Shown in pieces: positions 1-64,000 of a stretch of DNA of 64,000 nt. A model generated the notes under the pieces. The model made no database searches. It had not been told where the DNA came from and saw nothing but the letters and a program-made list of their open reading frames with translations. A program made the translations under genes and the position numbers. Positions within the stretch are counted from its first letter, which is position 1. Each line of letters opens with the position of its first letter. The DNA is from Nostocaceae cyanobacterium (lineage in GTDB: Bacteria; Cyanobacteriota; Cyanobacteriia; Cyanobacteriales; Nostocaceae), in contig JASJCY010000028.1 of NCBI GenBank assembly GCA_030065825.1, positions 1 to 64,000 on the forward strand, given 5' to 3'.

Positions 1-112
1 GTTTCAACCGCACTCCTTTGGGGAGACGCTTAGAAACATTCTTGATAGTTTCGAGAATTGCTTCAAAACCTTCATAGGTGCCGTCTCCCCCTAATTTTAT
101 TTTATCGCTCAT
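1..112 (-). CDS. Hypothetical protein, N-terminal 37 codons only
   Basis: The reading frame runs off the left edge of the window. It starts at the ATG whose complement is at 110-112 and begins MSDKIKLGGDGTYEGF, then continues as a charged amphipathic stretch with EAILETIKN and KRLPKG. I do not recognise the family. It is divergent from the Trypco1-like gene at 481, with about 370 bases between the two starts, so both may share a control region. Nothing more can be said without the rest of the gene. The frame is open throughout and codon use looks ordinary, so it is probably real. Confidence 0.45.
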   Translation of the reverse strand, partial: MSDKIKLGGDGTYEGFEAILETIKNVSKRLPKGVRLK

Positions 113-480
113 TTTTCGCTCAAACAAAATAGGTTGACCTTTTATGAGGGAAGTTTGAGTATTGAGTTTTCGAGGGTTGTGGGTCTTAGTCAAGGTTCAA
201 ATCCCGCCATCGGCTTTAAGGATCATAATTTAGTTGAGGCACAGTAAGCACCGTTGTACAGTGACACATTGTTTGTTATTCGTGGCACATTAGGACTTAC
301 GGAACTGGTATTATAAACACAGATAAGAGTCTTCGATTGTACAACTAAATCATCGGTTATATTCGTTGTTTATCCGTTGCCAGATTGTTTTTATGTATAA
401 AAGTAAGACTTTGATTTGCGGCAGTTGAGAAGCAAATATTTTCGCCAAAATCTTGAACTGTATTGAATTCAATTATGTAA
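113..480. other. Intergenic region between divergent starts
   Basis: This AT-rich spacer separates the partial minus-strand gene from the Trypco1-like gene. Around 291-310 it contains a short motif, ttaggacttacggaactgg, that recurs with one mismatch near 62212, so it is probably a dispersed repeat remnant. I see no convincing promoter or RNA gene. A minus-strand open frame overlapping the next gene here (357-761) looks like a shadow. Confidence 0.4.
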
Positions 481-786
481 ATGATGGAACAACGTTTGGA
501 AATTATTCCCGTCAAAATTACTGAAGACTTGACTGTCATGGTTGAGGCAAAGGCACTTGGTGGTGAAGAGGATGTATCAAGTAAACTGCTGGATTTTAAG
601 CCAGTCACAGATGCTATTGAAGCAATTACAGCAACTATCGCCAGTACTGTCAGCAAGGTAAAACCAGATAAAGCTACCGTCGAATTGAGTTTGGAGGTTG
701 GTGTGCAGTCAGGAAAGCTGACAACACTGCTGGTTAATGGTACGGGCAAAGGGAATCTCAAACTGACTCTCCAGTGGGGTAAGTAG
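481..786 (+). CDS. Trypco1-like (CU044_2847 family) small protein
   Basis: This 101-residue protein resembles the Trypsin-co-occurring domain 1 family, small proteins encoded next to trypsin-like peptidases and NTPases in predicted conflict systems. It has the expected plan: an N-terminal strand region (RLEIIPVKI, TVMVEAK), a central helix with DAIEAITATIASTVSKVKP, then ATVELSLEVGVQSGKL and a final strand with LKLTLQWGK. The spacing of FKPVTDAIEAI followed by PDKATVELSLEV is characteristic. The start is one of two adjacent ATGs at 481 and 484. The protease-ATPase gene follows at 1062, separated by a repeat element. The biochemical role of the family is unknown; the association with the neighbouring protease is established from gene neighbourhoods. 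Assignment is from memory of the family pattern. Confidence 0.75.
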   Translation: MMEQRLEIIPVKITEDLTVMVEAKALGGEEDVSSKLLDFKPVTDAIEAITATIASTVSKVKPDKATVELSLEVGVQSGKLTTLLVNGTGKGNLKLTLQWGK

Positions 787-811
787 GGATGAGCGAAAAA
801 GACTCTGGGAA

Positions 812-850
812 AATAATAAGTAATAAGTAATAATTAATAATTAATAAGTA
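812..850. repeat. Short tandem heptamer repeats (taagtaa/taattaa)
   Basis: A run of degenerate 7-mers of the form aataagt/aattaat follows the Trypco1-like gene. Such short tandem repeats are scattered through heterocystous cyanobacterial genomes. Similar runs occur here near 25897, 28545, 42043 and 43020. Confidence 0.7.
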
Positions 851-898
851 TTTTGGCTCTCCCACACATTTTTTCGTTCACCCGGTAAGTAGGTGGAT

Positions 899-1044
899 AA
901 GAGACCATTTCCCAAGTAAATATTAAGTCTATCGGTGTAGGGAGAAACCGGGTTTCTATGGGTGGAGTATCGAATCCGCATCGTAGTTAGTCTCAAAAAA
1001 ACCCGGTTTCTTGGGTCTTCAGGTTTACTTTATAAATAACCTCT
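899..1044 (+). mobile_element. Miniature element, 'aaccgggttt' family, copy 1
   Basis: This roughly 146-base element is nearly the reverse complement of 36371-36504. Its ends, agagaccattt...agtaaata and tttactttataaataacctct, form imperfect terminal inverted repeats. Inside are paired gagaaaccgggtttct and acccggtttcttggg arms around gtatcgaatccgcatcgta. It codes for nothing obvious and lies in the spacer between the Trypco1-like gene and the protease-ATPase gene. It is probably a non-autonomous transposon relic. No target duplication is evident. Confidence 0.65.
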
Positions 1045-1061
1045 AACTGGTAGTCCCATTG

Positions 1062-2378
1062 ATGAAACTGCCGATGTATGAACGTCTAAAGCAATGTACG
1101 GTGAGGTTAAAAGTTGCCGGAGAATTGGGAACGGGGTTTTTTGTTGCCCCTGGACTAATTCTTACCTGTGCCCATGTTGTGAAAGAAGTTATCGGCAAGA
1201 CTGACAAACCGATTGATGTCTGGTGGCAAAATCAAGATTACACAGCGGTAATTGAGAAATTGCCGGAGAATCCCGATGTTGATTTGGCGTTACTAAGGTT
1301 GACAAAATCACCTGCTAATCATCCCTGTGTATCGTTAGATGTAACTGCTTCAGTGGGAAACAAACTATATACTTTTGGCTATACCAACGACTATATTCAC
1401 GGAGAACCAGCTACATTTGATAAATGTGATGGGTTTGATGGTGCCAATCTCCCTTTTACTTTACTCAAATTTTCCCAAGGACAAGTGCGTCCCGGTTTTA
1501 GTGGTTCGCCATTACTGAATACGAACACGGGAAAAGTATGTGGTGTTGTTAAAAGAACTAGGGATCGAAGTAGTGATTTAGGGGGTAGGGCAGTTCCCAC
1601 AAGTGTTATATTTGCAGTATTCCCCGAACTGTCAACACAGCAACCCACTCCAGATATTCGAAATAACCCCTTTGTGCCCCAAACTGGTAAAGTAACAGAC
1701 GCCAAAGATTTCTTTGACAGACAGCGAGAAATCCGGGCAGTATTTGAGATACTGAATAGTGGCAGTAGTGTAGCACTAATTGGGGAGCGGTCAATTGGTA
1801 AGTCTTCTCTACTGTGCGCAATTCAGCAACAGGCAGAAAGTCAACTCATGCCTCCCCGCAAGCCAATTTATCTAGATATGACCCAACTCTATAATGAAAA
1901 CGACTTTTACGACTTTCTATGTTCTGAGGTAGGAATTGAGGAGTGCAAGGGTTTTCGTTTGACTAGGGCTTTGGAAAAACAACGTCCCCGACTGCTGCTT
2001 TTACTTGATGAATTTGAGAAAATGACCTGGCAAGGTTTTACTAAGAATCTTAGGGGACAACTGCGGGGATTAGCGGATGGAAACGATGCACCTCTGCGGT
2101 TGGTGGTGGCTGCTTCAACTTCCTTGGATCGACTGTTTCCCGATAGTCATGAGTTCGGTATGGTTTCCCCTTTTCAGAATATTTGTCTGGAGGAAGAGAT
2201 TACATTGTGGGATGAAGCCACAGTCCGTGATTTTATTAGTAGCCGTCTCGCACCTACTCCCGTCCAGTTTACAGATGAGGAGGTGATGCAGATTGCGATC
2301 GCAAGTCGCGGACATCCCCAGGAATTGATGCAGCTATGTAATCGAACCTATAAGCGGTATAAGGAGGAGATGGGATGA
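1062..2378 (+). CDS. Trypsin-like serine protease fused to P-loop ATPase
   Basis: The N-terminal third is a chymotrypsin-fold peptidase with a complete catalytic triad: His in LTCAHVV near residue 38, Asp in DVDLALLRL near 73, and Ser in GFSGSPLL near 147. A P-loop ATPase follows, with Walker A GERSIGKSSLL near 242-250 and Walker B LLLLLDEFEKM near 312-320, and a helical C-terminus. There is no signal peptide, so it is probably cytosolic. The frame can open at a TTG three bases earlier, but the ATG at 1062 (or 1074) is more plausible. Protease-NTPase fusions beside Trypco proteins are known from predicted conflict systems in which the NTPase would gate the protease; that role here is inference. 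The DEFEK Walker B is shared with the next gene, suggesting related ATPase modules and a common pathway. Confidence 0.85.
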   Translation: MKLPMYERLKQCTVRLKVAGELGTGFFVAPGLILTCAHVVKEVIGKTDKPIDVWWQNQDYTAVIEKLPENPDVDLALLRLTKSPANHPCVSLDVTASVGNKLYTFGYTNDYIHGEPATFDKCDGFDGANLPFTLLKFSQGQVRPGFSGSPLLNTNTGKVCGVVKRTRDRSSDLGGRAVPTSVIFAVFPELSTQQPTPDIRNNPFVPQTGKVTDAKDFFDRQREIRAVFEILNSGSSVALIGERSIGKSSLLCAIQQQAESQLMPPRKPIYLDMTQLYNENDFYDFLCSEVGIEECKGFRLTRALEKQRPRLLLLLDEFEKMTWQGFTKNLRGQLRGLADGNDAPLRLVVAASTSLDRLFPDSHEFGMVSPFQNICLEEEITLWDEATVRDFISSRLAPTPVQFTDEEVMQIAIASRGHPQELMQLCNRTYKRYKEEMG

Positions 2379-2470
2379 AAGATATTGCACAATTATCATT
2401 TTGCATCCACAACCACCCAGGATTAAAATCCCAGGCTGATAGCCCAATGTTAAGTATATCAACCGCAAAA

Positions 2471-2525
2471 CCTCACCCCCAACCCCTCTCCTTACTAAGG
2501 AGAGGGGTGCCGAAGGCGGGGTGAG
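2471..2525. repeat. Dispersed palindromic repeat (cctcacccc...ggggtgagg)
   Basis: Complementary arms cctcacccccaacccctctcc and ggagaggggtgccg...ggtgagg form a long hairpin in the spacer between the two ATPase genes. Related copies lie near 21280, 43700 and 62446. A version is also carried in frame inside the NACHT gene at 15117-15270. Confidence 0.7.
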
Positions 2526-2549
2526 GTCTTATTTGAAGATTGACCCACC

Positions 2550-5216
2550 ATGAACCAAAAACCCCCCGTACCCCGTCTAGATTTAGCACCCAAACTCAAG
2601 CGTCCCCTATCCCTGTGGAACCCGTTGGATTATTTGCGCCTTTTGTACTGGGTGTTTTATTTTCCCCAGGCTTTGCGGTGGTATGTGGATACTTTTGGAG
2701 GTGGGTATATTGAGGGTGAGGGAATGAATTGGTCAAACCACATTCAGCGGAATTTGCTTTTTCAAGGGTTGGTTTTGACAGTTGTGACACCGCTGGTTTT
2801 GAGTGGATTTCTACAGCAAATAGGTATTGTAATTGATTGGGTTCGCGTGGCTTTTGCCGTGGCTTCTGGCGTGGCTATTGGCGTGGCTTATGGCGTGGCT
2901 TATGGCGTGGCTTATGGTGTGGCTATTGGCGTGGCTATTAGCGTGGCTTTTGCCGTGGTGGCTATTAGGAATGCTTCTGACGTGGCTATTGGCGTGGCTT
3001 ATGGCGTGGCTATTGGCGTGGCTATTGGCGTGGCTTATGGCGTGGCTATTGGCGTAGCTTCTGGCGTGTTTTATCGCGTGACTTCTGGCATGGTTTATGG
3101 CCTGGCTATTGGCGTGGCTTATAAAAAACTGGATTATGGCGTGGCTATTAGCGTGGCTTTTGCCGTGGCAATATTACGTCTAGAAAACTGGCTGATTAGT
3201 TCACCTTTCAATCTCCGAAATTTTCACAAGAGTAGCTTTCTAATTCCCCGTGTCACTCCGCTACGCTTGCCCTATCTGACTTTACGCTTGCAAAATTGGT
3301 TACAACAGGATTGGGAAACTGGTTTACATAATATTAATCAACTGCTGGCATACACCCTGCAATTTATTCCTGTTGTCCAAGCAGTGAATCGGACACTTGC
3401 TAAAACCCCTCCTGAACAAATTATTTGGCGTATTTCTCGGTTGGCTGAAGTACCTGTTGATTGGGATTTAGTACGTTTTGCTTCTGCTTCTTTAAATATA
3501 AAGCCAAAGTCAGAATTTCTTAGAGGTATTCTTAGAGACATTCCATTTTTACCTGCAAACTGGCGGCGAAGATTAGAGGGTGGTTTGATCGCAGATACTC
3601 GTCTAGATACAGAAGCCCATGCTACTGCTGCTGGTTTCTGGTATCTCCACGAAAAAGAACCAGCTAAAGCAAAAGAGGCTTTTGCAAAGGTGCATTCCCT
3701 CCTCTACGGTAAGGAAATGTATACCCTTGCCCAAACTCTAGCAATCTTTCACGAAGCCCAGGAAATTACTAATATTGCTGCTATCAACCCACCTTCCCCT
3801 CCTTACCAAGGGAATAACACAGAAGGGTTACTACGTCCAAATACTTGGCAAGCCATCGCCAGTCTACATCGCGTCATTGAAGATACCCAACTTGTCCAAC
3901 ACAGCGTATCCCGTGTAACCCGTGCCTTTGCCCTCAACCGTGCCCAAGGAGAACTGACAAACATCCTCAATCATCCCCAAACCCTTCCAGAAGCTGAACG
4001 GGGACTAATCATAGAAATTGCCCAGAATTGGCAAAAAGCCCTTCTACAAGTAGCTGGCGAAGTAGGGGAAATTTCTATTACCAAGCCTGTCCGTAATCCT
4101 TACATTATCGGTGACCCAGTTTTAGGGGAACGCTTCGTAGGAAGGAAAGACGTAATGAGACAGCTAGAAGAACTTTGGGTGACCAGTGAATCCCTACAAT
4201 CTGTAGTTCTCTACGGACATAGACGCATGGGTAAAACTTCCATCCTGCGTAATGCAGCCAAATTCGTAGGTTCTGAAGTAAAGGTAGCTTATATCAACAT
4301 GCTCAATGCTGGCAATATTTCCCAGGAAGTTGGTGAAGTGCTGATAGCGATTTGCGATAGTATTTCTGAAACCCTTAACATTTCACCTCCCACCGATGCA
4401 GATTTGCTCAATCTTCCTTCCCCCACCTTTGAACGCTATTTGAAACGAGTTGTAGACAAGGAATTAATCCCCTCTGAACAAGGTTTAATTATCGCCCTAG
4501 ATGAATTCGAGAAAATCGAAGAACTAATTACAGACGGAAAAATACCTACAAATTTTATGGGGTATCTGCGGGGGTTGGTGCAAATGTCTTCTCAACTCAC
4601 CTTTGCCTTTGCAGGTTTGCACACCTTAGAGGAGATGACAGCAGATTACTTCGACCCCTTCTTTGGTAGCGTCATCCCCATCCATGTTGGGTTCATGGAA
4701 CGTGCAGCTACTCGCCAGATTCTTGCCAACCCTGTAGAAACGCCTGAAGATTTTCCCCTCGACTACACCCCAGAAGCCTTAGATACAATTTATCACCTCA
4801 CCCACGGACAACCATATCTAGTGCAGTTGCTGGGGTTCCAGCTAGTTCGCCGCTACAATGACCAAGTGTTTGAAATGGGACATTCCCGCGACCCAGTTTT
4901 TACGGTGGATGACTTGGAAGCGGTAGTTAACCCTGACTTCTTCAAACGGGGACGATACTATTTTGATGGAGTTTGGAGTCAGGCAGGGCAGGGTGCAGCA
5001 GGGCAACAAATGATACTGCGGCTATTAGCACCTCATCCCCAGGGGTTGAGTTTGGAGGCGATTAACGATGCTTGTACAGAAACTTTAGAAGACCTAAATA
5101 TACAGTCAGCACTAAAGACCCTTCAGCGTCATGATGTAGTCCAGGAAAAGGAAGGACGCTGGCGAATTGTTGTAGAATTGTTTCGCCGTTGGGTGTTAAC
5201 AGTTAACAATTTGTAG
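2550..5216 (+). CDS. ATPase with repetitive hydrophobic N-terminal region
   Basis: This 888-residue protein has three parts. Residues about 85-210 are a low-complexity hydrophobic tract built of GVAYGVAI-type tetrapeptides, probably several membrane-spanning helices rich in small residues. Residues about 220-520 are helical with no clear motif. From about 525 there is an ATPase related to AAA_16/STAND modules, with Walker A GHRRMGKTSIL near 556-566, Walker B LIIALDEFEKI near 643-653, and a C-terminal winged-helix-like segment (ILRLLAPHPQGLSLEAIND). The Walker B DEFEK matches that of the upstream protease-ATPase, so the two probably act together, one soluble and one at the membrane. The gene ends exactly where an 18-copy tandem array begins. 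The ATPase call is firm; membrane topology and conflict-system function are inferences. Confidence 0.82.
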   Translation: MNQKPPVPRLDLAPKLKRPLSLWNPLDYLRLLYWVFYFPQALRWYVDTFGGGYIEGEGMNWSNHIQRNLLFQGLVLTVVTPLVLSGFLQQIGIVIDWVRVAFAVASGVAIGVAYGVAYGVAYGVAIGVAISVAFAVVAIRNASDVAIGVAYGVAIGVAIGVAYGVAIGVASGVFYRVTSGMVYGLAIGVAYKKLDYGVAISVAFAVAILRLENWLISSPFNLRNFHKSSFLIPRVTPLRLPYLTLRLQNWLQQDWETGLHNINQLLAYTLQFIPVVQAVNRTLAKTPPEQIIWRISRLAEVPVDWDLVRFASASLNIKPKSEFLRGILRDIPFLPANWRRRLEGGLIADTRLDTEAHATAAGFWYLHEKEPAKAKEAFAKVHSLLYGKEMYTLAQTLAIFHEAQEITNIAAINPPSPPYQGNNTEGLLRPNTWQAIASLHRVIEDTQLVQHSVSRVTRAFALNRAQGELTNILNHPQTLPEAERGLIIEIAQNWQKALLQVAGEVGEISITKPVRNPYIIGDPVLGERFVGRKDVMRQLEELWVTSESLQSVVLYGHRRMGKTSILRNAAKFVGSEVKVAYINMLNAGNISQEVGEVLIAICDSISETLNISPPTDADLLNLPSPTFERYLKRVVDKELIPSEQGLIIALDEFEKIEELITDGKIPTNFMGYLRGLVQMSSQLTFAFAGLHTLEEMTADYFDPFFGSVIPIHVGFMERAATRQILANPVETPEDFPLDYTPEALDTIYHLTHGQPYLVQLLGFQLVRRYNDQVFEMGHSRDPVFTVDDLEAVVNPDFFKRGRYYFDGVWSQAGQGAAGQQMILRLLAPHPQGLSLEAINDACTETLEDLNIQSALKTLQRHDVVQEKEGRWRIVVELFRRWVLTVNNL
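2848..3172 (+). repeat. In-gene 12-base tandem repeats encoding GVA(Y/I)
   Basis: Within the ATPase gene the DNA repeats the 12-mer ggcgtggcttat or ggcgtggctatt about 20 times, with short interruptions near 2960-2980 and 3120-3138. Each unit encodes Gly-Val-Ala-Tyr or Gly-Val-Ala-Ile. The near identity at DNA level points to recent expansion by slippage or recombination and predicts copy-number differences between strains. Confidence 0.85.
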
Positions 5217-5682
5217 GGGCGCAATGCTTGCGCCCAAGGTAGGGACACAATTCTTACACCCAAGCTAGGGACACAATCCTTGCACCCAAGGTAGGGGGAC
5301 ACAATTATTACGCCCAAGGTAGGGACACAATTATTACACCCAAAGTAGGGACACAACACTTGCGCCCAAAGTAGGGATACAATCCTTGCGCCCAAGGTAG
5401 GGACACAATTCTTACACCCAAGGTAGGGACACAATACTTGCGTCCAAAGTAGGGACACAATCCTTGCACCCAAGCTAGGGACACAATCCTTACACCCAAG
5501 GTAGGGACACAATCCTTACGCCTAAGGTAGGGGCGCAATGCTTGCGCCCAAGGTAGGGACACAATTCTTACACCCAAGGTAGGTACACAATTCTTACACT
5601 CAAGCTAGGGGGACACAATTCTTACACCCAAAGTAGGGACACAATACTTGCGCCTAAGGTAGGGACACAATCCTTACGCCCA
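5214..5682. repeat. 18-copy tandem array of a 26-base palindromic unit
   Basis: About 18 head-to-tail units run from the stop of the ATPase gene. The consensus is gtagggacacaattcttac followed by acccaag. Units 4 and 16 are 28 bases long because of an extra gg. Units 1 and 13 have the form with perfect hairpin arms, gggcgcaa and ttgcgccc, a sequence that also occurs singly at 42958-42980. Most unit-to-unit differences are G/A changes on this strand. The spacing is uniform with no unique spacers, so it is not a CRISPR array. Open frames across it on the minus strand are artefacts of the periodicity. Confidence 0.9.
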
Positions 5683-5857
5683 GTTTAATTTTTAATTTTT
5701 AATTGTTTTAGTCTTGAGTCCTGAGTGGGAAAAATAATACTCAGTTACTCAGGACTTTTGCTATTTATAGGGATTTTTGGTAGTGAATACTGCCTTTTCT
5801 TGAAAAGACAATGCAGCAAAAGTGACAGTAACCAAGCAACCCAGAAAGTAAAACTGC

Positions 5858-8800
5858 ATGGAACTCACAAATAACTTTTTGACCAGAAACAGAAGCATTT
5901 GGCAACAAATATTACAGTCGATAAATCTCCGACCGGAAGAGAGCAAACGTACCTTCCTTATGTTTGTTATTTACACAATTATCTCTGTAGGAATACGGTG
6001 GGCAGAACGCAGTACAGACGCAGAATTGGTATCTAATTTTGGGGCTTATTATCTGCCTCAGTTTTATATCGGTAGTGCAGTTATGGGCATCCTGGTGGTT
6101 TTTGTTTACTCCTGGTTGCAAAGGAATTTTGCCCTACGTTGGGTAATTGTGGCGATCGCACCCATGATGGCAATACCTTTATTGTTGTTTCACTGGGGAA
6201 TACAAATTCCAGGTCAGGAAGGAAAGACTTTACTGATGCTGCGGCTATGGCTAGATGCGATTTATGTTGCGAATGAACTCAACACAGCCATTGCAGCTAA
6301 CCAGCTATTTAATATTAGGGAGATTAAGCGCACTTATCCTCTAATTAGCAGTGGGTTTTTAGTAGCTCAAATATTTAGCGGCTTTAGTTTATCTTGGCTA
6401 CTCAATATCCTGAGTTTACATAACCTGATTTTGATTACTGGAGTGCTAATTGTATTTGGATCAACGATTCTGCTATATTTAAGTCGGAACTATCCACAGG
6501 CTTTTCCCAACTTTTCCCAACCAAAATTTAAGGAAGTAGATTATTCCACAAAACGTCGGTTATCTCGACCTCTGCAACAATATGTAGGGCTATCAATCGC
6601 TTTATTTGCTTTGTTGCATATTATTGGCATGTTAATTGAGTTCCAGTATTTTAGTCAAGTAGAATCCAAATTTCAGGGTGGTAATCGCGAAGAAATTGCC
6701 AGATTTTTGGGATTGTTGGATGCAATTGTGGGAATATCTGCCTTAGGAACCCAGTGGTTTTTATCCAGTCGGGTGTTAGAACGTATAGGGGCATTTTTCA
6801 CCATCGCTATTTTGCCAGCCAGTATGGTGCTACTACCAATGGTAATTGCTGTTATGAGTTTATTCCCTGGATTGGACTTTGGACAAAACTTTTTTTGGGG
6901 TTTAGTTATCTTCCAGTTTTGGGACGACTTACTGCGCTATACTTTCGTCGCTAATAACGGTACTTTACTGTTTCAACCCATACCAGATAAAATTCGCAGT
7001 TACCTACAGACATTATCTGATGGTATTGGTACAGCCATAGGTGCCTTGACATCAAGTGTGATTATCTTGGGTAGTTCTTTACTGGGAGCATATCTAGCAG
7101 TACCTGATAGCTTAAAAATTTGGGTTTTGCCGATTCTAACCGCCATTATTGGTGGTATCTGCTTGAAAGTGATTTTGATAGTGCGATCGCGCTATGTCGA
7201 TTTGCTAGTGTTAAGTGCACAAAGGGGTCAATTAAGTGTTACAAATGTAGACTTACGAGCATTTAAACAGGCAGTTATTAAAACATTAGTAGAAAAAAAT
7301 ACCTATCTCGACCAACATTCTCAGAAAAGCCTATATCAAGATAAACTTTCTTGTATCGATTTGTTATCCCACATCGATCCTAAAGGAGTAGGAGAAGTTT
7401 TAGCACCCCTGTTAGATCAGTTACCTCCCCTTTTGCAGTACAAAAGTTTGGAAGCAATGCTCAAGCAAGGTGCAAATCCCGCTTATATACCTACAATCCA
7501 GACTTTGTTAGCAATACCTAAACACTTACTAGCACCCGAAGTTTTTGCCCTTGGTTTACGCTACATTTGGCTAGCTGGGGCAAATCCCGATTTAAGGAAA
7601 TTAGAACAGTATCTCAACTTTGATCAACATTCCTTGATTCGGGGAACTGCTGCTGCATTATTATTGCGTGAGGGTTCCATTAAGCAAAAATTGATTGCTA
7701 CCAAAGTCTTGGGACGAATGCTCAATCACAAACAAGAACGGGAACGGGTAAATGGTGTTAAAGTCCTTAAGGAAGCAGTATATTTACAAGCATTGCGAAT
7801 TCATATTCCTAATTTGTTACAAGACAAGTCTTTAGAGGTGCGTCTAGCAGTACTAGAATTAATTGCAGCCACTCGTTTAGAGGAATATTATCAAGCCCTA
7901 GTCATGGGACTTTGTTACAAATCAACCCGGAATATAACTATGGAAATATTAGTAAAATTGGAGGATGAAATTTTAGCAAATGTAATCAAATTTGCAACAG
8001 ATATTTACCAACCACAAGTAGCGCGGATGTACGCTTGGCGTACTATTGGTCAAATCCCTTCTACAGAAGCTCTTAATACATTATGGATGCATTTAGAAGC
8101 CTCTGGAACCAATAATAGAAATTATATTCTCCGGGCAATGCTTCGACGACATCAAAAAGAAGGAATTGTAGGTTTGGTAGACAATTGGCATCAACGTGTA
8201 GTTGAAAAGTTAATTATTGAGGAATTATGTTTATTAGGAGAGATTTACGCTGCTTACATAGATTTTCAGGAACAAGAATCTCTAGATATTTCTCAATCAA
8301 ATTGGCAGGTTATTAATGTCAGTAACTTGCTGCAACAAGCCCTAATAGAATTAGAAAGGGATGTCAAAGAACGATTGCTGCTAATATTAAAGTTAGTTTA
8401 TCCCCAAGAAATAATTCAAGCAGCAACCTTTAATCTACTATCATCTTCAGGGGTAAATATAGCCCAAGGTTTAGAAATCTTAGATACCCTAAATTTACGT
8501 TTTAAATCCGTATTCCTCAACATTTTAGATCGACGATCACCCCAAGAAAAACTACAAACTCTCATAGTCGCTGGACTAGTTGATTCTCAACCCATGTCTG
8601 TTGGTAATCGCACCCGCAGATTGTTAGAACAGCATCGTTATCTTTCCGACTGGTGTTTAGCCTGCTGTTTCCATTTTGCAAAAGTTGCTCGTATCCGCTT
8701 AACTATAGAACAGGTATTGGATAATCTCCGTCATCCCACAGGTTTTGTTCGCGAAGCTGCCATCGCTTACTTACAGGTAGCAGCACTAAATACTTTGCTA

Positions 8801-8893
8801 AAGATTGTACCCCAAATGCAAAATGACCCCGACCCCCTGGTAGCTACACAAGTAAAAGAGTTGATGAACAAACATTATGCTAACCACAGTTGA
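5858..8893 (+). CDS. MFS/nucleotide-transporter-like membrane protein with HEAT-repeat C-terminus
   Basis: This 1011-residue protein has about twelve predicted membrane segments in residues 25-450, including YLPQFYIGSAVMGILVVFVY, AIAPMMAIPLLLF and LPILTAIIGGICLKVILIV. The layout resembles major-facilitator/ATP:ADP-antiporter-like proteins of bacteria. Residues about 480-1000 are helical HEAT/armadillo-like repeats, for example LLQDKSLEVRLAVLELIAAT and VREAAIAYLQVAAL. The substrate is unknown. The next gene, a cyclic-nucleotide-binding protein, overlaps its end by 17 bases in another frame, so translation is probably coupled. Proteins combining these three modules in one chain exist in other bacteria as far as I recall, so this may be a split version. 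The start at 5858 is followed at once by a plausible cytosolic leader. Confidence 0.75.
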   Translation: MELTNNFLTRNRSIWQQILQSINLRPEESKRTFLMFVIYTIISVGIRWAERSTDAELVSNFGAYYLPQFYIGSAVMGILVVFVYSWLQRNFALRWVIVAIAPMMAIPLLLFHWGIQIPGQEGKTLLMLRLWLDAIYVANELNTAIAANQLFNIREIKRTYPLISSGFLVAQIFSGFSLSWLLNILSLHNLILITGVLIVFGSTILLYLSRNYPQAFPNFSQPKFKEVDYSTKRRLSRPLQQYVGLSIALFALLHIIGMLIEFQYFSQVESKFQGGNREEIARFLGLLDAIVGISALGTQWFLSSRVLERIGAFFTIAILPASMVLLPMVIAVMSLFPGLDFGQNFFWGLVIFQFWDDLLRYTFVANNGTLLFQPIPDKIRSYLQTLSDGIGTAIGALTSSVIILGSSLLGAYLAVPDSLKIWVLPILTAIIGGICLKVILIVRSRYVDLLVLSAQRGQLSVTNVDLRAFKQAVIKTLVEKNTYLDQHSQKSLYQDKLSCIDLLSHIDPKGVGEVLAPLLDQLPPLLQYKSLEAMLKQGANPAYIPTIQTLLAIPKHLLAPEVFALGLRYIWLAGANPDLRKLEQYLNFDQHSLIRGTAAALLLREGSIKQKLIATKVLGRMLNHKQERERVNGVKVLKEAVYLQALRIHIPNLLQDKSLEVRLAVLELIAATRLEEYYQALVMGLCYKSTRNITMEILVKLEDEILANVIKFATDIYQPQVARMYAWRTIGQIPSTEALNTLWMHLEASGTNNRNYILRAMLRRHQKEGIVGLVDNWHQRVVEKLIIEELCLLGEIYAAYIDFQEQESLDISQSNWQVINVSNLLQQALIELERDVKERLLLILKLVYPQEIIQAATFNLLSSSGVNIAQGLEILDTLNLRFKSVFLNILDRRSPQEKLQTLIVAGLVDSQPMSVGNRTRRLLEQHRYLSDWCLACCFHFAKVARIRLTIEQVLDNLRHPTGFVREAAIAYLQVAALNTLLKIVPQMQNDPDPLVATQVKELMNKHYANHS

Positions 8894-9317
8894 ACGTTTA
8901 TTACTTGTGAGACGGGTTTCTATTTTTCAGGAATTGCGGGATGATTTTCTGGTACGATTGGCTTCAGTAATGGACGAGCAGTTTTTTCCCGCTAACACCA
9001 CTATTTTCAAACAAGGACAAGAAGGGCGATCACTTTTTATTGTAGTTTCTGGTAAAGTTAAAATTCATCTTGGAGGTCAGCAACTAGCAGTATTTCCCCA
9101 AGGAGAAGCCTTTGGAGAAATGTCAGTATTTGATGCTCAACCCCGTTCAGCTTCCGCAATTGCCCTAGAACCCTGTGAATGCTTGGAACTTACTCAAGAA
9201 CAACTTTATGACGCCATTGAAGAAACTCCCGAAATTGCCGTGAATATTATTCGTGTACTCTCCCGACGCATTCGAGATTTGAATCATACTGTTAATCAAA
9301 TGTCAACTCAAGAATGA
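8877..9317 (+). CDS. Cyclic-nucleotide-binding domain protein
   Basis: The 146 residues form one cNMP-binding (CAP_ED) domain. Hallmarks are ANTTIFKQGQEGRSLFIVVSG near residues 38-58 and the phosphate-binding cassette FGEMSVFDAQPRSASA near 81-96. There is no helix-turn-helix, so it is not a Crp-type regulator. It most likely senses cAMP or cGMP, or has lost binding and acts structurally, for the overlapping transporter upstream. The 17-base overlap with that gene suggests coupled expression and a regulatory subunit. A single-base frameshift would fuse the two genes, so a fused ancestor or a sequencing error should be considered. Confidence 0.85.
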   Translation: MLTTVERLLLVRRVSIFQELRDDFLVRLASVMDEQFFPANTTIFKQGQEGRSLFIVVSGKVKIHLGGQQLAVFPQGEAFGEMSVFDAQPRSASAIALEPCECLELTQEQLYDAIEETPEIAVNIIRVLSRRIRDLNHTVNQMSTQE

Positions 9318-9407
9318 ACTACTCGCGTCCCCCTAGAAGATTACCGAATTGAGTAAGAGGGGGAAGAGTGGGAAGAGTGGGAAGAGGGGGAAGAGTGGGA
9401 GAAATTT

Positions 9408-9521
9408 GGGGTTGCTGAATCCATGGCGTGAAAATGATATTGCATGATAGTAAAAGCCTTGTAGAGACGTTGCACTGCAACGTCTGGAACACCCGGATTC
9501 ATACTTCAAATCAGCAACGCC
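9408..9521 (+). mobile_element. Miniature inverted-repeat element, GGCGTTGCTGA family, copy 1
   Basis: A 114-base element with ends ggggttgctgaat and atcagcaacgcc, almost exact inverted repeats, is flanked by the direct 8-base duplication agaaattt at 9400-9407 and 9522-9529. Internally it holds a second palindrome, tagagacgttgcactgcaac followed by gtct. It closely matches the copy at 30832-30943. Too short to code for a transposase, it must have been moved by one supplied elsewhere. Confidence 0.88.
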
Positions 9522-9643
9522 AGAAATTTTTATAGGTAATCTTAGAACACCAAAACAAGTATGTTAATTTCCAGGTAGTATCATAAACATGTCACCATAT
9601 GAAATATCAAAGCTAATTTTGAATACCTCTAACTAAATCCTGA

Positions 9644-10126
9644 ATGACAACTACGATCGCTCTCAATACTAACTGCATTCGCACCTTGGATCTATCCCCA
9701 GCGACAACGGTGATTGAAAAATTACTCCAATCAGGGGCGATCGCATCCCATGAACAGGAAATCCAGTTTGATATCAATTATGAGCGGGAACCAGGAGATC
9801 CACGGGAACTCTCGGAAATTCCAGAAGTGAGGTTATGGTTTATCCGTTTGGATGCAAAATATCCCTGGTTGCCTTTTTTACTGGATTGGAAAGCTGGAGA
9901 GTTTGTTCGTTATGCTGCAATGTTCGTACCACATCAGTTTAGTAGTAAGGAAGGCATTCAGTATAATCCAGAGGCTTTAGAGATATTTTTGATGCACAAA
10001 TTGTTTGTCTTAACTGATTGGTTACAGCAGCAAGGTATACCTAGTCAAACCCGACTGCAATATATGGCGCAATTGTTGGGTTATGAATTGGATGATGCCA
10101 TATTTGAACTATTTGCTAACAGGTAA
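9644..10126 (+). CDS. CRR6-like NdhI maturation factor (DUF1817)
   Basis: This 160-residue soluble protein matches the pattern I know for CRR6/DUF1817, with YPWLPFLLDWKAGEFVRYAA, VPHQFSSKEGIQYNPEALEI and FLMHKLFVLTDWLQQQGI in the second half. In chloroplasts and cyanobacteria CRR6 helps assemble the NdhI subunit into the NDH-1 complex used for cyclic electron flow and respiration. Length fits the family. It stands alone between repeat elements, with no operon partner. The start at 9644 gives MTTTIALN. Assignment is by recalled family motif only. Confidence 0.8.
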   Translation: MTTTIALNTNCIRTLDLSPATTVIEKLLQSGAIASHEQEIQFDINYEREPGDPRELSEIPEVRLWFIRLDAKYPWLPFLLDWKAGEFVRYAAMFVPHQFSSKEGIQYNPEALEIFLMHKLFVLTDWLQQQGIPSQTRLQYMAQLLGYELDDAIFELFANR

Positions 10127-10146
10127 ATCGCTCCCTCCCCAAAAAA

Positions 10147-10356
10147 AAATTAAGTTTTGTAAAAAAATCGAACCTTTTTTGGAGGTTTCCTGGTATTATC
10201 AAAAGGTGAAAAATAAGTATTTTATATAATGGAGTGGTGCTTGTCGAAAAAATTTTGGCACCACTCCATTATAATATGATTCATTTCTAATCATATTCTC
10301 CCACAACGGGCGATTAATTCATATACTTGGCGCCAAGAAATTTACAAAAATTAAAA
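10147..10356 (+). mobile_element. Dispersed 210-base hairpin element (family A), copy 1
   Basis: It begins with attaagttttgtaaa and ends with tttacaaaaattaa, near-perfect inverted ends. At the centre lies a 16-bp perfect stem, 10225-10240 with 10258-10273 (tataatggagtggtgc and its complement), around the loop ttgtcgaaaaaattttg. Copies 2 and 3 are at 16798-17008 and 17257-17467. It is probably a non-autonomous element; a conserved structured RNA is the alternative. Confidence 0.75.
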
Positions 10357-10492
10357 AAACACCTGATGGTAGGGGCACGGCATCCCAAGACTTTTGATCA
10401 AACAGATATTTTATCTACGCCATGCCCTTATCTCCCTGGATATCATCACAGATATAAATCAATCTTATTGTTTTCGTAAATTCTATTTAGCT

Positions 10493-10648
10493 CTCAAAAC
10501 AATCAACTTTTTTTGTCAAGTTTTTATCGAAAATTATTCTTATTTATTCACGCAAGTGCGTCGTTTCAGGCTATAATCAGAAAATCATAATCAAGGCGTA
10601 GTGTGACTTTTTTTCAACAAAAATCGCTGTAACTATCTTTATTTCGTT
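10493..10648 (+). repeat. Dispersed 155-base repeat (family D), copy 1
   Basis: The segment starting caatcaactttttttgtcaa and including cacgcaagtgcgtcgtttca and gtgtgacttttttt recurs at 16523-16678 in the same orientation and, inverted, at about 30321-30455. It has no coding potential. Copies 1 and 2 lie on either side of the NACHT-HEAT-caspase gene. Confidence 0.7.
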
Positions 10649-11257
10649 AGACGTTCCTGAAAGTCTCGGTTAAAAATCCTATTAAAAGTCGCAATTTTTC
10701 CCAGATGAATACTGGCTGAGGTATATCCTATTTTGACAAATTGCAGCGAACATGATATGGCATTTGCTGGGACATGTGAAATGATTGTAGCTACTTCTAA
10801 CTTGCCAGTATACACCCATTTGTGTAATTCATCTGATAACTTGCACCATTTTCAAGAAGAGCCAGAGATCCCTATGTTCTAGTTACCAGCGTCACGCTGG
10901 TAACTATGCTTTGGAGGCTCTGCCTCCTTGTTATCCTTTTTGGAAGTACAAGTTGTTAGATTCATCCAACTTTAGGGCGGGGGAACCCCGCCCCTACGAA
11001 TCAATCACACGTCTCATAATATTTTGGGGCAGGTGGAATACTCCACTCATACACTCATATTTATTCATATCTTACACTTACAAGTTTTCATAGAAAATGA
11101 AACAGCTTTTTCAGGTATACGTAGTTGATAAACCTTAATTTTGCGTATTAATGATAAAAATATATGTTTATTGCAGACGAATGTTTTCAGCATTCACATT
11201 TGAGTGCGATCGCAGCAAGAACCTCTAGAATTAGCAACTGCTGTAACAAGTATAATT
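10649..11257. other. Intergenic, small palindromes only
   Basis: This spacer holds the small hairpin gttaccagcgtcacgctggtaac near 10883, the pair ggaggctctgcctcc near 10914, and gggcgggggaaccccgcccc near 10976. They belong to common cyanobacterial palindromic repeats. Short open frames here lack any family features or ribosome binding sites, so I call no gene. Confidence 0.5.
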
Positions 11258-14200
11258 TTAATTTCCTCCCTTGCTCGAAGAAATCCCGCCAACATCTATC
11301 CTTTCGGCTGTGATGCTAATAATATTACCCACATCGCTATGAGTAACCTGGACGCTGATAGTGCGAATCTTCTCTTGTGCTTCCCCTTTGACTTCTTCCC
11401 AACCCTGTTGCGGTAAACCCTTACCACCACGCAACAATGCCACGGGGAAGTCTCCTTCTGTGCTTAAGTCAAAGCAAGGGATTTGTTCGGCTTGATATTC
11501 CTGTTGTGTGGTTGCGGGAACGCTTTTACTCAGGTAGTTCATTAAATGGGAAACCTTGACGACTTTATCCCCTGGTTGATTTCCTGCACCTTGCAATGCT
11601 TCGAGGAAATGGTAAGTGTAGATACTCATTGTGTCGTCACGGCGAACCCAAGATGATTGTTCTTCGGTGGAGGAGGTGAAAACTACTCTTCCCGTACCTT
11701 GTTTTAAGTCCTCAATGATGGTTTTGGGTAAAGCTGTTTGGGTAAAACCTTTGGGTATTGGTGAACGTTTGGTTTTCCCTGTATCATCCTTTGATGTCGC
11801 CATTCCTTGAGCGTGACAACTATCTATAATTACTAATAATTTCTTGGCTGGAATTTCCCGTAATGTTTGCTTAAAGGTGTTTGCGGGGAGTGCTGTGTTG
11901 GGGATATCTGTTCTGTCAGTATCGTGGGGGATGAGGTAGTAATCTCCAGATTGATGTAAGAAACCATGACCGGAATAGAACACTAGTATAGTTGCTTCTG
12001 GGTCATTTTCCGCTTGGTGTTTGAGCCAGTTTAAAGCTTCTAAAATTTTGGTTTTGGTAGCGTTTGCGTCGTGGAGGAGACGAATGTGTTGGCGATCGTC
12101 GATGTAACCGCATAGGTTGGAGTCGGTGAGGAGAGATTTTAGTGCTTGAATATCTTTAACTGTGACTGGTAGGGATAATTTGGTTTCTTCGCATTCACCG
12201 ACACCGATGAGTAAGGCATAGTTGTGGGAGGTGGATTTGGACATGGTGGGTTTGGGGATGGGTTTGTAGTATTTGAGGTGTTCTTGGTTTTCTTCTAGTG
12301 CATCTATAGCTTGAGAGGCATTTTGTCCGTTATTTAAGTTGAGAAAGTGTTTGGTATTTAAAAGTTGAATTAACCCTGTTACTGCGGCATCAGATTTGAT
12401 TTCTCCCAAGGCTTCTGCCGCACTATCACGCACATCAGAGTCTTCATCTTCTAGAAGTTGAATTAACTCTCGTACTGCGGCATCAGATTTGATTTCTCCC
12501 AAGGCTTCTGCCGCACTATCACGCACATCGGAGTCTTCATCTTGCAGAAGTTTAATTAATCCTGGTACTGCGGCATCAGATTTGATTTCTCCCAAGGCTT
12601 CTGCCGCAGTATAACGCACATCGGAGTCTTCATCTTGCAGAAGTTTAATTAACCATGGTACTGCGGCATCAGATTTGATTTCTCCCAAGGCTTCTGCCGC
12701 AGTATAACGCACATCGGAGTCTTCATCTTGCAGAAGTTTAATTAACCATGGTACTGCGGCATCAGATTTGATTTTTACCAAGGCAGATACCGCAGTATCA
12801 CGCACATCAGAGTCTTCATCTTCCAGAAGTTTAATTAACCATGGTACTGCCTTCTTAGATTTGATTTTTCCCAAGGCAGATGCCGCAGTATCACGCACAT
12901 AGAAGTATTCATCTTCCAGAAGTTTAATTAACCCTGGTACTGCCTTCTTAGATTTGATTTTTCCCAAGGCAGATGCCGCAGTATCACGCACATAGGAGTA
13001 TTCATCTTCCAGAAGTTTAATTAACCCTGGTACTGCGGCATTAGATTTGATTTTTCCCAAGGCAGATGCCGCAGTATCACGCACAGAGGAGTCTTCATCT
13101 TGCAGAAGTTTAATTAATCCTGGTACTGCGGCATCAGATTTGATTTTTCCCAACTCTTCTGCCGCAGTATCACGCACATCAGAGTCTTCATTTTCCAGAA
13201 GTTGAATTAACCCTGGTACTATGACATCAGATTTGATTTTTTCCAAGGCTTCTGCCGCAGTATAACGCACATAGGAGTATTCATCTTCCAGAAGTTTAAT
13301 TAACCATGGTACTGCCGCATCAGATTTGATTTTTCCCAAGGCAGACGCCGCAGTATAACGCACATAGGAGTCTTCATCTTCCAGAAGTTTAATTAACCAT
13401 GATACTGCCTCATTAGATTTGATTTTTCCCAAGGCAGACGCCGCACGAGAACGCACATAGAAGTATTCATCTTCCAGAAGTTTAATTAACCATGGTACTG
13501 CCGCATTAGATTTGATTTTCCCCAAGGCAGACGCCGCACGAGAACGCACATAGAAGTATTCATCTTCCAGAAGTTTAATTAACCATGGTACTGCCTTCTT
13601 AGATTTGATTTTTCCCAAGGCAGATGCCGCACGAGAACGCACATAGGAGTCTTCATCTTCCAGAAGTTTAATTAACCATGATACTGCCTCATTAGATTTG
13701 ATTTTTCCCAAGGCTTCTGCCGCACGAAAACGCACATAGGAGTATTCATCTTCCAGAAGTTTAATTAACCATGGTACTGCCGCATTAGATTTGATTTTCC
13801 CCAAGGCTTCTGCCGCAGTATAACGCATAGAGGAGTCTTCATCTTCTAGAAGTTTAATTAACCATGGTACTGCCGCATTAGATTTGATTTTCCCCAAGGC
13901 AGATGCCGCAGTATTACGCACATAGGAGTCTTCATCTTGCAGAAGTTTAATTAACCATGGTACTGCCGCATCAGATTTAATTTTTCCCAAGGCAGATGCC
14001 GCAGTATCACGCACAGAGGAGTCTTCATCTTGCAGAAGTTTAATTAATCCTGGTACTGCGGCATCAGATTTGATTTTTCCCAAGGCAGATGCCGCAGTAT
14101 CACGCACATCAGAGTCTTCATTTTCCAGAAGTTGAATTAACCCTGGTACTATGACATCAGATTTGATTTTTTTCAAGGCAGATGCCGCAGTATCACGCAC

Positions 14201-16243
14201 ATAGGAGTATTCATCTTCCCGAAGTTTAATTAACCATGGTACTGCCGCATCAGATTTGATTTTTCCCAAGGCAGATGCCGCAGTATAACGCACATAGGAG
14301 TCTTCATCTTCCAGAAGTTTAATTAACCATGATACTGCCTCATTAGATTTGATTTTTCCCAAGGCAGACGCCGCACGAGAACGCACATAGGAGTATTCAT
14401 CTTCCAGAAGTTTAATTAACCATGGTACTGCCGCATTAGATTTGATTTTTCCCAAGGCAGATGCCGCAGTATAACGCACATAGGAGTCTTCATCTTCCAG
14501 AAGTTTAATTAACCATGGTACTGCCTTCTTAGATTTGATTTTTCCCAAGGCAGATGCCGCACGAGAACGCACAGAGGAGTCTTCATCTTCCAGAAATTGA
14601 ATTAACCCTGGTACTGCGGCTGATGATTGACTAATTTTTAATAACCTAATTCCCAACAATTGCGGCAAATTTAAATCAGCAATTAACTTAACAGTTTCCT
14701 CCTGCCATTCTGGTTTAACTTTCCCTGCTAACCTTGCACCTAATCGCCAATCTACTACTAACGCCAACTTCACCAAATGCACCGCTTGAGATTGCTTATC
14801 TACCAATTGCATCATCAAGGCTACAGGTTCCGTCCACTTCAAATAATTCAAATAATCCCACTGCAATTGCTCATCACTAAGATTTGGTAACACCTGCAAT
14901 AACCTTTCTGCGGCGTAATATTCTTGTAGCAGTTGATGGCGAAACTCGATTTTATTTTCCGCTCCTACTTGAATCAGATGATGCTTGAGTAAGTCATCTA
15001 ACCATACTTCTGCATCCCTTGGCTGATGATAATCTTGCTGTTTGAGAAACTGCGTCAAAATATCCCTAGCTTGTTGCTTGGGAATTGCAACCAGAATCTC
15101 CGTTTTTAAACCAGAATTATTCCCCTCTCCTACAAGGAGAGGGGTTAGGGGTGAGGTTCCTCCTTGTAGGAGAGGGGTTAGGGGTGAGGTTCCTCCTTGT
15201 AGGAGAGGGGTTAGGGGTGAGGTTCCTCCTTGCACGAGAGGGGTTAGGGGTGAGGTTCCACCATGGGTCATCACCCAAGCTAAATGCTGTAACAACCGCT
15301 TCCACCAACGACGAGATTCATCCGATACGGGAATATCTTGTTTCAGTTTATTGTCATAAATCTGCGTAAACCGACGAAATACCGAACCCAAATTAGCAGG
15401 TACTTGATTCTGGTTATCCACAAACACCGAACAAAGCATCCATAACAGCAGAGGGGTTTCTCCCAACTCCCGCAAACGTCCTGACAACTGCTTTAACATC
15501 TCTTCCCCTTGTTCGGGGAGATACCCACAAACAAACTCCCGCATCTGTTCTTTCGTCAGGGGTTGCATTTGCAACTTTTTCTCTATTTTTAAGTCACCAC
15601 CCACCCACAAGTCTCGCGTGGTGAAAACCATCGGTATGGTGCTGCGGTAATCTTGGTGAAATTTCTGTAAATCCCCCCGCGCTGCTTCTGATGGTAATTC
15701 GTTCACCCCATCCAGAAGTAACAAGAATTGTCCCTGAAACAGCAGTTGTTCTATTTGGCAGCTTTCCAGCAGTATTTGATGGCGTTTGAGGAAGTCGCGG
15801 ATTAAATCGAGGATGGAGGTGTGGTAATAACGCAGTTCTACAAGGACGGGGATTTTCTCGCTTTTCCCTTGTGCTTCTCTCGCAATGACAGCCTGTGCTT
15901 TCTGTGCTGACTCCAACAGCAACCTTACCAACGCCGTGGATTTACCCGAACCCGGACGACCAATTAATAATACGTGGTCACGAGCATATTTGCGCAAACC
16001 TTCCAGAACCGTTAACCGTTCGGTTTTTTCTTCCTGTTCTCCCCTGTTTTCCTTCTCTGGCTTAACCCTCTCCACTATCAAATTATGAAGTAGGGGCGAT
16101 CGCGTAGCGGCTCCTACAGAGCATCGCTTTTTTTGCTCATCCCGCTTTTTCCCCACCACATCTGTAAAGGTGTAAGTATCCCACCATTGGGCGTATTTCT
16201 CACAGATTGATTCCAGGTAAGGCTTGAAGTTAACCACTGTCAC
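11258..16243 (-). CDS. NACHT NTPase-HEAT repeat-caspase protein
   Basis: This 1661-residue protein has a NACHT NTPase first, with Walker A IGRPGSGKSTALV near residue 95-107 and Walker B LLLLDGVNELP near 173-183, then a helical NACHT-associated region to about 540. About 24 HEAT units of 31 residues follow (545-1300), consensus AVPWLIKLLEDEDSYVR followed by TAASALGKIKS. The C-terminus is a caspase-like peptidase (about 1340-1570) with His in VFYSGHGF near 1425 and Cys in IDSCHAQG near 1477. The order fits a NLR-like sensor: the HEAT solenoid would recognise a trigger, NACHT would oligomerise, and the caspase would cut targets and kill or arrest the cell. Domain identities are clear; immune or death function is inference. 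Residues about 324-375 are an in-frame insertion of a dispersed DNA repeat. The gene stands alone between direct repeats. Confidence 0.9.
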   Translation of the reverse strand: MTVVNFKPYLESICEKYAQWWDTYTFTDVVGKKRDEQKKRCSVGAATRSPLLHNLIVERVKPEKENRGEQEEKTERLTVLEGLRKYARDHVLLIGRPGSGKSTALVRLLLESAQKAQAVIAREAQGKSEKIPVLVELRYYHTSILDLIRDFLKRHQILLESCQIEQLLFQGQFLLLLDGVNELPSEAARGDLQKFHQDYRSTIPMVFTTRDLWVGGDLKIEKKLQMQPLTKEQMREFVCGYLPEQGEEMLKQLSGRLRELGETPLLLWMLCSVFVDNQNQVPANLGSVFRRFTQIYDNKLKQDIPVSDESRRWWKRLLQHLAWVMTHGGTSPLTPLVQGGTSPLTPLLQGGTSPLTPLLQGGTSPLTPLLVGEGNNSGLKTEILVAIPKQQARDILTQFLKQQDYHQPRDAEVWLDDLLKHHLIQVGAENKIEFRHQLLQEYYAAERLLQVLPNLSDEQLQWDYLNYLKWTEPVALMMQLVDKQSQAVHLVKLALVVDWRLGARLAGKVKPEWQEETVKLIADLNLPQLLGIRLLKISQSSAAVPGLIQFLEDEDSSVRSRAASALGKIKSKKAVPWLIKLLEDEDSYVRYTAASALGKIKSNAAVPWLIKLLEDEYSYVRSRAASALGKIKSNEAVSWLIKLLEDEDSYVRYTAASALGKIKSDAAVPWLIKLREDEYSYVRDTAASALKKIKSDVIVPGLIQLLENEDSDVRDTAASALGKIKSDAAVPGLIKLLQDEDSSVRDTAASALGKIKSDAAVPWLIKLLQDEDSYVRNTAASALGKIKSNAAVPWLIKLLEDEDSSMRYTAAEALGKIKSNAAVPWLIKLLEDEYSYVRFRAAEALGKIKSNEAVSWLIKLLEDEDSYVRSRAASALGKIKSKKAVPWLIKLLEDEYFYVRSRAASALGKIKSNAAVPWLIKLLEDEYFYVRSRAASALGKIKSNEAVSWLIKLLEDEDSYVRYTAASALGKIKSDAAVPWLIKLLEDEYSYVRYTAAEALEKIKSDVIVPGLIQLLENEDSDVRDTAAEELGKIKSDAAVPGLIKLLQDEDSSVRDTAASALGKIKSNAAVPGLIKLLEDEYSYVRDTAASALGKIKSKKAVPGLIKLLEDEYFYVRDTAASALGKIKSKKAVPWLIKLLEDEDSDVRDTAVSALVKIKSDAAVPWLIKLLQDEDSDVRYTAAEALGEIKSDAAVPWLIKLLQDEDSDVRYTAAEALGEIKSDAAVPGLIKLLQDEDSDVRDSAAEALGEIKSDAAVRELIQLLEDEDSDVRDSAAEALGEIKSDAAVTGLIQLLNTKHFLNLNNGQNASQAIDALEENQEHLKYYKPIPKPTMSKSTSHNYALLIGVGECEETKLSLPVTVKDIQALKSLLTDSNLCGYIDDRQHIRLLHDANATKTKILEALNWLKHQAENDPEATILVFYSGHGFLHQSGDYYLIPHDTDRTDIPNTALPANTFKQTLREIPAKKLLVIIDSCHAQGMATSKDDTGKTKRSPIPKGFTQTALPKTIIEDLKQGTGRVVFTSSTEEQSSWVRRDDTMSIYTYHFLEALQGAGNQPGDKVVKVSHLMNYLSKSVPATTQQEYQAEQIPCFDLSTEGDFPVALLRGGKGLPQQGWEEVKGEAQEKIRTISVQVTHSDVGNIISITAERIDVGGISSSKGGN
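12350..14620 (-). repeat. About 24 tandem 93-base units encoding HEAT repeats
   Basis: The HEAT region repeats at DNA level every 93 bases with few differences. Reading in gene order, units 2-7 and units 12-17 have the same succession of variable start residues (KK, NA, NE, DA, DV, DA after Ser), so a block of ten units (about 930 bases) was duplicated. Variable positions cluster after Ser at the start and at DEDSYVR/DEYSYVR. Confidence 0.9.
15117..15270 (-). repeat. In-frame 33-base repeats inside the NACHT gene
   Basis: Four units of 33 bases, built of aggagaggggttaggggtga plus ggttcctcc-type spacers, translate on the minus strand to GGTSPLTPLLQ-like 11-mers. The sequence is that of the intergenic palindrome found near 2471, 21280 and 62446. 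Because the unit is a multiple of three the host frame survives. Confidence 0.88.
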
Positions 16244-16522
16244 AGGTTGAAGGTTCGTTTTGGTGAAATTACGGGGAAGGTAATGAAATTATAGCGGTTA
16301 TGATTTGGATAACGTGGAGATTTTTTCTTGTAGCCTGTGTAACCTGCATTGGTAGGGGCGCTGCGGCTTGCGCCCTGATTGTGCCACCCTGAAATTTATT
16401 TCCTTGCGGTTGAGGATTTTACATTAAATTGACACCTATGAACATCCTGCTTTACCGTTACCTCCCCTAGATATCAAATAAAATATAAAAAAATATTATT
16501 TTTGTTTCCTAATTCAATTGAA
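16244..16522. other. Upstream region of the NACHT-HEAT-caspase gene
   Basis: About 280 bases lie between the caspase gene start and the next repeat. They contain the single palindrome gtaggggcgctgcggcttgc at 16352, of the same type as the tandem array unit at 5214. The promoter must be here or in the adjoining repeats, but I find no convincing -35/-10 pair. Confidence 0.4.
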
Positions 16523-16678
16523 TTCTCAAAACAATCAACTTTTTTTGTCAAGTTTTTATCGAAAAAAATTCTTAACTATTCACGCAAATGCGTCGTTTCA
16601 GCCTATAATTAAAAATCATAATTGTGGCTTAGTATAACTTTTTTCGCCTAAAAGCCCTGCAACCCTTTTAATATCGTT
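16523..16678 (+). repeat. Dispersed repeat family D, copy 2
   Basis: This segment matches copy 1 at 10493-10648 in the same orientation, including caatcaactttttttgtcaa, the cacgcaaatgcgtcgtttca palindrome and agtataactttttt. It lies just upstream of the caspase gene start. Confidence 0.7.
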
Positions 16679-16797
16679 GCTTACTTCCTATGTCCCCGTC
16701 CACAATTAGCCCTTTTTTAGGTTGCTTTTCCCCTTGAGTGCCTGTCTGAGATATGTGTGTATTTGACATTTAGCAAATAATATGCATCAAAAACAAA

Positions 16798-17008
16798 AAA
16801 ATTAAGTTTTGTAAAAAAATCGAACCTTTTTTGGGGGTTTCCTGGTATCATCAAAAGATGAAAAATAAGTATCTTATATAATTGAGTGGTGCTTTTTGAA
16901 AAAATTTTGGCACCACTCAATTATAATATAATTTATTTATAATCATATTTTCCCACAACAGACGATTAATTCATACACTTCGCGCGAATAAATTTACAAA
17001 AATTAAAA
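16798..17008 (+). mobile_element. Hairpin element family A, copy 2
   Basis: This copy matches copy 1 at 10147 and copy 3 at 17257. The central stem is 16877-16892 with 16910-16925. Relative to the other copies the stem has a G-to-T change on the left arm and the matching C-to-A change on the right arm, so the pairing is kept. Confidence 0.75.
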
Positions 17009-17256
17009 AAGACCCGATAGCAGGGCATGGTATCCAAAAACTTTTGATGAAATAACCCCCTACCTGTACTTTCCCTAGAATCTGTTTTCGTAAATTATAT
17101 TTAGTTGTCTACCTGAGATATATGGAAGTTTGACATTTAGAAATCAACTTTCTTCGGGAGAGGGAACTCTTAACGGGCAACAGGCTTGGATTTAAATCCC
17201 CCATCACACGCACTCCTGTTCCCTGTTCCCTTTTCCCTTTTAATATGCTTTCTCAA

Positions 17257-17467
17257 AAAAATTAAGTTTTGTAAAAAAATCGAACCTTTTTTGGAGGTTT
17301 CCTGATATTATCAAGAGGTGAAAAATAAGTATCTTATATAATGGAGTGGTGCTTGTTGAAAAAATTTTGGCACCACTCCATTATAATATGATTCATTTCT
17401 AATCATATTCTCCCACAACAAACCATTAATTCATATACTTGCCGCGAACAAATTTACAAAAATTAAA
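17257..17467 (+). mobile_element. Hairpin element family A, copy 3
   Basis: The third copy lies 250 bases from copy 2 in the same orientation and ends about 40 bases beyond the flavodiiron gene stop. The stem is 17337-17352 with 17370-17385 and has the same bases as copy 1. It may also act as a 3' end structure for the flavodiiron operon. Confidence 0.75.
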
Positions 17468-17505
17468 TTTTGAGGGGACGGGCAAGAATGCCCATCCCAC
17501 AAGAA

Positions 17506-19218
17506 CTAATAATGATTCCCTGATTTACGGTGATGCACTGCAGTCACACCATCAGGATTAAACACCTGACCATCTTCCACCGCTGCATAAACCAACCAAT
17601 GGTCACCGACTTCCATCCTATCCTTCACCGAACATTCTAAATAGGCTAAAGCATCCGTGAGAATGGGAGAACCATTATTAGCAGTATCGCTCTTCACATC
17701 GGCAAAGCGGTCTTGTCCTGGTGCGAAAGGCTTGAGGAAATGCTTCATTAGCCCCAAATGATTCCCTTCCTTCAAAATATTTAAGACAAATTTATTACCA
17801 GAATGCATCAGTGATTCCAACGCCCTGTCCTTTGCCACCGCAATAGTTAAACCAGGAGGATTAAAACTTGCCTGGGAAACCCAAGATGCTAGCATAGCGC
17901 TAGATATATCCCCTTGCTTGGCTGTCACCACACATAGAGAACCAATCAGTCTTCCCACAGCTTGTTCTACACTGGTAGCAGGTTGGGTAGCTGTACGTAC
18001 TTTCTTACTTTTCTTCAGTGCTTGAGCAAAGTCAGTTCCCGCTTCCTCGCACATTTGCAAGGTGACATCATCAGGCTTAAACTTCACCCGAATGGGGTCA
18101 AAACCAAAGCGGTAACCAGCATCTTTGAGTTTAGCTTCAATAATATCGATAGCTTCCCCACTCCAACCGAAGGAACCGAATACCCCAGCCAGTTTGTTAT
18201 TTGTAGCTGTGGAAAGCACGATACCCAAAGCCGTTTGTACTGGTGTGGGTGCATGTCCTCCTAAAGTTGGGGAACCGATAATAAAACCTGAAGCCTCCTC
18301 TACCGCAGCTTGGATTTCCCCTGGTTGTGCGAATTCACAGTTAATGGACTCTACCCTAATACCAGCTTTAGTAATCCCGTGAGCGATCGCCTGTGCGACT
18401 ATAGCGGTATTTCCGTAAGCGGAGGCATAAATTAAAGCGACTGTTGTATCTTGAGAAGATTGTTGTTTACCCCATTGACGATAAGCATCAGTCAGTTGGA
18501 TAAAGCCATAGCGTACCAAAGGACCATGATTAGGGGCATAAAGTCTCGCTGGTAATTCCGATAACTTCTCTAATGCTGTTTCTACTTGACGAGCATGGGG
18601 AGCCATCAGACAATCAAAATAATAGCGTCTGTCTTCTAGAAAAGCTTGCCAGCCTTCATCAAATACCTGGTCACCACAAATATGTGCCCCAAATAGCTTA
18701 TCAGAATAGATAATTTCCGTTTGGGGGTCATAGGTACAAAGGTGATCTGGATAGCGGGGGTTAGGGGTGGGGATAAATTGTAAATGATGTCCCTTACCTA
18801 AATCGAGGGTTTCTTCCCCCTTCATCACCAAAAGTGGTAAGTTATCATCTTCTAGAGCTTTGCGTAAATTTATGCTCCCAGGATTAGAACAAACAAAAGT
18901 AATTTGGGGAGCAATTTCCCGCAAAGTCTTTAAAGTTGATGCTCGGTTGGGATTGACATGACCAACAATTACGTAATCAATCTTTGTAACATCAAATCGT
19001 TCTTTTAAAGCATCTAAGTAAATTTGCGTAAATGTTTCCCCAGGGGGGTCAATCAGTGCGGTTTTGTCCCCTTCAATCAGATAGGAATTAGCAGTAGTAC
19101 CCTTAGCTAAGGCATATTCAATTTCAAATCGCAATCTTGCCCAACTGCGCGATCGCAAAACTCTGGTATCTGTGGCAATGGGGAAAACTTGAACGTCACG
19201 GGGTTTTGTGGATGGCAT
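17506..19218 (-). CDS. flv1: Flavodiiron protein, Flv1-type (non-canonical diiron site)
   Basis: The 570 residues have the cyanobacterial three-module layout: metallo-beta-lactamase-like domain (about 30-250), flavodoxin-like FMN domain (about 262-400, starting VALIYASAYGNTA) and flavin-reductase-like domain (about 425-570, with AMLASWVSQASFNPPGLTIA). Diiron ligands are partly replaced. The motif H-x-E-x-D reads GHVNPNRAS, and the next His is Arg in NPRYPDH, while the final His in APNHGPL remains. Such substitutions mark the Flv1/Flv2 type, which works as a heterodimer with a canonical Flv3/Flv4 partner to reduce O2 to water with photosynthetic electrons. The partner lies immediately upstream. 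Adjacency without an intervening sll0218-like gene favours Flv1/Flv3 over Flv2/Flv4. In Anabaena the adjacent pair is the heterocyst-specific Flv1B/Flv3B; that identity is likely but unproven here. Confidence 0.85.
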   Translation of the reverse strand: MPSTKPRDVQVFPIATDTRVLRSRSWARLRFEIEYALAKGTTANSYLIEGDKTALIDPPGETFTQIYLDALKERFDVTKIDYVIVGHVNPNRASTLKTLREIAPQITFVCSNPGSINLRKALEDDNLPLLVMKGEETLDLGKGHHLQFIPTPNPRYPDHLCTYDPQTEIIYSDKLFGAHICGDQVFDEGWQAFLEDRRYYFDCLMAPHARQVETALEKLSELPARLYAPNHGPLVRYGFIQLTDAYRQWGKQQSSQDTTVALIYASAYGNTAIVAQAIAHGITKAGIRVESINCEFAQPGEIQAAVEEASGFIIGSPTLGGHAPTPVQTALGIVLSTATNNKLAGVFGSFGWSGEAIDIIEAKLKDAGYRFGFDPIRVKFKPDDVTLQMCEEAGTDFAQALKKSKKVRTATQPATSVEQAVGRLIGSLCVVTAKQGDISSAMLASWVSQASFNPPGLTIAVAKDRALESLMHSGNKFVLNILKEGNHLGLMKHFLKPFAPGQDRFADVKSDTANNGSPILTDALAYLECSVKDRMEVGDHWLVYAAVEDGQVFNPDGVTAVHHRKSGNHY

Positions 19219-19227
19219 GGCTATTTA

Positions 19228-19370
19228 GAGAGTAGGGGGAGTAGGGGTGGGGTTTCCCCACCCGGGAGTGGGGGAAGTGGGGGAAGTAGGGGCGGGGTTT
19301 CCCCGCCCGGGAGTGGGGGAAGTGCTAAATTTTTCCTATTCCCTGTTCCCTATTCCCTGTTCCCCTGTTC
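19228..19370. repeat. GC-rich palindromic repeats between the flavodiiron genes
   Basis: Two direct copies of ggggtttccccacccgggag/ggggtttccccgcccgggag with gtggggga spacers fill the 150-base gap, followed by ttccctattccctgttccc-type pentamer repeats. They may fold into hairpins that lower expression of the downstream gene relative to the upstream one. Confidence 0.6.
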
Positions 19371-21093
19371 AATAGTGATTACCGACTTTACGATGGTGAA
19401 CAGCAGTCAAAGAGTCTGGTTTGGAAACCTTTCCAGCGTAGATGGTGCTATAAACTATCCAATGGTCACCACCGTCCATACGACTGGCAACTTCACATTC
19501 CATATAAGCTAAAGCATCTGCAAGGATGGGAGAACCATTTTCCGCTTCTTGGGTTTTCACTCCTGCAAAGCGATCGGCACCAGGGGCAAATCTTTTGAGG
19601 AAGTGTTTCATTAATCCTTGGTAATTGCCTTCTTCTAAGACGTTGAGAACAAATTTATCACCCACTTGCATCAGTGATTCAATTGCCCTATCTTTTGCCA
19701 CTGCAATTGATACTCCCAAGGGTTTAAAGCTGGCTTGGCTTACCCAAGAAGCTAACATAGCACTTTGCACATCGCCTTTTTTGGCAGTAATAATATACAA
19801 TCCACCGCTAATTCTACCTAGGGATTTATCCAGGTCAGCACCAAGGGATTTCATCTGTTTGATGCTTTTATCCCTAGTTACCCATTGTCCCAAGTCTGTA
19901 CCTGCTTCTTCACACTGTTTGTAGGTGTTTTCCGTGGGAGTTTCTCGAATTTCAATCACTGGGAATGCGACACTTAAACCCAAAGCGCGGAATTTGTTGA
20001 GTAAGGGATAAGTTGGTTCGTCATCTCCACCACCAGTTTCAAATATACCAATGGCTTGTTTTTCTTTAACGGAACCTAAAATTGTACTCACAGCAGCTTG
20101 GATATTAGCATCCCCAGCAGCAGGAGTCATTCCTACCACAATTCCCGTACAGCGACTGACAATTTCCCGCAATTCTTGTAAATCAGCATCTCCTCGCAAG
20201 TCTACCATTTCTACAGCGACATCGGTTTTGCTAATACCACTGGCAATGGCTTCTGCTAATTGGTTACTATAGCCGTATTCGGAAACATAAAATACCCCAA
20301 TGCTGGTTTCTGCTTTGGCTTGGGATTGACTCCAACTGCGGTAACGTCCAGTCAACTCCTTAACATTGTGCCGCAAAAGGGGTCCATGACCAGTGGCGAT
20401 GGTATTAATTGTTTCCAGTTTATCCATCCGCTTCATGGCAGACAGGACAGAACGGGCGTTTGGAGCCATCAAGCATTCGTAATAATACTGATAGTCTGGT
20501 GATATTGCTGCTAAATCTTCATCAAAGGTATCATCACTGCAATAGTGCATCCCAAAAGCATCGCAGGTGTAGAGAATTTGGGTTTTGCGGTCGTAACTAA
20601 AAATGGTATCAGGCCAGTGTAAATTAGGTGCAGTGACAAATTCGATTTCATGTCCGTTACCTAAATCGAGGATGTCTCCACTTTTGACTATCCGTCGCTT
20701 AAAGGGTTGATGTACCAGATTTTCCAGAAACTGAATCGCTACCTTAGAAGCGACTACGGTAATTTCCGGTGCTAATTGCAGAATATCTTTAACCAAGCCA
20801 CTGTGATCTGGTTCTGTATGGCTGATAATCAAATAATTAATTTCTGTGGGATTGATTAAATCCTGGAGGGTATCTAAATATAGCTGACGAAACTTCTCAT
20901 GGGAGGTATCCACTAATGCGGTTTGCTCACCGCGAATGATAAACGAATTGTAGGTAGTACCATTTTGCAAACCAAACTCAATATCAAAGCGATCGCGATC
21001 CCAATCCAAAGAACGAATGACTCTGGTATCCGCTGCAATGTCCCCAGTCTGGATGGTTAACCTTTTTTTCGTCTTATCGGTGAGCGCTACCAT
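19369..21093 (-). CDS. flv3: Flavodiiron protein, Flv3-type (canonical diiron site)
   Basis: This protein has the same three-module layout as its downstream partner but intact diiron ligands: SHTEPDHSG (H-x-E-x-D), NLHWPDT, YTCDAFGMH and TGHGPLLRH. The flavodoxin-like domain begins GVFYVSEYGYSNQ, and the C-terminal flavin-reductase domain contains AMLASWVSQASFKPLGVSIA. It would catalyse NAD(P)H-linked O2 reduction as part of an Flv1/Flv3 heterodimer. The frame is open from 21111, but the ATG at 21093 is preferred because a strong ribosome binding site (complement of cctcctt at 21100-21106) sits just upstream, giving MVALTDKT. It is the first gene of the two-gene operon. Confidence 0.87.
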   Translation of the reverse strand: MVALTDKTKKRLTIQTGDIAADTRVIRSLDWDRDRFDIEFGLQNGTTYNSFIIRGEQTALVDTSHEKFRQLYLDTLQDLINPTEINYLIISHTEPDHSGLVKDILQLAPEITVVASKVAIQFLENLVHQPFKRRIVKSGDILDLGNGHEIEFVTAPNLHWPDTIFSYDRKTQILYTCDAFGMHYCSDDTFDEDLAAISPDYQYYYECLMAPNARSVLSAMKRMDKLETINTIATGHGPLLRHNVKELTGRYRSWSQSQAKAETSIGVFYVSEYGYSNQLAEAIASGISKTDVAVEMVDLRGDADLQELREIVSRCTGIVVGMTPAAGDANIQAAVSTILGSVKEKQAIGIFETGGGDDEPTYPLLNKFRALGLSVAFPVIEIRETPTENTYKQCEEAGTDLGQWVTRDKSIKQMKSLGADLDKSLGRISGGLYIITAKKGDVQSAMLASWVSQASFKPLGVSIAVAKDRAIESLMQVGDKFVLNVLEEGNYQGLMKHFLKRFAPGADRFAGVKTQEAENGSPILADALAYMECEVASRMDGGDHWIVYSTIYAGKVSKPDSLTAVHHRKVGNHY

Positions 21094-21242
21094 AACTCCC
21101 CTCCTTCGCACATGAGTATTTTTTCTGCTGCTCTTATTGTGACACGGGTCTATTGTAAATAATTATTAAAAATTTTATGGGTGGGTTAAACAAAACCAAA
21201 GAGTGCTATGAGGATCTTTGAGAACCAAAGTACCCATAGGTA

Positions 21243-21374
21243 TATAGCGGTTTTCGCTTGAGTGAGGTACACAAATTTTACCTCACCCCCTTCCCCTCTC
21301 CTTACCAAGGAGAGGGGTGGCTTTAGCCGGGGTGAGGTAAGCGCATGTATTCCATCCAAGTGAAAACCGCTATA
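21243..21374. mobile_element. Miniature element with TATAGCGGTTTTC ends, copy 1
   Basis: The ends tatagcggttttcgcttg and caagtgaaaaccgctata are inverted repeats. The interior contains the cctcacccc...ggggtgagg palindrome. A second copy with the same ends is at 43664-43844. The TA-rich ends suggest insertion at TA sites, as for IS630/mariner-like elements; that is inference. Confidence 0.75.
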
Positions 21375-21490
21375 TTTTGCACCTTAGGACTAAATTCATA
21401 TTCTCAATCAGCAACGCCAAAATGAGCTATGCTGCACGTTTTGATTAAAATAGGAAGTCTTGCTGAAATTAAATCAAGGATTAACATTTA

Positions 21491-22063
21491 ATGTCTGGAG
21501 CATTTTCTCCCTCAATTCCTCCAATTCCTCCGGTTCAGTTTCAAAAGGCAATGATATTTATTGACGGAACTAATCTTTTCCATCGTTTGGATGGTGTCAA
21601 ACTTCAACTAAAGGAGAAGCTATCAAATATTGTGGAGTCTTTTGTCGAAAACCGCCAGGTGGTGCGAGTCTACATGTACACTTCTAAACCGTATTTGCAA
21701 CATGCAAAAGAAAAACATGGAGATTTAATTTCAGACGGGTTGCGTGTCGTACAAGGGGATGCTGTACCTAAGAAAGATAAAGATGGAAATTATGATGGAA
21801 ATTATAAAGAGAAAGGAGTAGATGCTCTTCTGGTTGCTGATTTGGTTTATCACGCAGCAGTTAAAAATTATGATTATGCTTTGCTTGTAAGTACTGATAC
21901 AGATTTTGTACAAGCACTCAAACGTGTTGAAGACTTCGGTTGTCGAACAGGTGTATTGGGATTATGTTGCGATATTCCTGATAGACTTAAGGAAGCATGT
22001 GATGATACAGCCATCCTAAGTAAAAGTGATATTCTCACTAAAGGATGGGCAATAGAAATATAA
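21491..22063 (+). CDS. NYN domain protein (LabA/DUF88-like)
   Basis: The 190-residue protein has a PIN-like NYN fold. It starts with the acidic motif MIFIDGTNLFHRL (residues 18-30), continues with EKGVDALLVADLVYHAA and DYALLVSTDTDFVQAL (Asp residues of the active site), and ends with a short helical tail. NYN domains are metal-dependent RNases; cyanobacterial LabA-like members have been linked to circadian output, but this one cannot be assigned to that role. It stands alone, with a short proline-rich N-terminus (SIPPIPPVQF). Confidence 0.85.
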   Translation: MSGAFSPSIPPIPPVQFQKAMIFIDGTNLFHRLDGVKLQLKEKLSNIVESFVENRQVVRVYMYTSKPYLQHAKEKHGDLISDGLRVVQGDAVPKKDKDGNYDGNYKEKGVDALLVADLVYHAAVKNYDYALLVSTDTDFVQALKRVEDFGCRTGVLGLCCDIPDRLKEACDDTAILSKSDILTKGWAIEI

Positions 22064-22220
22064 AAAACCAAAAGTTAGGGACTTCCAGTTAAAACAATAT
22101 CCCAAAGTTTTACGGTGGTACAGGCATCCTTACCTGTATCAAAGGGGCAGGCAGGGATGCCTACCCCACAATATGGGACAATTTATTTCTTGGTATTCCC
22201 TTAAATTCCTTCCTCTCCCT

Positions 22221-23132
22221 TCATCGCTGGAAATATTTCCTGGGATCTTGCGCAACCCAACCCAAGGATGAACTAGAACGCATTTCAAAATGCAAATGAG
22301 GTTGACTAGAAGTAGGAGTACCAGTTATACCTACAGTTCCCAGTACTTCTCCTTGTTGGACTTGCTGACCTACACCTACTTGAATCGTTTGTAGATGGGC
22401 ATAGCGGCTTTGCAATCCCCCACTGTGATTAATAATGACCAAGTTACCATAACTACCTTGCCTCTCAGCAAATACCACAGTTCCAGGGGCAATTGCTTGT
22501 ACGTTGCTTCCTTTTGCTGCTAATAAGTCAATCCCACTGTGAAAAAAAACTTCCCGGTTAGTAAGATTCATCTGCCAACCATAGGATAATCCTACCCGTG
22601 CTACTTTTGGTAAAGGGTAACCAAGCTGTTGAGGAGGTTGAGGAGGATTGGCTGTTTCAGTAGAACTAGAACTAGGGGTAGCGGGGGATGCACTCACCGG
22701 GGGAAGATATGGCTTACCATTAACCACGGGTACAAAAGCTATATTTGAGGGTGGTTGACAACCGTTTAACTCAAACAACACATCCGCACGTACTTTGTAT
22801 TTTGCCCCTAATTTTCGCCAAGTTTGACCCCTTGCTACTTCCACGACTATACCATTGTAGGGAGGAATTAAAATGTCACTACCAACAGTCAGTCTGCGGT
22901 TACGCAAGTTGGGATTCATGTTCAAAATACTGCTTGGTAATAAATTGTAAGCTGAGGAAATGCTATTTAAAGTTTCACCCTTCTCAACTGTATGACGTAG
23001 GAAGCGTTCTAAGGCTGGTGTAGGACAATTTACACTACTATTTTGGGCTACTACTAACTCTGAGGGTGCTGATACTATACCCAAGCTGCTGACTAGGCTA
23101 CAAAGAATGAGTAAACGAGGTGCAAAAGTCAT
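22221..23132 (-). CDS. LysM-containing M23 (LytM-type) peptidoglycan peptidase
   Basis: The protein starts with a signal peptide (MTFAPRLLILCSLVSSLGI, then SAPSELVVAQ). Two LysM motifs follow, HTVEKGETLNSISSAYNLLP (about 48-67) and a more divergent VARGQTWRKLGAKYKV (about 98-113), then a Pro/Ser-rich linker. The C-terminal M23 domain has zinc ligands in HSGIDLLAAKG near 196 and SQPHLHFEMR near 276-285. It should act in the periplasm on peptidoglycan cross-links, or as a divisome-activating LytM factor. At 303 residues it is typical. Nothing in the neighbourhood links it to a specific process. Confidence 0.9.
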   Translation of the reverse strand: MTFAPRLLILCSLVSSLGIVSAPSELVVAQNSSVNCPTPALERFLRHTVEKGETLNSISSAYNLLPSSILNMNPNLRNRRLTVGSDILIPPYNGIVVEVARGQTWRKLGAKYKVRADVLFELNGCQPPSNIAFVPVVNGKPYLPPVSASPATPSSSSTETANPPQPPQQLGYPLPKVARVGLSYGWQMNLTNREVFFHSGIDLLAAKGSNVQAIAPGTVVFAERQGSYGNLVIINHSGGLQSRYAHLQTIQVGVGQQVQQGEVLGTVGITGTPTSSQPHLHFEMRSSSSLGWVAQDPRKYFQR

Positions 23133-23574
23133 GTATATCAGTTAATGTGTATTTTTATTAACTTTGAACAAAAGCATCAAGCCTTCTCAACCATAAGCAA
23201 AAATGTGGGCATCTATCCTATTTGAAGGCAAAATCCATCATTTCGTTCCTCAGAAGTTTTAATCAGGTATTCAGCAGAATGCTCTTACCATTTCACCTTA
23301 CTCTTAACTAGACTATAACTCTTTTATTCTGATTAAAAATAAACCGAATACAGAGCAAGGGGATACCCTAAAGGAAAGCTTTACCTACATCAATGGAGTA
23401 ATACTTTTGACTTTTGACTTACCCTACAGATAGACACAGAGTGGCTTCTTTTAGTAGCCGCATTCCGTGCGTCTATGATTTTTGACTTTTAACTCTGTAC
23501 TCCTACCCTTACCAATTGCCTTTTGCTTGACTAAACTGATAAAAAACCCATCTGCATTTGTATTCTCTACTTGC
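23133..23574. other. Intergenic between divergent M23 and HtrA genes
   Basis: About 440 bases separate the divergent starts. A short imperfect palindrome, gacacagagtggcttctttt followed by agccgcattccgtgcgtct, lies near 23437 and resembles a scrap of the dispersed GC-rich repeats. The open frame of the protease extends back to 23482 but looks non-native there. I see no clear promoter. Confidence 0.4.
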
Positions 23575-24792
23575 ATGATTATGAAGTTTTCTTACAAGCA
23601 AATTGCTGTTTATCTCTCTTTAGTGGCTGTTGGCAGCGGTATCGGCTTGTTAAGTAGTTTTTATTTATTACCACAAAAACACTCATTTCAAAAGTTAAGA
23701 AATGTAACAGCCACTTTACCTCCACAAAACCAAAATGTCATCTCCCGTTCTGTAGGTGGCATGGCTGGAGCTATTAATACTGGTAACACAAATTTTATTG
23801 CTGCTGCAGTAGAAAAAACTGGTCCTGCGGTAGTAAGAATTAATGCCACTCGTAAAGTCGCAAATCCCATCTTTGACGCGTTCAAAAATCCCCTATTTAA
23901 CCGTTTTTTTGGGGAAGATGAACAACCAATCCCCCAGGAAAGAATTGAACGCGGCACAGGTTCTGGTTTTATGTTGAGTGATGATGGCAAAATTCTCACC
24001 AATGCCCATGTAGTATCAGATACTGATACGGTACAAGTTACCCTTAAGGATGGTCGAACTTTTTTGGGTAAGGTTGTAGGGGTTGATGAGAGGACAGATG
24101 TGGCTGCAATCAAAATTCCTGCTCAAGATATGCCCGTAGTAACACTGGGTAATTCGCAAAAGTTAATACCAGGAGAATGGGCGATCGCCATTGGCAATCC
24201 TCTGGGTTTAGACAATACTGTGACCATCGGGATTATCAGCGCTACAGATCGCACTAGCGCTCAAGTGGGTGTTCCAGATAAACGAGTCAGCTTTATCCAA
24301 ACCGATGCAGCAATTAACCCTGGTAATTCGGGCGGACCTTTGTTAAACTCTCAAGGGGAAGTAATTGGTGTAAATACGGCTATTCGTGCGGATGCTCAAG
24401 GACTGGGATTTGCGATTCCCATTGAAGTTGCTGCCCGTATTGCCCAAGAATTATTTACAAAAGGACATGTAGATCATCCCTTTTTAGGGATTGAAATGGT
24501 AGACTTAAATCCAGCTAAAAAAGAGCGAATAAATCGAGACAGCAAGTTTAAAATTAAACAAGACACAGGAATTTTAATCCGCACAGTCCTAAAGAAATCA
24601 GCAGCACAAAAAGGAGGATTACTAGCTGGAGACTTAATTTTGAAAGTGAACGGCAAATCAGTTAAAACTGCCGCTCAGGTGCAGAAGCTAGTGGATTCCA
24701 GTTCTGTGGGAGACATCTTAGAAATAGAAGTCAACCGTAATGGCAAAATAGTTAGCCTCAAGGTACAGCCAGAGGCTTATCCGAAAAAGTAA
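23575..24792 (+). CDS. HtrA/Deg-family serine protease with PDZ domain
   Basis: An N-terminal hydrophobic anchor (IAVYLSLVAVGSGIGLL) leads to a trypsin-like domain with the full triad: His in ILTNAHVV, Asp in ERTDVAAIKI and Ser in NPGNSGGPLLNSQ. A single PDZ domain follows at about residues 310-400 (GILIRTVLKKSAAQKGGLLA, VNGKSV). It is a periplasmic or membrane-bound quality-control protease of the HhoA/HhoB/HtrA type; which of the three cannot be told. The frame opens at 23482, but the first 31 residues are unlike the family. ATG codons at 23575 and 23581 directly precede the anchor and fit better. Confidence 0.9.
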   Translation: MIMKFSYKQIAVYLSLVAVGSGIGLLSSFYLLPQKHSFQKLRNVTATLPPQNQNVISRSVGGMAGAINTGNTNFIAAAVEKTGPAVVRINATRKVANPIFDAFKNPLFNRFFGEDEQPIPQERIERGTGSGFMLSDDGKILTNAHVVSDTDTVQVTLKDGRTFLGKVVGVDERTDVAAIKIPAQDMPVVTLGNSQKLIPGEWAIAIGNPLGLDNTVTIGIISATDRTSAQVGVPDKRVSFIQTDAAINPGNSGGPLLNSQGEVIGVNTAIRADAQGLGFAIPIEVAARIAQELFTKGHVDHPFLGIEMVDLNPAKKERINRDSKFKIKQDTGILIRTVLKKSAAQKGGLLAGDLILKVNGKSVKTAAQVQKLVDSSSVGDILEIEVNRNGKIVSLKVQPEAYPKK

Positions 24793-24844
24793 CCAATAGT
24801 AATCGATAGTCCCCAGTCTATGCTGAAGACTTTCGGACTATTGA

Positions 24845-25201
24845 TTATTGACCGAGATTAGTGTTAGTTAAGTTATCTAAATGCATCCGTTGTTCCATTT
24901 GCCGGAGGAAATACCCCGTCATCATTGCCGATGCCAAAAGTCCAGCCAAGTTGTCCCTATCAGTTGTAACTTGTACGTTGAAGTTTTCTGCGGGTAATAC
25001 CCCCACTAGCCCTTGGACATTTTGGGAAATGATTTGCTTGATTTCGGGGCTAACGGACTGGGCAACACGGGCTAACACTTCCGGAGACTGATGTTGTAAA
25101 TATTTGAGTAACTGGTTGGAGTGCTCATCAAGGTTATCATGCAGGAGATGATTTTCGTGTTCGGAAGAATTGTGATTCAAAAAGTCAGGATTGAACTCCA
25201 T
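24845..25201 (-). CDS. DUF760 family protein
   Basis: This 118-residue protein carries the pattern I recall for DUF760: LLKYLQHQSPEVLARVAQSV, ISQNVQGLVGVLP, NFNVQVTTDRDNLAGLLASA and TGYFLRQMEQRMHL. The family is found in cyanobacteria and plastids. Its function is not established to my knowledge. The N-terminus is His/Asn-rich and probably disordered. Neighbours (HtrA convergent, ScpB upstream on the same strand about 110 bases away) give no functional hint. Confidence 0.8.
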   Translation of the reverse strand: MEFNPDFLNHNSSEHENHLLHDNLDEHSNQLLKYLQHQSPEVLARVAQSVSPEIKQIISQNVQGLVGVLPAENFNVQVTTDRDNLAGLLASAMMTGYFLRQMEQRMHLDNLTNTNLGQ

Positions 25202-25309
25202 TGGCAGTTGTTTTTAGCTTAGTTGCTAATTCTACTCTAAACCATAGTATAACTATGAGCCATATTCCACACTATTAAAAGTGGTATTATTCGCGATCCC
25301 CAAATGCCC

Positions 25310-25870
25310 TCAGTCTACCTCTACAACTGGGTTTAGCTCCAATTCTAATTGTTTTTGAGAATTTTTTGGAAAAAATTGTTGGGGCAGTTGCTCAATTTGA
25401 AAATATTGATGAAATTTCGGAGTAGTATGTAAAGAATAAGACCTAGACTCACTATCTCGCCGTTTTTTCACAAAACCTTGTGCCACCAGTTCTTGCACTT
25501 GCTGATATGCCCCAGAACCGCGTAGGTTAATCAAGTCACTTTGGAGTATGGGACCGTTAAGGGCGATCGCAGCTAAAGTCCGCAATGCCCCCACACCCAA
25601 TTCTACAGGAATTAGGGTTTGTACTAAGTCCTGGAAATCGGACCGCAATTGTAGACTGTACCCGCTAGCAGTTTCTACCACTTCTAAGGCAGTATCTCGA
25701 TGGGCATATTGGTCAATTAGTTCAATAATCCCGTCTTCAACTGTAGCGCGATCACAAGCGGCATAATCGGCGATTTCGCCAATGGATAGGGGTTTACCCT
25801 TTAAGTAGAGAATCGCTTCTATTTTGGTCGCTGCATTCATATCGGTGTTGAGTAATCTGTCATCACTCAT
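25310..25870 (-). CDS. scpB: Segregation and condensation protein ScpB
   Basis: The 186-residue protein fits ScpB, the winged-helix dimer that joins SMC and ScpA in the chromosome condensin. Motifs include KIEAILYLKGKPLSIGEIAD near the N-terminus, GYSLQLRSDFQDLVQTLIPV, ALRTLAAIALNGPILQSDLI and LVAQGFVKKRRDSES. The ORF begins MSDDRLLNTDMNAATKIEAI; an ATG ten residues in is an alternative start. Upstream lies a long heptamer repeat tract. Confidence 0.9.
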   Translation of the reverse strand: MSDDRLLNTDMNAATKIEAILYLKGKPLSIGEIADYAACDRATVEDGIIELIDQYAHRDTALEVVETASGYSLQLRSDFQDLVQTLIPVELGVGALRTLAAIALNGPILQSDLINLRGSGAYQQVQELVAQGFVKKRRDSESRSYSLHTTPKFHQYFQIEQLPQQFFPKNSQKQLELELNPVVEVD

Positions 25871-25896
25871 TAGTCACCCAGGCTGATGACTAATAA

Positions 25897-26042
25897 CGGT
25901 AATGGGTAATGGGTAATGGGTAATTGGTAATTGGTAATGGGTAATTGGTAATTGGTAATGGGTAATTGGTAATGGGTAATTGGTAATGGGTAATTGGTAA
26001 TTGGTAATGGGTAATGGGTAATGGGTAATTGGTAATTGGGGG
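25897..26042. repeat. Short tandem heptamer repeats (ggtaatg/ggtaatt)
   Basis: About 20 units of the 7-mer ggtaatg or ggtaatt run without break upstream of scpB. This is the typical short tandemly repeated sequence of heterocystous cyanobacteria. Its inverse, attacca, appears downstream of ispD's start and near 42090. Confidence 0.88.
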
Positions 26043-26298
26043 AAGAAGGATTTTGATTACTTAGTACCCATTTTCTTAAGTGGCACGGATATTATCATAA
26101 TAATATAGGAACGTCAATACATGCACAATTAAGATTGGGTATCTCATATCTTCCACCACATGATTATTGCGAAGAGTGTCGCCTGTAACCCTTATTATTT
26201 CGTAGGTGCGGCATAGCCCTACTTACTCTTATTGAGAAGGTGCAAGATGTGAGGTATTTCCATTTACCATTTACCATTTACCCTTTACCCTTTCCCAT
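26043..26298. other. Intergenic, no gene seen
   Basis: This stretch separates the heptamer tract from the ispD stop. It includes pyrimidine-rich heptamer relics, catttaccatttaccctttac, just after the ispD stop. No open frame or structured RNA stands out. Confidence 0.4.
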
Positions 26299-26988
26299 TT
26301 ACGATTCCCCAATTCTGGCTTTGAGGATAAATTCTGCCAGAGCTAAATCACCGGGAGTGGTGACCTTCAAATTTGTTTCTTCTCCTTCGACAATTCGCAC
26401 CTCCAAACCGCATTTTTCAAACAAGGCAGCGTCATCGGTTACTTGCCAGCCTTGACGTACACCTTCAGCATGGCAGCGTTTTAACAATTTGACATCAAAT
26501 CCTTGGGGTGTTTGTGCTGCCCATAGCTGTCGTCGGTCGGGTGTACTTTTAATTATGCCATTTTCGTCTACAACTTTGATAGTATCCTTGACGGGTATGG
26601 CAGCAATTAAGCCAGGACAATGGCGAATGGCTGCGGCACACCTGTCGAGTAAATCTGGTGTCGCAAGGCATCTAGCGCCATCATGGATTAATACTTGTTG
26701 TGCTTCTTGAGGCAATGCCTGTAAGCCATTGTAAACTGATTCTTGGCGGGTGGAGCCACCTGGAATCAATTCCACTGCTTTGGTGAGCTTTTCTTGGGAA
26801 AGAATCCCCTCTAAGTCTTGCCAATCAGTTGTTTGAGAAATGATCCCAATCCAAGTAATTGACGGGGATGCTTCAGCCGCTCGGAGAGTCCAACTAATCA
26901 GCGGATGCGATCGCAGCGTTAACAGAAGTTTATTGCGATTACTTCCCATTCTGCGTCCCATTCCCGCCGCTGGAATTAGTAAATGCAC
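26299..26988 (-). CDS. ispD: 2-C-methyl-D-erythritol 4-phosphate cytidylyltransferase
   Basis: IspD makes CDP-methylerythritol in the MEP isoprenoid pathway that feeds carotenoids, phytol and quinones. The nucleotide-binding start LLIPAAGMGRRMGSNRNKLL is diagnostic. It is followed by LIHDGARCLATPDLL, AAIPVKDTIKVVD and LWAAQTPQGFDVKLL, with VTDDAALFEKCGLEVRIVEG near the end. The open frame reaches back to 27066, but those 26 residues are translated heptamer repeat DNA. A GTG at 26988, giving VHLLIPAAG, matches the usual family N-terminus. Length from there, 229 codons, is normal. Confidence 0.92.
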   Translation of the reverse strand: MHLLIPAAGMGRRMGSNRNKLLLTLRSHPLISWTLRAAEASPSITWIGIISQTTDWQDLEGILSQEKLTKAVELIPGGSTRQESVYNGLQALPQEAQQVLIHDGARCLATPDLLDRCAAAIRHCPGLIAAIPVKDTIKVVDENGIIKSTPDRRQLWAAQTPQGFDVKLLKRCHAEGVRQGWQVTDDAALFEKCGLEVRIVEGEETNLKVTTPGDLALAEFILKARIGES

Positions 26989-27144
26989 GTTCTTCCTCAA
27001 TCTAGTTACTGGGTAATAGCTAATGGGTGATGGGTAATAGGTAATGGGTAAACTTCCAATTACCAATTACCTATTACCAATTACCAATCTCTTTAACCCT
27101 TATCTTCTCCTAAAATAAGTAGCAAGTAAGCAAAAATAAATAAT

Positions 27145-28104
27145 ATGCGAGTAGTAGCCCTTGTTCCTGGCGGAATTGGCGACCAAATTCTATTCTTTCC
27201 CACTTTAGACGACCTCAAGGGACATTATCCTGAAGCTCAAATAGATGTGGTGACCGAACCCCGGTCAAAGGCAGCCTACCGGGTAAGTAAGTCAGTTCAT
27301 GAAGTGCTGACTTTTGATTACAAAGACCGTAACAGCTTGGCAGATTGGGCTAATTTAGTGGGCACAATCCGCGATCGCGAATATGATGTCGCCATTACTA
27401 CGGGACAAAGCTGGTTAGAAGGACTGGTACTATGGTTAACTGGAATTCCCACACGGATAAGCTACAAAGGCAAAGGTGGCGCTCCCTTCACCAATACAGT
27501 ACCGCTGAAAACGGAACAGTACATAGCTGGTATGTACCATGATTTACTCCAAGGTGTGGGTATTGGATCTCCATGTCCAGAGTTAGCTATCAATGTTCCT
27601 AAACCAGATATCGACTGGGCAGATAGAGAACAAATTCGCCTAGGAGTCAAAGACACTGGTTATATTTTGGTGCATGGCGATTACCATCACTGTAATCAAC
27701 CTAAAGGTCTTGAGAGAATCTACCCTACGGAAAGTTGGCTAGAAATTATACAAGACTGTCAGCGTAAGCAGCCGGATATGCCAGTGGTAGTGATTAAGGA
27801 TGCCCAGAATGAAGAGTTTGTCCGTACTATCCTGCAGTCTGCACCCAATATCAAAGTCAGTTCCCCTGATGATATTGGTAAATTAGCGGCGATGATTGCT
27901 GGGGCAAATTTAATGTTGTGTACCCACAGTGCCCCCATGCATCTCAGTGTGGCTGTACAAACTTACACTATCGCCTTATTTGGTCCTACAGACCCAGCAA
28001 AGGTTCTACCCAAAAGTGATAAATTCCTTGCCATTAAATCCCCGACGGGTAAGATGGCGGATATTGCAGCTAAAACTGTTTTGTCCAAAATTTGGGGTGG
28101 TTAG
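27145..28104 (+). CDS. Glycosyltransferase family 9 (heptosyltransferase-like)
   Basis: The 319-residue protein has the GT9/ADP-heptose transferase plan. It begins VVALVPGGIGDQILFFPTL, contains VDVVTEPR-like IDVVTEPRSKAAYRVSK in the N-terminal Rossmann domain, and ends with the donor-binding segment CTHSAPMHLSVAVQTYTIAL and FGPTDPAKV. Cyanobacteria lack heptose in many lipopolysaccharides, so the sugar donor is uncertain. It probably acts on lipopolysaccharide or another surface glycan. Divergent from ispD, with heptamer repeats between them. Confidence 0.88.
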   Translation: MRVVALVPGGIGDQILFFPTLDDLKGHYPEAQIDVVTEPRSKAAYRVSKSVHEVLTFDYKDRNSLADWANLVGTIRDREYDVAITTGQSWLEGLVLWLTGIPTRISYKGKGGAPFTNTVPLKTEQYIAGMYHDLLQGVGIGSPCPELAINVPKPDIDWADREQIRLGVKDTGYILVHGDYHHCNQPKGLERIYPTESWLEIIQDCQRKQPDMPVVVIKDAQNEEFVRTILQSAPNIKVSSPDDIGKLAAMIAGANLMLCTHSAPMHLSVAVQTYTIALFGPTDPAKVLPKSDKFLAIKSPTGKMADIAAKTVLSKIWGG

Positions 28105-28187
28105 AACAGGGTAAATTCTCTGTTATTGGAGTGTGTTTTTTAACCCTATTTTTAATAGGGAACATTCATAACTTTGGTGTGTATTGT

Positions 28188-28250
28188 AGGGGCACGGCAT
28201 CCATAATTTCTCGGTTTCTAGAGTAATTTTGCTGACGCCGTGCCCCTACC
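28188..28250. repeat. Palindromic repeat (gtaggggcacggcat...gccgtgcccctac)
   Basis: Inverted arms taggggcacggc and gccgtgccccta enclose about 35 bases after the GT9 gene. One arm of the same repeat appears at about 10371 within a different spacer. It might also serve as a transcription end structure. Confidence 0.6.
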
Positions 28251-28318
28251 CATAATAATCAACCCATGGACTTATATTTTGCTTTAAAAGTTTATGTATA
28301 ATAGGAAGTTAGCTAAAA

Positions 28319-28546
28319 ATGAGCCAAGAAGAAAAACCTATGCAATGCTTGAGATGTCAAACAGAAATGAAGTATTTGAAAGAATACAAATTTGATTCTC
28401 AAGATAATAAAAGAGGTATATTTAAATGGCTTTTGGATATTGAAGAGCGTTTAATTTTTGATGTGTATGTGTGTCCCAATTGCAAACATTCGGAATTTAT
28501 TTACAAGGGAGTACAAGAGGCACTTGACGGGTGGGGAGATTCTTAA
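28319..28546 (+). CDS. Small zinc-ribbon protein, function unknown
   Basis: This 75-residue protein has paired Cys motifs, MQCLRCQTEM near residue 8 and VCPNCKHSEF near 51, spaced as in a zinc ribbon, with a conserved-looking central FKWLLDIEERLIFDVYV. Similar short proteins are widespread in bacteria and usually named hypothetical. The ATG at 28319 is followed by a second ATG after MSQEEKP, which may be the true start. No partner gene is evident. Confidence 0.65.
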   Translation: MSQEEKPMQCLRCQTEMKYLKEYKFDSQDNKRGIFKWLLDIEERLIFDVYVCPNCKHSEFIYKGVQEALDGWGDS

Positions 28547-28890
28547 GTAATAAGTAATAACTAATAACTAATAACTAATAAGTAATAAGTAATCTGACTT
28601 TTCACGGCATGTGGAAAAGATGATTTTAACGTTTTCTCAAACTGTGGTTTTTTCCTTCGCTATTTTCATTAATTTTAAGCTATTGATAAGTAGAAAAAAT
28701 AACGTAATTTCCTTGGTTGAGGACTTATGGTGAAAAGTCAGGAAGCAATAAATAATAAGTAGTAAGTAAAAAATACAGGACTCTATTATGGCATAAGGTT
28801 CTCTTGATTAATAGATAAACAGAAAAAGCCGATTTGGTTCACTCAATCATCTGACTTTAGATTCTTATGCAACTTATTACTTATTACTTA
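28547..28890. other. Intergenic with heptamer repeats
   Basis: Just after the zinc-ribbon gene a tract of taagtaataa/actaataact heptamers runs to about 28595, and short relics recur near 28750 and 28870 (acttattacttattactta). The middle is AT-rich and featureless. No gene is seen. Confidence 0.5.
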
Positions 28891-30075
28891 TTACTTATAA
28901 TTTTCTCCTCCTCCCAGAACAGCAGCATCAACAGGTGGTGATGATTGTCCTCCCAAAACCGCAGCATCATGGGGAATCTTGATAAAGGTATATACAGCAC
29001 CGGTGTCATCACCTCTAGCTTGGTTATGGACAGATCCCACAATCAGCATTTGTTCATGAGCAGCAACGGAAAAACCAAATTCTTCTTTTGAAGTGATATC
29101 ATCACCAATAATTTTCCTCTGTCTTACCCAGTTGTTGTCCTCATAGATATAGACATATACTGTCCCACTGCGAGTCCCTAATTCATTATCATAAGGCGCT
29201 CCCACAATAATTATTTTACCGTCTGTAAACACATCAAAACCAAACCAAGTCGGACGAGTGGAAGAGTCACCTTTAAGGATGGCTGTTTGTATCCAGTTGT
29301 TTCCCTGTCGAGAAAAAACATAGGCACTATCTTCCATAAAAGCACCTACAACTAGCAAATTCTCACTGAGACTAACAGCGTGACCGAAAAAACGGGAAGG
29401 TTCTAACGGACGAAGGATTCGAGACTGCCAATGGTTGTTTTTCTGCTGGAAAATATGGACTCTGCCTTGCCCGTGAATTCCCCTATAAATATCGAGAATA
29501 TCGTAACCAATAGCAAGGGTATTTCCCTGAATTTTGAGGCGATATCCAAATCTAGACCCCCTCTCCCCTTCTGGGTCAACCAGTTTAGTTTGTTGTACCC
29601 AGTTTTGCTGATGCTTTTGAAAAATATATACCGCTCCTCGACGCCCATCATCGTCTACCGCACCAATGGCAATGGTATCGCCATCAATGGATACAGCACC
29701 ATAACTGAATAAAGCACCGGCTTGGGCATCTGATGCGGTCAGTTTGGTGACTTGCTGCCAAGTTTTACCATGTCGTTGAAAGACATAAGCGGCTCCAGCT
29801 TTACGATTTTCGTAGGGTGCTCCCACCACAATTATGTCAGCATGAATTGCTACGGCATGACCAAAGGCATCATCAGTGGTACTACGTGAATGAATTAGTT
29901 CTGCTTGTTCCCTCCAGTCCGAACCATCCCAAACAAAAACATGTGCTTTGCCGTCACGAGTCTCCCGTGCTGCTCCCACAACTAAGGTATTTTTCCAGAC
30001 AGCAATGGCATAGCCAAATTGGTCTTTTCTTTGGGTGCTGGCTGCCAAGAGTTTGGCATTTTGTATCCAATTCAT
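28891..30075 (-). CDS. FG-GAP/integrin-alpha-like beta-propeller protein
   Basis: About seven repeats of roughly 50 residues share the pattern FGYAIAVWKNTLVVGAA, AFGHAVAIHADIIVVGAPYE and RFGYRLKIQGNTLAIG, with AYVFQRHG/VYIFQKHQ-type strands after each. This is the FG-GAP type of seven-bladed propeller. No signal peptide is visible at MNWIQNAKLLAAS, which is unusual for a repeat family that is generally extracellular; export could use another route. The C-terminal tail AAVLGGQSSPPVDAAVLGGG looks disordered and internally repeated. Role unknown; adhesion or binding is a guess from the fold. Confidence 0.78.
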   Translation of the reverse strand: MNWIQNAKLLAASTQRKDQFGYAIAVWKNTLVVGAARETRDGKAHVFVWDGSDWREQAELIHSRSTTDDAFGHAVAIHADIIVVGAPYENRKAGAAYVFQRHGKTWQQVTKLTASDAQAGALFSYGAVSIDGDTIAIGAVDDDGRRGAVYIFQKHQQNWVQQTKLVDPEGERGSRFGYRLKIQGNTLAIGYDILDIYRGIHGQGRVHIFQQKNNHWQSRILRPLEPSRFFGHAVSLSENLLVVGAFMEDSAYVFSRQGNNWIQTAILKGDSSTRPTWFGFDVFTDGKIIIVGAPYDNELGTRSGTVYVYIYEDNNWVRQRKIIGDDITSKEEFGFSVAAHEQMLIVGSVHNQARGDDTGAVYTFIKIPHDAAVLGGQSSPPVDAAVLGGGENYK

Positions 30076-30320
30076 GGTAAGGTTTATATGGTAAAAGTCT
30101 TATTATTAGAACTCTCTTTTCGCTGTTCCCTATTCCCTGTTCCCTATTCCCTTCATACTGCCTTGCTTAATCTATTCAATATAGCAGCGATTACTTACCA
30201 CATTAAATTTAAATTGTCAAATCAAGATATATCTTAGCCATTCCTCATCTGTGAAAAATAGCGACTTTTGATGGAATTTTAAATCTGGACTTGGGACGCT
30301 AATCAACGATACAAATAGGT

Positions 30321-30455
30321 TTACAGGAATTTTTTACAAAAAAAAGTTATACTAAGCCACCATTATTATTTTTAATTATAAGCTGAAACAACACAATTTC
30401 GTTAATACTTAAGAAATATTTTCAATAAAAACTTGACAAAAAAAGTGCTGTGTTT
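30321..30455 (-). repeat. Dispersed repeat family D, copy 3 (inverted)
   Basis: The reverse complement of this stretch matches copies at 10493 and 16523, including the ttttttgtcaagtttttat core, the gtttcagcttataattaaaa middle and gtggcttagtataac. It lies upstream of the tnpB remnant. Confidence 0.68.
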
Positions 30456-30831
30456 GGGAAATGAAAACTAAAATACCATATCAATAATTTTTACTTATAT
30501 ATTGCTTCTACTTGTTTCCTACCATCAAGCAGAAAGCATCAAGAAAACTTCCGTAATTACACCACTTCTGTTTTCTGCAAAATTGAAGTATTTAAATGTG
30601 AAAGGCATGGTTAGAAATCGGCGTTTGGCTAAGAGTATAAGTGATGGTGGATGGACAACTTTCCGTAATTGGTTGGAATATTTTGGTCAAAAGTATAGAA
30701 AGGTAACAATTGCTGTACCTCCTCACAATACAAGCCAGGATTGTTCTAACTGTGGCAAGAAAGTGAAAAAAACTCTGTCTACCAGAACCCATATCTGCTC
30801 ACATTGCAAATATGTAGAAGACAGAGATATT

Positions 30832-30943
30832 GGCGTTGCTGAATCCATGGCGTGAAAATAATTTTGCATCATTCCAAAAGCCTTGTAGAGACGTAAAATT
30901 TTACGTCTCTACACCCAGATTCATACTTCAAATCAGCAACGCC
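30832..30943 (+). mobile_element. Miniature inverted-repeat element, GGCGTTGCTGA family, copy 2
   Basis: This 112-base element has perfect ends ggcgttgctga and tcagcaacgcc and sits inside tnpB. It is flanked by the exact 8-base duplication gagatatt at 30824-30831 and 30944-30951. Removing the element and one duplication restores an uninterrupted TnpB reading frame (DRDINASINILK), which proves it is an insertion. The interior holds the palindrome tagagacgtaaaattttacg followed by tcta. Confidence 0.93.
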
Positions 30944-31059
30944 GAGATATTAATGCTAGTATCAACATTCTCAAACGTGGATTAAGTACCGTAGGGCATA
31001 CGGGAACTTACGTTTGGGGAGATTTGCCCTCTTGGGCAGTTGGTGAGGCAGCGCGGTCT

Positions 31060-31305
31060 ACTCTACTCAAAGCCGCTACTCTACGAGAAAGCTACGCTAA
31101 CGCGTCTATGGGGAGCCACTCTCGTGCGCGGGTTAAGCGCGTTGAGAGAAGTGGCGTGCCCTCCCCCATGTAGCTTGCTTCCCCGCAGGGGTGCGACTGC
31201 CGTGCCCCTTTCAGGGGAGCTAACGCTAACGCGGAGCGTCTTTGTTGGCACAGCCTGCCCGGAGGGCTTAGGAGATACCCGAAGGGCGTAAGCCTGCTGT
31301 CTAAC
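31060..31305. repeat. GC-rich repeat block inserted in the tnpB remnant
   Basis: A stretch much richer in G+C than its surroundings carries palindromes such as gctacgctaacgcg, gcgcgttgagagaagtggc, ggggagctaacgctaacgc and gccgtgccccttt. It separates two TnpB segments that are adjacent in intact homologues, so it is a later insertion or expansion. Open frames in it on both strands have no family features. Confidence 0.65.
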
Positions 31306-31327
31306 GGCGAGTCGTTGAACCAAGAAT

Positions 31328-31357
31328 CCCACGGCTAGAAGCCGTGTGGAGTGTCAA
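31328..31357 (+). mobile_element. Likely right end of an IS200/IS605-type element
   Basis: The hairpin cacggctagaagccgtg followed by tggagtgtcaa directly after the TnpB stop has the look of the subterminal hairpin at the right end of IS200/IS605 elements. The left end was not found. Confidence 0.5.
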
Positions 31358-31871
31358 ATTTGCAGAGAGTAATATAAAATTGTTTCTGTGCCAGCAGAGT
31401 GAAAGTTTTGCTGATTTGACTGGGAAAATATAGTTATTTTCTATAGTTAAAAAAAATTTTTTCCTGACTGCCTATTAACCTTATTTCTGCTTGTGTTTAC
31501 CCAATCAGTGATATCTATCATACCTAAATTTCCGTATCAGGCTATTTGCATACACAAAAGTTCCATTGAGAGTAAAAACAGTCTTTTTTGGCAGAAAATT
31601 AAACAGCAGCATCAACTAGTTAAAATACGAACATGTTACCAGCAAAAGCCGGGTAATTCACACCCAGTATAATTCAGCAATGAAAATAAATACAGATATG
31701 GGGAAAAGGGTTAAAGGTGTAGAGGAGGGTTTAGAGCCTAGGTTGAGGCAGATTTCTACGGAAATCCTTCCGGGATATAGAAGTTGTGCTGCCTGTGCTA
31801 CCTTAGAACAAAAATCAATGCTCAGCTATAGGGAAGGGGATTTGAGGGGATTTTCACCTGGCAATCGCCCA
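31358..31871. other. Upstream region of the RND efflux operon
   Basis: About 510 bases lie between the tnpB remnant and the adaptor start. The adaptor frame is open from 31680, but that extension looks non-native. A run ttaaaaaaaattttttcctg lies near 31447. I see no certain promoter or operator. Confidence 0.4.
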
Positions 31872-33170
31872 ATGTTGCGGTATATTTTACCAATAGTTTG
31901 CCTGCTGGGTATGGGAGTAATAATTACAAGTTGCGGTTCATTTCCCAAGGAATCTGCTGAAGCTCAATCTAAAAGACAAAGAACAGGCACTCATAACCAA
32001 GCAACCTCTGTAAATGTGGCTATTGCCAAAAAAGGCTTGTTGCGTCAGCAGTTGGAGTATATAGGTAATACTACACCTTTCCGTACCGTATCCGTGCGAT
32101 CGCAAGTGGAAGGACAATTACTGGTGTTAAATGTTGATGTGGGAGATGCCCTGAAAAAAGGGCAAATCGTGGGACAGGTGGACGATACCCTACTGAGAAC
32201 AGCATTAAATCAGGCGGAAGCGGAAATGGCAGCCCTTAAATCTGAGGTAGCCAGGGCTACTAATCAGGTAAGTAATGCCCGTGCGGAGGTGGAAAAGGCT
32301 AAGTTGGAGTTGCAACAAGCTAAGTCTGATGCCCAAAGGCAAGAGAAATTATTAAAAGCAGGGGCGATCGCTAAACAGTCGGCAGAACAGGCACGAACCA
32401 ATGCCCAAACTGCGGCTCAAATCCTCCGTGCATCTCAGGAAAAAGTGCAAACGGAACAGGAGGCTGTTGTTGCTGCTAAAGGTAGATTGACGGCTCAAAA
32501 AGCTGTAGTAGAGCAAGCAAAAGAACGGAGAACCTATGCCAAACTTAAGTCTCCTATTGCTGGCTTGGTATTGGAGAAGAGTACGGAACCGGGAAATCTC
32601 TTACAACCGGGGAATGAGGTCTTAAAAATAGGTGACTTTAACCGGGTGAAAGTTGTTGTTCAAGTATCAGAGTTAGAGCTAGCAAATATCCAGGTGGGGC
32701 AGTCTGTAAAAGTACGTTTGGATGCTTTTCCTGGAGATCCATATTATTTTGGTAGCGTCACCCGTATTTCTCCCGCTGCAGATGCTACGGCTCGTTTAGT
32801 ACCGGTGGAGATAGTGATACCTAATACCGATGGCAAAATCAGTAGTGGAATGCTGGCAAGGGTAAAATTTACGGGTAAGGCACAAGAGCAAATAGTAGTA
32901 CCACTGACAGCAATTGAGGGAATTGATTCTGGCACAGAGAAACAAAAGTCTCATGGCAGGGTGTTTGTAATTAGGCGTATCAGTGACAAAACAACGGTTA
33001 CAGCGAGAACTGTCAAGTTAGGGAAACGTGCTGATGGTAGAGTAGAAATTTTATCTGGTTTACAACCGGGAGAAAATTATGTAGTGCGTGCCAGCAAACC
33101 TTTAAAAGAAGGGGATGAAGTGCGTCTATCTATACTGTCAGAAACACAAGAGTCAAAAAGGCAAAATTAA
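31872..33170 (+). CDS. RND efflux periplasmic adaptor (HlyD/MFP family), lipoprotein
   Basis: A lipoprotein signal, MLRYILPIVCLLGMGVIITS followed by CGSF, places the mature protein in the periplasm anchored by lipid. It then has the biotinyl-lipoyl-like half VSVRSQVEGQLLVLNVDVGD, a long coiled-coil hairpin (about residues 90-190, EAEMAALKSEVARATNQ through KEALK-type heptads), the second half KLKSPIAGLVLEKSTEPGNL, and a beta-barrel with EIVIPNTDGKISSGMLARVK. Its job is to connect the inner-membrane RND pump with an outer-membrane channel, which is not encoded here. The frame is open from 31680, adding 64 residues with no family match. The start at 31872 is chosen because it directly precedes the signal peptide. 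Its stop overlaps the pump gene start (TAATG). Confidence 0.88.
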   Translation: MLRYILPIVCLLGMGVIITSCGSFPKESAEAQSKRQRTGTHNQATSVNVAIAKKGLLRQQLEYIGNTTPFRTVSVRSQVEGQLLVLNVDVGDALKKGQIVGQVDDTLLRTALNQAEAEMAALKSEVARATNQVSNARAEVEKAKLELQQAKSDAQRQEKLLKAGAIAKQSAEQARTNAQTAAQILRASQEKVQTEQEAVVAAKGRLTAQKAVVEQAKERRTYAKLKSPIAGLVLEKSTEPGNLLQPGNEVLKIGDFNRVKVVVQVSELELANIQVGQSVKVRLDAFPGDPYYFGSVTRISPAADATARLVPVEIVIPNTDGKISSGMLARVKFTGKAQEQIVVPLTAIEGIDSGTEKQKSHGRVFVIRRISDKTTVTARTVKLGKRADGRVEILSGLQPGENYVVRASKPLKEGDEVRLSILSETQESKRQN

Positions 33171-36100
33171 TGCAGCTTCTAAAAAAGGGTGGTGGATTTA
33201 GTATTAGCACCCTTGCTATCCGCCAACATATTGGTACTCTGATGTTAACTGTGGCAGTGATGGTAATTGGATTGTTTTTTATTACCAGGCTGCCAGTAGA
33301 TTTGCTGCCTTCTATTACCTATCCTCGCATTGGGGTGCGTGTACAAGCACCGGGAGTGTCTCCAGAAGTTGCGGTGGATCAAATTACGAAACCTTTGGAA
33401 GAAGCTTTTGCTGCTACCGAGGGAGTGTTACAAGTTTTTTCCCAAACCCGTGAAGGACGAGTGAGTTTAAATCTATACTTTAAACCAGGGGGGAAGATTG
33501 ACCAAGCTCTCAATGATGCCACGGCAGCTTTTAATAGAGCTAGAAGTAGGTTACCAGATATTATCGAAGCACCGCGTATCTTTAAATATGAGCCTTCCCA
33601 ATTACCTGTTTATGAATTTGCCTTAACTTCACCCTCCCGAACAGGAGTAGATTTACGGGTATTTGCAGAAGAAGAGTTAGCACGGGAACTCGGTGTAGTT
33701 GCGGGAGTTGCGGGGGTAGATGTATCGGGGGGAGTCAATGAAGAAGTCCGAGTTAATATTGATTTAGAACGGTTGCAAGCTCTTGGTGTGGGATTAACGG
33801 ATGTTTTAAATCAATTAAGGGAACGCAATCAAGATATTGCTGGAGGAAGAATTTTAGGTGATAATTCCGAACCCTTGACTCGAACGGTAGGACGGTTTGA
33901 GAATGCTGATGAAATTAGGAATCTTACCTTTGAAGTTTCTGCTTCCCCTAATTCTTCCCTCTCCCCCTCTCAAAGTGCTAGTAACCGTCGCGTCTATTTG
34001 CGGAATTTTGCCGAAGTTATAGATGGCACAGAAAAACAACGGATTTTTGTCTCCCTGAATGGGAAAGAAGCGGTGAAACTCAGCATCCAAAAACAACCAG
34101 ATGCTAATACCATTAATGTTGTAGATGCTGTGAAAAAACGGATTGAGGAACTCAAACAGTCTCGCTTGATTCCTGAAGGAACAATTTTGACTCCAACTTT
34201 AGATGAGTCTGTATTTATACGTAATTCTATTGCCAACGTTAGTACTGCTGGTTTGTTGGGATCGACATTAGCTGCGATCGCCGTGTTGTTATTTCTGGGT
34301 TCGCTGCGTCAAACATTTATTATCGTTATTGCTATTCCCTTAGCTACCCTAGCTGCCATCATTTTGATGGGGATATTTGGTTTATCTGTGAATGTGTTTA
34401 GTTTGGGTGGTTTAGCCTTGGGTGTGGGAATTGTGGTGGATAATTCCATCGTCATGTTGGAGAATATTGCCCAGGGTATGGGTATGACTCCTGGTAAAGT
34501 AACTAGAACTGGCTTTAGTCAACAACAAGTAATTCAACAGGCAGAAGTCAGCAGTCAGGAAGTGGAATCGGCTTTGCTTGCTTCTACTAGTACCAATTTA
34601 GTAGCAGTGTTGCCGTTTTTACTTATTGGTGGCTTTGTGATTCTGCTATTCAAAGAATTAATTTTAACTATTAGTTTTTCCGTAGCTGCTTCGATCTTAA
34701 TCGCCGCTACCGTTGTACCAATGTTAACATCCCGAATGTTAGCTTGGCGGATTTCTAGCGGTATCAGTAAGTTTTGGTTGCTAGAGAAATTTAATCAGCG
34801 TTTTGATGCTGCTACCAACAGCTACAGTCGTTTTTTAGCAAAAGTATTGCGTATGCGGTTGCTAGTGTTGGCGATCGCCATTATTTGTTTAGGGGGTGGT
34901 AGTTTGTGGTTAGCACCGCAAATTCCCCAGGAAATCCTTCCCCGCATCAATACCGGACAAGCGAGATTATTTGCGATGTTTCCTCCGGGAACACCCCTGG
35001 AAGTGAACCAAAAAGTCATGACTGAAGTGGATCGGATTCTCCAGGAACAACCGGAAACAGAGTATGTGTTTTCTTCAATCGGTGGGTTTTTGTTTAGTAG
35101 TAGTACCATTTCTAATCCCCTACGCAGTTCTAGCACCATTACCTTAAAACCAGGGACAGACATAGCAGCTTACACAGAAAAAGTATCCCGGGAATTTAAC
35201 AAGCTCAACTTAGTAAATATTCGTCTACGTATATTTCCAGGTCAGGTACGGGGTTTAATTCTTAATAACTCCCCCGTGCGTGGTGCTGACATTGATATTA
35301 TGCTGCAAGGAAATAATACTCAAAAGTTAGAAGCAGCAGGGAAGCAAGTACTTGCTAGTTTAGATGAAAAAGTCAACTTAGTCAGATTTCGTCCCGATGC
35401 TGACCCCCGTCAACCAGAGGTAAAAATCATACCAGATTGGGCAAGGATTAAAGCCTTAGAGTTAACTACCCAGGATATAGGAGAAACCATTCAAACTGCG
35501 ATTTTAGGTAGCGTTCCCACCCAACTACAACGGGATAATCGTCTAGTTGATATTAGGGTGCAATTAAATGAAGAATCGGTAAAATCCGTTTCCCAATTGG
35601 AAAGATTACCTTTGTTTGTGGATAATAATCGCCAAGTGCGTTTAAGGGATGTAGCCAGTATTGTAGAAGGTAAAGCACCGGGAGAAATTCAGCGCATTAA
35701 CCAGCGTCAGGTATTTATCATTGCTGGTAGCTTAAGGGAGGGAGCAAATTTAAGTACAGCCCTAGCACAAGTAAATCAAGTCTTAGCTGATTTAAACTTA
35801 CCTGAAGGGGTAACAGTTTTACCTAGTACTAGTTCCGAATCTAACCAGGAATTGCAAAACTCTCTCAAGGTATTGGGAGGACTGGCTGCATTTTTAGTAT
35901 TCGTGGTGATGGCAGTGCAATACAATTCCCTGGTAGACCCATTAGTAATTATGTTTACTATTCCTTTGGCTTTATGTGGGGGAATTTTTGGACTTTACAT
36001 CACCAACACCGCCATTGGTGCTACTGTAATAGTAGGTGCAGTGTTATTGGTGGGGATTGTCGTCAATAACGCCATTATTATGGTGGAATTGGCAAATCAA

Positions 36101-36385
36101 ATTCGGGAAAAACACGGAGTTGATAGACAAACGGCGATATTAAAAGCAGCACCCCAGCGCTTGCGTCCTATATTAATGACCACCATTACTACTGTCTTAG
36201 GTATGTTTCCCCTAGCATTGGGAATTGGAGAAGGATCAGAATTTTTGCAACCCCTGGGTGTGGTGGTGTTTTCAGGATTGTCTCTGGCGACAGTTTTAAC
36301 TTTGTTGATTATTCCCTGTTTTTACACCCTGCTACACGATATTTTTTCAGGAAAGTGGGTTAAATCACTTAGAGGTTATTTATAA
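33170..36385 (+). CDS. RND efflux pump inner-membrane permease (AcrB/HAE1-like)
   Basis: The 1071-residue protein has the RND plan: TM1 (LMLTVAVMVIGLFFITRLPV), a first periplasmic loop with PGVSPEVAVDQITKPLEEAF, the TM2-6 group with GLALGVGIVVDNSIVMLENI (proton-relay acidic residues in TM4), a second loop (about 590-880), and a second TM group with VGAVLLVGIVVNNAIIMVEL and PILMTTITTVLGMFPLALGI. It exports drugs, metals or metabolites by proton antiport with the adaptor just upstream, with which it overlaps by one base. The last four residues, RGYL, and the stop codon come from the inverted end of a miniature element starting at 36371. Confidence 0.93.
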   Translation: MQLLKKGGGFSISTLAIRQHIGTLMLTVAVMVIGLFFITRLPVDLLPSITYPRIGVRVQAPGVSPEVAVDQITKPLEEAFAATEGVLQVFSQTREGRVSLNLYFKPGGKIDQALNDATAAFNRARSRLPDIIEAPRIFKYEPSQLPVYEFALTSPSRTGVDLRVFAEEELARELGVVAGVAGVDVSGGVNEEVRVNIDLERLQALGVGLTDVLNQLRERNQDIAGGRILGDNSEPLTRTVGRFENADEIRNLTFEVSASPNSSLSPSQSASNRRVYLRNFAEVIDGTEKQRIFVSLNGKEAVKLSIQKQPDANTINVVDAVKKRIEELKQSRLIPEGTILTPTLDESVFIRNSIANVSTAGLLGSTLAAIAVLLFLGSLRQTFIIVIAIPLATLAAIILMGIFGLSVNVFSLGGLALGVGIVVDNSIVMLENIAQGMGMTPGKVTRTGFSQQQVIQQAEVSSQEVESALLASTSTNLVAVLPFLLIGGFVILLFKELILTISFSVAASILIAATVVPMLTSRMLAWRISSGISKFWLLEKFNQRFDAATNSYSRFLAKVLRMRLLVLAIAIICLGGGSLWLAPQIPQEILPRINTGQARLFAMFPPGTPLEVNQKVMTEVDRILQEQPETEYVFSSIGGFLFSSSTISNPLRSSSTITLKPGTDIAAYTEKVSREFNKLNLVNIRLRIFPGQVRGLILNNSPVRGADIDIMLQGNNTQKLEAAGKQVLASLDEKVNLVRFRPDADPRQPEVKIIPDWARIKALELTTQDIGETIQTAILGSVPTQLQRDNRLVDIRVQLNEESVKSVSQLERLPLFVDNNRQVRLRDVASIVEGKAPGEIQRINQRQVFIIAGSLREGANLSTALAQVNQVLADLNLPEGVTVLPSTSSESNQELQNSLKVLGGLAAFLVFVVMAVQYNSLVDPLVIMFTIPLALCGGIFGLYITNTAIGATVIVGAVLLVGIVVNNAIIMVELANQIREKHGVDRQTAILKAAPQRLRPILMTTITTVLGMFPLALGIGEGSEFLQPLGVVVFSGLSLATVLTLLIIPCFYTLLHDIFSGKWVKSLRGYL

Positions 36386-36504
36386 AGTAAACCTTAAGAC
36401 CCAAGAAACCGGGTTTCTTTGAGACTAAGTACGATGCGGATTCGATACTCTACATAAAAACCCGGTTTCTCCCTACACCCATAGACTTAATATTTACGGC
36501 TCTT
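36371..36504 (-). mobile_element. Miniature element, 'aaccgggttt' family, copy 2
   Basis: Reverse complement of 899-1044 with about 80-85 percent identity by eye, sharing gtatcgaatccgcatcgta and the aaaccgggttt arms. Its outer end agaggttatttataaagtaa overlaps the last four codons and stop of the RND permease gene, so the insertion set the present C-terminus of that protein. Confidence 0.7.
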
Positions 36505-36744
36505 CAGTACGTATTATGCTAAAAATGTCTATCAAAAGCTCAAAATTCAAGCTGTACAAGGGATACATGCTTTAATTGTTAACAGAAACTAACTTTTTAA
36601 GCATTCTGGTCATTTAAGCTTTTATTTAACAGCATAATTTTCGTTTTAACTAATAGTTTGGCATAACAGGTACTGAAGAACCATATTTACTTTATAAATG
36701 GTCTCTTAAATGGCGTTGGTGATGGGAAAATAATAACACATAAA

Positions 36745-37290
36745 TTATCCCATATTGTGGGGTAGGCATCCTTGCCTGACCACTCATACAGGCAAGGATA
36801 CCTGTACCACTATCAAAAAAAATGCCTGTACTACTATCAGATTTTAGGATATTTTTTTGATTTTCAAGTTCCACTTATACAGGCAAGGATGCCTGTACCA
36901 CTATCAAATTTGAGGATATTTTTTTGATTTTCAAGTTCCACTTATACAGGCAAGGATGCCTGTACCACTATCAGATTTTAGGATATTTTTTTGATTTTTA
37001 AGTTCCACTTATACAGGCAAGGATGCTGATTGAGTGACAAATCTTTTTGATGTAGAAACCCAACAACCGCAACCGATTGCGTTGGGTGGAGGGGCTACGA
37101 AATTTCAACACTTCCAAGACTTTTGTCAGTCAACCAGGGCAAGGATGTCTGTATGACTATTTAAAAAGATATTTTTTACTACTATCACATTTTAGGATAT
37201 TTTTTGATTTGCAACTCCCACTTATACAGGTAAGGATGCCTATAGGACTATCACATTTTAGGATATTTTTTGATTTGCAAGTTTCACCTT
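36745..37290. repeat. 67-base tandem repeats (aggcaaggatgcctgtaccac)
   Basis: The motif acaggcaagg recurs at 36879, 36946 and 37013, exactly 67 bases apart, with near-identical intervening ttttaggatatttttttgat. Degenerate further units extend to about 36760 on one side and 37290 on the other. Each unit has the palindrome ggcaaggatgcc. Open frames here have no protein features. Confidence 0.75.
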
Positions 37291-37590
37291 CTAAGAGGTT
37301 GTTTATAAATAAAAGGTAAAGACCAAAAAACCGGGTTTGGGATAGGTGGAAAACCCATAATTTGAGTATGTATGCCAAAAGAAACCTGGTTTATAGACCC
37401 TCACGTAAGTTTTGTTTTATATTTATTTTCTAAATACCTTCTAAGAGGTTGTTTATAAATAAAAGGTAAAGACCAAAAAACCGGGTTTGGGATGGGTTGA
37501 GAATCGAGAATCTGAGTATTGACGCCAAAAGAAACCCGGTTTATAGACCTTCACGGGAGTGTTACATTTATTTTCTAAACACCCTTTAAG
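37284..37590. repeat. Two direct copies of an aaccgggttt-type element
   Basis: The sequence agaggttgtttataaataaaa, followed by gaccaaaaaaccgggtttgg and ending gaaacc(t/c)ggtttatagacc and atttattttctaaa, occurs at about 37284-37436 and 37447-37590. Inverted ends and the paired accgggttt/aacc(c/t)ggttt arms resemble the family at 899 and 36371, so they are probably a subfamily. Confidence 0.65.
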
Positions 37591-37639
37591 ACACAAACAA
37601 GAATAGTTTTTTATTCATCTCATTAATTAGTTAATGAAT

Positions 37640-38608
37640 TCATGAATTAATTAAAATAATTTTACGTAGATAAGTATTTTTTGTATGGGTACGGCGTGAT
37701 AAAACAGCAGATAGTAAAATGAGCCAAGATTTCCAATAAATTATTGCTGATAATCCCATTTTGAGGGTATCAGAGAACTGTTTTTGTTTCACAGCTACTA
37801 GAATCCAATGTAGTTTTAAGTAATTTTTGATTTCCTCAAAACTGGGAAGATAAGAGTGGTGTTTTTTATCTACAAAGGCATAAATTTTCTCCTTAATCAA
37901 GATATTTGTATTTAACCTTTTGGTGAGAGAAAACTTGTGATTGTAAGCACCAGACCAAACAGTGCGATAAGCTAAACATTGATTGAGAAAAATGGCATCC
38001 CCAAACTGGGAAATCCGAATCCAAGAATCAATATCATCGCAGTTAGCATCTAGTTGGGAATCCCAACCCCCAGTTTGTAAGAAAGCATCACGACGACAAG
38101 CCACCTGCACTGGTGTACCAAAAGGAACTAACTCCAATAACATCCCGTAGTGAATATCCGCTTGGGGAATGTAAAAAGCTGCACCAGGACCGACAACAGG
38201 AGTCCGACTAAGTTCGACTTCATTTTGATCAACCTGAGCCGCAATGCAAGAGCAAATCACCGCACTAGGACAAAGTGCGATCGCCTTTGTCATCTCCTCT
38301 AAGCAATTAGGAGCTAAATAATCGTCATCATCCAAAAATTTAATCCAGTCACCACTAGCTTTGGTGACACCAGCATTTACCGTGGCTGCATGACCGGAAT
38401 TTTCCTGGTTACGATGGTAAACTAGGCGAGATTCTCCAGAAATTGACAACTGTTCAATTAAGCTATGAATATAATCTTGAGTAGCATCACAGGAGCAATC
38501 ATCAACAACAACCACCTCACAGGGAATTGTTTGGTTCAATGCTGATGCAATAGCTCGTCGCAGCAATGCTAGCCGGTTGTATGTCGTAATTACGACACTC
38601 AATTTCAT
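37640..38608 (-). CDS. Glycosyltransferase family 2
   Basis: This 322-residue GT-A fold enzyme starts MKLSVVITTYNRLALLRRAI. It has the nucleotide-binding Asp in VVVVDDCSCDATQDYI, the DXD-type metal motif in WIKFLDDDDYLAPNCLEEM, and ANCDDIDSWIRISQFGDAIF near the acceptor-side acidic residues. A hydrophobic stretch, LSAIIYWKSWLILLSAVLS, near the C-terminus may attach it to the membrane. It adds a sugar from a nucleotide donor to a surface glycan or lipid; donor and acceptor cannot be read from sequence. It stands apart from the exopolysaccharide cluster at 45190-56483. Confidence 0.88.
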   Translation of the reverse strand: MKLSVVITTYNRLALLRRAIASALNQTIPCEVVVVDDCSCDATQDYIHSLIEQLSISGESRLVYHRNQENSGHAATVNAGVTKASGDWIKFLDDDDYLAPNCLEEMTKAIALCPSAVICSCIAAQVDQNEVELSRTPVVGPGAAFYIPQADIHYGMLLELVPFGTPVQVACRRDAFLQTGGWDSQLDANCDDIDSWIRISQFGDAIFLNQCLAYRTVWSGAYNHKFSLTKRLNTNILIKEKIYAFVDKKHHSYLPSFEEIKNYLKLHWILVAVKQKQFSDTLKMGLSAIIYWKSWLILLSAVLSRRTHTKNTYLRKIILINS

Positions 38609-38660
38609 TAGTCCAGTACCGTCACAGAGTTATATGTTTTTTTTATTATACGTATTTCTC

Positions 38661-38820
38661 CGTGATAGTGCCTTGTACAGGGAAAAACATCAGTGGAGGT
38701 ATCCTTGTCCGGGGACGCAAGTCTAGGTGTGACCAAAGAAGCAGGAATACCCAACCGCAAGATTGGGTCACCTACCGCTACACCCTAGGGGAACCTGGTG
38801 GAAGAATGTCACAATCACTA
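38661..38820 (+). ncRNA. Candidate structured RNA or leader upstream of rplS
   Basis: The segment can fold with a closing helix of gtgatagtg (38662-38670) with cacaatcac (38810-38818), and an inner arm ctagg...cctag around gtgacc...gggtcac. Its tip is the hairpin cccaaccgcaagattggg at 38750-38767. A further hairpin, cttgtccggggacgcaag, lies at 38704-38721. The open frame across it looks like a chance ORF. The overall shape (long bulged rod with closing stem) recalls 6S RNA, but position 50 bases before rplS would equally suit an L19 leader. I cannot tell which, or whether it is expressed. Confidence 0.35.
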
Positions 38821-38873
38821 GACTTGGAAGCAATAGCTAGTTTATGATGGTTGATCGTGAGTTTTTATAGACT

Positions 38874-39236
38874 ATGAACGCGCAAGAAATTATCCGCTCC
38901 ATTGAAGCAGAACAATTAAAATCAGATTTGCCCCAGATTTACGTAGGGGATACCGTCAGAGTCGGAGTCAAAATTAAAGAAGGTGACAAGTTCCGCGTCC
39001 AACCCTACGAAGGGGTGGTAATTTCCAAACGTAATGGTGGAATTAACGAAACTATTACAGTTCGCCGTGTATTTCAAGGAATTGGGGTTGAACGGGTATT
39101 TTTGCTCCACTCTCCCCGAATTGATAAAATCAAAATAGTACGTCGCGGTAAAGTCAGACGTGCTAAGCTATATTATCTGCGCGATCGCGTAGGTAAGGCT
39201 ACCCGAATCAAGCAACGGTTTGACCGTCCTTTGTAA
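38874..39236 (+). CDS. rplS: 50S ribosomal protein L19
   Basis: The 120-residue protein fits bacterial L19, which lies at the interface of the ribosomal subunits. Key segments are [60 protein letters not shown] and the basic end [20 protein letters not shown]. Length is typical. It precedes tRNA-Trp and the secE-rplL cluster by about 400 bases, and has a possible structured leader in front. Confidence 0.97.
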
Positions 39237-39556
39237 TCCACCTTCCTTGGTATGGGAGAAAAATTCCACAAACAGCGAGAGACCTGCAGGTCGGGATAAA
39301 ACGGTATAAAACCGCATTATTCACCCCGAATGGGGGTAGGTCTTTCCAGTCTAAGGGTTTGAAACTGTTTGCTAGGTTATTTAAGTGATGACACCCTTGA
39401 GTTGGACAGCTTTGGGCAACTGTCGGTAAGGATTAAACAGCAAAATCGTTTTACATCAAGCAGTGTTCTTACTGCAGGGAGCTTAAAAAACCTCGTCCTT
39501 AAGGACGGGGACTATAACATTGACGAGTCAAACCTGAGAAGAAAGTGACACTAATG
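39237..39556. other. Structured spacer, possible IS200/IS605 relic
   Basis: The spacer after rplS carries the palindrome gagacctgcaggtc near 39281, the pairs acggtataaaaccg near 39301 and caccccgaatgggggt near 39322, and the hairpin cctcgtccttaaggacgggg at about 39492-39511. The last is typical of the ends of IS200/IS605-type elements. No TnpA or TnpB sequence remains. It could instead be a transcribed RNA. Confidence 0.35.
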
Positions 39557-39585
39557 TTGACAAGTTAGCCAAATTGCGTTATACT
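39557..39585 (+). promoter_or_regulatory. Sigma70-type promoter for tRNA-Trp
   Basis: A perfect -35 TTGACA (39557-39562) is followed after exactly 17 bases by TATACT (39580-39585). Transcription should begin near 39592, about 38 bases before tRNA-Trp. It may also feed the secE operon by readthrough. Confidence 0.75.
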
Positions 39586-39629
39586 AGAAAAATTGCAGCG
39601 CAATAACAGAAAAAGCCCAAATAATTGGT

Positions 39630-39702
39630 GCGCTCTTAGTTCAGTTGGTAGAACGCAGGTCTCCAAAACCTGATGTCGGGGGTTCAAGTCCTCCAGGGCG
39701 CG
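39630..39702 (+). tRNA. trnW: tRNA-Trp (anticodon CCA)
   Basis: The 73-base cloverleaf has acceptor arms gcgctct and agggcgc, D arm tagttcagttggtaga, anticodon stem caggt/acctg around ctccaaa (anticodon CCA), and T arm gggggttcaagtcctcc. No CCA is encoded. tRNA-Trp in front of secE is a common cyanobacterial arrangement. Confidence 0.97.
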
Positions 39703-39882
39703 CTCTCAACAAAAAACGAACCCGAAATAAATGTGGCAGTTGTGATCATAACAGCTATCATAGTTGATTTCGGGTATAATTTATTTTATTTGCAGTTAGC
39801 AGGGATAGCTACTGTACAAACTGTAAAAATAGAAATTAACTTAGAAAGTTAAAATATTCAAAAATGGGGGAGATAGATCGCC

Positions 39883-40167
39883 GTGGGCAAAAAAAGCGAA
39901 GCAGAAATGCCAGAAGCCTCCAAAGGGTTTAGCATTGGGAACTTTTTTCAAGGACTTAGGGAAGAACTTGACAAAGTTGTTTGGCCATCTCGGAGGCAGT
40001 TGGTGAGTGAATCAGCAGCTGTATTGTTAATGGTGACACTCTCTGCGTCTTTGATTTATGTAGTTGACTGGTTATTTGGAAACCTAAGCGATGCAATATT
40101 CCAACCCAGTAATCAGGCAGCATTAATCAATCTAGTTGATAGATTGGTTGCTTTGGCAGCTCAATAG
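39883..40167 (+). CDS. secE: Preprotein translocase subunit SecE
   Basis: This 94-residue protein has the SecE signature FFQGLREELDKVVWPSRRQL before a single membrane helix, AVLLMVTLSASLIYVVDWLF. SecE clamps the SecY channel together with SecG. It starts with GTG at 39883, supported by gggggag at 39866-39872 eleven bases upstream; no in-frame ATG suits. nusG follows 8 bases after its stop, so they are co-transcribed. The N-terminal GKKSEAEMPEASK is longer than in E. coli-type single-helix SecE but usual for cyanobacteria. Confidence 0.94.
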   Translation: MGKKSEAEMPEASKGFSIGNFFQGLREELDKVVWPSRRQLVSESAAVLLMVTLSASLIYVVDWLFGNLSDAIFQPSNQAALINLVDRLVALAAQ

Positions 40168-40175
40168 GTTTAGCA

Positions 40176-40817
40176 ATGACTTCTGCAACAGACGAACCAC
40201 GTAATTCGGCACTGCAGTCGGGGGAAACTACAGAAACAGCGATTAATGCTTCCCAAGAAGCACGCTGGTATGCAGTACAAGTAGCCTCTGGCTGTGAAAA
40301 ACGTGTGAAAACTAATTTAGAACAGCGTATTCAAACCTTTGATGTCGCTGATAAAATTTTACAGGTGGAGATTCCCCACACCCCAGCAGTAAAAATCCGT
40401 AAAGATGGCAAGCGAATGCCAACAGAAGAGAAAGTCTTTCCCGGCTATGTGCTGGTAAGGATGGCTATGGACGATGAAAGCTGGCAGGTAGTGCGAAATA
40501 CCTCCCATGTAATTAACTTTGTGGGAGCAGAACAAAAACGTGGTACCGGCAGAGGTCGGGGTCACGTCAAGCCAGTTCCCCTTTCCCATACAGAAGTAGA
40601 AAGAATCTTCAAACAGACCACCGAACAAGAGCCAATTGTCAAAATTGACATGGCTACTGGTGATAAGATAGTTGTGCTTTCTGGTCCATTTAAGGACTTT
40701 GAAGGTGAGGTGATTGAAGTCAGTCCGGAACGGAGTAAGCTTAAAGCCTTACTATCCATTTTTGGACGGGATACACCAGTAGAATTGGAATTTAATCAGG
40801 TTGAGAAACAAAGCTAA
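40176..40817 (+). CDS. nusG: Transcription termination/antitermination protein NusG
   Basis: The 213-residue protein has the NGN domain (EARWYAVQVASGCEKRVKTN to about residue 140, with EEKVFPGYVLVRMAMDDESW) and a C-terminal KOW domain (GDKIVVLSGPFKDFEGEVIE). It binds RNA polymerase and modulates pausing, Rho action and coupling to ribosomes. The N-terminal 25 residues are a Ser/Thr/Glu-rich extension. It is followed by rplK after 7 bases. Confidence 0.96.
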   Translation: MTSATDEPRNSALQSGETTETAINASQEARWYAVQVASGCEKRVKTNLEQRIQTFDVADKILQVEIPHTPAVKIRKDGKRMPTEEKVFPGYVLVRMAMDDESWQVVRNTSHVINFVGAEQKRGTGRGRGHVKPVPLSHTEVERIFKQTTEQEPIVKIDMATGDKIVVLSGPFKDFEGEVIEVSPERSKLKALLSIFGRDTPVELEFNQVEKQS

Positions 40818-40824
40818 CTAAAGA

Positions 40825-41250
40825 ATGGCGAAAAAAGTCGTAGCGCTCATTAAACTGGCTCTCAATGCTGGAAAAGCCAACCCAGCACCACCAGTAGGAC
40901 CCGCACTGGGTCAGCATGGTGTTAATATCATGATGTTCTGTAAGGAGTACAATGCCAAAACAGCAGATAAAGCTGGGATGGTAATTCCTGTAGAAATTTC
41001 GGTATATGAAGACCGGAGTTTTACATTTGTACTGAAAACTCCCCCAGCATCGGTATTAATTGCCAAAGCAGCAAAAGTTGACAAAGGCTCTAGCGAACCC
41101 AACAAAAAGAAAGTGGGTTCGATTACAAAAGCCCAATTAGAGGAAATTGCCCAAACCAAGATGCCAGACCTCAATGCCAATGACATTGAAGCAGCAATGA
41201 AAATTATTGCTGGCACCGCTAGAAATATGGGCGTTACTGTCACAGATTAA
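40825..41250 (+). CDS. rplK: 50S ribosomal protein L11
   Basis: The 141 residues are a standard L11, with the N-terminal proline-rich [19 protein letters not shown] and the C-terminal rRNA-binding domain [21 protein letters not shown]11 forms the GTPase-associated centre with 23S rRNA and the L10-L7/L12 stalk. It is the first gene of rplK-rplA-rplJ-rplL and directly follows nusG. Confidence 0.98.
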
Positions 41251-41331
41251 TCTTTCTTAAATTCAAAATCGAACATCCAAAATCGTATCGGGGGAGAGAA
41301 TCAACCTCGTTAATGACCCCAGGAGAGAAAA

Positions 41332-42048
41332 ATGGCAAAAAAACTATCACGCCGGATGCAGGCGTTGTTAGAGAAGGTAGAAGATAAAGACTATAGCCCC
41401 GAAGAGGCTTTAAACCTGCTCAAAGAAACCGCAACAGCAAAGTTTCCCGAAGCAGTCGAAGCACATATTCGTTTGGGAATTGACCCCAAATATACTGACC
41501 AACAATTGCGGACAACCGTAGTACTACCTAAAGGTACGGGACAAACCATCAGGGTGGCTGTTATCGCTAGAGGTGAAAAAGTTAAAGAAGCCAGTGATGC
41601 CGGTGCTGATATAGTCGGTTCCGAAGAACTGATTAACGAAATTCAACAAGGCATGATGGACTTTGACAAGCTGATTGCTACCCCTGATGTTATGCCTCAG
41701 GTAGCAAAGCTTGGTAAAATTTTAGGTCCCCGTGGCTTGATGCCATCCCCTAAAGGTGGTACAGTAACATCTGACTTAACATCTGCCATCGCTGAATTTA
41801 AAGCTGGTAAATTAGAATATCGGGCTGACCGGACTGGCATCGTTCATGTTATGTTTGGTAAGGTATCTTTTTCGCCCGAAGATTTGATGGTGAATTTGAA
41901 GGCATTGCAAGAGTCCATAGACCGCAACCGTCCTTCAGGAGCCAAAGGTCGTTATTGGCGCAGTATTTACGTCTCCGCCACAATGGGACCATCAATTCGA
42001 GTTGATATCAACGCTCTGCGCGATTTAAAATTGACTGAAGCAGCGTAA
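41332..42048 (+). CDS. rplA: 50S ribosomal protein L1
   Basis: The 238-residue protein has L1 landmarks: [37 protein letters not shown] and [20 protein letters not shown]. It forms the mobile L1 stalk near the E site and in many bacteria represses its own operon by binding mRNA. A good ribosome binding site (aggagag) precedes the ATG. Heptamer repeats follow its stop before the L10 leader. Confidence 0.98.
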
Positions 42049-42118
42049 TGGGTAATGGGTAATAGGTAATGGGTGATAAATTCCCTCCAATTACCAATTA
42101 GCAATTACCAATTACCAA
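42043..42118. repeat. Heptamer repeats after rplA
   Basis: Short tandem units gggtaat/aggtaat followed by their inverse ccaatta/accaatt lie between the rplA stop and the L10 leader. Together they could pair as a long hairpin. Confidence 0.65.
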
Positions 42119-42125
42119 AATTAAA

Positions 42126-42300
42126 TAATCAAAGCCGGAGACAGCAGGTGCCACATGGCTTAATATCCTGCCGAGGTTTGCACTCACTTTCTCAGTATTT
42201 TCAACTATGCTTGTTGGATTAGCTGTAGCAAAATGAGTCAGGTGAGAGAAAATCCTTGCCTGAAGTGAAACCCCGGCTATAGAAGTCGGGGTTAGTTGTT
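42126..42300 (+). promoter_or_regulatory. Ribosomal protein L10 leader with attenuator-like hairpin
   Basis: The start agccggagacagcaggtgcc followed by gcttaatatcctgccgagg is the hallmark of L10 leaders, where L10-L7/L12 binds a kink-turn and stops expression of its own genes. Downstream, gaaccccg-type arms at 42269-42275 and 42287-42293 make a hairpin followed by gttgtttttgtgg, consistent with an intrinsic attenuator before rplJ. Confidence 0.82.
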
Positions 42301-42361
42301 TTTGTGGTCGGTCTGGCAAGGGGAAAATGAATACAAAATTGTTCAAGGAGATGAAACCAGT

Positions 42362-42904
42362 ATGGGTAGGACGCTAGAGGATAAAAAACAGATTGTAGCC
42401 GAACTCAAAGAGAGTTTAAGTGAGTCTACTCTAGCACTGGTAATTGATTACAAAGGGCTAACGGTAGCTGAAATCACTGATTTGCGCCGGAAGCTACGTC
42501 CCAGTGGCGCTAGTTGTAAGGTTACAAAGAATACCTTAATGAACATTGCCATTCAAGAAGACGAAAAATGGCAACCGATGTCGGAATTGCTCAAGGATTC
42601 TTCTGCCTTTTTGCTAGTTAAAGAAGATTTTTCCTCGGCAATTAAGGCTTACCAAGAATTCCAGAAAGCCACCAAGAAAACAGAACTTCGCGGTGGTGTT
42701 ATGGATGGTCAGCTGCTAAAAGAAGCAGATGTTAAAGCCCTAGGTGACTTGCCATCTAAAGAGCAACTCATGGCGCAAATTGCTGGAGCTCTCAATGCCT
42801 TGGCTACCAAGATTGCTGTGGGTATCAACGAGGTTCCCAGTTCTTTGGCTCGTGCTTTGCAGGCTCATGCTGATAAGGAAAAAGGTGGCGAAGCTGAATC
42901 TTAG
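42362..42904 (+). CDS. rplJ: 50S ribosomal protein L10
   Basis: The protein starts [20 protein letters not shown] and contains [20 protein letters not shown] and [13 protein letters not shown], as in L10, the base of the ribosomal stalk that holds L7/L12 dimers. The frame can be read from 42296, but those 22 residues come from the leader. The ATG at 42362 has a ribosome binding site (aaggaga) and gives the usual N-terminus. Length from there is 180 residues, normal. Confidence 0.96.
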
Positions 42905-43116
42905 TTAGTTTGTAGGGACGCTGCGGCTTGCGTCCAAAAGTTAGAAATTAGGAATTTGTAGGGGCGCAATGCTTGCGCCCAAAAGTTAAAAGTTAGGATT
43001 TTTAATAATGATTAAAACAACTAATTTTTAACAAATAACTAACAATAACTAACAACTAACAACTAATAACTAACAAGCAACAAATCAACACATTAAACTT
43101 TCAAGGAGATATATCA
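42905..43116. repeat. rplJ-rplL spacer with palindromes and heptamers
   Basis: After rplJ come tgtagggacgctgcggcttg (42912) and gtaggggcgcaatgcttgcg (42958), single copies of the unit amplified at 5214. Heptamer-like aactaac/aactaat repeats run from about 43018 to 43085. A clean ribosome binding site (caaggaga) then precedes rplL. Confidence 0.7.
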
Positions 43117-43509
43117 ATGTCTGCTGTAACTGATGAGATTTTGGAAAAATTGAAAACTCTAACTCTGTTGGAAGCGGCTGAGTTAGTTAAGCAAATTGAA
43201 GAAACCTTTGAGGTTAGTGCTGCTGCACCTGCTGGTGGTATGATGATGATGGCTGCTCCTGGTGCTGCTGCACCTGCTGAAGCTGAGGAAGAGAAGACTG
43301 AATTTGATGTTGTCTTGGAATCCGTTCCTGCTGATAAGAAGATTGCTATCCTGAAGATTGTCCGGGAATTGACTGGTTTGGGTCTGAAGGAAGCCAAAGA
43401 CTTGGTAGAATCTGCACCTAAGGCAATTAAGGAAGCGATCGCTAAGGAAGCTGCTGAAGATGCTAAGAAGCGCATCGAAGAAGCTGGTGGTAAGGTAACT
43501 GTGAAGTAA
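43117..43509 (+). CDS. rplL: 50S ribosomal protein L7/L12
   Basis: The 130-residue protein has an N-terminal dimer helix pair ([20 protein letters not shown]), an Ala/Gly/Met-rich hinge ([20 protein letters not shown]) and the C-terminal factor-binding domain [20 protein letters not shown] to [17 protein letters not shown]. It recruits translation GTPases. Last gene of the cluster, followed by a terminator. Confidence 0.98.
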
Positions 43510-43535
43510 TTCAAGTTTCATTACTCATTTTTTTT

Positions 43536-43568
43536 AAAAAGGGGTCTAGTTAAGGCTCCTTTTTTTGG
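43536..43568 (+). terminator. Rho-independent terminator after rplL
   Basis: The arms aaaaaggggtc and ggctcctttttttgg flank a short loop 30 bases after the rplL stop and end in a T run, a typical intrinsic terminator for the ribosomal operon. Confidence 0.85.
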
Positions 43569-43663
43569 TTTGAATATTTGCTTGAAGTTCACAGTCTAAT
43601 GAATCGAAGGGTACTTTCAACAAGTTTTCTATGACAACAGGTTCTCCTTCCTGTCTTCCTTAT

Positions 43664-43844
43664 TATAGCGGTTTTCGGTTGAGTAGAATACAAATCTTAC
43701 CTCACCCCGTCCTAACGGACACCCCTCTCCTTACTATAGACACGAAGTGGCTTCCCGTTCACCGCAGGTGTTCCCGAAGGGTAGGGTAGGAGAGGGGAAG
43801 GGGTGAGGTTTCGAGTGTATTACACCCAAGTGAAAACCGCTATA
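43664..43844. mobile_element. Miniature element with TATAGCGGTTTTC ends, copy 2
   Basis: Ends tatagcggttttcggttg and caagtgaaaaccgctata match those at 21243-21374. The interior again has the cctcacccc...ggggtgagg palindrome, here expanded with cgaagtggcttcccgttcac and neighbouring GC-rich repeat. It lies between rplL and the MntA-like gene. Confidence 0.75.
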
Positions 43845-43926
43845 TTTAGCCTATTCGCGGTCTTGTTGATATAGTGGTAGTAAAAGCATAATTAACTCCC
43901 TGTCGTCTTTATTCTTGGTTGATTAT

Positions 43927-44217
43927 ATGCAGAGGGATAATGTAATTGCTATTCTGAGAAATCTAAAAATCAATTTGGGTAGTTTCGGAGTTCGTTCTCT
44001 GGCTTTGTTTGGTTCTGTAGCAAGAGATGAAGCTAAACCAGATAGTGATGTTGATATTTTAGTTGATTTAGAGCCTCCGCTAACTTTTGACCGCTACATG
44101 GACTTGAAATTTTATTTAGAAGAACAACTGGGAACTCGTGTCGATTTAGTAACTTGGAAAAGTCTCAAGCCACAGATTCTAGAAAATGTGGAGCAAGAAT
44201 TAATTTATGTCGCGTAG
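43927..44217 (+). CDS. mntA: MntA-like minimal nucleotidyltransferase (antitoxin)
   Basis: This 96-residue protein has the Pol-beta-type motif LFGSVARDEAKPDSDVDILV, with the third acidic residue in GTRVDLVTWKSL. In HepT-MntA toxin-antitoxin modules the MntA enzyme inactivates HepT by adding AMP to a tyrosine. A TTG at 43915 is also in frame, but the ATG at 43927 is preferred. The next gene overlaps it by 11 bases, the usual antitoxin-toxin coupling. Confidence 0.87.
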   Translation: MQRDNVIAILRNLKINLGSFGVRSLALFGSVARDEAKPDSDVDILVDLEPPLTFDRYMDLKFYLEEQLGTRVDLVTWKSLKPQILENVEQELIYVA

Positions 44218-44548
44218 TATTAAGCTTTATTTAGAAGATATTATTTCCAGTTGTACGAAAATCATTAATTATACTCAGGGAATGACTTTTGCAGAGTTAG
44301 TTGCAGATGAGCGTACTTTTGATGCTGTTATTTTAAATCTTTTGGTAATTGGGGAAGCTGTTAAAAAGACACCACAGGAAATATGTAATCGTTATCCAGA
44401 GGTAGAGTGTCGTAAAATACCTAGTTTAGGCGATATTCTTGCTCATACTTATTTCCAAGTAGATTTGGAGATTATTTGGGATGTTATACAAAGCAAAATA
44501 CTACCTTTACGAGAACAAGTACAGAAGTTATTGAATACTAATTTTTAA
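44207..44548 (+). CDS. hepT: HepT-like HEPN protein (DUF86) with altered active-site motif
   Basis: The 113-residue four-helix protein matches HepT/DUF86: LEDIISSCTKIINYTQGMTF, FDAVILNLLVIGEAVKKTP and DILAHTYFQVDLEIIWDVI. HEPN RNases use R-x4-H, and in HepT the tyrosine two residues after the His is the AMPylation target. Here the His and Tyr remain in LAHTY, but the Arg position holds Gly (SLGDILAHTY, codon ggc), one base away from Arg cgc. The toxin may therefore be inactive. It overlaps the start of its partner by 11 bases. Confidence 0.87.
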   Translation: MSRSIKLYLEDIISSCTKIINYTQGMTFAELVADERTFDAVILNLLVIGEAVKKTPQEICNRYPEVECRKIPSLGDILAHTYFQVDLEIIWDVIQSKILPLREQVQKLLNTNF

Positions 44549-44592
44549 TAGCAAATAGTTCTACATTCTTAATTATTGTGTGGTGTGGCTGC

Positions 44593-45177
44593 ATGAAATT
44601 CAGGCTTTTTAAACTCTACTCTATCAGGTTTCTATGCCTGGTTTTAATAATAGCTTTGTTGTTGAGTAGTTTTATCTCTGTGAGGATTGCAATCGCATTT
44701 CGTCAAACCCCGACACCCCAGGCTATTTTTGTGTTGGGTAGTTCTTCCGAAAGGATGGAATTTGCTGCTCGGTTTTGGCACTCTCATACTGATTTAGATA
44801 TTTGGGTTTCTGATTTTGGCTGGAATTTAAATTATAATCGCCGCATTTTTGAACGGTTTGGTGTCCCCAATCAGCGGTTGCATTTGGATGGTAGGGCAAG
44901 TGATACTGTAACTAATTTTACGAGTTTGGTAGAAGATTTTAGTAATCGAAAATTACAGCATATTTATCTGATTACGTCAGATTATCACATGAGGAGGGCA
45001 AGGGTAATTGCAACTATTGTTTTCGGTAGTCGGGGGATTGTGATTACTCCGGTTTCGGTGTCTTCGAGGAGGGATGAGTCTGAGTCTTTAGTTAGGGTGT
45101 TAAGGGATTGTGGACGTTGTGTGCTGTGGCTTGTTACAGGGAGAACTGGTGCGAGTTTGAACCCGCGTTTGGATTGA
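44593..45177 (+). CDS. YdcF/SanA-like (DUF218) protein
   Basis: An N-terminal anchor (LYSIRFLCLVLIIALLLSSF) leads to a DUF218 domain: TPQAIFVLGSSSERMEFAAR, LHLDGRASDTVTNFTSL and HIYLITSDYHMRRARVIA, the last being the most conserved part of the family. Members such as SanA and ElyC affect envelope integrity, but their chemistry is unclear. A GTG five codons upstream (44578) is an alternative start. It converges with the exopolysaccharide cluster, with only 12 bases between the stops. Confidence 0.84.
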   Translation: MKFRLFKLYSIRFLCLVLIIALLLSSFISVRIAIAFRQTPTPQAIFVLGSSSERMEFAARFWHSHTDLDIWVSDFGWNLNYNRRIFERFGVPNQRLHLDGRASDTVTNFTSLVEDFSNRKLQHIYLITSDYHMRRARVIATIVFGSRGIVITPVSVSSRRDESESLVRVLRDCGRCVLWLVTGRTGASLNPRLD

Positions 45178-45189
45178 TTGTGATTTGAT

Positions 45190-46320
45190 TTACCAACCAT
45201 CCACTCTTAAAACTCTATGCCTAAATAATTGGTATGTATATCCAGAGAAATGAGCAATAGGCATAGTCAGTAAGGTAACTCCGCAGAAAAACCAGCGACT
45301 TAAAAATGAGGGTATTTCCTCTTCGCTACCTCGCCAAAATTCATCTTTAAAGTTACTGCGATATTTCCAGTTGACTCGCAAGCTTTCCATAAAAGGAAAT
45401 AGAATACCCAAGGGAATAAATTCGATTATGGGTAGTCTTAATTGGGGGAAAAATAAATCGATGAATGCCATCAATATTGTCATGGATAGTACAAAAAATG
45501 GTAGTTTACCCCTCAGTTGTAATTGATTTGAGTGTTTTGTACTTGTTAAATAACGTCCTCTACCATATTTAAAGTATTGAATCCAAAGGGATTTCCAATT
45601 TGTCCGAGGATAATACCATACTTGAATTTTAGAACTTACGTAAATAGCTTGATTGTTTGTATTTTGTAGGCTTTGATTTAATTCCGGTTCTTGATTTTTT
45701 GTTTGTTCTAAATCAAATGTATATTTTTTCAATCTTATATTGAGTTCAGAATCTTCATTCGGTGTAGCTTCAATACAATAACCTGTCAATGTTTGTAATA
45801 TTTTTCTCCAAAAACATCCTAAATAAACAGTATCCGCATAACCATTGTATTTAGGATTTCTATACTTTGCTCCCCCACTACCTAAAAAAGTCTTAGAAGC
45901 AAGAGCAATACCTGCCTGAAAAGGTGTTTTTGCAACAAATCTTTGAGCTCCACCAACGTTCAAAGCTTTTGATTCTAGTAAAGCTTCTACGCATTTTTCT
46001 ATATAGTCTGGTGCATAGTCTGAATGAGCATCTGCTCTCAGAAAAATATCACCACTACACTTATCAAGCATCAAATTTAAGCCTGCTGACTGAACTTTCA
46101 GAGGATTATTAATTAACTTCACTCTTGAGTCTTCTATCGATATTTTTCTGACTATTTCTTGAGTCCCATCTGTACTATCACCATCTGCAACAAAAATTTC
46201 TTTTAGATTAGGATATTGAGTTGACAAAAAACCTCTAATAACTCTTTCTATGTCGGCAGATTCGTTGTAAGTCGGAATGGCTACAGATAAAGAAGGAAAG
46301 TCTAGTTTGGTAGAAATCAT
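45190..46320 (-). CDS. Glycosyltransferase family 2 with C-terminal membrane helices
   Basis: The protein has a GT-A domain with PSLSVAIPTYNESADIERVI, EIFVADGDSTDGTQEIV, and SGDIFLRADAHSDYAPDYIE in place of a standard DXD. About three membrane segments occur near residues 285-370 (FFVLSMTILMAFIDLFFP, LSRWFFCGVTLLTMPIAHF). This is the layout of ExoA-like enzymes that extend lipid-linked repeat units. The frame opens at 46374, but the ATG at 46320 overlaps the upstream stop as ATGA, indicating coupled translation, and is used here. Last gene of the minus-strand part of the cluster. Confidence 0.87.
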   Translation of the reverse strand: MISTKLDFPSLSVAIPTYNESADIERVIRGFLSTQYPNLKEIFVADGDSTDGTQEIVRKISIEDSRVKLINNPLKVQSAGLNLMLDKCSGDIFLRADAHSDYAPDYIEKCVEALLESKALNVGGAQRFVAKTPFQAGIALASKTFLGSGGAKYRNPKYNGYADTVYLGCFWRKILQTLTGYCIEATPNEDSELNIRLKKYTFDLEQTKNQEPELNQSLQNTNNQAIYVSSKIQVWYYPRTNWKSLWIQYFKYGRGRYLTSTKHSNQLQLRGKLPFFVLSMTILMAFIDLFFPQLRLPIIEFIPLGILFPFMESLRVNWKYRSNFKDEFWRGSEEEIPSFLSRWFFCGVTLLTMPIAHFSGYTYQLFRHRVLRVDGW

Positions 46321-47117
46321 AAGTATAGCTTTACAGGTATCATTAGAAATCGTAATATTGCTTTTATCAAGCAAATACTGTCAATTTTCAAGTTACTGAT
46401 TGGTGATAATGAAAAGTATTTCTTACGCAATTTTTTGTGGATTTTGTAATATTTAAAAACATGTCGCGAAGAAACACCAGTAGTATCGTAATAAGAAATA
46501 GGAAAATGTAATAAAAATGGTTGAGAAAGTAAAGAAGCTCTCACATTGAAATCATAGTCCATTTCTAAAGAAAGTTTTTCATCATATAAGCCATTTTTTT
46601 GCAATATTTCTTGAGAAAAAACTGTAGATTGATGACATATAGGATTTTTATATAAGAACAAACTTTGCTGCCATGTTTTATATTGTTTTATATGCCTTGT
46701 AAAATATCCTTTACGACTCCTAGAAATAGTTTCTCCAAATGCCCAAAGCCACTTTTCTTTCACATAAGAATCTACAATTTTAGAAAGTACTGATTCACTC
46801 ACAAAACTATCTCCAGAATTCAGAAAAATCACCAATTCACCTGATGATTTTATCAATCCTGTATTCAAGCCATTAGCAATTCCACTACCATGTTGCTGAA
46901 ATATAGATAGTTTTTTCTTGTGATGGTATTGGTTAATAATTGGAATAGTTTTATCTGTAGAATTACCATCAATAATAATATGATGAATATGTGGATAATC
47001 TTGGCTATTTACACTGTGTAAAGTTTCTAATATACATTTATCAGAATTTTTGGTAAGAGTAATTATATCAATTTGAATATGATTATTTTTCTGGGATTGA
47101 TTATTTGACATATTCAT
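46317..47117 (-). CDS. Glycosyltransferase family 2
   Basis: This GT-A enzyme has IDIITLTKNSDKCILETLHS at the start, HHIIIDGNSTDKTIPIINQY, and a donor-metal region SSGELVIFLNSGDSFVSESV typical of colanic-acid-type WcaE/WcaA enzymes. The frame opens with TTG at 47153; an ATG at 47117 gives MNMSNNQ and is more likely. The gene is markedly AT-rich. It overlaps the next gene by 4 bases. Donor and acceptor are unknown. Confidence 0.84.
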   Translation of the reverse strand: MNMSNNQSQKNNHIQIDIITLTKNSDKCILETLHSVNSQDYPHIHHIIIDGNSTDKTIPIINQYHHKKKLSIFQQHGSGIANGLNTGLIKSSGELVIFLNSGDSFVSESVLSKIVDSYVKEKWLWAFGETISRSRKGYFTRHIKQYKTWQQSLFLYKNPICHQSTVFSQEILQKNGLYDEKLSLEMDYDFNVRASLLSQPFLLHFPISYYDTTGVSSRHVFKYYKIHKKLRKKYFSLSPISNLKIDSICLIKAILRFLMIPVKLYL

Positions 47118-47178
47118 CAGTCGTAAAAAATTTTTATTAGATTTCTTGAACAATATAATAGTATGCTCATATCTTTAA

Positions 47179-48486
47179 CTACCATCTGGAAATAGCTAAA
47201 TCAATGTAATCGATAATAGAAGTTGTAAATGGATTACCCTCTAGATAATTCAAACTATTATTTGAAATTGAAATATTATGTAAAAACATACCAAAAGAAA
47301 AACACCAAAATATAGTTAAGCATGTCAAACAAAAAAATTTCAACCTTGGCTTAATATTGACCTTATTTTCTAGAGCAATGTAGAAAAAAGCTCCAGTATA
47401 TGATAATAACAACATAGTTAATCTCAATGGAAGAAATTCGAGTTTACGGGTGAATAAAAGTAAAAATAATTGTAAAAAATAAAGATAAAACATACTTCTA
47501 TCCAGATATTCATATTCTAGAAATAATGACAAATTCAAATTATATTTATTTTGTATGAGCGTTGATTTATTCAGATAAAATAAAGTCAGAAATCCCAGAG
47601 GAATCAAATGTATTTTGAAACTGACGCTAGCTAAATTAGGGTTTAAAAAATATTGTAATTTATCTGCTAAAAAACCCAAATAAGGAATATTACTGACAAG
47701 TTCAAAAACATTGGCAATAATACTGTTGTCAGCGGAAGAAATTATACCCAATATATATAATATTATAATAAAATAATTACGAATTTTATATATAGATGAA
47801 GATTCAGTTTTTATATTTTTAGTCAGAAATACTAATACTATCACAGATAGATATAGTAGCATTGAATAATGATTAAATATGCTGAGCAATAAAAGAATAA
47901 TACAAATAATCTTATTTTTATTCAGAATTAAAGCACATAAAAATAAGGTAGTTGCTAGAAATTGACGCATTAAAAATGTTTGTATATAAAATGAGGGATT
48001 TAGTAAAATAAATATGCTAATTAAGGCATAATATCTTTTTGATAATCCCTGACAAATTACAAAAATCATCAATGTATTAATAATCAAAGACCAAAATAAT
48101 AAAAAAGCAAAGTCTGAACCATCTGACAGGAAATAAAAGATATACGATAAAAAATAAAAGCCCGGTTCAAATGGGAATGGTTCTGATTCTATACATTCTA
48201 TAGGATTGAGTAAAGCGCATTTTTGATATACTTCCAAATACACCTTGGTATCAGTATGGATATCAATTAAAGAACAGAAAAGACTAACTGTGATTATTAC
48301 TAATAATAGAATAAACTTATTTAAGTATTCATCAATAATTAAGGGTTTAGAATTGTGATTTATCAACACAAATAAAAGAAGTGTAAAAATTCCAAGAATG
48401 GGGATAGAAACCCATAAAGCTATGCCAATAAACAAAATAATATACTTATAATAGCTAGATTTACTAGCTGAAAAATATAAATTCAT
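47179..48486 (-). CDS. EpsG/Wzy-like polysaccharide polymerase
   Basis: The 435-residue protein is almost wholly membrane helices, about 11-13 of them, for example YYKYIILFIGIALWVSIPIL, NKFILLLVIITVSLFCSLID and ALISIFILLNPSFYIQTFLM. The spacing, with a long periplasmic loop after TM2 containing KCALLNPIECIESEPFPFEP and the FLMRQFLA segment, resembles EpsG-type polymerases, which join repeat units on the outer face. It lies between glycosyltransferases and the flippase, as expected for Wzy. It is the most AT-rich gene of the cluster. Polymerases diverge strongly, so the call rests on topology and context. Confidence 0.78.
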   Translation of the reverse strand: MNLYFSASKSSYYKYIILFIGIALWVSIPILGIFTLLLFVLINHNSKPLIIDEYLNKFILLLVIITVSLFCSLIDIHTDTKVYLEVYQKCALLNPIECIESEPFPFEPGFYFLSYIFYFLSDGSDFAFLLFWSLIINTLMIFVICQGLSKRYYALISIFILLNPSFYIQTFLMRQFLATTLFLCALILNKNKIICIILLLLSIFNHYSMLLYLSVIVLVFLTKNIKTESSSIYKIRNYFIIILYILGIISSADNSIIANVFELVSNIPYLGFLADKLQYFLNPNLASVSFKIHLIPLGFLTLFYLNKSTLIQNKYNLNLSLFLEYEYLDRSMFYLYFLQLFLLLFTRKLEFLPLRLTMLLLSYTGAFFYIALENKVNIKPRLKFFCLTCLTIFWCFSFGMFLHNISISNNSLNYLEGNPFTTSIIDYIDLAISRW

Positions 48487-48501
48487 TATCTAATTCATCT
48501 C

Positions 48502-49485
48502 TCAGATGATTAATGATTTGTCAAACATATTTAACCAAATTATGCGTTCTTGACCAGACATCCTCATAATAGTATAAAAACTATCAATTTGCCCTTTAGT
48601 CCAATTCCAAATCCTTAAATATTCTAACCAACTAATGGGACTAATTAAAGCTATAAAAGACCAAACAAGAGTTTGTAGGAGTCCTTTAATAATTCTGAAG
48701 ATAGATATAATTAGCCAGATATAATAAGAACGATTCCAACGCATCACAGCAAGATAGGGAGCAGCATAACCAAACCCATACATTAACTTGAAAAGATAAG
48801 TTTCTGATATGCGTTTTGCGGGAATAAAATGGTGCAGGATACAATCAGGTGTATACCAAAGTTCATAACCTGTATTGAGAATTCTTAAAACTATCTCTGA
48901 ATCTCCACCTGAACTGAGTTTTTTTCCTGTTCTATCGCTGAGCAATTGTTTATCTAACCAGCCACTTTTTTCAAGTGCTTCTCTACGAATCACCATACCC
49001 GCACCTGGAATATGATAATTTCTGCGATTTAATTCTTTGGGAATTTCACCAAGATTGAAGGCTGCAAATTGAGTCGCATTTTTTACAAGGATAGGAGGAG
49101 GAGTTATCTCCCAATCCAAAATAACTTTGCCACCAAATACACCACAATCTGGATGAGATGAGGCAAAAATCATTGCTTTTTCCACCCAATCTTCTGCCAA
49201 TAAGCAGTCATCATCTACAAAAGCAATCAATTCATCATTTGTATTTTTAACTCCACATAAACGTGCATAAGTTAGTCCTTGTTTTGTCTCTACGATCCTG
49301 CGTAAACCAGGTATTTTTTGGGAGGAAATATGTTTTTCAACAATTGCAGGAGTTTCATCTGTACAGTTATTATCTACTACTGTAACTGTCCATTGCTGAT
49401 TGCAAGTCACTTTCTGTACAGAAAGGTTCGTGAGAACGCGGTCTAGTAAATTCGCATTGTTGTAAGTGCAAATTATAATATCCAT
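48502..49485 (-). CDS. Glycosyltransferase family 2
   Basis: The 327-residue enzyme starts MDIIICTYNNANLLDRVLTN, has TVTVVDNNCTDETPAIVEKH and the metal motif ELIAFVDDDCLLAEDWVEKA, followed by the acceptor-side GAGMVIRREALEKSGWLDKQ. A hydrophobic segment near residues 250-285 (IWLIISIFRIIKGLLQTLVW) may be a membrane anchor. It lies 16 bases after the polymerase-like gene start in the same direction of transcription. It resembles enzymes assigned to hormogonium or exopolysaccharide synthesis, but substrate is open. Confidence 0.88.
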   Translation of the reverse strand: MDIIICTYNNANLLDRVLTNLSVQKVTCNQQWTVTVVDNNCTDETPAIVEKHISSQKIPGLRRIVETKQGLTYARLCGVKNTNDELIAFVDDDCLLAEDWVEKAMIFASSHPDCGVFGGKVILDWEITPPPILVKNATQFAAFNLGEIPKELNRRNYHIPGAGMVIRREALEKSGWLDKQLLSDRTGKKLSSGGDSEIVLRILNTGYELWYTPDCILHHFIPAKRISETYLFKLMYGFGYAAPYLAVMRWNRSYYIWLIISIFRIIKGLLQTLVWSFIALISPISWLEYLRIWNWTKGQIDSFYTIMRMSGQERIIWLNMFDKSLII

Positions 49486-49536
49486 GATTTGATGATTACT
49501 TCCTCAAATTAGATAGTAAGTTTAGTTATTCAAATA

Positions 49537-51018
49537 TCATTTTTTGCTAGTTACATATCGACTTAACAGCAGAGACACTGTATCTTTATGAGTTTTTACT
49601 AACCAAAATGCAAGAATAATATTCTGGACTAAAAAAAACATCAATTGGGCTATATAATGATTGGAAATTATTAAATTAATTAATATGACTAGAGAAAACC
49701 ATGACAGTGGAAATAACAACCATTTGAGCCAAAAATAAGATGAAATAGATAAACGCCTCATGCCAAATACAGTAACTAAAAATGTTGTTAAATATCCAGA
49801 ATTTCCGAAAATTGCTCCAATTAAGCCAAAATTATATGTGCCAAAAGCTATTAGTAACAGTGAAGAGAAGCTACCCAATAACTGAATAAAAGCACAAGTA
49901 TTTACTGCCTCTGTTGCTAACAAAGAGTAGTAACCAACCGCATGACATGAATAAAATGCGTAAATTACTGTAGCAATGCAAAATAAAGTTATGTATTCGC
50001 CTGTAGTTTGCTGGGAAAAGAATATCCTGACAATGAATGGAGAAAGAGTAATTAAACTAGCTCCCATTCCTAAAGCAACTAACCCATTAATTTGGGTAGC
50101 CTGTTTAACTTGCTGTTGTAGTTGATGCCGATTAATGTCATGATTCTCTATGAGATTGCTTAGAGTTGGAAGTAAAGGCTGTACAGGTAATGCAGAAAAT
50201 GAGTTAATTTGTGCGGTGACATCAGTAATTGCTGCATATACTCCCACCATCTGACTACCCAGCAAGCTGCCGACAATCAACCGATCACCCCGACTAAAAA
50301 CCGTACTTCCTAATGTATTCAACCACATCATTAAACTGTAGCTTCCTACCGCCATTGCTTTTTTTTGACTCCAACTTAGACAAAGCTTCACATCTTGCAG
50401 TAGCGATCGCACTATCCAAACATGACTCAACAAACTGACTACACTGATTAAACCCTGCCACTGCATTAACTCAACTGTACGACCTCCAAGCATTGCTACT
50501 ACCAACATTCCGATACTAAGTAGTAGCCACTGCATTGTATTGAGGATATTCATCAAGTCATAACGCTGGTAAGCTTGTTCAACACCAATTAAAGCCTGTT
50601 GCAACAATCGTGCTGCTACTACTAGACCACCAATTTGCATAGCCTGTATAACTTTTAGCTGTTGTGATTGCCCTAATTTGGGAAATAAAGTGATAATCTC
50701 TTCCGCACCCAGTGAGAGAACAGCTGCTGCTAAAGTTGCCAATATCAGTATTGCTGCAAAACTGATGGTCAAGGTCTGCGACAGACCATTAACATCTTTC
50801 CTTCCTAAGTCCTGGGAGACAAATACTGTGGTAGCTGTAGAAAGACCTGCTTCTGCTAAAGTGACCATTACCACTACAGAAGAAGCCAGAGTCCATAACC
50901 CATACTCCTCAATTCCAAGTGTGCGAATTAATACAGGGATAGTTAATATACTGATTCCAATCCGGATTAATCCCGCAAGTGAGTTATAAAAACCATTTTT
51001 TAGTAAGCTATTTTTCAC
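49537..51018 (-). CDS. Wzx-type polysaccharide flippase (MOP superfamily)
   Basis: The 493-residue protein has about 12-14 membrane helices and the N-terminal Wzx/MVF pattern YNSLAGLIRIGISILTIPVL and TLGIEEYGLWTLASSVVVMV. It would flip undecaprenyl-linked repeat units to the periplasmic face. MNTLGSTVFSRGDRLIVGSL-like WLNTLGSTVFSRGDRLIVGS in the middle is typical of the second bundle. Neighbours (copolymerase upstream, glycosyltransferases and Wzy-like protein downstream) agree with a Wzx/Wzy pathway. Confidence 0.89.
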   Translation of the reverse strand: MKNSLLKNGFYNSLAGLIRIGISILTIPVLIRTLGIEEYGLWTLASSVVVMVTLAEAGLSTATTVFVSQDLGRKDVNGLSQTLTISFAAILILATLAAAVLSLGAEEIITLFPKLGQSQQLKVIQAMQIGGLVVAARLLQQALIGVEQAYQRYDLMNILNTMQWLLLSIGMLVVAMLGGRTVELMQWQGLISVVSLLSHVWIVRSLLQDVKLCLSWSQKKAMAVGSYSLMMWLNTLGSTVFSRGDRLIVGSLLGSQMVGVYAAITDVTAQINSFSALPVQPLLPTLSNLIENHDINRHQLQQQVKQATQINGLVALGMGASLITLSPFIVRIFFSQQTTGEYITLFCIATVIYAFYSCHAVGYYSLLATEAVNTCAFIQLLGSFSSLLLIAFGTYNFGLIGAIFGNSGYLTTFLVTVFGMRRLSISSYFWLKWLLFPLSWFSLVILINLIISNHYIAQLMFFLVQNIILAFWLVKTHKDTVSLLLSRYVTSKK

Positions 51019-51093
51019 ATCAAATATTCTCTTTTAATACAGTCTTATTGCGTAAAAAATATTGAATAACTGCATAAAACTGCTATCGCAAGA

Positions 51094-53280
51094 TTAGGAA
51101 AAACTTATGTTTGGGGACTTCACTTCAACCTTACCATTGCGATCTCCATCTTTTTTAAAGTAATGATTTTTAGAGTAATAATATCCAGATTCACTATCGA
51201 CACCATTCACCACCATCCCCAAAACCTGCGATCGCGCTTGCTCAATCATGGTTTTTGTATTTTGCGCTAAGGTTGTATCTACTATCCCAGGACTGACAAC
51301 TAGTAATAACCCATCTGCTAATTTGCCTAACATCAAGCCATCAGCAAATAAATTTAAGGCTGGAGTATCTATGATGACATAATCATAATTTTTGGCAGCC
51401 TCTGACATTAAAGCAACCATGCGCTGAGAATCTATTAATGCTGCTGGATTAGGTGGAATTGTTCCTACAGTTAATACATCTAAATTAATCAGTACTTCTT
51501 CGGCTGAACCTCGTAAATCAGCTTTTCCAACTAGAATATTACTCAATCCAGTTTCACTGCTTAAATTCCAAATTTCCTGCTGACGAGGATGACGCATATC
51601 CCCATCTATCAGTAATACTCGTCGTCCCATATGTGCCTTAGTCACCGCCAAGTTTGCAGCCACAAAAGAACTACCTTCACTAGGACATGAACTTACCACC
51701 ACAATCACTTTCAGTGGTTTATCAGAGACACTAAAATCTAGCTTTGCTTGGAACATTTCAAAAGCTGCACTGACTGGAGAATAGGGATTATCTCTCACAG
51801 GCAATTCTGAAGTTTTTGCTGTAGCACCTTTTGGACTTTTAAAACGAGGAATAATACCCAACCAAGGATAACCAAAAATTTGTTTGGCTTCCTCAATAGT
51901 TTTCAGGGATTTATCCATCGCTTCCAACATTAAAGCTGTCCCTATACCAATTAATACACTTAAAACACCGCCAAGTGCTAAATTCAGAAGAATTTTTGGA
52001 GAAACAGGTTTCTTGGGAACCAAAGCTTCAGAGACAATTTGTGCGTTACCTACCTGCTGTCTTTCTACTACCTCCACTTCTTGTAACTGCTTCAGCACTT
52101 GTTGATATGTGCTTTGAGCAACTTGTCGCTTTCGTTCTAGCGATCGCTGTCGTTGTTCCAATTTGGGTAAGGTTTGCAAACGCTTTTGGAACTTCAACAA
52201 TGCTGTTTGTAAAACTTCAACTCGCTTTTGTGCTGCTAACTTGTCTACTTCTGACTTCACCAAATCCTGTGTCAGAGATTGTTTAAGTTGTCCAATCTGC
52301 AAATTCTGTTCTGGTATTAACTCTGGATTAGTCACTATTTGACCAGATCGCTTTTGTACTTGCTCTCTTAGGGCTTGTTGTTTGCCGATCAAATCCTTGA
52401 GTCTTGGGTGTTCATCAGTTAAGCGAGTTCGCGCTACAGCTAACTCATCCTGTACTTTCTGATATTCTGTTAAGACTTGCTGTAGTCCTGGAGATTGACT
52501 TAAAGTCGAGAATTGGACTGCCTGTTGTGTACTCAACATCAACTGACTTTGCAAACCACGAGAACGAGTTGTTGCATCCTCTAATTCCGCTTGTGCCTCA
52601 ATCACCTGATTTGACAAATCCTTGACTGCTTCTACCCCTACCTTTGCCTCTTCCTCGAGAGAAACCACTTTATTCTCATCTTTGAAGCGACGCAAAACAG
52701 CTTCTGCTTGCTCAACTCTTGCCTCTAGTATCGGTAGTTGTTTAGTTAAGAATTCTTTGGCAATTCTTGCCTCTGTGCGATTCCTAGCAATATCATTTTC
52801 TTGGTAATAACTAATTAAAGTATTAACTACAGCAGCAGCTTCTTGGGGATTGTGACTGCGGTAAGTAACTGCTAGAACATCCGTACTTCGGACGCTCTTA
52901 ACTTTTAACTTTTTGAGAAAATCTTCAATTTCCAGGGGTTTACCCTTATTATCCTTTAGTTTGAATTTGTCAATGGTTTTGCGAACCATCGGAATAGAGC
53001 GAATTAGTTCCGCTTCAGTATCCAAGGGGCTGCCTGATTGATTGACTGTACTAAGTTCACTAAACTGCTTATCCAAACCAGTCAACGAAGAAGCACGATT
53101 GGTCTTATTAAAAAGCAGTTTACCCTCAGCTTCGTAAACAGGTTTTGGCAAAAAAGTGACTAAAGCTGTCAACCCAAAGACAGAAGCCATCATAGTTGCT
53201 GTTACGAGCCAATGCTTTGTCAGAATGTAAGAATACCGTTGCAAATCAACGGCATCTTGCTCTTCTTGGTTATATAGCAT
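51094..53280 (-). CDS. Wzc-like polysaccharide copolymerase/tyrosine kinase, altered Walker A
   Basis: An N-terminal Wzz domain (LQRYSYILTKHWLVTATMMA, then TM1) is followed by a long coiled-coil region (about residues 170-410) and a second TM helix (ILLNLALGGVLSVLIGIGTA). The C-terminal BY-kinase-like domain has Walker A' VLLIDGDMRHPRQQE and Walker B YDYVIIDTPAL. The Walker A loop reads SSCPSEGSSFVAANLA, so the canonical Lys of GKS/T is Ser. The tail has a tyrosine cluster, ESGYYYSKNHYFKKD. It should control chain length and export in the Wzx/Wzy pathway. Loss of the Lys suggests weak or absent ATP hydrolysis. The frame opens with TTG at 53292; the ATG at 53280 is preferred. No Wza/OPX partner is in the window. 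Confidence 0.87.
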   Translation of the reverse strand: MLYNQEEQDAVDLQRYSYILTKHWLVTATMMASVFGLTALVTFLPKPVYEAEGKLLFNKTNRASSLTGLDKQFSELSTVNQSGSPLDTEAELIRSIPMVRKTIDKFKLKDNKGKPLEIEDFLKKLKVKSVRSTDVLAVTYRSHNPQEAAAVVNTLISYYQENDIARNRTEARIAKEFLTKQLPILEARVEQAEAVLRRFKDENKVVSLEEEAKVGVEAVKDLSNQVIEAQAELEDATTRSRGLQSQLMLSTQQAVQFSTLSQSPGLQQVLTEYQKVQDELAVARTRLTDEHPRLKDLIGKQQALREQVQKRSGQIVTNPELIPEQNLQIGQLKQSLTQDLVKSEVDKLAAQKRVEVLQTALLKFQKRLQTLPKLEQRQRSLERKRQVAQSTYQQVLKQLQEVEVVERQQVGNAQIVSEALVPKKPVSPKILLNLALGGVLSVLIGIGTALMLEAMDKSLKTIEEAKQIFGYPWLGIIPRFKSPKGATAKTSELPVRDNPYSPVSAAFEMFQAKLDFSVSDKPLKVIVVVSSCPSEGSSFVAANLAVTKAHMGRRVLLIDGDMRHPRQQEIWNLSSETGLSNILVGKADLRGSAEEVLINLDVLTVGTIPPNPAALIDSQRMVALMSEAAKNYDYVIIDTPALNLFADGLMLGKLADGLLLVVSPGIVDTTLAQNTKTMIEQARSQVLGMVVNGVDSESGYYYSKNHYFKKDGDRNGKVEVKSPNISFS

Positions 53281-53994
53281 ACATAAATACAAGTCACAAT
53301 ATTTACTTGAATACCAAATGGACTTGCACCCTAATCCTCACCACTCACTAGGCTTTAATTTAGCTGAATGTAATTTTCGCAACTTATGAATAACAGAAAA
53401 ATAACGGAATTGTCAAGCTTTCCAGAGCAGAACTTTACACAGTCTTTAATAAATATGTACTCATTACGGATTGTGGAGACTACAACCTGAAATTCAGTAA
53501 TGACCTGATAAATACTAGTAAATTAATCTCAGGTTTAAAGTCTGGTACTATACATTTGCAAGTGTCTCTACATCTGAAAAAAGTCATGTATAGCCTTCAA
53601 TGTAATTATTTCTACTTTTTTATGCTAATATTTTCAGACATCCCCTGATAACTTAACATCTAATTTATATTCGTGACAAGTACGAGTACTTGTAATACTA
53701 TTTACATGGGTTAAGTACTAGAGTCAAATTCTTCTTCCCCCATACTTGCATCATGTCATGACAAAAAAACATCATGAAAAAAATATTATGACATGATGCA
53801 AGTCTAGTCCTACTCAGTGAAATTAGGGTTTGATAACAACTGACGTTCAGTGAGATTATTCCATCCACCGAGATTTCTTGTGTACCTGACCAATAATTGG
53901 TGTTCCCTACAATCTAGAGGTGAATTACAGACAGGGTGTTTGTTACTAATCTACCAATCACTACTGATTAAGGTATTAGTAAAACAAATAAACT
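53281..53994. other. Divergent control region of the exopolysaccharide cluster
   Basis: About 710 bases separate the minus-strand copolymerase operon from the plus-strand phosphotransferase operon. Its one notable feature is the long inverted repeat at 53745-53802, listed separately. The rest is AT-rich, with no gene or clear RNA. Both operon promoters should lie here. Confidence 0.5.
53745..53802. promoter_or_regulatory. 15-bp perfect inverted repeat in the divergent promoter region
   Basis: cttgcatcatgtcat (53745-53759) is exactly repeated in inverse as atgacatgatgcaag (53788-53802), with a 28-base AT-rich centre that itself holds catcatga. There is no T run, so it is not a plain terminator. 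Position between two divergent operons suggests a regulator site or a transposon footprint. Confidence 0.6.
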
Positions 53995-55428
53995 ATGGCA
54001 TTTACAACAACTAACATTAGTCCTCCTGAGAAGATCATTTCCTCTGGAAGGACTAGCTTGCTCAAACTCTTACCTAGTTTACCAGTATTGCTGTTATCGG
54101 CAGATTGTCTAGGTTTACTGGTTTGTATGCAGATAGCCTTAGGATTGCGTCTTGATCGAGTCATAAATCCCTTTGACCCAGTGGTTGATGGTTTTGTGTT
54201 CTTGGTGCTAATGGGGCTTTATTTGGCTGATGCTTACCATCCAGAAAATCAAATTGCTGGTTTGCGGGCACCATATCGCATTCTCTTAAGTATGGGACTT
54301 GTTGCCATATTTACCTCTGCATTCATGTATATATCTGGTACTTGGTTTAATCATTCCCTCACAGGACGAGGTATTTTGCTACCAAGTCTAGGAATATTTA
54401 CAGTCTGGGCAATCAGTTTACGGTTATTCGCAGTTAAATGGTTGCGATCGCAAGCTCGGCAAACCACTTGGTTAATCTTAGGTGCAGATGAAAACGCGAT
54501 CGAATTTGCCCAAAAATTACTGACAAAGAAAGAATTGGGCAAGTTATTTGTATTGGCTGAACCAGGAGAAGATACAACCCGTTTCCAAGATGGTCAGATT
54601 AATTGCTTAGGACAGATTAAGGACTTATCAATCTGGAGTCAAACTTCTTGGTCAGTGGTGATAGTTTCCAATACTGTTGCACTTTCTTCCTCCCAAATGC
54701 AGTTGTTAAGACAAATGCGCTTACGAGGAGTTCCAGTCTATAGGGTTCCAGATGTTTATGAAACTTTTTGCTACAAACTACCCTCATCCTTGTTGCACGA
54801 TACCTGGTTAGCATTTTGTGATGGTTTTTACTTAATGCCTGGTGATTTCACCATGAGAATCAAGGGGTTTGGAGACATCATGCTAACAGGATTGTTATTG
54901 ATGTTACTGTCCCCATTAATGTTGCTGACGGCAATACTAATTAAATTGGATAGTCCTGGTCCAGTATTCTATAGTCAGATGCGGACTGGATTAAATAATC
55001 AGCCATTTAGGGTGTATAAGTTCCGTTCCATGTATCAAGATGCGGAGAAGCGGGGAGTTCAATGGGCAGGAGAACAAGACCCCAGAATCACTAGGGTAGG
55101 AAAATGGTTGCGCTTGCTTCGTATTGACGAATTACCCCAAATATGGAATGTATTAAGGGGAGATATGAGTTTGATTGGTCCTCGTCCAGAACGACCAGAA
55201 TTTGATGTCAATCTCAAAAAAGTAATCCCCTATTATGAAGTTCGCTATTTCGTCAAACCAGGAATTACTGGTTGGGCACAGGTGATGTATCCTTACGGTG
55301 CGTCGGTAGAGGATGCCTATGAAAAGTTAGCTTACGACCTCTATTACATTAAGAATTATTCCATCTGGTTGGATTTGGCGATCGCTTTTAAAACGATTCG
55401 AGTTGTTTTGTTGGGTAAAGGTAGATGA
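53995..55428 (+). CDS. Polyprenyl glycosylphosphotransferase (WcaJ-like) initiating exopolysaccharide synthesis
   Basis: This 477-residue enzyme has four to five N-terminal membrane helices (to about residue 150), a Rossmann-like middle, then a fifth hydrophobic segment and the catalytic domain. The latter has KLDSPGPVFYSQMRTGLNNQ, FRVYKFRSMYQDAEKRG, LRIDELPQIWNVLRGDMSLI and GPRPERPEF. Such enzymes transfer a sugar phosphate (often glucose-1-P or galactose-1-P) from UDP-sugar to undecaprenyl phosphate, the first step of the Wzx/Wzy pathway encoded divergently. galE overlaps it by 4 bases (ATGA), consistent with UDP-galactose/glucose as substrate supply. Confidence 0.93.
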   Translation: MAFTTTNISPPEKIISSGRTSLLKLLPSLPVLLLSADCLGLLVCMQIALGLRLDRVINPFDPVVDGFVFLVLMGLYLADAYHPENQIAGLRAPYRILLSMGLVAIFTSAFMYISGTWFNHSLTGRGILLPSLGIFTVWAISLRLFAVKWLRSQARQTTWLILGADENAIEFAQKLLTKKELGKLFVLAEPGEDTTRFQDGQINCLGQIKDLSIWSQTSWSVVIVSNTVALSSSQMQLLRQMRLRGVPVYRVPDVYETFCYKLPSSLLHDTWLAFCDGFYLMPGDFTMRIKGFGDIMLTGLLLMLLSPLMLLTAILIKLDSPGPVFYSQMRTGLNNQPFRVYKFRSMYQDAEKRGVQWAGEQDPRITRVGKWLRLLRIDELPQIWNVLRGDMSLIGPRPERPEFDVNLKKVIPYYEVRYFVKPGITGWAQVMYPYGASVEDAYEKLAYDLYYIKNYSIWLDLAIAFKTIRVVLLGKGR

Positions 55429-56483
55429 ATAAGAAAGTTTTAGTAACCGGGGGAGCAGGTTACATAGGCTCCCACGTCGTCCGTCAGTTGGGAGAAGCAG
55501 GTTATGATGTCGTAGTCTACGATAACTGTTCTACGGGTTCACCACAGTCAGTCCTACATGGCAAATTAATTGTCGGAGATTTAGCTGACACCGACCATCT
55601 TCATCAGGTGTTTGCTAACCATGAATTTAGTGCAGTACTGCACTTTGCGGCTAGTATTAGCGTACCGGAATCCCTTGCCCATCCCCTTGACTACTATGCC
55701 AATAACACCTGCAATACCCTGAATTTGCTGCGTTGTTGTAGTATAATGGGTATCAAGCAGTTGATATTTTCCAGCACCGCAGCAGTCTACGGAGAAGTGG
55801 AATCAAATCCGGTAACAGAGTCTACCCCCACCCAGCCAATTAACCCCTATGGACGCTCAAAGCTGATGAGTGAATGGCTGATTCAGGACTACGCAGCTGC
55901 TTCCGATCTACGCTACGTAATTCTACGTTACTTCAATGTAGCAGGAGCCGAGCCTGGTGGACGGCTGGGACAGAGATTGCCGAAGGTAACTCACCTAATA
56001 GGATCTGCCTGTGATGCTGCCCTCAAGCGTCGGTCACAAGTAGCAATTTTTGGTACTGATTTTTCTACACCAGATGGAACAGGAATTCGGGACTATATTC
56101 ATGTCGAGGATCTGGCAACAGCACACCTAGATGCTTTACGCTACTTAGAGCAGGGTGGAAATAGCGAAATTCTCAACTGTGGCTATGGACAAGGCTATAG
56201 TGTGCGGCAAGTCATGGAACGGGTAAAAGCAATTTCTGGAGTGGATTTCCCTGTAATTGAAACATGTCGTCGTCCAGGAGATCCAGAGTGTGTAACGGCT
56301 TGTGCAGATAAAATCCGCAAAGTGTTAGACTGGCAACCAAAGTATAACGACCTGGATACAATTGTATCTACTACTCTGAAGTGGGAGATGCAGCGAGAGG
56401 GTTTTGCATCATCTAATTTCGGGGTGGAGACTCCCGCTACATCCATCGGATTAGCGGTGAGAGGAAACGCTGCCTCCGTATAA
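55425..56483 (+). CDS. galE: UDP-glucose 4-epimerase
   Basis: The 352-residue protein is an extended short-chain dehydrogenase with NAD-binding VTGGAGYIGSHVVRQL, FSSTAAVYGEVESNPV, catalytic NPYGRSKLMSEWL (YxxxK) and RYFNVAGAEPGGRLGQ. It interconverts UDP-glucose and UDP-galactose. Overlap with the phosphotransferase gene (ATGA) makes it part of that operon, supplying the sugar nucleotide. The C-terminal 20 residues (SSNFGVETPATSIGLAVRG) extend beyond the usual end. Confidence 0.95.
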   Translation: MNKKVLVTGGAGYIGSHVVRQLGEAGYDVVVYDNCSTGSPQSVLHGKLIVGDLADTDHLHQVFANHEFSAVLHFAASISVPESLAHPLDYYANNTCNTLNLLRCCSIMGIKQLIFSSTAAVYGEVESNPVTESTPTQPINPYGRSKLMSEWLIQDYAAASDLRYVILRYFNVAGAEPGGRLGQRLPKVTHLIGSACDAALKRRSQVAIFGTDFSTPDGTGIRDYIHVEDLATAHLDALRYLEQGGNSEILNCGYGQGYSVRQVMERVKAISGVDFPVIETCRRPGDPECVTACADKIRKVLDWQPKYNDLDTIVSTTLKWEMQREGFASSNFGVETPATSIGLAVRGNAASV

Positions 56484-56545
56484 GTTTACAGATTTTACCG
56501 TAAAATGGAGTCAAGTAATTAAAATTTCATTACCAGTTGGTTGAT

Positions 56546-56576
56546 GGAGGAGTCTAATGTAGGCTCCTTTTTTTGG
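56546..56576 (+). terminator. Rho-independent terminator after galE
   Basis: The arms gaggagtcta and taggctcctttttttgg form a hairpin with a T run about 60 bases past the galE stop. It resembles the one after rplL. Confidence 0.8.
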
Positions 56577-56681
56577 TTATTCATACCAAATTCGCTTTCT
56601 AATAGGTAGCAACGCCAAAAAGTGAGGTGTTAAAATCAGCGAACAAGTTGAGGGCAATCTGGAACTTCATGAGAATTTTAT

Positions 56682-56813
56682 TCACTTGCGTGAGGGATCT
56701 AGATGAATACGAAAAAAGTCTCGATCTGTTGCTTCCTGTAAACCTTGATTAGCAATTGTCCAAGATACATCAATGGTTTGCCCCCTAATTGCTTCTGTTG
56801 GGGCATTAACCCT
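56682..56813 (-). pseudogene. CARDB-domain fragment
   Basis: On the minus strand one frame reads VNAPTEAIRGQTIDVSWTIA then NQGLQEATDRDFFRIHL before a stop. That is the beginning of a CARDB-type Ig-like repeat (GQ-x-[IV]-x-V-[ST]-W-T-[IV]-x-N-Q-G). There is no start codon, and a stop lies two codons upstream. It is probably the remains of a larger surface or adhesion gene, or of a duplicate of a neighbour's Ig-like domain. Confidence 0.45.
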
Positions 56814-57100
56814 CTTCTAAGAAACATTTCTGTTTCTTTACATCCATAAGTAATGCTACTGCTTTCCTCGGACGCTTTTATCACTTTCGCTTATAGAATA
56901 ATCTAGGATGCTTACAGCATAGGACTTTGACGAAAAATCTTGATTCCAGGCATTCTGTTTAAAAATAAACGCTCAAATGCCCTACCTATCTACAGTTGAA
57001 AATTTGGCTTTTATTTTTATTTTCCCAGAGTGACAAAACAGGGTTAATTTCAGTGACAATCAGGTCAGACGACAGCTATTGGTGTGATGCATGGGGAAAT

Positions 57101-57580
57101 CTATCTTTGTACAACGGTGTGCTGAATTGGATTTATGTGAACTAGTGGGATGCCTGACGCAATTGCATAGGCAACAATATCTCCAGTTCCTCCTTTGCCT
57201 CTAGCTGGTTTTCCATCCCAAACGGCTATAATGCGATCAGATAATTCAACAATACGCTGCCCAGCAGCGAGATAGGCATCTTCGTCAGTCCCCGGTGTTG
57301 TGAGTATCTCAAATGAAACTAGTTTCAGAAGTTGTTGATAGATGTGAAGATCGTCTCCATCAAAGGTTCTTTGGTAATTAGCAAACGGAATAATGGCATG
57401 AACACTGCCACCACGCTGAAGGACTAATTTGGCAAAGAGTTGATCCGCACCAATAGCAAGGGAACTCACAGCAGTTACAGGTGGAGTAATGGTATCTAAT
57501 TCACAATTCATAGACTCTTCTACCCACTTCCACATAGATGGATTAGGTAAGCGCTGATGTCCAGTTATCCCAATAATCAT
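57101..57580 (-). CDS. SLOG-like (YpsA/DprA-type) nucleotide-binding protein
   Basis: This 159-residue Rossmann-like protein begins MIIGITGHQRLPN, has VTAVSSLAIGADQLFAKLVL in the middle, and ends with AVWDGKPARGKGGTGDIVAY before a strand PLVHINP. GHR/GADQ and a GGT loop are typical of the SLOG superfamily, which binds nucleotides or their derivatives and is common in predicted nucleotide-signalling conflict systems. Its start overlaps the caspase stop by 4 bases (ATGA), so the two are translated together. Here it is probably the ligand sensor or an enzyme acting on the signal. Exact ligand unknown. Confidence 0.78.
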   Translation of the reverse strand: MIIGITGHQRLPNPSMWKWVEESMNCELDTITPPVTAVSSLAIGADQLFAKLVLQRGGSVHAIIPFANYQRTFDGDDLHIYQQLLKLVSFEILTTPGTDEDAYLAAGQRIVELSDRIIAVWDGKPARGKGGTGDIVAYAIASGIPLVHINPIQHTVVQR

Positions 57581-58530
57581 ATTTTTTCCTTGTGGGCAAG
57601 GCTCCAGTAGAATTTGCCTAGAGGTGTCAGCTTACATGATTTTGAGTTAATTGCTGCAAAATACATATGCTCTTCACCAATCGGCTCAATAAGGTGTGCA
57701 GCACGTAACTTTTGAAGATGCTCAAAAATTTCCTCATGTTTAAGGTTGTGAGGCTCAGCATCAGGTTCATAGGAGGGATCTAGGGAATATTCATCGCTTG
57801 GTGAAGAGAAGTATGTTGGCAGGAGCCGCAAAATCTTTAACGGTACAGATGGGATGCAATTGCGAATCGAGACAAGTTTGGAAACATGTGATTTGAAGAG
57901 GGGACGTTGATCCCAAGCACCTAGAATTTGATCAACGTAGGCATAAGCACTAGGAACGGTAACTTTGCCACAGACATCTGCCGCTCCACCCTCTAATGCA
58001 CCGCATATGAGAGAGGTGAATAAACCACCTCCATCCTTCTCTACAGCCGATTCTGTGTCACGACAAGCGCTAAGCACAGACACCCCCTCATTCAGAATTA
58101 CTCTGGCATTATCGACAGATGGAAGCTTTCCGAATGCACCACTGTGGCAGCAGTCAAGAATAATTATTTTCTCTTGAGCTGGTGACTGGTTGGCAAAGGC
58201 TAGTAAATCATTCATACTGACACCTTCATCATACTGTTGCGCATCTGGGGTAACAAGGTATCCGCCTAAACTATTCACTGTACCATGCCCTGAAAAGAAG
58301 AAAAGAGCAATTTCAGCAGACTTTGAGAAGCAAGTTTTCATGGCTTGTCTCAGGCGCTGCTTAGTAATTAAATTGACAGAAGATGAGAGCAACTTTTTAC
58401 ACTCGAAGTTTGGAGAGCCATCGTAGTGGTGCCTCAACAAACTACACATTCGAGTTGCATCGTTAACACAGCCAAACAAAGGTGCATTGGGGTAGCTGTC
58501 AATTCCAACAAGTAATGCTATCCTTGACAT
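57577..58530 (-). CDS. Caspase-like (C14) peptidase with C-terminal winged-helix-like domain
   Basis: The N-terminal 215 residues are a caspase/metacaspase-type peptidase: RIALLVGIDSYPNAPLFGCV, catalytic His in FFFSGHGTVNSLGGYL near 80, and catalytic Cys in IIILDCCHSGAFGKLP near 127. Residues about 255-317 look like a winged helix (EEIFEHLQKLRAAHLIEPIG, KLTPLGKFYWSLA), perhaps an interaction or nucleic-acid-binding part. The open frame begins with TTG at 58542, but an ATG at 58530 has the ribosome binding site ggagg just upstream. The SLOG-like gene overlaps its end, and the CARDB-like and 921-residue genes lie upstream. Death or arrest by proteolysis on nucleotide sensing is an inference. 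Confidence 0.88.
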   Translation of the reverse strand: MSRIALLVGIDSYPNAPLFGCVNDATRMCSLLRHHYDGSPNFECKKLLSSSVNLITKQRLRQAMKTCFSKSAEIALFFFSGHGTVNSLGGYLVTPDAQQYDEGVSMNDLLAFANQSPAQEKIIILDCCHSGAFGKLPSVDNARVILNEGVSVLSACRDTESAVEKDGGGLFTSLICGALEGGAADVCGKVTVPSAYAYVDQILGAWDQRPLFKSHVSKLVSIRNCIPSVPLKILRLLPTYFSSPSDEYSLDPSYEPDAEPHNLKHEEIFEHLQKLRAAHLIEPIGEEHMYFAAINSKSCKLTPLGKFYWSLAHKEKI

Positions 58531-58716
58531 TTGTGCCTCCAAGCAAATGAATTTACTACTCTTTATTTGTACTTAAAAGTTTAGTCAAGTATTTTAAAAT
58601 CAGTATAAATACTGAAGGTATCAACTTGATTGTTAGTAAGTTCTTTTAAATACAATTGTGTATTGCTACGGGAAGCCATCTCCAGTAAGCTTGTGGCGAC
58701 TACATGATTCATATTC

Positions 58717-59181
58717 TTAATCAGTGGCGCTAATTTCCTTGTTTAGACTAATCTCCGAAGCAATTGATTTGGGGTAATGAATATGCACAAGATGGGGAAG
58801 ATCTCCGTCCCATGAGTTTACCCGTATTTTGACTATGTCCTTGGCATTGTCCGTCGCAACCTTCGCCTTGAGATAGAAATAGATGGTCTTGTGTATATCG
58901 TGAGCATTTACAGAAATGGCAGGTGCATTTACTGAACTACCCCACGTCGATCCATCTGTACTTACGTCCGCATAGGTGGTTCCAGTTACCTGGATTACCA
59001 CATTGGTCATTTTCAAGTTACCTTTATTTGAGACTTGAACATTAAACCTAGCTTTTTCCCCAACATTCAGTTTATTACCTGGAGAATCTGTCTCGAAGTC
59101 TGTTATCGAAATGCTAACAAACGTTTTCAAATAATCACCATAATCGTAACCAGGATTTTCAAAGTCATTGATAACGCTCAT
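58717..59181 (-). CDS. CARDB/DUF11-like Ig-fold protein in the caspase locus
   Basis: This 154-residue protein starts MSVINDFENPGYDYGDYLKT, then has a single Ig-like beta-sandwich: GNKLNVGEKARFNVQVSNKG, NLKMTNVVIQVTGTTYADVS and KTIYFYLKAKVATDNAKDIV. This is the pattern of CARDB/DUF11 modules. No signal peptide is present, so it may be a cytosolic binding component. An earlier start at 59229 overlaps the upstream gene, but the ATG at 59181 has a ribosome binding site (gaggaa). Only 10 bases separate it from the 921-residue gene. Function unknown; a recognition or scaffold part is a reasonable guess. Confidence 0.72.
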   Translation of the reverse strand: MSVINDFENPGYDYGDYLKTFVSISITDFETDSPGNKLNVGEKARFNVQVSNKGNLKMTNVVIQVTGTTYADVSTDGSTWGSSVNAPAISVNAHDIHKTIYFYLKAKVATDNAKDIVKIRVNSWDGDLPHLVHIHYPKSIASEISLNKEISATD

Positions 59182-59191
59182 ATTTGTTCCT

Positions 59192-61957
59192 CTATACTTG
59201 ATGTTGTTTATGTTGTATGTGAACATCACTTATCAGTCTGCTAGGTGTTTTTTCGGGATCTGCCAGTTCCCATCTTTTGATACGTCTCCAATCAAGGATC
59301 TCTAATTTTTGCTCTTCTTGTTTCTTATTGATGTCATTTTCTAGTGAAGTTTGAGGTCCTACTAATACCTGAATGAGATATTGCATACCTGTAAAAAGAC
59401 GTCTTTCTTGACCATGTTTTTCTGAACCAGACTCAAGCCTTTCTGAGTCCAACTCAACTCTTAAGTCCTTAATAATATCTTGCAAGATTTCCTCGGATTT
59501 TGATTGAGGATCAAAAAATATATTTTCTCCTTGTGGTGCAGAGCTACTTGTATCTGATTGTTTATCTGATTTCGATTGTTGATCTAATTTCGGTAGCTCA
59601 TCATAAAATACAAATTCATTACTCACACCACCCGTTAACATATGGGTTAATGCAAAAGTTGCAGGACCACTAATTCCATTGAAAATTAGAATATATTTCC
59701 TATTTTTGTCTTCAGGATAAGATGCATTTTCACCTTCTTTTCCATGAAATGGATTAGGTGCAATTACTAAATGTGCAAGAGTAGAGAAAGTAGGGTGTTC
59801 TTCTTTTTTTATTTGGCTTATTTGGTTGTAGAACTTTTCTGGGATTGCTTTGCCATCTGGTATTGATAAAGAAGAAAAACCTCTCTGTTCTTTTTGCTCT
59901 TCCTCACTGCATTTTTCTTGGTAAAAAGTTCTGAAATAGATCTGTTCTTGGATATCTGGCTTTGGCTTAATCTTGATAGCCGTGACCACATTAGGATTTC
60001 GTGATTTTTTAGATGTACCTTGATTTTCATCATTTAGTATTTGTGATTCTTGCCTTTTTGCTTCATCTTGTTTACGAACATATGGATTCAGCCATTTTTC
60101 TTCTCCTTCAAACCATTCTTTTTCTGGTACTTTATAGATTTCTCCCAGTGCAACTTCAGTTAGTGGATTAACATCAGGAGAAGCTATAATGATACAGTTT
60201 TTGTCCTGTAACATTGCTTTTAGGTCTTTGATGTACCTTTCACGTACCTCTAAGAGTTCTTTCTTACGCTGTTCATATTCTGGTTTTTTTTCATCGAAAT
60301 ATTCAAGGTATTTTCTCTTTGATTCTTCATCATATTCTTTCCATTGCTTGTCTATTTTGTCTTGCAGATATCGTTCACGTACCAGTTTAATTTCATATAT
60401 AGGAGATTCAATTGTTGAACGATAATGATGACTTGCAAAATACGAAGTCATTTCTGAAGCTGTTCTAAGATCCCAGTCACCAATCATCTCCCGCACAGCT
60501 GTCCTGCTATGCAATGCACCAGTGAAGATTGAGACTTTTCCCCGTCTTCCCAACATTTCATCCCAGAATATCTTTCTTGACCATTCAGCAAAGTCAGTGA
60601 ATATCATCTGTTCAAGAATTCCTTGAAGCTCTTCCACAAACTCTTTAGGTTCTTCTTCCACAAAAGTCATATGCCAAAGAGCTCTTATATCAAAAGCTAA
60701 ATCGTCAATCTGATCATTTTTATTTTTGATAACTGAAATTGGGATCACATTTTTACCTAAAGCATGGCAATACCCTAACCAAAAATAAGCCATAGGGTCA
60801 TAATCGCCATTTGCTCCAACAGTTCTGATGACTGAACAATATGACTTCTGAATCTCTTCTTGGATATCCTTCAATGTTTTTTTCGGCTGAATTATTTGAG
60901 CATTACGTAAATTTTTTATCAGTTTTACATAGGTTGATATTCCATGTTTTCTCACCTTTTCTTTGTAATCTTTAATCAGATTTTTAAGGCGGTCATTCTG
61001 AGATTCTAAAGATAAAATATCATTTTTATTTTTATGTTTTTTGTTGAGTTTTTTCTTCTTTTCTTGGATATCATCTGAAAGGTTCTTGATTTCTTGTTCT
61101 CCTTTTTGTATTCCCTCCAAAATCTTTTCAATTGCTACATCAATAGCAGATAAAATATGTGTCTTAAACTCCAGTTTAATATCTTCTTCCGCTAACTGAC
61201 GGGCTTCAGCGCTATTCGCTATACCTTCTCTTATAGCTTGATTAGTAGTATTTATAGAGGTTTCCGACTCCATTGATGGTACTGGCTGTTTTAATATAGA
61301 TTTGTATCTATAATCTCCTTCTATCAGCAATATGGATGGTTGAAATGAACCTTCAATAGATAGGGAATTTTGATTTTGCCAAATAAATTGAGAAATCGTA
61401 AATTCTTCTGGCTGAATTTGTTTCAAATCTTGGTAAGGGTAGGCTTTGCAGCCAAAATACTCAGTTATTTTTTTTCCAAATCCAGACTTATAGTGATAAA
61501 TAATAATTATTTTTTGATTAGTTCCATATGCAAGTCCTAACTCATAAAAAACATTAGGGTTAGGCACAGAAATATCAGCTATCACAAAGTTAGACTCTTG
61601 AATTTTCTTACAAATTTTTTCACAGATTACATACCCAGTTTTTCTAACTTTGTCTCCGCGCAATAACTCTACCTTTTTCCCAGTTTCCTTACTACTTTCT
61701 TCAGATTGTATATCTTTTTTACTTGAATAGTATCTTTCTACATAACGCTGGAGGCAGAGTGTTAAAAATGACTCTATATTTGGTCGAAACGGCACAATCA
61801 TAAAACCAGACAATTTCTCTTGTCTTTCTCTAGTATCTAGTTCTCTATCTATAGCCTCCGTATGCACACACCCCTGTCCAGTCATAAAACAAGGGTCAAC
61901 TCTACCATGAGATTGCGTAACTTTCTTGTCAAACTGTAATTTATCTTCTGAGAACAT
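59192..61957 (-). CDS. Large protein with two deoxyribosyltransferase/TIR-like segments, function unknown
   Basis: The 921-residue protein heads the caspase locus. Segment I (about residues 50-185) has a Rossmann-like core, GFMIVPFRPNIESF, ESNFVIADISVPNPNVFYEL then GLAYGTNQKIIIIYHY, the pattern of nucleoside 2-deoxyribosyltransferase/TIR-like sensors with the Glu of FYELG. A coiled coil follows (about 262-345). Segment II (about 360-450) has DYDPMAYFWLGYCHALGKNV and LAFDIRALWHMTF, similar but without the Glu. The rest has KVSIFTGALHSRTAVREMIG, CIIIASPDVNPLTEVALGEI and KYILIFNGISGPATFALTHM, which I cannot assign. A Cys/His-bearing N-terminus (DPCFMTGQGCVH) is unusual. It may sense or process a nucleotide. 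The family as a whole is not one I recognise. Confidence 0.7.
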   Translation of the reverse strand: MFSEDKLQFDKKVTQSHGRVDPCFMTGQGCVHTEAIDRELDTRERQEKLSGFMIVPFRPNIESFLTLCLQRYVERYYSSKKDIQSEESSKETGKKVELLRGDKVRKTGYVICEKICKKIQESNFVIADISVPNPNVFYELGLAYGTNQKIIIIYHYKSGFGKKITEYFGCKAYPYQDLKQIQPEEFTISQFIWQNQNSLSIEGSFQPSILLIEGDYRYKSILKQPVPSMESETSINTTNQAIREGIANSAEARQLAEEDIKLEFKTHILSAIDVAIEKILEGIQKGEQEIKNLSDDIQEKKKKLNKKHKNKNDILSLESQNDRLKNLIKDYKEKVRKHGISTYVKLIKNLRNAQIIQPKKTLKDIQEEIQKSYCSVIRTVGANGDYDPMAYFWLGYCHALGKNVIPISVIKNKNDQIDDLAFDIRALWHMTFVEEEPKEFVEELQGILEQMIFTDFAEWSRKIFWDEMLGRRGKVSIFTGALHSRTAVREMIGDWDLRTASEMTSYFASHHYRSTIESPIYEIKLVRERYLQDKIDKQWKEYDEESKRKYLEYFDEKKPEYEQRKKELLEVRERYIKDLKAMLQDKNCIIIASPDVNPLTEVALGEIYKVPEKEWFEGEEKWLNPYVRKQDEAKRQESQILNDENQGTSKKSRNPNVVTAIKIKPKPDIQEQIYFRTFYQEKCSEEEQKEQRGFSSLSIPDGKAIPEKFYNQISQIKKEEHPTFSTLAHLVIAPNPFHGKEGENASYPEDKNRKYILIFNGISGPATFALTHMLTGGVSNEFVFYDELPKLDQQSKSDKQSDTSSSAPQGENIFFDPQSKSEEILQDIIKDLRVELDSERLESGSEKHGQERRLFTGMQYLIQVLVGPQTSLENDINKKQEEQKLEILDWRRIKRWELADPEKTPSRLISDVHIQHKQHQV

Positions 61958-62406
61958 GATGACATTTTTTACTTCTGAGACACTCTATAAGAATAAGTAA
62001 AAAATATGAGGAAATTGTGAAGACTTACCGTGCTTATTAAAACTTAATTTTATTGATACACATTATTGCCTGTGTCAAACCACCATCGCCTGAAACACTT
62101 ATCAATCAAGCAAAATGAAATTATAGTGTAATCTGCCTGCATCCGTGCATCAGATAAAATATGTAATAAATATTACTGCAATAATTCCTGCTATGGGAAT
62201 TATATTTTTGTTAGGACTTACGCAACTGGTACATTTATAAGCGTAAGGTATGTGACACTCTGATAAATACTGTACGGTAAAGCTCTCTTTTGTAGTCTCA
62301 CGCACCGACCACCAATTTTGACAATATCCTAAGTTCTGTTTGTATCGAGTTTTAGAGGTAATTTATTTTATACAAACTTACACACTGGATGATATAGATA
62401 ATTTTT
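61958..62406. other. Upstream region of the caspase locus, no gene seen
   Basis: AT-rich spacer upstream of the 921-residue gene. It includes the short motif ttaggacttacgcaactgg near 62212, nearly the same as at 291. No clear promoter was found, and no open frame with protein features. Confidence 0.4.
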
Positions 62407-62537
62407 GGCGTTGCTGAATCTAGTTATGAATCTTAAATACAAACCTCACCCCGGCTAAAGCCACCCCTCTCCTTAGTAAGGAGAGGGGAAGGGGGTGAGG
62501 TGTATTTTGTAAATTCATACTCTCATTCAGCAACACC
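62407..62537 (+). mobile_element. Miniature inverted-repeat element, GGCGTTGCTGA family, copy 3
   Basis: Ends ggcgttgctgaat and attcagcaacacc bound a 131-base element that is flanked by the exact 8-base duplication taattttt at 62399-62406 and 62538-62545. The interior differs from copies 1 and 2 and is the cctcaccccggct...ggggtgagg palindrome found elsewhere in the window. That mix suggests composite elements sharing only their ends. Confidence 0.88.
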
Positions 62538-62727
62538 TAATTTTTTATAGCAAAAAACCTTAAAATCCTAGAAGTTAAGAGTTGCCTTTCATAGCAGCGG
62601 TAAGTCTAATGTTTCGCTAGGGCAGTTATGATTGTGGTAAGGATTAACTCTCAAGAAATACATTTTAAAACCCTTATCCAACAAAGCTTTTAGCAAATGA
62701 AGAAAAATGTATTCTTTTCATATATTA

Positions 62728-62750
62728 CTAGCGGTGATTTTCACCGCTAG
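62728..62750. repeat. Perfect 10-bp hairpin (ctagcggtga ttt tcaccgctag)
   Basis: The two 10-base arms ctagcggtga (62728-62737) and tcaccgctag (62741-62750) are exactly complementary around ttt, about 60 bases before the GT39-like gene start. It could be an operator or an mRNA leader hairpin. Confidence 0.6.
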
Positions 62751-62809
62751 TCGGAGTCTCACATCTTGCACCTGACCGAATAAACCCGTAAAAGGCAAAT
62801 AAAGAATAC

Positions 62810-64000
62810 ATGCTCAAAAATCGCAGATTCAATCTACATTATCTTGCTTTAGCTGGGGTAATTTTCCTCGGTACTATTTTGCGTTTTGGGAATTTAGACT
62901 TAAAACCTCTATGGTTAGATGAAATTATTACTGCTGTTTTTAGTTTGGGTAGAAACTTCAATGACTTGCCTTTAAATGTAGTTTTACCTTTAGGAAGCTT
63001 ACACAATATTTTCACATATCAACCAGGGGTAAGTTGTTCCCAAATCGCTGCAAATGTCGCTACCCAATCTACCCATCCCCCACTCTTTTTTTGCTGGATG
63101 TATACTTGGCTGGGATGGATGACTCCTTTGGGAGAAAATTGGGTAATAAAATTGCGATCGCTAGCAGCGGTATCTGGTGTAAGTGCAATTGCAGCTATTT
63201 ATGGTGTTGGTCGCAGTGCTTTTTCTCAAAGGACGGGATTAGTAGCAGCGCTGCTGATGGCAGTTTCACCTTTTACGGTTTACTTATCTCAAGAAGCGCG
63301 ACACTATACTTTACCGATGTTGCTGATTACTTTGTCTTTGTTGGGATTAGTGCAAATTCAGCAAGATATTCAAAGACAACAAAAACTTAGAGTGTGGGTT
63401 TGGTTGGCATGGATAATTATTAATATTATCGGTATTTATGTTCATTATTTCTGCATTTTAGCTTTCATTGCTGAAATTTCTACTTTGTTTTTGATTCTTT
63501 ACTGGCATCGAAACAAAATAATCAATCAACGTCAAATATTGCTCTTATTATTTATATCTATTACCACAGTTACAATTAGTTTTGTGCCTTGGTTTTTGGT
63601 AATGTTCAGTCATGCTCAACGTAATGAAACTGACTGGATTGGACTTGCAAATTATATTGCCCCTTTCTATCAAACTTTAATAGGTTGGTTGGTAATGTTA
63701 ATTTTTCTCCCAGTGGAAAATCAACCTTTACCAATTGCCATTACCTCTGGTTTATTAATGGTAATATTTGGTATTTGGTTAGGGAGGCAAGTTTTTAAAG
63801 GTTTAAAGCATTTATGGCAAGCATCCCAAACTCATTTAGCTACTTTTACAATCATAAGTTTTTATGGTTTTGTTTTACTAGAATTCCTGATAATTGTTTA
63901 TTTATTAAACAAAGACATTACAGCCATTCCCCGCTACAATTTTATATACTATCCCAGTGTTTGTATTCTGATTGCTGCTAGTTGCAGTCAAAATAAAAAA
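62810..64000 (+). CDS. GT39-like membrane glycosyltransferase, 3' end outside window
   Basis: An open frame of 397 codons runs from an ATG at 62810 to the window edge without stop. It begins MLKNRRFNLHYLALAGVIFL, has the GT-C acidic motif LDLKPLWLDEIITAVFSLGR-like DLKPLWLDEI in the first outer loop, then STHPPLFFCWMYTWLGW and ALLMAVSPFTVYLSQEARHY, followed by many membrane helices. This is the layout of ArnT/PMT-like (GT39) enzymes that use lipid-linked sugars on the periplasmic side. A short plus-strand frame at 63034-63390 lies out of phase and is not real. Confidence 0.88.
   Translation, partial: MLKNRRFNLHYLALAGVIFLGTILRFGNLDLKPLWLDEIITAVFSLGRNFNDLPLNVVLPLGSLHNIFTYQPGVSCSQIAANVATQSTHPPLFFCWMYTWLGWMTPLGENWVIKLRSLAAVSGVSAIAAIYGVGRSAFSQRTGLVAALLMAVSPFTVYLSQEARHYTLPMLLITLSLLGLVQIQQDIQRQQKLRVWVWLAWIIINIIGIYVHYFCILAFIAEISTLFLILYWHRNKIINQRQILLLLFISITTVTISFVPWFLVMFSHAQRNETDWIGLANYIAPFYQTLIGWLVMLIFLPVENQPLPIAITSGLLMVIFGIWLGRQVFKGLKHLWQASQTHLATFTIISFYGFVLLEFLIIVYLLNKDITAIPRYNFIYYPSVCILIAASCSQNKK

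What the first reader, a model, noticed from the sequence alone, without database searches (positions are those of the whole stretch)
57101..61957. Candidate undescribed caspase-SLOG-deoxyribosyltransferase-like conflict locus
Four minus-strand genes lie tightly in order: a 921-residue protein with two nucleoside-deoxyribosyltransferase/TIR-like segments, a CARDB/DUF11-like protein 10 bases later, a caspase, and a SLOG-like protein overlapping the caspase by ATGA. Each part is typical of nucleotide-centred bacterial immunity or suicide systems, but this combination matches no named system that I know. Proposed logic: the large protein makes or senses a nucleotide signal, SLOG binds it, and the caspase executes. 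The parts are seen in the sequence; the logic is inference.
Basis: partly seen in the sequence, partly recalled or inferred. Interest (0 to 1): 0.85.

Follow-up and report, generated by a model that had tools for sequence, protein, structure and literature searches.

The report
Caspase immunity locus lacking its TIR
In a cyanobacterium, a caspase-like suicide protease and a nucleotide-sensor gene of kinds usually found next to a signal-making TIR gene instead sit next to a different large nucleotide-enzyme-like gene, and the same odd pairing recurs in a second genus, which hints that bacteria can swap the alarm enzyme that triggers caspase-type immunity.

Summary
The four genes exist as described but form two modules. 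(1) Caspase-SLOG (57101-58530, ATGA overlap): the caspase is 39-53% identical to proteases of plasmid TIR-caspase operons (published as type IV Thoeris). In 22 of 23 such loci examined a ThsB-like TIR gene is adjacent; four also carry the SLOG gene. (2) A 921-residue protein with an intact deoxyribosyltransferase/DRHyd-like domain (Glu139), a second copy lacking that Glu and an unassigned C-terminal domain, plus a CARDB/DUF11-like partner; this is a cassette with 86-89% DNA identity to one in a Calothrix MAG of another genus. There too it lies beside caspase-SLOG without TIR, but inverted, and with a caspase of another branch (joint clade rejected, p-AU 0.0086). In 88 family genomes this caspase occurs in exactly the two genomes that carry the cassette. 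In four other loci (Chloroflexota, Bacteroidota) the large protein stands alone. Most likely: a type-IV-Thoeris-like caspase effector whose TIR is replaced by the DRHyd-CARDB cassette. Function is inferred; mere neighbourhood is the main rival. New variant of a known kind.

The parts
59192..61957 (-). 921-aa large protein ('big'): N-terminal Cys-containing motif and DRHyd/nucleoside-deoxyribosyltransferase-like domain, coiled coil, degenerate second copy, C-terminal alpha/beta domain
61433..61810 (-). first DRHyd-like domain (aa ~50-175) with conserved Glu139 (codon 61541-61543) in NVFYELG
   Evidence: PF05014 E=0.0014; PADLOC TIR effector model E=3.8e-6; DNPH1 chains E=0.008-0.04; the Y-E-x-G columns are invariant in the 5 rows of A5
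60902..61165 (-). long helical, probably coiled-coil insert (aa ~265-352), largely absent from the non-cyanobacterial homologues
   Evidence: alignments A1/A5; helices in the (low-confidence) model
60668..60880 (-). second, degenerate DRHyd-like segment (aa ~360-430; FWLGY, Glu lost)
   Evidence: hhalign of segment 1 against segment 2, E=9.3e-5, probability 59%
59558..60550 (-). conserved C-terminal alpha/beta domain of big (aa ~470-800), no significant fold match
58717..59181 (-). 154-aa CARDB/DUF11-like (Ig-fold-like) partner of big
   Evidence: PF01345 E=3.5e-4 for the 170-aa ORF; 82% aa identity over aligned residues to the partner in L009; found in 2 of 217 genomes of the family
58701..62211 (-). 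big-CARDB cassette: DNA conserved with the Calothrix MAG (L009) in two blocks, 58701-60988 (86.4%) and 61064-62211 (88.7%); sharp end 16 nt after the CARDB stop; short further blocks upstream at 62339-62406 and 62541-62566
   Evidence: blastn
57577..58530 (-). caspase-like protease (317 aa) of the TIR-caspase (type IV Thoeris) family; His82, Cys128
   Evidence: PF00656 E=2.8e-18; 53% identity to B. subtilis pBS72 caspase; profile 463 bits; residues
57577..57864 (-). conserved C-terminal domain of this caspase family (aa 223-317)
   Evidence: alignment A4, 18 sequences; 1 of 386 cyanobacterial genomes, 2 of 88 genomes of the family
57101..57580 (-). 159-aa SLOG-like protein, translationally overlapped with the caspase (ATGA)

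Best explanation
The locus is a composite abortive-infection system. Downstream module: a caspase-like protease and a SLOG nucleotide-binding protein that descend from TIR-caspase-SLOG operons (type IV Thoeris with an added SLOG gene) but lack the TIR gene. Upstream module: a horizontally moving two-gene cassette (DRHyd-like large protein plus CARDB-like partner). Proposed working: the large protein, perhaps through its C-terminal domain and/or the CARDB partner, senses infection; its Glu139 DRHyd domain cleaves an N-glycosidic bond of NAD+ or a nucleotide and yields a signal; SLOG (or the caspase C-terminal domain) binds the signal; the caspase then degrades cell proteins. Shown here: gene content, family membership of the caspase, absence of the TIR, recurrence of the pairing in a second genus with a different caspase branch and orientation, intact catalytic residues. 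Inferred: that the large protein replaces the TIR, that it makes a signal, and that the locus defends against phage.
For: Caspase family: 22 of 23 plasmid loci examined with a full-length caspase have the ThsB-like TIR adjacent (profile; the TIRs of L043, L047 and L068 also pass PF08937); 4 of 23 also carry the SLOG gene (L043, L044, L046, L047; these four were reached through SLOG hits), one (B. subtilis pBS72, L047) with a caspase/SLOG overlap like the one here. A profile of 17 such TIRs finds nothing at E<1 in the 64-kb window or in L009 with filters off, and the whole draft genome has ThsB_TIR matches only inside two ~1400-aa frames. Cassette: window 58701-62211 matches L009 9440-5700 in two blocks at 86-89% DNA identity, dS 0.14 for big, although the genomes are of different genera. 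L009 also has caspase-SLOG without TIR, convergent with the cassette. The two caspases are not sisters: window with B. subtilis (88/81, not starred), L009 with Rhizobium/Agrobacterium TIR-caspase-SLOG (100/99), p-AU 0.0086. Co-occurrence in the family: cassette partner in 2 of 217 genomes, caspase in 2 of 88, the same two; leaving out the window genome as the discovery case, about 1 in 87 (by hand) for presence alone, before adjacency. Exchangeable parts around this SLOG: Novosphingobium L045 has TIR - membrane protein (8xMP, E=6.9e-32) - SLOG without caspase; IMG/VR contig L068 has a DUF4231/SLATT membrane gene plus SLOG convergent with TIR-caspase. Published work places TIR, DRHyd and SLOG in one class of nucleotide-processing or -binding domains (PMC9503650, passages).
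Against: Only two instances of the pairing. In Chloroflexota and Bacteroidota the large protein stands without caspase, SLOG or CARDB relatives (4 of 4 loci: L010/L120, L011, L012, L106; L012 is a 5.8-kb contig), so it can work without a caspase. SLOG relatives are not tied to the caspase either: of 8 SLOG plasmid loci fetched, 4 lack this caspase (L045, L048, L049, L050). The modules are separated by 186 nt here and are convergent in L009, so they are not one operon there. The L009 contig ends about 2.1 kb beyond the caspase, and its genome has an unlinked 173-aa ThsB_TIR frame (30.6 bits with my TIR profile). Domain assignments of big are below Pfam cut-offs; comparison with the ThsB-like TIRs is weak (hhalign E=0.028, probability 1.8%). 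The AF2 models were poor (mean pLDDT 47.5 and 56.4). dN/dS of big 0.55 shows only mild purifying constraint. The L009 caspase sits on a long branch, so its placement is uncertain, and SLOG trees do not separate the two (p-AU 0.319).
Confidence: 0.45

Rival explanations
1. Neighbours only: the caspase-SLOG pair is an orphaned or decaying TIR-caspase system and the big-CARDB cassette is an independent conflict or other gene pair that happened to land beside it, perhaps because such genes gather at the same sites.
For: Big stands alone in 4 of 4 non-cyanobacterial loci; sharp cassette boundary, different relative orientation and 186-nt gap; both loci lack the TIR expected for this caspase, and the window genome has no small TIR of that kind.
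Against: Both reading frames of the caspase-SLOG pair are intact with His82/Cys128 and the 4-nt overlap; the two rare features occur in the same 2 of 88 genomes of the family, side by side, with different caspase branches. By inspection of the ORF lists only, the flanks in the window look like exopolysaccharide genes and those in L009 mainly metabolic, not an obvious defence island; I did not scan the flanks with a defence library.
Confidence: 0.35
2. Caspase-SLOG is a self-sufficient two-gene system: SLOG itself binds a nucleotide that changes on infection (or makes one) and switches the caspase on; big-CARDB is unrelated.
For: The ATGA overlap suggests a stoichiometric pair; SLOG of the YpsA-like clade is proposed to sense cADPR-type signals or act on nucleotides (PMC9503650, passages); TIR is absent beside both cyanobacterial pairs.
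Against: The 4 plasmid loci with caspase and SLOG, and L068, all keep the TIR. L067 cannot be judged: its SLOG and caspase are 3.6 kb apart on opposite strands and the caspase is cut by the end of the stretch held.
Confidence: 0.15
3. An unlinked TIR supplies the signal in trans, for example from the ~1400-aa ThsB_TIR-containing proteins of this genome.
For: The genome holds four ThsB_TIR matches in two ~1400-aa frames; the Calothrix MAG holds a 173-aa ThsB_TIR frame elsewhere.
Against: These match the profile of the caspase-linked TIRs only weakly (42.5 bits or less in the own genome, 30.6 for the 173-aa frame, against 122-187 bits for the adjacent TIRs); nothing links them to this locus.
Confidence: 0.05

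Closest known systems
Type IV Thoeris (TIR-caspase; Rousset et al. 2025 Science, paper not held; mechanism from a passage of PMC12847820, and recall)
   Same: Caspase-like protease of the family found beside ThsB-like TIRs (39-53% identical to 16 aligned plasmid members; shared C-terminal domain; His/Cys dyad). That these plasmid operons are type IV Thoeris is inferred from the TIR-caspase pairing, not from a comparison with the published proteins
   Different: No TIR gene in the window and no small one of that family in the draft genome; a SLOG gene overlaps the caspase gene; a DRHyd-CARDB cassette lies upstream
TIR-caspase-SLOG loci of plasmids (B. subtilis pBS72, Rhizobium binae p4, Agrobacterium, Methylorubrum; found here)
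   Same: Caspase and SLOG homologues; overlapping genes in L047; SLOG 34-46% identical to the window's
   Different: They keep the ThsB-like TIR; no big-CARDB annotated or seen there
TIR/SLOG loci with membrane proteins (8xMP in L045, DUF4231/SLATT in L068)
   Same: Homologous SLOG; same TIR family
   Different: Membrane protein instead of, or in addition to, the caspase
Nucleoside 2-deoxyribosyltransferase / DRHyd superfamily (DNPH1/Rcl; NDT-like retron effectors, recalled)
   Same: Motif with the conserved Glu (NVFYELG here, GYELG in Rcl) and surrounding pattern
   Different: Embedded in a 661-988-aa multidomain protein with a second copy lacking the Glu and an unassigned C-terminal domain
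Type I Thoeris (ThsB TIR, ThsA SIR2-SLOG; start of the abstract of PMC11204291 in a search listing)
   Same: A SLOG module used with a TIR-made signal
   Different: SLOG is a separate protein and the effector is a caspase, not SIR2

Membership tests
Type IV Thoeris (TIR-caspase) | caspase-like protease of the TIR-linked family with intact His/Cys | tested here: met
   (463 bits); 18-row alignments; the published proteins themselves were not compared
Type IV Thoeris (TIR-caspase) | TIR (ThsB-like) gene in the same operon | tested here: not met
   profile of 17 TIRs, none in window or L009 at E<1 with filters off; genome-wide only in ~1400-aa frames; 22 of 23 relatives have it
Type IV Thoeris (TIR-caspase) | N7-cADPR activates the protease | not testable with these tools
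   needs biochemistry
SLOG (YpsA-like) | match to SLOG family models | tested here: inconclusive
   PF06908 E=0.053 for the window, 0.0023 for L043, both below cut-off; PHROG best hit 'GTP-binding domain' E=1.5e-5, DprA-like E=8e-4
Nucleoside deoxyribosyltransferase / DRHyd | family match over cut-off | tested here: inconclusive
   PF05014 E=0.0014 window, 3e-4 L009, 5.5e-6 L010 (27.0 bits; cut-off 28.8); 0.19 for L106 and none for L011
Nucleoside deoxyribosyltransferase / DRHyd | catalytic Glu in the Y-E-x-G motif | tested here: met
   E139; invariant in the five rows of A5; aligned to YELG of Rcl/DNPH1 for homologue L010; that this Glu is catalytic in DNPH1 is recalled
EACC1-associated caspases (NTP-dependent ternary conflict systems) | NCBIfam NF047832 over cut-off | tested here: not met
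   90.9 bits against cut-off 140
CARDB/DUF11 proteins | PF01345 over cut-off | tested here: not met
   21.3 bits against 24.6; 18.9 for the L009 partner
Named PADLOC defence system | set of genes matching one system | tested here: not met
   only a generic 'caspase' (1.5e-23) and a 'TIR effector' model (3.8e-6) hit; SLOG and CARDB none (PADLOC-DB of 2023)

The most novel reading that the evidence does not exclude
Caspase-type bacterial immunity can be driven by a second kind of alarm enzyme: a DRHyd-domain protein with a CARDB partner replaces the TIR, its product is read by a SLOG protein, and the same cassette has been coupled independently to two different caspase-SLOG pairs.
Probability: 0.35. 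Interest if true: 0.75.

Novelty: new variant of a known kind. Interest (0 to 1): 0.58.

Why it matters
If true, the signal maker of caspase immunity is an exchangeable module, as the effector already appears to be around this SLOG family, and a new nucleotide signal with a SLOG receptor would be expected. It would give a compact system for asking how SLOG and caspase divide sensing and killing. It also shows that some TIR-caspase loci (4 of 23 examined, all four reached through SLOG) carry a SLOG gene whose role I found described in none of the held papers listed by my searches.

Tried and rejected
AlphaFold2 of the whole large protein (5-row alignment) gave mean pLDDT 47.5, too poor for a fold search. 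The C-terminal part (457 residues) of the L010 homologue gave 56.4 overall, with parts of the last domain at 70-90. Foldseek against the PDB: best E=0.066, none at 0.001. VIA-align: BcsB Z 9.1 (rmsd 4.0, 133 aligned), alpha-glucuronidase Z 8.0 (rmsd 3.8, 130 aligned), caspase-3 Z about 5 (rmsd 4.6-4.9, 144-148 aligned); I take these as common alpha/beta arrangements, not kinship. No TIR, SLOG or deoxyribosyltransferase chain is among the 50 rows shown.

Big: no match in plasmids or phages and none confirmed in IMG/VR. EACC1-type caspase rejected by cut-off. In the order, 21 of 291 genomes have a SLOG match, the own one included; the 20 others are 24-32% identical and show no caspase of this family in the roughly 1.5-kb flanks held. 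Promoter and terminator scans found fewer sites than shuffles, so they say nothing about operon limits. hhalign of big's first domain with SLOG: E=0.4, nothing. A TIR remnant between CARDB and caspase: none found. The phylum-wide caspase search scored at most 12 candidates per genome; the family search scored all. The searches with the large protein scored at most 3 or 4 candidates per genome.

Literature: searches list no held paper that I recognised as describing a caspase-SLOG-DRHyd locus; I saw listings, abstract starts and passages only. The type IV Thoeris paper, the 2015 nucleotide-network paper (two ids tried) and the TIR-caspase sponge paper are not held, so they could describe SLOG-bearing variants.
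Full report
What is there. The four minus-strand genes are present at the reported places. The large gene and the CARDB/DUF11-like gene are 10 nt apart, the caspase and SLOG genes overlap by ATGA, and 186 nt separate the two pairs. The caspase matches PF00656 at 2.8e-18 and keeps His82 and Cys128. The large protein has one deoxyribosyltransferase/DRHyd-like domain with Glu139 and a second copy in which that Glu is Leu, plus a conserved C-terminal domain without a confident fold match. Its Pfam score is below the cut-off.

The caspase-SLOG pair has a clear origin. tblastn of the SLOG protein finds 40 plasmid records, and of the caspase 97, of which 43 cover at least 80% of the query. I fetched 23 loci with a full-length caspase (4 through SLOG hits, 19 through caspase hits; the other 20 of the 43 were not fetched). 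In 22 of 23 a ThsB-like TIR gene is adjacent; the exception, L128, has weaker TIR matches (52.7 and 30.7 bits) on the other strand. This is the TIR-caspase arrangement known as type IV Thoeris (passage in PMC12847820; original paper not held). SLOG is a further gene in the 4 loci reached through SLOG and in 0 of the 19 others, within the 2-3 kb flanks taken. Four more SLOG loci were fetched and not counted above because they lack this caspase: Novosphingobium L045, two Streptomyces (L048, L049) and Caballeronia L050. In L045 the same TIR and SLOG flank an 8xMP membrane protein; in IMG/VR contig L068 a DUF4231/SLATT gene with SLOG is convergent with TIR-caspase. So SLOG is combined with different effectors.

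The window lacks the TIR. A profile built from 17 of these TIRs finds nothing in the window or in L009 at E<1 with filters off. The genome (98% complete, 313 contigs) has ThsB_TIR matches only within two frames of about 1400 aa.

The large protein. Among public genome contigs 4 relatives were found: a Calothrix MAG (79%), Anaerolineales (40%), Saprospiraceae (29%) and another Bacteroidetes (29%, split into two frames); a fifth came from genome G625. Relatives along the whole length are rare: 1 of 291 genomes of the order, the own one, with 5 others matching a part only; 2 of 247 in the phylum of G293, with 48 others matching a part only; 1 of 251 in that of G292, with 19 others matching a part only; 1 of 216 in the family of G291, the Calothrix MAG itself, with 9 others matching a part only; the window genome is not among the matches shown there. 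The partial matches cover mostly the N-terminal domain. The four non-cyanobacterial loci have no caspase, SLOG or caspase-type TIR by my profiles and no CARDB relative better than E=0.098.

The cassette. DNA of window 58701-62211 aligns to L009 in two blocks at 86.4 and 88.7% and stops 16 nt after the CARDB stop. dS for big is 0.14 and dN/dS 0.55, although the genomes belong to different genera of one family, so recent horizontal movement is likely. Next to it L009 has a caspase-SLOG pair without TIR, but convergent rather than in line; the contig ends about 2.1 kb beyond. That caspase is only 39% identical to the window's and groups with Rhizobium/Agrobacterium TIR-caspase-SLOG proteins (100/99), whereas the window's groups with B. 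subtilis pBS72 (88/81, not starred); holding the two together is rejected (p-AU 0.0086), with the caution that L009 has a long branch. The SLOG tree cannot decide (p-AU 0.319).

Association. In the family of 217 genomes the CARDB-like partner occurs in 2. In 88 of these genomes, covering 56 genera, the caspase C-terminal domain occurs in the same 2; G1114 of that search is taken to be the Calothrix MAG because contig and coordinates equal those of G291. In a phylum sample of 386 genomes only the own one had it. Leaving out the discovery genome, the chance that the one other cassette genome is also the one caspase genome is about 1 in 87, before counting adjacency. The number of events is small, and joint transfer followed by caspase exchange is possible.

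Mechanism. TIR, DRHyd and SLOG are described as one class of Rossmannoid domains that make, process or sense NAD-derived and other nucleotides (PMC9503650, passages), and a related TIR-like family (DUF4062) was recently reported as NADase (PMC13174449, preprint, start of abstract and passages). A DRHyd enzyme taking over the TIR's place is therefore plausible, with SLOG or the caspase's own C-terminal domain as receptor. I put this at 0.45 against 0.35 for mere neighbourhood.

Verdict. It is not a categorically new system: half of it is a TIR-caspase-SLOG derivative. It is a new variant in which the TIR is missing and a rare DRHyd-CARDB cassette stands beside the caspase-SLOG pair in two genera.

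Noticed in passing
window 62212-62338: 127-bp insertion relative to L009 5700/5704 upstream of big, perhaps a MITE; a 26-bp piece of its end (62211-62236) also occurs at L009 11642-11667. No inverted repeat of 12 nt or more was found in 62150-62420.
   Followed up: partly
window 56690-56790 (-): A short non-ORF stretch that seems to read like a CARDB-type fragment (by eye, untested), next to the caspase-SLOG pair.
   Followed up: no
window 11462-12223 (-): Another caspase-domain gene (1676-aa frame) in the same window; the genome has 10 caspase-domain matches.
   Followed up: no
L119 (G292 C78), 3855-8116: Two ThsB-like TIR genes, a gene that looks like a membrane protein and a 421-aa DRHyd-domain gene close together in the Anaerolineales genome: perhaps a Thoeris-like island that also mixes TIR and DRHyd.
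   Followed up: no
L068 3457-5856: DUF4231/SLATT membrane gene plus SLOG convergent with TIR-caspase on an IMG/VR contig.
   Followed up: partly
L052, L059, L060, L062, L125, L126, L127, L129: A small (about 90-100 aa) unnamed gene directly follows the caspase in these 8 TIR-caspase plasmid loci; other loci have a second TIR or a metallophosphoesterase nearby.
   Followed up: no
L012 3705-5683: The large-protein homologue is split into two frames, by frameshift or assembly error.
   Followed up: no
L106 5518-6555: The large-protein homologue of G625 stands next to a RhuM-family gene (PF13310 E=6.5e-113).
   Followed up: no
window 59192-61957, N-terminal domain of big: PHROG families 26406 and 3634 (unknown function) match the N-terminal domain of the window's large protein at 5.1e-16 and 1e-11 and those of three homologues at 1e-10 to 2e-18, so viruses of prokaryotes carry related domains.
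   Followed up: no
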